From Deltaproteobacteria bacterium (GTDB lineage: Bacteria; DRYD01), in assembly GCA_028276365.1 (NCBI GenBank), contig JAPYWL010000032.1, positions 1-14,757 on the forward strand: 14,757 bases of DNA, read 5' to 3'. Positions 1-14,757 of this stretch are shown piece by piece. The position numbers were made by a program, and so were the translations under genes. Each line of letters starts with the position of its first letter. Positions within the stretch are counted from its first letter, which is position 1. The notes below the pieces were generated by a model. The model worked only from the letters and a program-made list of their open reading frames with translations. It was not told the origin of the DNA and did no database searches.

Positions 1-321
1 GTTTTATTAAGTAATATTTGGGAATTAATTTTTATTTTTTTAGCTTTAGTATTTCTTATACCATTAGTAGAAGAAATTATTTTTAGATTTTATTTAATTA
101 GTTATTTAGAGGATATTTTTTATAATAGATGGTTAATTAGTGTGTTAGGGGCTTTAATTTTTTCGTTGATTCATTTTGAGAATTTACTTACACTATTTTT
201 TATATTCATTCTTAGTATTTATCTAAATTATGTTTATTTAAAATATAGGAACTTATATTTAAATTTTTTGATCCATTCAATTTGGAATTTATTAAATTTC
301 TTAGTTTTAGTTTTTATATAA
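1..321 (+). CDS. CPBP family intramembrane metalloprotease/glutamic protease, C-terminal part (5' end outside window)
   Basis: The gene is open from the left edge in frame 1 and ends at TAA 319-321, leaving 106 visible residues. All three motifs of the CPBP (CAAX protease / Abi) family are visible in order: the EExxxR motif (E24, E25, R29 of the visible part), an FxxxH motif (F54-H58), and HxxxN (H92-N96, within IHSIWN). Between them lie hydrophobic segments around residues 8-22, 45-57, 63-79 and 97-106, as expected for a multi-pass membrane protease. Family members cleave membrane-embedded substrates; some process prenylated proteins or bacteriocin-related peptides, but most bacterial ones have no known substrate, and none is suggested here. 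The 5' end is cut by the window, so length, start and regulation are unknown. It converges with the hemW-like gene across only 15 bases. Confidence 0.85.
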   Translation, partial: VLLSNIWELIFIFLALVFLIPLVEEIIFRFYLISYLEDIFYNRWLISVLGALIFSLIHFENLLTLFFIFILSIYLNYVYLKYRNLYLNFLIHSIWNLLNFLVLVFI

Positions 322-336
322 ATTAGTAATAATAAA

Positions 337-1539
337 TTAATAATTAATATTTAGTTTATCGTAGATTTTATAGATATATGAGTTTAAATTTTTAAAATTT
401 AATGGATGTAATTTGAGGTTATATATATTATTGTTATATTTTATTTTTAATCCCCATTTTGTTCTTAAAGCTAACATAATTATTTCTTTTATAGCTGTCA
501 AATTATCAATTTCTTCTATGTTTTCAATTGTTTGTTTAAAATAAGAACCTTTATTAAAATTACCAAAATAATTTAGTTGTTTTTTGTTGATTCTGTATAT
601 TTTTTGATTGTTAATAGTTAATTTAGATACGGCAGATGGTCCAAAACCTATATAGTCAAAATAATACCAGTATTTTAAATTATGAATAGAATATTTTTTA
701 TTTTTTGTAAAATTTGAAACTTCATAATGTTCAAAACCTAAATCTTTCAAACTATTATGAATTAGATCATAAAATTCATCGAAATTATTTTTAATATTTT
801 CTATTTCTTTTAGAATATTTTCAAATTGGTGATAAATTACTTTTTTATCGTTATATATATCCAAAGCATAGTATGATATATGATTTATAGGTAAGTTTTT
901 TATTATATTAATATTTTCTATAATGGATTTTGTTTTTTGAAAAGGATATAAGTAAATTAGATCAATAGATATGTTATCAAAATATTTATAAGTTAGGTCT
1001 ATTTTAGATATTATAGAAGATGGATTAGATAATCTTCCTAGGATTCTTAAGGCAAATAAATTAAAACTTTGGACTCCTATACTTACTCGATTTATTCCTA
1101 AATTTTTTAAAGCTTTGAGGTAATTTGAGGTAATCAATTCTGGGTTTAACTCTATTGTTATTTCAGTATTTAAGGAAATTTTGAAATTACTGTAAATAAT
1201 ATCAAATATTTTTTCTAAATAAGATGGATTTATAAGATTTGGAGTACCACCTCCTATATATATACTATTTACAATTTTATCAAAATAAGGATAACCTATT
1301 TTATTAAGATAATTTTTGGAATCTAAAACTTCGTTAATAAGGTTGTTAAAAGATAGATTAACTTTTAGGGGAGTTAATTTAAAAAAATCACAATAAAAAC
1401 AAATTTTTTGGCAAAAGGGAAAATGTATATAAATGCCTAAACTATTAATAGGTAGTGATTTGTTTATAAACGAGGGTAAGTATATGTTAAAAGAATTTAA
1501 TTTAAAGAAATTTCTGTTATTAATTTTAACAGTTTTCAT
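337..1539 (-). CDS. hemW: HemW-like radical SAM protein (oxygen-independent coproporphyrinogen III oxidase-like heme chaperone)
   Basis: A 400-residue radical SAM protein. The CxxxCxxC cluster motif is C43, C47, C50 (in HFPFCQKICFYCDF), followed by GGGTP at about 96-100, an E-x-NPE strand near 130-134, NRVSIGVQSF at 150-159, and the HemW/HemN signatures YEVSNF (272-277) and HNLKYW (286-291) with DYIGFGPSAVS after it. HemW family members bind a [4Fe-4S] cluster and heme and are thought to insert heme into apoproteins; true coproporphyrinogen oxidase activity is not expected without HemN-specific features. Two spots differ from the usual HemW pattern: LGR is followed by LS rather than xH, and the usual GLPGQ is LYPFQ. 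About 34 residues precede the usual GIYIHFPFC beginning. The only in-frame ATG/GTG/TTG before the cluster motif is the ATG at 1537-1539, inside the divergent neighbour; no Shine-Dalgarno site precedes it, so the start is uncertain. Confidence 0.85.
   Translation of the reverse strand: MKTVKINNRNFFKLNSFNIYLPSFINKSLPINSLGIYIHFPFCQKICFYCDFFKLTPLKVNLSFNNLINEVLDSKNYLNKIGYPYFDKIVNSIYIGGGTPNLINPSYLEKIFDIIYSNFKISLNTEITIELNPELITSNYLKALKNLGINRVSIGVQSFNLFALRILGRLSNPSSIISKIDLTYKYFDNISIDLIYLYPFQKTKSIIENINIIKNLPINHISYYALDIYNDKKVIYHQFENILKEIENIKNNFDEFYDLIHNSLKDLGFEHYEVSNFTKNKKYSIHNLKYWYYFDYIGFGPSAVSKLTINNQKIYRINKKQLNYFGNFNKGSYFKQTIENIEEIDNLTAIKEIIMLALRTKWGLKIKYNNNIYNLKLHPLNFKNLNSYIYKIYDKLNINY
1472..1477 (+). 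promoter_or_regulatory. Ribosome-binding site deciding the start of the gene at 1484
   Basis: GAGGGT lies 7 bases ahead of the ATG at 1484. It selects this ATG over the in-frame upstream ATG at 1433, which has no purine-rich site and would put a hydrophilic stretch before the hydrophobic signal/anchor segment. The site itself lies inside the 5' coding region of the opposite-strand hemW-like gene. Confidence 0.75.
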
Positions 1540-2059
1540 ATATTTTATAATTATTAATATTTTTAGTTTAGTCCTTTTTAGTGATAATGAAGTTAATGCT
1601 GGAGTTTTGGTTCCACCAAAAGGGTTTGAGTATAAATATGATCCTGAAGCTCCTAACCCTGTAGATAAAACTGAAGAAGGTAATGAAAAATTAGAAAATA
1701 AACCTAAAAAAATATATTACTATCATCCTGATTTATTTAAAAATTACTATCAAAATAATATACCTAATAAAATTAACAATGATAATGTAAGTGATTATAA
1801 TAACCAATTTGTAAGTACTAATAATGATTATAATGCTGTTCAAAATACTACCCAAAAGCAAATTAATAATTCTTTAACTTTAATGAATTTTTTATTAATA
1901 ATTTCTTCTTTAAGTGTAATTTCATTAATTTTATGGATATTTTATATAAATAATTTAAAACAAAAAGAAGTACAAAATACTATACCTGTATATATGAAGT
2001 ATCCTGATACTAAAAGTAAATTGAAAAAAAGAAGGACTGTTTTTGATGTTAAAAAATAA
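1484..2059 (+). CDS. Hypothetical membrane-anchored protein with N- and C-terminal hydrophobic segments
   Basis: A 191-residue protein starting at ATG 1484 behind a GAGGGT ribosome-binding site. I do not recognise a family. The N-terminus has basic residues (K3, K8, K9) followed by a long hydrophobic stretch at about 10-32, either an uncleaved anchor or a signal peptide with a possible cleavage region near NEVNA/G (about residue 39). The middle (40-130) is hydrophilic and rich in Asn, Tyr, Pro and Lys, and looks unstructured. A second hydrophobic segment spans about 132-155 and is followed by a short tail containing a KLKKRR basic cluster. By the positive-inside rule this suggests two membrane passes, with both ends cytoplasmic and the N/P-rich loop outside. 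It is first in the long + strand run and only 6 bases from the next gene, suggesting co-expression with it. Its first 56 bases overlap the divergent hemW-like gene. Confidence 0.7.
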   Translation: MLKEFNLKKFLLLILTVFIYFIIINIFSLVLFSDNEVNAGVLVPPKGFEYKYDPEAPNPVDKTEEGNEKLENKPKKIYYYHPDLFKNYYQNNIPNKINNDNVSDYNNQFVSTNNDYNAVQNTTQKQINNSLTLMNFLLIISSLSVISLILWIFYINNLKQKEVQNTIPVYMKYPDTKSKLKKRRTVFDVKK

Positions 2060-2065
2060 TATAAT

Positions 2066-2530
2066 ATGAATACTAAAAAAAATGTTAAAAAAAATAAGGA
2101 ATTTGAAATATTTTTACCAGCTAATTTTAATTTAAAAATATTAATAAATGATGAAACTAAAGAAAATATAATTAAGGAGTTAGAAAACTTATTAAATTAT
2201 GTAGAAGAATCTATTAAAAACTATCAAAACAGAAAAGTTTTCAAAATAGGTCAACTTTATAAAGGAACATTTTTACAAGAAATTAAAGATAAAGTAGATA
2301 ATATTCCCTCTAATTTAAGTAGATCAAAAACTATTGAAAATCTTAATAATATCAAAAATAATATTTTAAATTATATTGAATATGTCAAAAATTTAAAAAC
2401 AGGGGATACTATTTTATTAAAGACAGTAAGTGGTTTTGTTAAGATATATAATAATATAAACTTTAAAGAATTAGAGAATGGAATTGATATAATATTAGAT
2501 AAGTGGATTGTTAAAAAAATCAGTCTTTAA
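2066..2530 (+). CDS. Hypothetical protein, helical, no recognised domain
   Basis: A 154-residue soluble protein that I do not recognise. It opens with a Lys/Asn-rich leader (1-11) and is otherwise predicted by eye to be alpha/beta: amphipathic helices at about 32-54 (ENIIKELENLLNYVEESI) and 88-110, and beta-like segments near 56-70 and 112-128. No signal peptide, membrane segment, Cys pair or nucleotide-binding motif is seen. It starts 6 bases after the stop of the membrane-protein gene and ends 12 bases before the next gene. There is no Shine-Dalgarno site before its ATG, so translation is probably coupled to the upstream gene. The tight packing suggests it works with its two neighbours, but the function is unknown. 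Confidence 0.65.
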   Translation: MNTKKNVKKNKEFEIFLPANFNLKILINDETKENIIKELENLLNYVEESIKNYQNRKVFKIGQLYKGTFLQEIKDKVDNIPSNLSRSKTIENLNNIKNNILNYIEYVKNLKTGDTILLKTVSGFVKIYNNINFKELENGIDIILDKWIVKKISL

Positions 2531-2542
2531 ATTGATATTTTT

Positions 2543-3316
2543 ATGAATTTAAAATTAGGGTTGAGTTTATTTGAAATTAAGGATCTTAATTCTATTGATT
2601 TTGGATTATTTTTATATTTACTTAATTATTCTTTTGAACTTAAAAAAAAACACGAACTAAATATATATACCCCTTTTTTTAAAGATACTGATGTGCTAAT
2701 AGTAATTGATAATGAAAAAAATAGAGATTATCTTCATATTTTTCAGTTTTTTTATAAATTAAAAGCTAATGTAAATATTTATAGTATTAATGAGCAAGAT
2801 TTAAGTAAAAATGAACATTTTGACCCTATTTTAACTAATTCCTATTACAAATATATTATTTTATTTTTGTTAAATGATTCTCTTGTATTTAAAATTAAAT
2901 CTTTTGATCATAATATTTACAATAATATATATTTTAATTTAGATAAAAATTTTTTTGCTATATTTTTTATTTTGTCTATTATTTTTAGTTTCTATGAAAT
3001 GATTAAAGATGATACTAAAAAAATTAAAATAGAAATAGATGACGAATTAATAAGTGAAAGTAAATTAGGTTTTTTATACCATCTTGTGGATAAGGAAAAA
3101 ATAAAATCAATAATAAATAACTTATTTTTCAATAAAGAAGAAATTAGCTTTATTGTAAATATTAGTTATGGTACTTTAGCTACTTTCGAAATAAATTTAT
3201 TAAAATTAAAAGATAATCAATCTTATAAGAATAATCAAAGAATAGGTGATATATTATCAAATTTGATACTTCTTATGGAATCTTTTTTTGTAAATTACTT
3301 AAGATATATAATTTAA
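2543..3316 (+). CDS. Hypothetical protein, no recognised domain
   Basis: A 257-residue protein of unknown family. It has a hydrophobic, aromatic-rich N-terminal region, a beta-like VLIVID strand at 51-56, and a hydrophobic stretch at about 137-150 (FFAIFFILSIIFSF) that could be a buried helix or a single membrane segment. It ends with a hydrophobic C-terminal helix (about 236-257). No catalytic motif or metal-binding Cys/His set stands out. It begins 12 bases after the preceding stop with no visible Shine-Dalgarno site, which again suggests translational coupling. It ends in tandem stops (TAA TAA), followed by a 48-base gap before prfA. With the two genes before it, it forms a compact unit of unknown role. 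Alternatives such as a divergent glycosyltransferase-like or chaperone-like protein cannot be supported from the sequence. Confidence 0.65.
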   Translation: MNLKLGLSLFEIKDLNSIDFGLFLYLLNYSFELKKKHELNIYTPFFKDTDVLIVIDNEKNRDYLHIFQFFYKLKANVNIYSINEQDLSKNEHFDPILTNSYYKYIILFLLNDSLVFKIKSFDHNIYNNIYFNLDKNFFAIFFILSIIFSFYEMIKDDTKKIKIEIDDELISESKLGFLYHLVDKEKIKSIINNLFFNKEEISFIVNISYGTLATFEINLLKLKDNQSYKNNQRIGDILSNLILLMESFFVNYLRYII

Positions 3317-3364
3317 TAAATATATAATTTTTTATAAGTTTTATTAAATAAAGAGGGATTTAAG

Positions 3365-4483
3365 ATGTTAAATCTAAAAGACGATAAGGATTTTAGTGTA
3401 TTAAATAAAATATATGAGATAAATAAGAAAAAGATAATAGATTTAGATAAAAAAATAGAAGAAGTAGCAAATAAAGAAGGTTATAATTCTACTAATTATA
3501 TAAATTTGAGTAAAAGTAAAGCAAGATTAAAGGAATTTACAGATAATTATGAAAAATTATCTAAGATAATGGAAGATATAGAATATGCTAAGGAATTAAT
3601 AAATAATGAAAAAGACGAAGAAGCTAAGGAATTTTATAAAAAAGAGCTAAATAATTTAGAAGAAGAGGCTAATAAAATTGAAAAAATTTTATGGGAATTG
3701 ATTTTACCCGAAGAGGATGAAAAAAATATAATAGTAGAAATAAGAGCAGGAACTGGGGGAGAGGAAGCTGCTTTATTTGCTTTCGATTTATTTAGAATGT
3801 ACTCTAAGTTTGCTGATAAAATGAAATTTAAAATAGAAATTTTAGATCAAAATTTTACTGATTTAGGTGGGATTAAAGAAATTGTTTTTGCTGTTAATAA
3901 TAAAAATGCTTATAAATATTTTAAATATGAAAGCGGAACTCATAGAGTACAAAGAGTACCTATAACAGAAGCTAGTGGAAGAATCCATACTTCTACTGCA
4001 ACTGTTATTGTTTTGCCTGAAGTTGAGGAAAAGGAAATTCAAATTAAAGAAGAGGATTTAGAAATGGAAACATTTAAAGCAGGTGGAGCGGGAGGACAAC
4101 ATGTAAATAAAAATGAATGTGCTATTAGATTAAAACATATCCCTACCGGTATCGTAGTAACTTGTTCTGATGAAAGGAGCTTACATCAAAATAGGGCTAA
4201 AGCACTTAGAATTTTAAGAGCTAAATTATTACAATTACAAGAAGAAAAACAAGAAGAGGAGTTAAGAAAACAAAGAAGACAACAAGTAAAAACAGGAGAT
4301 AGAAGCGAAAAAATTAGAACTTATAATTTCCCGCAAAATAGAGTAACTGATCATAGAATAAACTTAACTATCCAAAACTTGGAAGCTATATTGGATGGAG
4401 ATTTATTACCCCTTATTCAAGAACTCCAAAAAAATGAAGCTGTTAATAAAATCCAGGAGTTACTTAATCTACAAGATAATTAA
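3365..4483 (+). CDS. prfA: Peptide chain release factor 1
   Basis: A 372-residue class I release factor that reads UAA and UAG in the ribosomal A site and triggers peptidyl-tRNA hydrolysis. The GGQ catalytic motif is at 243-245 in AGGAGGQHVNKNE. The codon-recognition loop is of RF1 type: HRVQRVPITE with the tripeptide P199-I200-T201 (the PxT motif; PAT or PVT is commoner), followed by GRIHTSTATVIVLPE. This excludes RF2, which carries SPF. The N-terminal 1-110 is helical and charged (domain 1), and the C-terminal KIRTYNFPQNRVTDHRI signature is intact. Length is slightly above the usual 355-360 residues. The start is supported by AGAGGGA at 3352-3358, 6 bases before ATG. No prmC (hemK) methyltransferase gene follows, unlike many bacteria. 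The gene ends in TAA TAA. Confidence 0.97.
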   Translation: MLNLKDDKDFSVLNKIYEINKKKIIDLDKKIEEVANKEGYNSTNYINLSKSKARLKEFTDNYEKLSKIMEDIEYAKELINNEKDEEAKEFYKKELNNLEEEANKIEKILWELILPEEDEKNIIVEIRAGTGGEEAALFAFDLFRMYSKFADKMKFKIEILDQNFTDLGGIKEIVFAVNNKNAYKYFKYESGTHRVQRVPITEASGRIHTSTATVIVLPEVEEKEIQIKEEDLEMETFKAGGAGGQHVNKNECAIRLKHIPTGIVVTCSDERSLHQNRAKALRILRAKLLQLQEEKQEEELRKQRRQQVKTGDRSEKIRTYNFPQNRVTDHRINLTIQNLEAILDGDLLPLIQELQKNEAVNKIQELLNLQDN

Positions 4484-4517
4484 TAAAATAGATAGCTAAA
4501 AATATTATCAATAAAAT

Positions 4518-5324
4518 ATGATTAATAATGAATTCTTAAAATATTTTAAAAGATTTTCTAAAGATTTTCCTGATTATTTTAAAATTAAAAATCCTAATTT
4601 CTTTCTAATGACTAAGTATTACTTAAGAAAACCTACTTTTAGATACTTATTGCAATTATTCTTTAGAAACCCTTTTAGAATTATTTTCAATACTATTTAC
4701 TATTTACCTAAAATTTTTTTTATAAATTTATCAAATAAGATTTTAAAAAAGAAAGAAGATTTTTATAAAGATACTGCTTTAAATAAAGTAATAAACAATT
4801 TTTCTAAAGGCAAAGGGTTTGTAACTATAAGTTATTGTCAAAAGCCCTTAGATTGCCCTGATGGAAGATTTTCTTATAGATGTACTGGAAATTATGAAAG
4901 ATGTAAATCTTGTTTTCTATATGAAGTAAAAACAAGATGTGAGAAATTGGATATTGATTATTATATAGTTTTAGGAGATTTAGATAGTGTTTGGAATATA
5001 TTAAGAAATCAATTTAATAAACATTTATTTGGGTCTTATATTTTAACTACGTGTAATATGGTTTTAAATGTAGTTAAATATATCTCACCGCTATTTGGAT
5101 TTACTGGTATTATTTTGCCTTTTAATAAAGGATCTTGTTTAACTATAGCTGCTTATGAATTATCTGAATTTGGATATAAAAATGTACAAACCGATTTATC
5201 TGATAATAACAAAAAATTATTACTAAATATTCTAAATGAAGCAATAATAATTAAAGAAAATAATAAAAAACTTAAAAATAATCTTATTAATAATAATTTA
5301 ATTAATTTAAATATTATTGAATAA
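4518..5324 (+). CDS. Cysteine-rich DUF116-like protein
   Basis: A 268-residue protein with eight cysteines: C107, C113, C122, C129, C132, C141, C179 and C207. The block ISYCQKPLDCPDGRFSYRC, followed by CKSC and later TTCN and the KGSC segment, resembles the pattern of the DUF116 family (conserved Cys positions likely binding a metal or Fe-S cluster; function unknown). The match is by pattern only and the assignment is moderate. Residues 1-85 are basic and aromatic with hydrophobic patches around 41-70 (a possible amphipathic membrane-associated region), and the C-terminal 35 residues are Asn/Lys-rich low complexity. It starts 34 bases after prfA with no Shine-Dalgarno site. It might alternatively be a separate small cysteine-rich redox or metal protein family. 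Nothing in the neighbours fixes its role. Confidence 0.6.
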   Translation: MINNEFLKYFKRFSKDFPDYFKIKNPNFFLMTKYYLRKPTFRYLLQLFFRNPFRIIFNTIYYLPKIFFINLSNKILKKKEDFYKDTALNKVINNFSKGKGFVTISYCQKPLDCPDGRFSYRCTGNYERCKSCFLYEVKTRCEKLDIDYYIVLGDLDSVWNILRNQFNKHLFGSYILTTCNMVLNVVKYISPLFGFTGIILPFNKGSCLTIAAYELSEFGYKNVQTDLSDNNKKLLLNILNEAIIIKENNKKLKNNLINNNLINLNIIE

Positions 5325-5379
5325 AAGTTAAAAAAGTTTATAAAATAATTAAGAAATTTTAAAAGGAGTTGAATTTAAA

Positions 5380-6282
5380 ATGAAAAATTATAATAAAAAC
5401 TTTATATTATTAATATTTGGATTTGTATTTATTATTTTTTCAATTATTGTTTTTTCTGATACTAAATGGAAATTAAAAATAAAGGGCCAAGAAAAAGAGA
5501 TTTTAACTAATCCTATCATAAAAGGAACTAATGTTTTTGTTGATATTTATGATTTATCTAATTTATTTAATATTGATTATGAAATAAATTTAACAAGAAA
5601 ATATATAATGTTTTATAAAAATATTAATCTATTACCTACTAATACTACTAATAATATTTCTATTACTAGTACTACCAATAATACTACTATCAATACTAAT
5701 TCTTACATAACTAATTTTAGTAATAACTATAGTTTAAATAATGAAAATATTGTGGATTTAAATAAAACTATTATTAAAGAAATTAATTCTATAAAGGATG
5801 TAGTTATAATAAATCCTATAAATGAAATTAAACCACTTTATAAGGATTCTATTGTTTATAAGGATGAATTAAATAATGTAAAAGAAAAAATAAATGATTC
5901 TTTTATTAGTAAACTTAGTATTCCTATTGTAGTAGATAAGAATCAGAATATAAGTAAATTAGATTTAAAGGAGATAACAGAATATTTGAATAAGAAAAAT
6001 GTTTCAGCTGCTATAATACCTATAGTTAGAGCATATGAATATCACGAAAAATCAGAGAATATTATGAATCCTGAAGTACAATTAATTGTAGATTATATAC
6101 TAATAAATAATAAAGGATTTGTTTTATTCTTTGATTCTCAAAATATAATTAGAGGGTTAGCTGTTTTCTCTTCAAGCTCTAATAGATATAGGAAGTCTAA
6201 ATTATTAGATCTTGTTGATTTATCTGTTCATAATTTTATTAATGATTTTTATAGATATAAAGAAATTCTTAGTAAATTTTAG
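5380..6282 (+). CDS. Membrane-anchored/secreted protein with copper-amine-oxidase-N-like domain
   Basis: A 300-residue protein. A hydrophobic segment at about 8-25 after a short basic N-terminus (signal peptide or anchor) indicates export. Residues about 38-80 (NPIIKGTNVFVDIYDLSNLFNIDYE..., ending KYIMFY) resemble the 'copper amine oxidase N-terminal' stalk-type domain widespread in extracellular proteins of Firmicutes and deep-branching bacteria; it is not a catalytic amine oxidase domain. A linker at about 86-122 is almost entirely Asn/Thr/Ser/Ile. The C-terminal part (about 178-300) looks like an independent alpha/beta domain (IPIVVDKNQ, SAAIIPIVRAYEY, GFVLFFDSQ) that I do not recognise. 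AAAGGAG at about 5362-5368 precedes the ATG. The stop is TAG immediately followed by TAA. It lies 36 bases before the PilZ gene, so the two may be co-expressed. Confidence 0.65.
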   Translation: MKNYNKNFILLIFGFVFIIFSIIVFSDTKWKLKIKGQEKEILTNPIIKGTNVFVDIYDLSNLFNIDYEINLTRKYIMFYKNINLLPTNTTNNISITSTTNNTTINTNSYITNFSNNYSLNNENIVDLNKTIIKEINSIKDVVIINPINEIKPLYKDSIVYKDELNNVKEKINDSFISKLSIPIVVDKNQNISKLDLKEITEYLNKKNVSAAIIPIVRAYEYHEKSENIMNPEVQLIVDYILINNKGFVLFFDSQNIIRGLAVFSSSSNRYRKSKLLDLVDLSVHNFINDFYRYKEILSKF

Positions 6283-6318
6283 TAATAAAAAATTATAAAA
6301 CTAGGGGGAATTTTTATA

Positions 6319-7152
6319 ATGCAAGAACAAAAAAATCATCAAAATGATAATGAAAATAACAAAAATACTGAATTATCTTCTAACAATATAAGTAATAATG
6401 AAATTAATAATAATTTAGAAAATATTGAAGAATCTACAGAGGAATATGAAGATGATAATAATACCCCTGTTTTGGCTGATTTTAAATATACTAAAGCTAA
6501 AGAAAGAAGGAAAGAAGAAAGAAGAGTTTTAGAACCTGCAAGATTAGTTAGAATTGTTATACATTATTCGCAAGATTTTATAGTTGATAAGTGGGTAAGT
6601 GTTGTAGATGTTTCTCGACATGGAATGAAAATTATTTCTGATATTCCTTTAAAATTAGAAGATAATGTAAAAATAGAGTTTTATGTATCTCAGGAACCTG
6701 TAGAAACCCAAGGAAGAATAGCTTGGTGTAAAGAATTGATAAGGAATTCTGGATTATACGCAGTTGGACTTGATTTAGCTAATCTAAAAGAAGCTGATTA
6801 TGAAGTTATTAATAAGTTTTTACTTAATTTTGCTCCATTTGAAGAAAGGAGAGCAGTTAGAGTTAAAAAACCATTTCTAATAGAAGTAAAGTATTTAGAT
6901 GAAGTACAAAGATTTTATACATATGCTGTGGATTTATCTATAACGGGGATGCGAATAATTAATGATTTTGAATTACCTACTGATGAACCTATATTAATTA
7001 AAGCTATACTGGGAAATGAAGAAACAGATTATATTAAAGCTAAAGTAGTATGGCAACAAGAAAAATCTTTTGGTGTTATAATTGGGCTTAATTTTATTGA
7101 AGCTAATAGTGAAGATATTAAAAAAATAGAAAACTTTATTTATTCTTCTTAA
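6319..7152 (+). CDS. Tandem PilZ domain protein (predicted c-di-GMP receptor)
   Basis: A 277-residue protein. After an acidic, Asn-rich leader (1-55) come two PilZ domains. The first (about 60-172) has an Arg-rich RxxxR segment (R64-R68 in ERRKEERR) and D97-V-S99-R-H-G102, matching the (D/N)xSxxG motif. The second (about 174-275) has R177-R181 (ERRAVR) and D205-L-S207-I-T-G210. Both thus keep the residues that bind cyclic di-GMP in characterised PilZ domains. Each ends with the usual strand pattern (GRIAWCKE, AKVVWQQE, then GLDLANL/GLNFIEA). No membrane segment or enzymatic domain is present, so it probably acts as a cytoplasmic receptor/adaptor. A strong AGGGGGA site (6303-6309) precedes the ATG. 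It follows the membrane-anchored stalk-domain gene, a possible but unproven functional partner; the effector (motility, envelope or secretion) is unknown. Confidence 0.87.
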   Translation: MQEQKNHQNDNENNKNTELSSNNISNNEINNNLENIEESTEEYEDDNNTPVLADFKYTKAKERRKEERRVLEPARLVRIVIHYSQDFIVDKWVSVVDVSRHGMKIISDIPLKLEDNVKIEFYVSQEPVETQGRIAWCKELIRNSGLYAVGLDLANLKEADYEVINKFLLNFAPFEERRAVRVKKPFLIEVKYLDEVQRFYTYAVDLSITGMRIINDFELPTDEPILIKAILGNEETDYIKAKVVWQQEKSFGVIIGLNFIEANSEDIKKIENFIYSS

Positions 7153-7209
7153 GTTTATTATAGAAAAATTTTTATTATCAAGAAATTTATTAAGAAAGAG
7201 GGAGGAACA

Positions 7210-8721
7210 ATGAAGTTTTATATAACTACTCCTATATATTACCCTAATTCAGAGCCTCATATAGGTACTGCTTATACTACTATTGCTTGTGATGTTATAT
7301 CCAGATTTTATAAACAAAAAAATTATGATGTCTTCTTTTTAACAGGTACTGATGAAAATAGTAATAAAATAATTGAAAGTGCTTCTAAATTAGATAAAGA
7401 TCCAAAAGAATATGTTGATGATATGGCTGTTTTATTTAAGACTATTTGGAAAAATCTTGATATTGAATATACTAAATTTATAAGAACTACAGAAGACTAT
7501 CATATAAAAACTGCCCAGTTTGTTTTTAAAAAACTTTACGATCAAGGATATATTTATAAGGGGTTATATGAGGGATGGTATTGTATTCATTGTGAAACTT
7601 TTTGGCCTAGTTCTAAAGTAGATGAATCTAAATTATGTCCTAATATAGAATGTAGAAGACCTCTTAATTATATAAAAGAAGAAAATTATTTCTTTAAGTT
7701 ATCAGCTTTTGAAGATAAATTACTTAAATATTATCAAGAGAATCCTGATTTTGTATATCCTGATTATAGATTTAATGAAGTTATATCATTTACTAAATCA
7801 GGACTTCAGGATTTAAGTGTTAGTAGAAAATATAATAACTGGGGAATAAGGGTACCTTTTGATGAAAATTTTTCAATATATGTTTGGATAGATGCTTTAA
7901 CTAATTATATTAGTGCTTTGGGATACCCTTTTGAATTGGATTTATTCAATAAATATTGGGAAGTAGCTCACCATATGGTTGGGAAAGATATAATAAGATT
8001 TCATGCTGTTATTTGGCCAGCTATTTTAATGGCTCTTAATTTAAAATTACCCCAGAAAATTGTAGTCCATGGTTGGCTTACTTATGATAACCAAAAAATA
8101 TCTAAATCTAAAGGAGGAGACATTTTTAACTTAAAAAATATAGCTTTATCTAATGATAAAATTAAAATCTCTGCTATAAGATATTATTTACTTAGGGAAG
8201 GGTCTTTTGGGCAAGATATTCCAGTTAGTTTGGAAAGATTTAAATATATTTATACATCTGAACTTAGTAATAATATTGGTAATTTATTTTCTAGGGTTTT
8301 AGCTATTATTGATAAAAAACTAAATAAACAAGTATTTAAAGAATCTGATTTTAAATATATTTCTCTTTCTTTTATTAATGAAGTAATAAATAATTTTGAT
8401 AAAGGATTATCTAATTTTAATTATTCTAAAGCAATATTAGAAATATTAAACTTAGCTGATTACCTTAATAAAGTTATTGAAGAAAATAAAGTATGGGAAA
8501 TTAAAGATAATAAACTAAATCAAATTATGTATGAATTATTATATTCATTAATTGTATTAAACAAAATGATGTATCCTTTTATGCCTTTTATATCAAATAG
8601 TGTAATAGAACAATTAAATTTAGACCAAGATTCTTTAAAATGGGATTCTAAAGTAAGTGAAATTATAAATATAAAGGAAAGAAGAATTTTATTTCCTAAG
8701 ATTGAAAATGTAGATATATAA
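7210..8721 (+). CDS. metG: Methionyl-tRNA synthetase
   Basis: A 503-residue class I synthetase charging tRNA-Met. The N-terminal Rossmann fold begins FYITTPIYYPNSEPHIGTAYT, with HIGT (17-20) in place of HIGH. The zinc knuckle insertion has four cysteines (C125, C128, C143, C148), all present. The second signature is KISKS (296-300) instead of KMSKS, and WIDAL at 226-230 is typical of the family. The anticodon-binding helical domain fills about 350-503. The protein ends there, so it lacks the C-terminal Trbp111-like dimerisation/tRNA-binding domain seen in many MetRS. That is a known shorter architecture, and the domain may exist as a separate gene elsewhere. The start is supported by GAGGGAGG (7198-7205) just 4 bases before ATG. 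The gap to the following ahcY gene is 43 bases and carries two ribosome-binding-like sites. Confidence 0.96.
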   Translation: MKFYITTPIYYPNSEPHIGTAYTTIACDVISRFYKQKNYDVFFLTGTDENSNKIIESASKLDKDPKEYVDDMAVLFKTIWKNLDIEYTKFIRTTEDYHIKTAQFVFKKLYDQGYIYKGLYEGWYCIHCETFWPSSKVDESKLCPNIECRRPLNYIKEENYFFKLSAFEDKLLKYYQENPDFVYPDYRFNEVISFTKSGLQDLSVSRKYNNWGIRVPFDENFSIYVWIDALTNYISALGYPFELDLFNKYWEVAHHMVGKDIIRFHAVIWPAILMALNLKLPQKIVVHGWLTYDNQKISKSKGGDIFNLKNIALSNDKIKISAIRYYLLREGSFGQDIPVSLERFKYIYTSELSNNIGNLFSRVLAIIDKKLNKQVFKESDFKYISLSFINEVINNFDKGLSNFNYSKAILEILNLADYLNKVIEENKVWEIKDNKLNQIMYELLYSLIVLNKMMYPFMPFISNSVIEQLNLDQDSLKWDSKVSEIINIKERRILFPKIENVDI

Positions 8722-8724
8722 TTT

Positions 8725-8759
8725 AAAGGAGGTAACTTAAAAAAATATAAATAGGAGGT
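8725..8759 (+). promoter_or_regulatory. Duplicated Shine-Dalgarno-like element upstream of ahcY
   Basis: Two near-identical purine-rich elements occur in the metG-ahcY gap: AAAGGAGGT (8725-8733) and AGGAGGT (8753-8759), each followed by a similar A(A/G)(C/T)TTA stretch. Only the second is correctly placed (5 bases before ATG 8765). No ATG, GTG or TTG follows the first copy at usable distance, so it does not serve an obvious small gene. It may be a ribosome standby/capture site or the relic of a short duplication. Confidence 0.6.
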
Positions 8760-8764
8760 AGTTT

Positions 8765-10009
8765 ATGAGAGTAGTTGATTTAGCAGAAAGAGGAAAAATG
8801 TTAGTAGATTGGGCATACAGAAATATGCCCGTAATTAAGCTAATAAGGGAAGAATTTAGGGTAAAAAAACCGTTAGCTTCTTTAAAGATAGGAGCTTGCT
8901 TACATATTACTGCTGAAACTGCTAATTTAGCTATTACCTTAAAGGAGGGTGGGGCTAACGTTATTTTAACCGCTTCTAATCCATTATCTACTAAGCCTGA
9001 AATAGTTGAATATTTAACTAAATATGAAGGAATAGAGGTGCTTTCTAAACCTTCTGAAACTCCTGAAGAGTATTACAGTAATATCAGAAAAGTTATAGAA
9101 AGTAATCCAAATTTATTAATAGATGATGGGGGAGATTTAATAGTAACTATAAATAAAGAATATAAAACTATTGCTTCTAAAATAATTGGTGCTACTGAAG
9201 AAACTACTACTGGGGTTATTAGAATAAATAATTTATATAATGAAGGGAAGTTATATTTTCCAGTTATAGCAGTTAATAATGCTAAAACTAAGCATATGTT
9301 TGATAATAGATATGGCACGGGACAAAGTACTATTGATGGGATATTAAGAGCAACTAATATATTAATAGCAGGTAAGGTAGCTGTTGTTGCTGGATATGGA
9401 TGGTGTGGTAAAGGAGTAGCTTGGAGATTAAAAGGAATGGGAGCAAGGGTTATTGTTTGTGAAGTAGATCCTATTAAAGCTTTAGAAGCTGCTATGGATG
9501 GATTTGAAGTCAAAACTATGGAAGAAGCTTCTAAAATAGGAGATATTTTTATCACAGTTACTGGAAATATTAATGTTATATCTTCTAAGCATATAAATAA
9601 TTTAAAAGATGGAGCTATACTAGCTAATTCTGGACATTTTAATGTTGAAATTGATGTTTCTTATTTAGAATCTAAGAAGATATCAAAGAGGTTAATACGA
9701 GATAATCTACAAGAGTATATAATGCCAGACGGAAGACATATTTATTTAATAGCAGAAGGTAGATTAGCTAATTTAGTAGCAGCAGAAGGGCATCCTGCTG
9801 ATGTAATGGATATGAGTTTTGCTAACCAAGCCTTAGCCTTAGAATATTTAGCTACTAGAAAAAATAAATTACAACCTGGAGTATATGATGTTTTAATAGA
9901 AATTGATAAAAAAGTAGCTAAACTTAAATTAGCTTCTATGAAAATAACTATAGATGAATTAACACCTGAACAAATTAATTATATCAATAGTTGGTCTTTA
10001 GGAACATAA
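8765..10009 (+). CDS. ahcY: Adenosylhomocysteinase (S-adenosyl-L-homocysteine hydrolase), short type
   Basis: A 414-residue NAD-dependent enzyme that splits S-adenosylhomocysteine into adenosine and homocysteine, relieving inhibition of methyltransferases. Visible motifs are: the substrate segment H48-I-T-A-E-T with TASNPLSTK; GATEETTTGVIR at 142-153; KTKHMFDNRYGTGQS at about 174-188 (K175, D180); NAD-binding GYGWCGKG (210-217) with an acidic residue after the second strand (VCEVD); SGHFNVEID at 289-297; and the signature LIAEGRLANLVAAEGHPADVMDMSF. It ends at YINSWSLGT and lacks the C-terminal KPxHYRY tail of the long eukaryotic/proteobacterial form. This is the short form known from thermophilic bacteria such as Thermotoga and from archaea. 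The start has an optimal AGGAGGT site. The neighbouring metG gene is also methionine-related, but no methionine synthase is present here. Confidence 0.96.
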   Translation: MRVVDLAERGKMLVDWAYRNMPVIKLIREEFRVKKPLASLKIGACLHITAETANLAITLKEGGANVILTASNPLSTKPEIVEYLTKYEGIEVLSKPSETPEEYYSNIRKVIESNPNLLIDDGGDLIVTINKEYKTIASKIIGATEETTTGVIRINNLYNEGKLYFPVIAVNNAKTKHMFDNRYGTGQSTIDGILRATNILIAGKVAVVAGYGWCGKGVAWRLKGMGARVIVCEVDPIKALEAAMDGFEVKTMEEASKIGDIFITVTGNINVISSKHINNLKDGAILANSGHFNVEIDVSYLESKKISKRLIRDNLQEYIMPDGRHIYLIAEGRLANLVAAEGHPADVMDMSFANQALALEYLATRKNKLQPGVYDVLIEIDKKVAKLKLASMKITIDELTPEQINYINSWSLGT

Positions 10010-10038
10010 TTACATTTTTTTGTTTTATTTTATTTACT
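10010..10038 (+). promoter_or_regulatory. T-rich leader without Shine-Dalgarno site before the exonuclease gene
   Basis: The 29-base gap between ahcY and the exonuclease gene is almost pure T with a few A, C and G (including a seven-T run), with no purine-rich ribosome-binding site before ATG 10039. No hairpin precedes the T-run, so I do not call a terminator. It could be a U-rich, S1-type ribosome-binding leader. Confidence 0.35.
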
Positions 10039-11007
10039 ATGGGTAATTTTAAAAAAATAGCAATAATAGATGTTTTTAGTTTATTGTATAGAGCTTTTTT
10101 TGCTATCCCTTTGCTGACTGTTAATAATATTCCAGTTAATGCTATTTATGGGTTTATTAGAATATTATTGAAAATGTATAAAGAATTTAATATAGATTAT
10201 TTAGTTTCATGTGTAGATAAAGGTAGGAGTGGAAGAAATATTTTTTATCAAGAATATAAATCAAAACGTCCTCCATCTACTGATTTATTTAAACAACAAA
10301 TTCCTATTGTTTATGAATTTTATAAATTCTCTAATTTAAAATTAATCTATAAAGAAGGATTTGAAGCTGATGATGTTATTAATACTATTATCCATAAATT
10401 TGTTAATCAAAAAATAAATGAAACTAATTTTATATTTGTTATAACGGGAGATACTGATTTATTACAATTAATTAATAAAAATGTTTTTGTAATTATCTTA
10501 AAAAAAGGAATAAGTGATTATGTATTATTTGATAAACAAAAGTTTTATAAAGAATATGAATTTGATAGTAATTATTATTTATTATATAAGATCTTAGTGG
10601 GGGATAGTTCAGATAATGTAAAGGGAATAGCAGGTATAGGTCCTAAAAAAGCTAAAAATTTTATTAAAAATATTTCAAATTATTTTTCAGAAAAAAAATT
10701 TGAATTTAATGAAGAAAATCTAAATCTTATCTCCTCTTATTTATTAGATTTTTTTAAATTAAGTATTGATTCTGAAAAACTAAAAGAAACACTTAAGCTT
10801 AACTATAACCTTTTAAAACTAAAATTTATAAATGACTTACAAGAGTTTAATTTAGAGGAATTATATATTAAAGATAACTTTATAAATAATGGTTTTATTG
10901 ATTTTTTAAAAAAATACAATTTTAAAAGTATATTACAAGAAGTTCAAAATGATTTTAATATAAATTATTCTAAAAATAATGAAAAGAAACAATTAAAATT
11001 ATTTTAG
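10039..11007 (+). CDS. Stand-alone PolA-type 5'-3' exonuclease (flap endonuclease) with C-terminal clamp-binding motif
   Basis: A 322-residue protein matching the N-terminal 5' nuclease module of DNA polymerase I but without any polymerase domain. Metal-binding acids are visible: D11 (AIIDVFSLLYRAFFA), D60 (SCVDKG), E109/D111/D112 (FEADD), D138/D140 (TGDTD) and D189/D192 (GDSSDN). The helical-arch residues sit in YQEYKSKRPP, and the helix-hairpin-helix clamp is GIAGIGPKKA (196-205). The C-terminal region (GFIDFLKKYNFKSILQ, 285-300) matches the end of the PolA nuclease module; a short Asn/Lys linker follows, then QLKLF at 318-322. Its role would be RNA-primer/flap removal during Okazaki fragment processing or repair, like Bacillus YpcP or E. 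coli Xni. The ATG at 10039 fits the usual family start; a TTG at 9991, inside ahcY, would add 16 unrelated residues. It is convergent with truB across 23 bases. Confidence 0.9.
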   Translation: MGNFKKIAIIDVFSLLYRAFFAIPLLTVNNIPVNAIYGFIRILLKMYKEFNIDYLVSCVDKGRSGRNIFYQEYKSKRPPSTDLFKQQIPIVYEFYKFSNLKLIYKEGFEADDVINTIIHKFVNQKINETNFIFVITGDTDLLQLINKNVFVIILKKGISDYVLFDKQKFYKEYEFDSNYYLLYKILVGDSSDNVKGIAGIGPKKAKNFIKNISNYFSEKKFEFNEENLNLISSYLLDFFKLSIDSEKLKETLKLNYNLLKLKFINDLQEFNLEELYIKDNFINNGFIDFLKKYNFKSILQEVQNDFNINYSKNNEKKQLKLF

Positions 11008-11030
11008 ATTGTAAGGTTTTAAATTAACTT

Positions 11031-12002
11031 TTAAAAAGGCATTAAAACTCTCTTTATCTTAAAATTAATATCATTATCAGAATAAGCTATAGCTAAATGA
11101 TTTCTTTTTTTATCCATTACTGTAAATATATTTTTATCATTATATATTCCGTTTTTATTTAATGTTATAGTTGAGCTTTTTGTAAAATGATGCCCATTCC
11201 TTACTTTAAATATATACTTATCTTGAATTACTACTTTTGAAAAATTATCTAATACGTTATTTAAGGGTATTATAAAGTTGAGATCTGCAGAGTTTTTTAT
11301 TTCTTCAATAGTATAACTATTAGATATATCAAAATTGTTAGAATTTATCCTAACCAGGAATGAAAGAGTTAAGGGAATGTTTATTAAATTAGATATATCA
11401 TTTACTAAAGATCTAATATATGTACCTTCTGAGCATTCTACGTGTAGAGTTAATTTATCTTTATATTGGTTTATTATTGATATATTTTGTATATAAACGG
11501 TATGTTTTTTAAGGTTAATATTAGTTATATTTTCTCTAGCTAATTCGTAAGCTCTTTTTCCTTGGATTTTCTTAGCACTAAATGGTGGTGGTGCTTGCTC
11601 TATTTTCCCTATAAAATTACTTAAGGAACTCTCAATTAGTTTTATTATTTTATTTATTTCCGTTTTGGTATATTTTTCTTGTTTTATAATTTGTCCTGAA
11701 ATATCATAAGTATCTGTTGAGATACCTATTTGAATTTCTGCAATGTATTTTTTTTGTTTATTTAGAAATTGTATTATTTTAGTAGCATCATTTATTGCTA
11801 TAACTATAACTCCACTAGCAAAAGGATCTAAGGATCCTGTATGCCCAGCTTTTTCTACTAACTCTCCTATTATTCCTTTTCCCAAATATATTGATCTTAG
11901 TTTATTATTAATTATTTTTTTTATTTTATCAGTATAATTGGTAGTACTAAACCCTGGAACTTTATTTATTATTATAAATCCACTTAATTTTATGTTTTCC
12001 AT
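11031..12002 (-). CDS. truB: tRNA pseudouridine(55) synthase TruB
   Basis: A 323-residue enzyme that isomerises U55 to pseudouridine in the T-loop of most tRNAs. It opens with SGFIIINKVPGFST; the catalytic Asp is D59 in GHTGSLDPFASG. STDTYDISG (95-103), PPPFSAKKIQGKRAYELAR (138-156) and GTYIRSLVND (193-202) are the other TruB motifs. The last 70 residues form the small PUA-like TruB C-terminal domain (VRNGHH, then a strand near LAIAY, ending KRVLMPF). Between the first helix and GHTGSLDP there are about 17 extra residues (34-50, containing YLGKGIIGELVE) that most bacterial TruB proteins lack. The start is supported by AAAGGG (12009-12014 on the reverse strand), 6 bases before ATG. It lies 36 bases downstream of the kinase-TPR gene on the same strand, probably co-transcribed. 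Confidence 0.95.
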   Translation of the reverse strand: MENIKLSGFIIINKVPGFSTTNYTDKIKKIINNKLRSIYLGKGIIGELVEKAGHTGSLDPFASGVIVIAINDATKIIQFLNKQKKYIAEIQIGISTDTYDISGQIIKQEKYTKTEINKIIKLIESSLSNFIGKIEQAPPPFSAKKIQGKRAYELARENITNINLKKHTVYIQNISIINQYKDKLTLHVECSEGTYIRSLVNDISNLINIPLTLSFLVRINSNNFDISNSYTIEEIKNSADLNFIIPLNNVLDNFSKVVIQDKYIFKVRNGHHFTKSSTITLNKNGIYNDKNIFTVMDKKRNHLAIAYSDNDINFKIKRVLMPF

Positions 12003-12038
12003 AATTTTCCCTTTCTTTGATTTTATTATTTTTTTAAA

Positions 12039-14757
12039 TTATTTTATTTTTAGTTCTTTTAAGTAATTAGAATATATTTTTTCATTAGGATTTAAAATTA
12101 TAAGTTTTTCTAAATATCTTTTAGCACTTTCTAAATCCTTTAGTAAGTTTTTATAAATGAAAAATATTTTAAATAATATTCCTTCTGTTTCAAATCCATT
12201 TTTTATGGCTAATTCGTAATAGTACAATGAATTAGAATTTAAATCATTATTTTCTAATTCTATTGATTTTGCTTTTAGATAATAATAATATCCATCTATT
12301 ATTTCGTTATTATTTTCATTAATTAGTTTTTCTATTAATAAATTCAAAGGTATATTATAATTTTTATATAAATCAAATGAACAAAGAATTATAAAACTAA
12401 TTAATAATTCGATAATTTTTAATTCAAAGAATTTATTTAAATAATTTTCATTATGTAACTTAACAATACTATTTATTAGTAAATTTATTGCATTTTTATA
12501 CTGATTTTTTAAAAACATAGATAAAGAAGCGGATAATATGCTAATAGGGGAAAAATTAATTTTATTTGCATATAGATAAGCATTATTAGAATATTCTAAA
12601 GCTTTTAAATTATCTGAATAATATATCCAGTAAGTTAAAGCCAATTGATAATATATATAAGCTAATTCTTTTTCAGATTTAATTTCTAAGATTAATTCTT
12701 TTAGTTTATTAATTAATTCTTCATTTTTATATAAATTTTGAAGTATTTTTATTAATATATCATAAGCATATAATGGGAACTCGATATTTAATGAAAAGGT
12801 TTTAGATCTTGCTGCTATTATATTTTCATATGCTTTAAAATAGTTTTTTAAATTTAGGTAAACTTTGGATAATAATATATAAGCTTCTATATCGTTTGGA
12901 TTGAAATCTATTAGATTTTTTAAAATACTAACTAATTTATTTATATCGTTTATTTCTAAATATATTTTAGCTAAGAATTTATAGTAGCTTATATTAGTGG
13001 GATCTAAAGATAATGCTGTTTCTAAATTTTTTATAGCTTCTTCTAATTTTCCTGTTAAATAGTAAATATTTGCTGCTTTTTCATAATACAACGGATTACT
13101 TGAATTTATACTTATTAATTCAAATATTAAATTCAAAGCGTTTTCATAGTCCTTATTTTTTATCATTAATTCTATTAAGTACTCTTTATAGCTTATTTTG
13201 GTAGCAAAATTCTCTTCATCTGATATTAAATTTATTATAATATTAATAGCTTTAGAATATTGTCCTTTTATTTCATAGATTTGTGCTAGTTCATAAAGTA
13301 AGTCTTTATTATATCCTGTAAGCCTTATTATGTTTTCTATACTTATTATTAATGAATCTATATCATTAATAGCTTTTGCAGCAATATATAGATTTTGGTA
13401 TATATTTAAGTTATCTTTTTCTATCTCTATTATTTTTTTGGCTAATTCTATTGCTTTAGAATATTCAGATATTCCTATATAAAATTCCATTGCTTCCTTT
13501 AAAGTTTCAAAATCTTCTATATAATCTAAAATTGAAGAATATATTTTAGCTAATTCTATATTTTTACCTAATAATTTATAAGATTTTATTAAGGAGGGAA
13601 AAATTGTAGTATCGTCTTTTATATGTTTTAAATACTGAGATAAATTTGAAATAGCTAATTCGTATTTTCCTAACTTAAAATAAGCTAAACCTAAATATTT
13701 ATAAATTTTATAAAAAAATGGATCAATTTCTTGATTTTTAAGAATATAAAGTAGGTTAGTGAGTATGTTAATTGTTAAATTAGGATCGTAATTTAATACA
13801 CTTCTTGCTGCTAATACTAAGTAAATATTATTATCTGTTAATTTATATAATTCATTAAATACTACATAAGAATTAACGTAATCTTTTATAGTGTAATATA
13901 TATCGCCTAATAGGTTTAAAATTTTTTCATTTTTCCCGTATTTATCTATATAATAATTACAGTAATATAGAGCTTTATCTGGATTTTTTATTTTAAAGTA
14001 AGATTTTGCTAAAATATATATCATTGTCTTTGATTCATAATAAGGTACTAAATTCTCTAAAATATTAATAGTATTTTCATAATCTTTTTTTTCATAGTAA
14101 TTTTGAGCTTTATTTAATAAAATTTCTATTTCTTTTAATGTTATACTAATTGTTTTATCTTGGATTTTATTTATATTTAATGAATTATCTACTTGTTCTA
14201 AATTTTTAGCTATATTTAAAAACGGAATATGAATATTTTTTTTTGTATCTTTTTCTTGAGATACTATTTGTTCTTTTGTGCTTTGTAAATTATAGATATC
14301 TTGATTAATTACTAATTTATCTTCTACTTCTTTTATCTTTTCTTCTAAAACTTCTGATTTATTTTTTATATTTAAATCCTTTATATCTTTTTTATATGAA
14401 ACTATATCGTCTAATATACTACTTAATGTTTGATTTATTAAAGATTCTTTATCTAAAAAAGGAGTATTTAAGTTTTGAGAATTGACATTATTTTCTTTTA
14501 TTGATTCATTTTCAACTACTGATATTTGGTTTTGATTATCAATTATTTTATTTATGTAATCTATAATGGTATTTTTAAACTCTGATATATTTTTATATCT
14601 TTTAGTTTTATTTTTTTCTATAGCTTTTAGGATAATATTTTCTAATTCTTTATCTATATTAGGGTTATATTTGGATGGTGGTATAGGTTTTTCATGTAAG
14701 ATTTTATAAATCATTGCTGCAGCATTAGTATCTATTATAGGTAGATTATTTGTTAGT
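12039..14757 (-). CDS. Ser/Thr protein kinase C-terminal end fused to a long TPR array (5' end outside window)
   Basis: This partial gene is open to the right edge, with 905 complete codons visible before the TAA at 12039-12041. The first visible residues (AAAMIYKILHEKPIPPSKYNPNI), followed by LENIILKAIEKNKTKRYKN, match the end of the C-lobe of Hanks-type kinases (subdomains X-XI, with the conserved Arg in KRY). The catalytic loop lies outside, so activity cannot be judged. A charged, Asn/Ser/Lys-rich linker of about 130 residues follows. The remaining 700 or so residues are tetratricopeptide repeats, at least a dozen by eye (for example KAQNYYEKKDYENTINILE, YLGLAYFKLGKYELAISNL, ANIYYLTGKLEEAIKNLETA), a helical protein-protein interaction scaffold. 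No membrane segment is visible between kinase and TPRs. An in-frame ATG at 14712-14714 is internal to the kinase fold and is not the start. It probably heads an operon with truB. Confidence 0.85.
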   Translation of the reverse strand, partial: LTNNLPIIDTNAAAMIYKILHEKPIPPSKYNPNIDKELENIILKAIEKNKTKRYKNISEFKNTIIDYINKIIDNQNQISVVENESIKENNVNSQNLNTPFLDKESLINQTLSSILDDIVSYKKDIKDLNIKNKSEVLEEKIKEVEDKLVINQDIYNLQSTKEQIVSQEKDTKKNIHIPFLNIAKNLEQVDNSLNINKIQDKTISITLKEIEILLNKAQNYYEKKDYENTINILENLVPYYESKTMIYILAKSYFKIKNPDKALYYCNYYIDKYGKNEKILNLLGDIYYTIKDYVNSYVVFNELYKLTDNNIYLVLAARSVLNYDPNLTINILTNLLYILKNQEIDPFFYKIYKYLGLAYFKLGKYELAISNLSQYLKHIKDDTTIFPSLIKSYKLLGKNIELAKIYSSILDYIEDFETLKEAMEFYIGISEYSKAIELAKKIIEIEKDNLNIYQNLYIAAKAINDIDSLIISIENIIRLTGYNKDLLYELAQIYEIKGQYSKAINIIINLISDEENFATKISYKEYLIELMIKNKDYENALNLIFELISINSSNPLYYEKAANIYYLTGKLEEAIKNLETALSLDPTNISYYKFLAKIYLEINDINKLVSILKNLIDFNPNDIEAYILLSKVYLNLKNYFKAYENIIAARSKTFSLNIEFPLYAYDILIKILQNLYKNEELINKLKELILEIKSEKELAYIYYQLALTYWIYYSDNLKALEYSNNAYLYANKINFSPISILSASLSMFLKNQYKNAINLLINSIVKLHNENYLNKFFELKIIELLISFIILCSFDLYKNYNIPLNLLIEKLINENNNEIIDGYYYYLKAKSIELENNDLNSNSLYYYELAIKNGFETEGILFKIFFIYKNLLKDLESAKRYLEKLIILNPNEKIYSNYLKELKIK

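Follow-up and report, generated by a model that had tools for sequence, protein, structure and literature searches.

A stand-alone FEN-type nuclease with a putative C-terminal β-clamp-binding tail in bacteria without a detected DNA polymerase I

The window (the whole stretch of DNA analysed, 14,757 nucleotides, lying on contig C92 of a 1.59 Mb genome that is 87% complete) encodes a stand-alone 5′ nuclease that ends in the pentapeptide QLKLF, and the conservation of this tail among orthologous sequences exceeds chance. We consider it probable that this FEN replaces the nuclease domain of an absent polymerase I (Pol I) and that its tail docks in the groove of the DnaN sliding clamp, which would hold the nuclease at a nick or flap for primer removal, the gap being filled by another polymerase. 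We also lean, at little better than even confidence, toward the broader view that, in bacteria that dismantled Pol I, a C-terminal β-clamp-binding tail was added to the freed flap nuclease repeatedly, by independent events in at least two phyla. Okazaki-fragment maturation would thereby have converged on the archaeal and eukaryotic design, in which the clamp recruits the FEN.

Okazaki-fragment maturation in bacteria is classically the work of Pol I with its own nuclease. According to PMC12926913, nearly all bacteria that lack Pol I are known to have a lone FEN, such enzymes accompany the loss of Pol I, and the actinobacterial PolA2 carries a QxxLF clamp motif. In B. subtilis, primers are removed mainly by the separate FenA (PMC10191290, PMC13220808), and DnaN clamps build up behind the fork, where they have been proposed to recruit proteins with clamp motifs (PMC13220808). 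Pol I is counted among the clamp-interacting proteins, and the same 2022 clamp review lists FEN-1 as a partner of PCNA only (PMC9690074). No clamp motif for lone nucleases is mentioned in the available main text of PMC12926913, no recruitment mechanism for them is given in the available parts of PMC12926913, PMC10191290, and PMC13220808, and we found no report of a clamp motif in a lone FEN of a cellular bacterium in open-access main texts. A conserved clamp tag would explain how, in bacteria without Pol I, a lone flap nuclease reaches the nick where it is needed. Such an answer would cover the order to which the window belongs and much of a second, tiny-genome phylum, and would show convergence with the PCNA-FEN1 system.

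Gene organization, domains and fold

The nuclease gene and its features in the window are as follows.

10039..11007, + strand: stand-alone FEN-type 5′ nuclease gene, 322 codons plus stop (open reading frame list, PF02739, AlphaFold FEN fold)
10054..10557, + strand: PF02739 5′-3′ exonuclease N-terminal domain, residues 6–173 (Pfam E value 2.7e-39, invariant acidic residues)
10363-10374, + strand: EADD metal site within the PF02739 domain (invariant acidic residues)
10582..10677, + strand: helix-hairpin-helix/SAM-fold part, PF01367, residues 182–213, carrying D189 and D192 (Pfam match below the curated cut-off, alignment)
10957..10989, + strand: flexible linker after the last helix, residues 307–317 (pLDDT about 55–65, variable among orthologues)
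10990..11004, + strand: QLKLF, putative β-clamp-binding motif at the extreme C-terminus (sequence, orthologue conservation)
11005..11007, + strand: TAG stop, immediately 3′ of the motif (sequence)

The reading frame starts with ATG at 10039, and the longest possible frame would start with TTG at 9991. No polymerase domain was found in the protein by Pfam, and the reading frame ends at QLKLF. Its sequence is similar to the N-terminal domains of Pol I and to stand-alone FENs. In an alignment of seven orthologues, D11, D60, E109, D111, D112, D138, D140, D189, and D192 are invariant across the order, and we take these acidic residues to be the expected metal ligands. The EADD motif is the same in the B. 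subtilis FEN (PMC10191290). The AlphaFold model has a mean pLDDT of 89 and a FEN fold with a confident core; the folded part stops at the helix of residues 296–306, and residues 307–322 are of low confidence. Among the best Foldseek matches are the M. smegmatis FEN (E value 1.6e-16) and E. coli ExoIX (E value 6.8e-15), and the model also matches PCNA-bound FEN1 structures at low similarity. By its domain, its modelled fold, and its metal-site carboxylates, the protein is a member of the bacterial FEN/5′-3′ exonuclease family, with a predicted flap/5′ nuclease activity, and the tail is predicted to be a flexible segment beyond the confident FEN core.

The earlier note on this DNA had read QLKLF as the final five codons of the gene, which is correct: CAA TTA AAA TTA TTT is followed directly by the stop codon. 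It had also fitted the pentapeptide to the consensus QL(S/D)LF; the published bacterial clamp consensus is indeed QL(S/D)LF (PMC9690074), and QLKLF matches it with a tolerated, non-consensus Lys at position 3.

Conservation of the C-terminal motif among orthologues

We compared the window genome with six relatives of the same order (seven genomes, completeness 71–90%). Each of the six relatives has an orthologue, all of which are stand-alone nucleases, and their endings are QLKLF (four), QLKFF (one), and QAKLFG (one). Q318, K320, and F322 are invariant in all seven proteins, with overall identity falling to 34%. The linker before the motif ranges from about 35 residues down to one or two, and its sequence is not conserved. 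The alignment proposed in the earlier note therefore gave the expected pattern of a tail kept in 7/7 proteins, with small variants, behind a linker that differs in both length and sequence. In regards to the surroundings of the motif, the note had placed it at the extreme C-terminus after a flexible Asn/Lys linker; the position is right, but the long Asn/Lys linker is confined to this genus, and in the sister genus the motif follows almost directly after the last helix of the nuclease. The codons of the motif vary synonymously among the orthologues, and three different stop codons follow it. These differences indicate that selection acts on the peptide, and a constraint at the DNA level is ruled out by them.

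Search for Pol I and for the replication partners DnaN and DnaE

The earlier note had proposed looking for a polA elsewhere in the genome. A profile search for PF00476, the A-family polymerase domain, gave no match in the window genome or in its six relatives, whereas it detected the domain in 10 of 14 reference genomes used as controls. The window nuclease is the only PF02739 protein found in its genome, and one match was found in each of the seven genomes.

The clamp was found in six of the seven genomes, the seventh being 71% complete, and DnaE was found in all seven. In the window genome, DnaN is encoded at C82:1610-2722. DnaN carries the segments VATDGSQLA and FPEYKEVIP and a C-terminal MPVRI plus a few residues, which, going by E. 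coli β, we take to be the lining of the peptide groove. In regards to DnaE of this order (L068-L075), the clamp-site region before the OB domain keeps the LF core without the Gln (SNALF, STLF, ASLF, SSLF, NSLF, and MSLF). Since the DnaE site keeps only this core, the tail of the nuclease is nearer to the consensus than the site of the replicase itself.

Recurrence of the tail in a second phylum

We searched 386 bacterial genomes with the PF02739 profile and examined how the lone nucleases end. Most of these nucleases have no tail. A complete genome of 0.8 Mb (G065, 100% complete, no PF00476) encodes a lone nuclease that ends in QGSLF, and in the order of this genome all 29 of the 29 complete lone nucleases end in Q-x-x-L-[FIL], a few of them with one or two extra residues. 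Sampling across the phylum (153 genomes) gave 47 lone nucleases, 31 of which fit Q-x-x-[LMI]-[FLIMV] close to the extreme C-terminus; several more are near misses (e.g. QLSFI and NRLSLF). Counted by family over both samples, the tail occurs in 21/33. The tails include QLSLL, QMSLF, QGSLF, QMDLF, and QTSLF, and the linkers and flanks before them look unrelated. Genome sizes in this second phylum are 0.5–2.0 Mb, which suggests that it is Patescibacteria/CPR. Pol I status was tested individually for a minority of its genomes. One of its genomes (G508) has two lone nucleases (L231 and L232), one with a QGSLFS tail and the other very divergent and tail-less.

The control sets gave few matches. Only 1 of 373 other reading frames (at least 180 codons, same loci) matches Q-x-x-[LMI]-[FLIMV], as does 1 of 24 lone nucleases of other bacteria (with family f114 kept separate and G065 excluded; the raw count of 2/25 includes G065). 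None of 42 lone nucleases on viral contigs matches a slightly looser expression. Shuffled tails gave mean numbers of matches of 0.08 of 7, 0.38 of 29, and 0.54 of 47.

Lone nucleases without the tail

Lone FENs that lack the tail occur in at least nine families with no Pol I (f18, f31, f67, f77, f88, f157, f170, f185, and f247). The universal rule that a lone FEN implies a clamp tail is thus rejected, and these families indicate that a lone FEN does not have to be tethered to the clamp. Several other candidates were set aside. Family f114 was not accepted as a further independent case, as two of its species end in IQKKLFS and the other two in ILKKLFS, and the Gln is not conserved (L089, L090, L169, and L170). 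The QLQLL ending in f44 (L080) has a tail-less sister (L098) and is probably due to chance, and f152 (GLFA/GLFR) and f115 (TPTLFS), with LF but no Gln, were excluded from the count.

The two f38 lone nucleases (L105 in G042 and L106 in G187, no PF00476) carry about 70 additional residues at the C-terminus. The sequence before this extension, QVSLFG in one protein and EPGLFG in the second, may be an internal clamp motif. In f115, Pol I is split (G267, G257, and G119) into a lone nuclease and a separate polymerase reading frame of about 612–616 codons; in G267 the two reading frames are near neighbours (C1:528543-531259).

Origin of the tail

A quick tree built from 136 nuclease domains places the order of the window in a group of its own (support 94) apart from the phylum of G065, and some of the tailed lone nucleases of that phylum are placed among fused Pol I sequences. 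The tree implies 15 architecture changes overall. Forcing the tailed nucleases of both phyla together was weakly disfavoured (AU test, p 0.044, reduced set). Judged from these sequences, the tail was likely gained separately in the two phyla.

Proposed role of the tail and alternative explanations

The predictions that recruitment by the clamp makes at the level of sequence held, and the nuclease very probably belongs to the clamp-binding proteins; that it physically attaches to DnaN and takes part in the maturation of Okazaki fragments is inferred. The C-terminal QLKLF on its flexible tail would insert into the hydrophobic groove of DnaN, and the clamp left on each Okazaki fragment would then hold the nuclease at the nick or flap. 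DnaN clamps would in this way concentrate the tailed nuclease and bring it to the 5′ flap, in the manner of PCNA and FEN1, and there its main job would be to cut away the RNA primer. Gap filling before ligation would fall to another polymerase, probably clamp-bound DnaE. Several observations count against this mechanism, namely the Lys at position 3 in place of the consensus Ser or Asp, the missing Gln in the clamp site of DnaE of the same order, the tail-less lone FENs of the Pol I-less families described above, and the incompleteness of the genomes (71–90%).

That the pentapeptide is a chance or neutral ending is barely credible. In favour of this explanation are the shortness of the peptide and the high frequency of Leu, Lys, and Phe in an AT-rich proteome such as this one, but the ending persists across the seven genomes, at identities as low as 34%, with synonymous codons and different stops, and the control sets and shuffled tails stay near zero. 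From the composition of the protein itself, a C-terminal QLxLF has a probability of about 4e-5, which corresponds to approximately 0.06 such endings in 1500 genes. Searching the genome with a DNA pattern that encodes Q[LF]x[LF]F and continues with T-R-R gave 28 matches; among the 27 of these that were read, the nuclease alone truly terminates an open frame of more than 49 codons, and one match in a 94-codon frame continues with TGG and has no stop. It is likewise highly improbable that Pol I is present and was missed, the nuclease being an accessory FEN such as FenA or Xni. The genomes are incomplete metagenome assemblies, which would leave room for this explanation, but a PF00476 domain would have escaped in all seven with a chance of about 4 in a million if incompleteness is independent, and the single PF02739 match per genome also speaks against an accessory enzyme. 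A Pol I elsewhere in the genome was rejected on the basis of these seven genomes.

Two further explanations accept the selection on the tail and assign it differently. The tail may bind DnaN while the main work of the nuclease lies in repair (mismatch, base or ribonucleotide excision), with most primers removed by RNase H. Many clamp-binding proteins are repair factors (PMC9690074), but a FEN function is present in 99.8% of bacterial genomes, even in those without Pol I, which points to a core role in replication (PMC12926913), and the lone nuclease is the sole PF02739 protein found in its genome; we regard a main role in repair as unlikely. The tail may alternatively be a conserved peptide for another partner, such as a protease adaptor, SSB, or ligase, with no binding to DnaN. 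The Lys at position 3, invariant in the order and outside the clamp consensus, would fit such a partner, but the tails of the second phylum vary exactly along the lines of the clamp motif within unrelated flanks, which makes this explanation decidedly unlikely.

Comparison with known clamp-recruited nucleases

The stand-alone FENs already known (the 'solo Exo5-3' proteins, B. subtilis FenA/YpcP, M. smegmatis FEN, and E. coli ExoIX/Xni) share the fold and family of the window nuclease. They differ from the tailed window nuclease in that the open-access papers searched describe neither a clamp-binding tail nor recruitment by the clamp for any of them. Bacterial Pol I differs in having its nuclease fused to the polymerase.

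The earlier note had drawn an analogy with PCNA-FEN1 of archaea and eukaryotes. The functional likeness stands, as FEN1 is likewise a FEN-family nuclease recruited to a clamp via a short tail peptide (binding to DnaN being, in the present case, a prediction from sequence). The likeness does not extend to the motif. FEN1 uses a PIP box and trimeric PCNA, whereas the window nuclease has a bacterial β-clamp-type motif at its very end; its tail contains no PIP box of the form Qxx[I/L]xxFF, and nothing follows QLKLF. In mechanism, the closest precedent is RNase H of phage T4, a FEN-family enzyme that binds the clamp gp45 via a terminal peptide (PMC3012046). It differs in being a phage protein with an N-terminal PIP-type peptide and a trimeric phage clamp.

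Other genes in the window

Several genes at 1433-6282 of the window have weak or no Pfam matches. The gene at 1433-2059 has a weak match to DUF6945 and that at 2066-2530 a weak match to YlqD; no Pfam match was found for 2543-3316, 4518-5324, and 5380-6282. The product of the gene at 6319-7152 has a low-complexity N-terminus, rich in Asn and Glu, followed by two PilZ domains.
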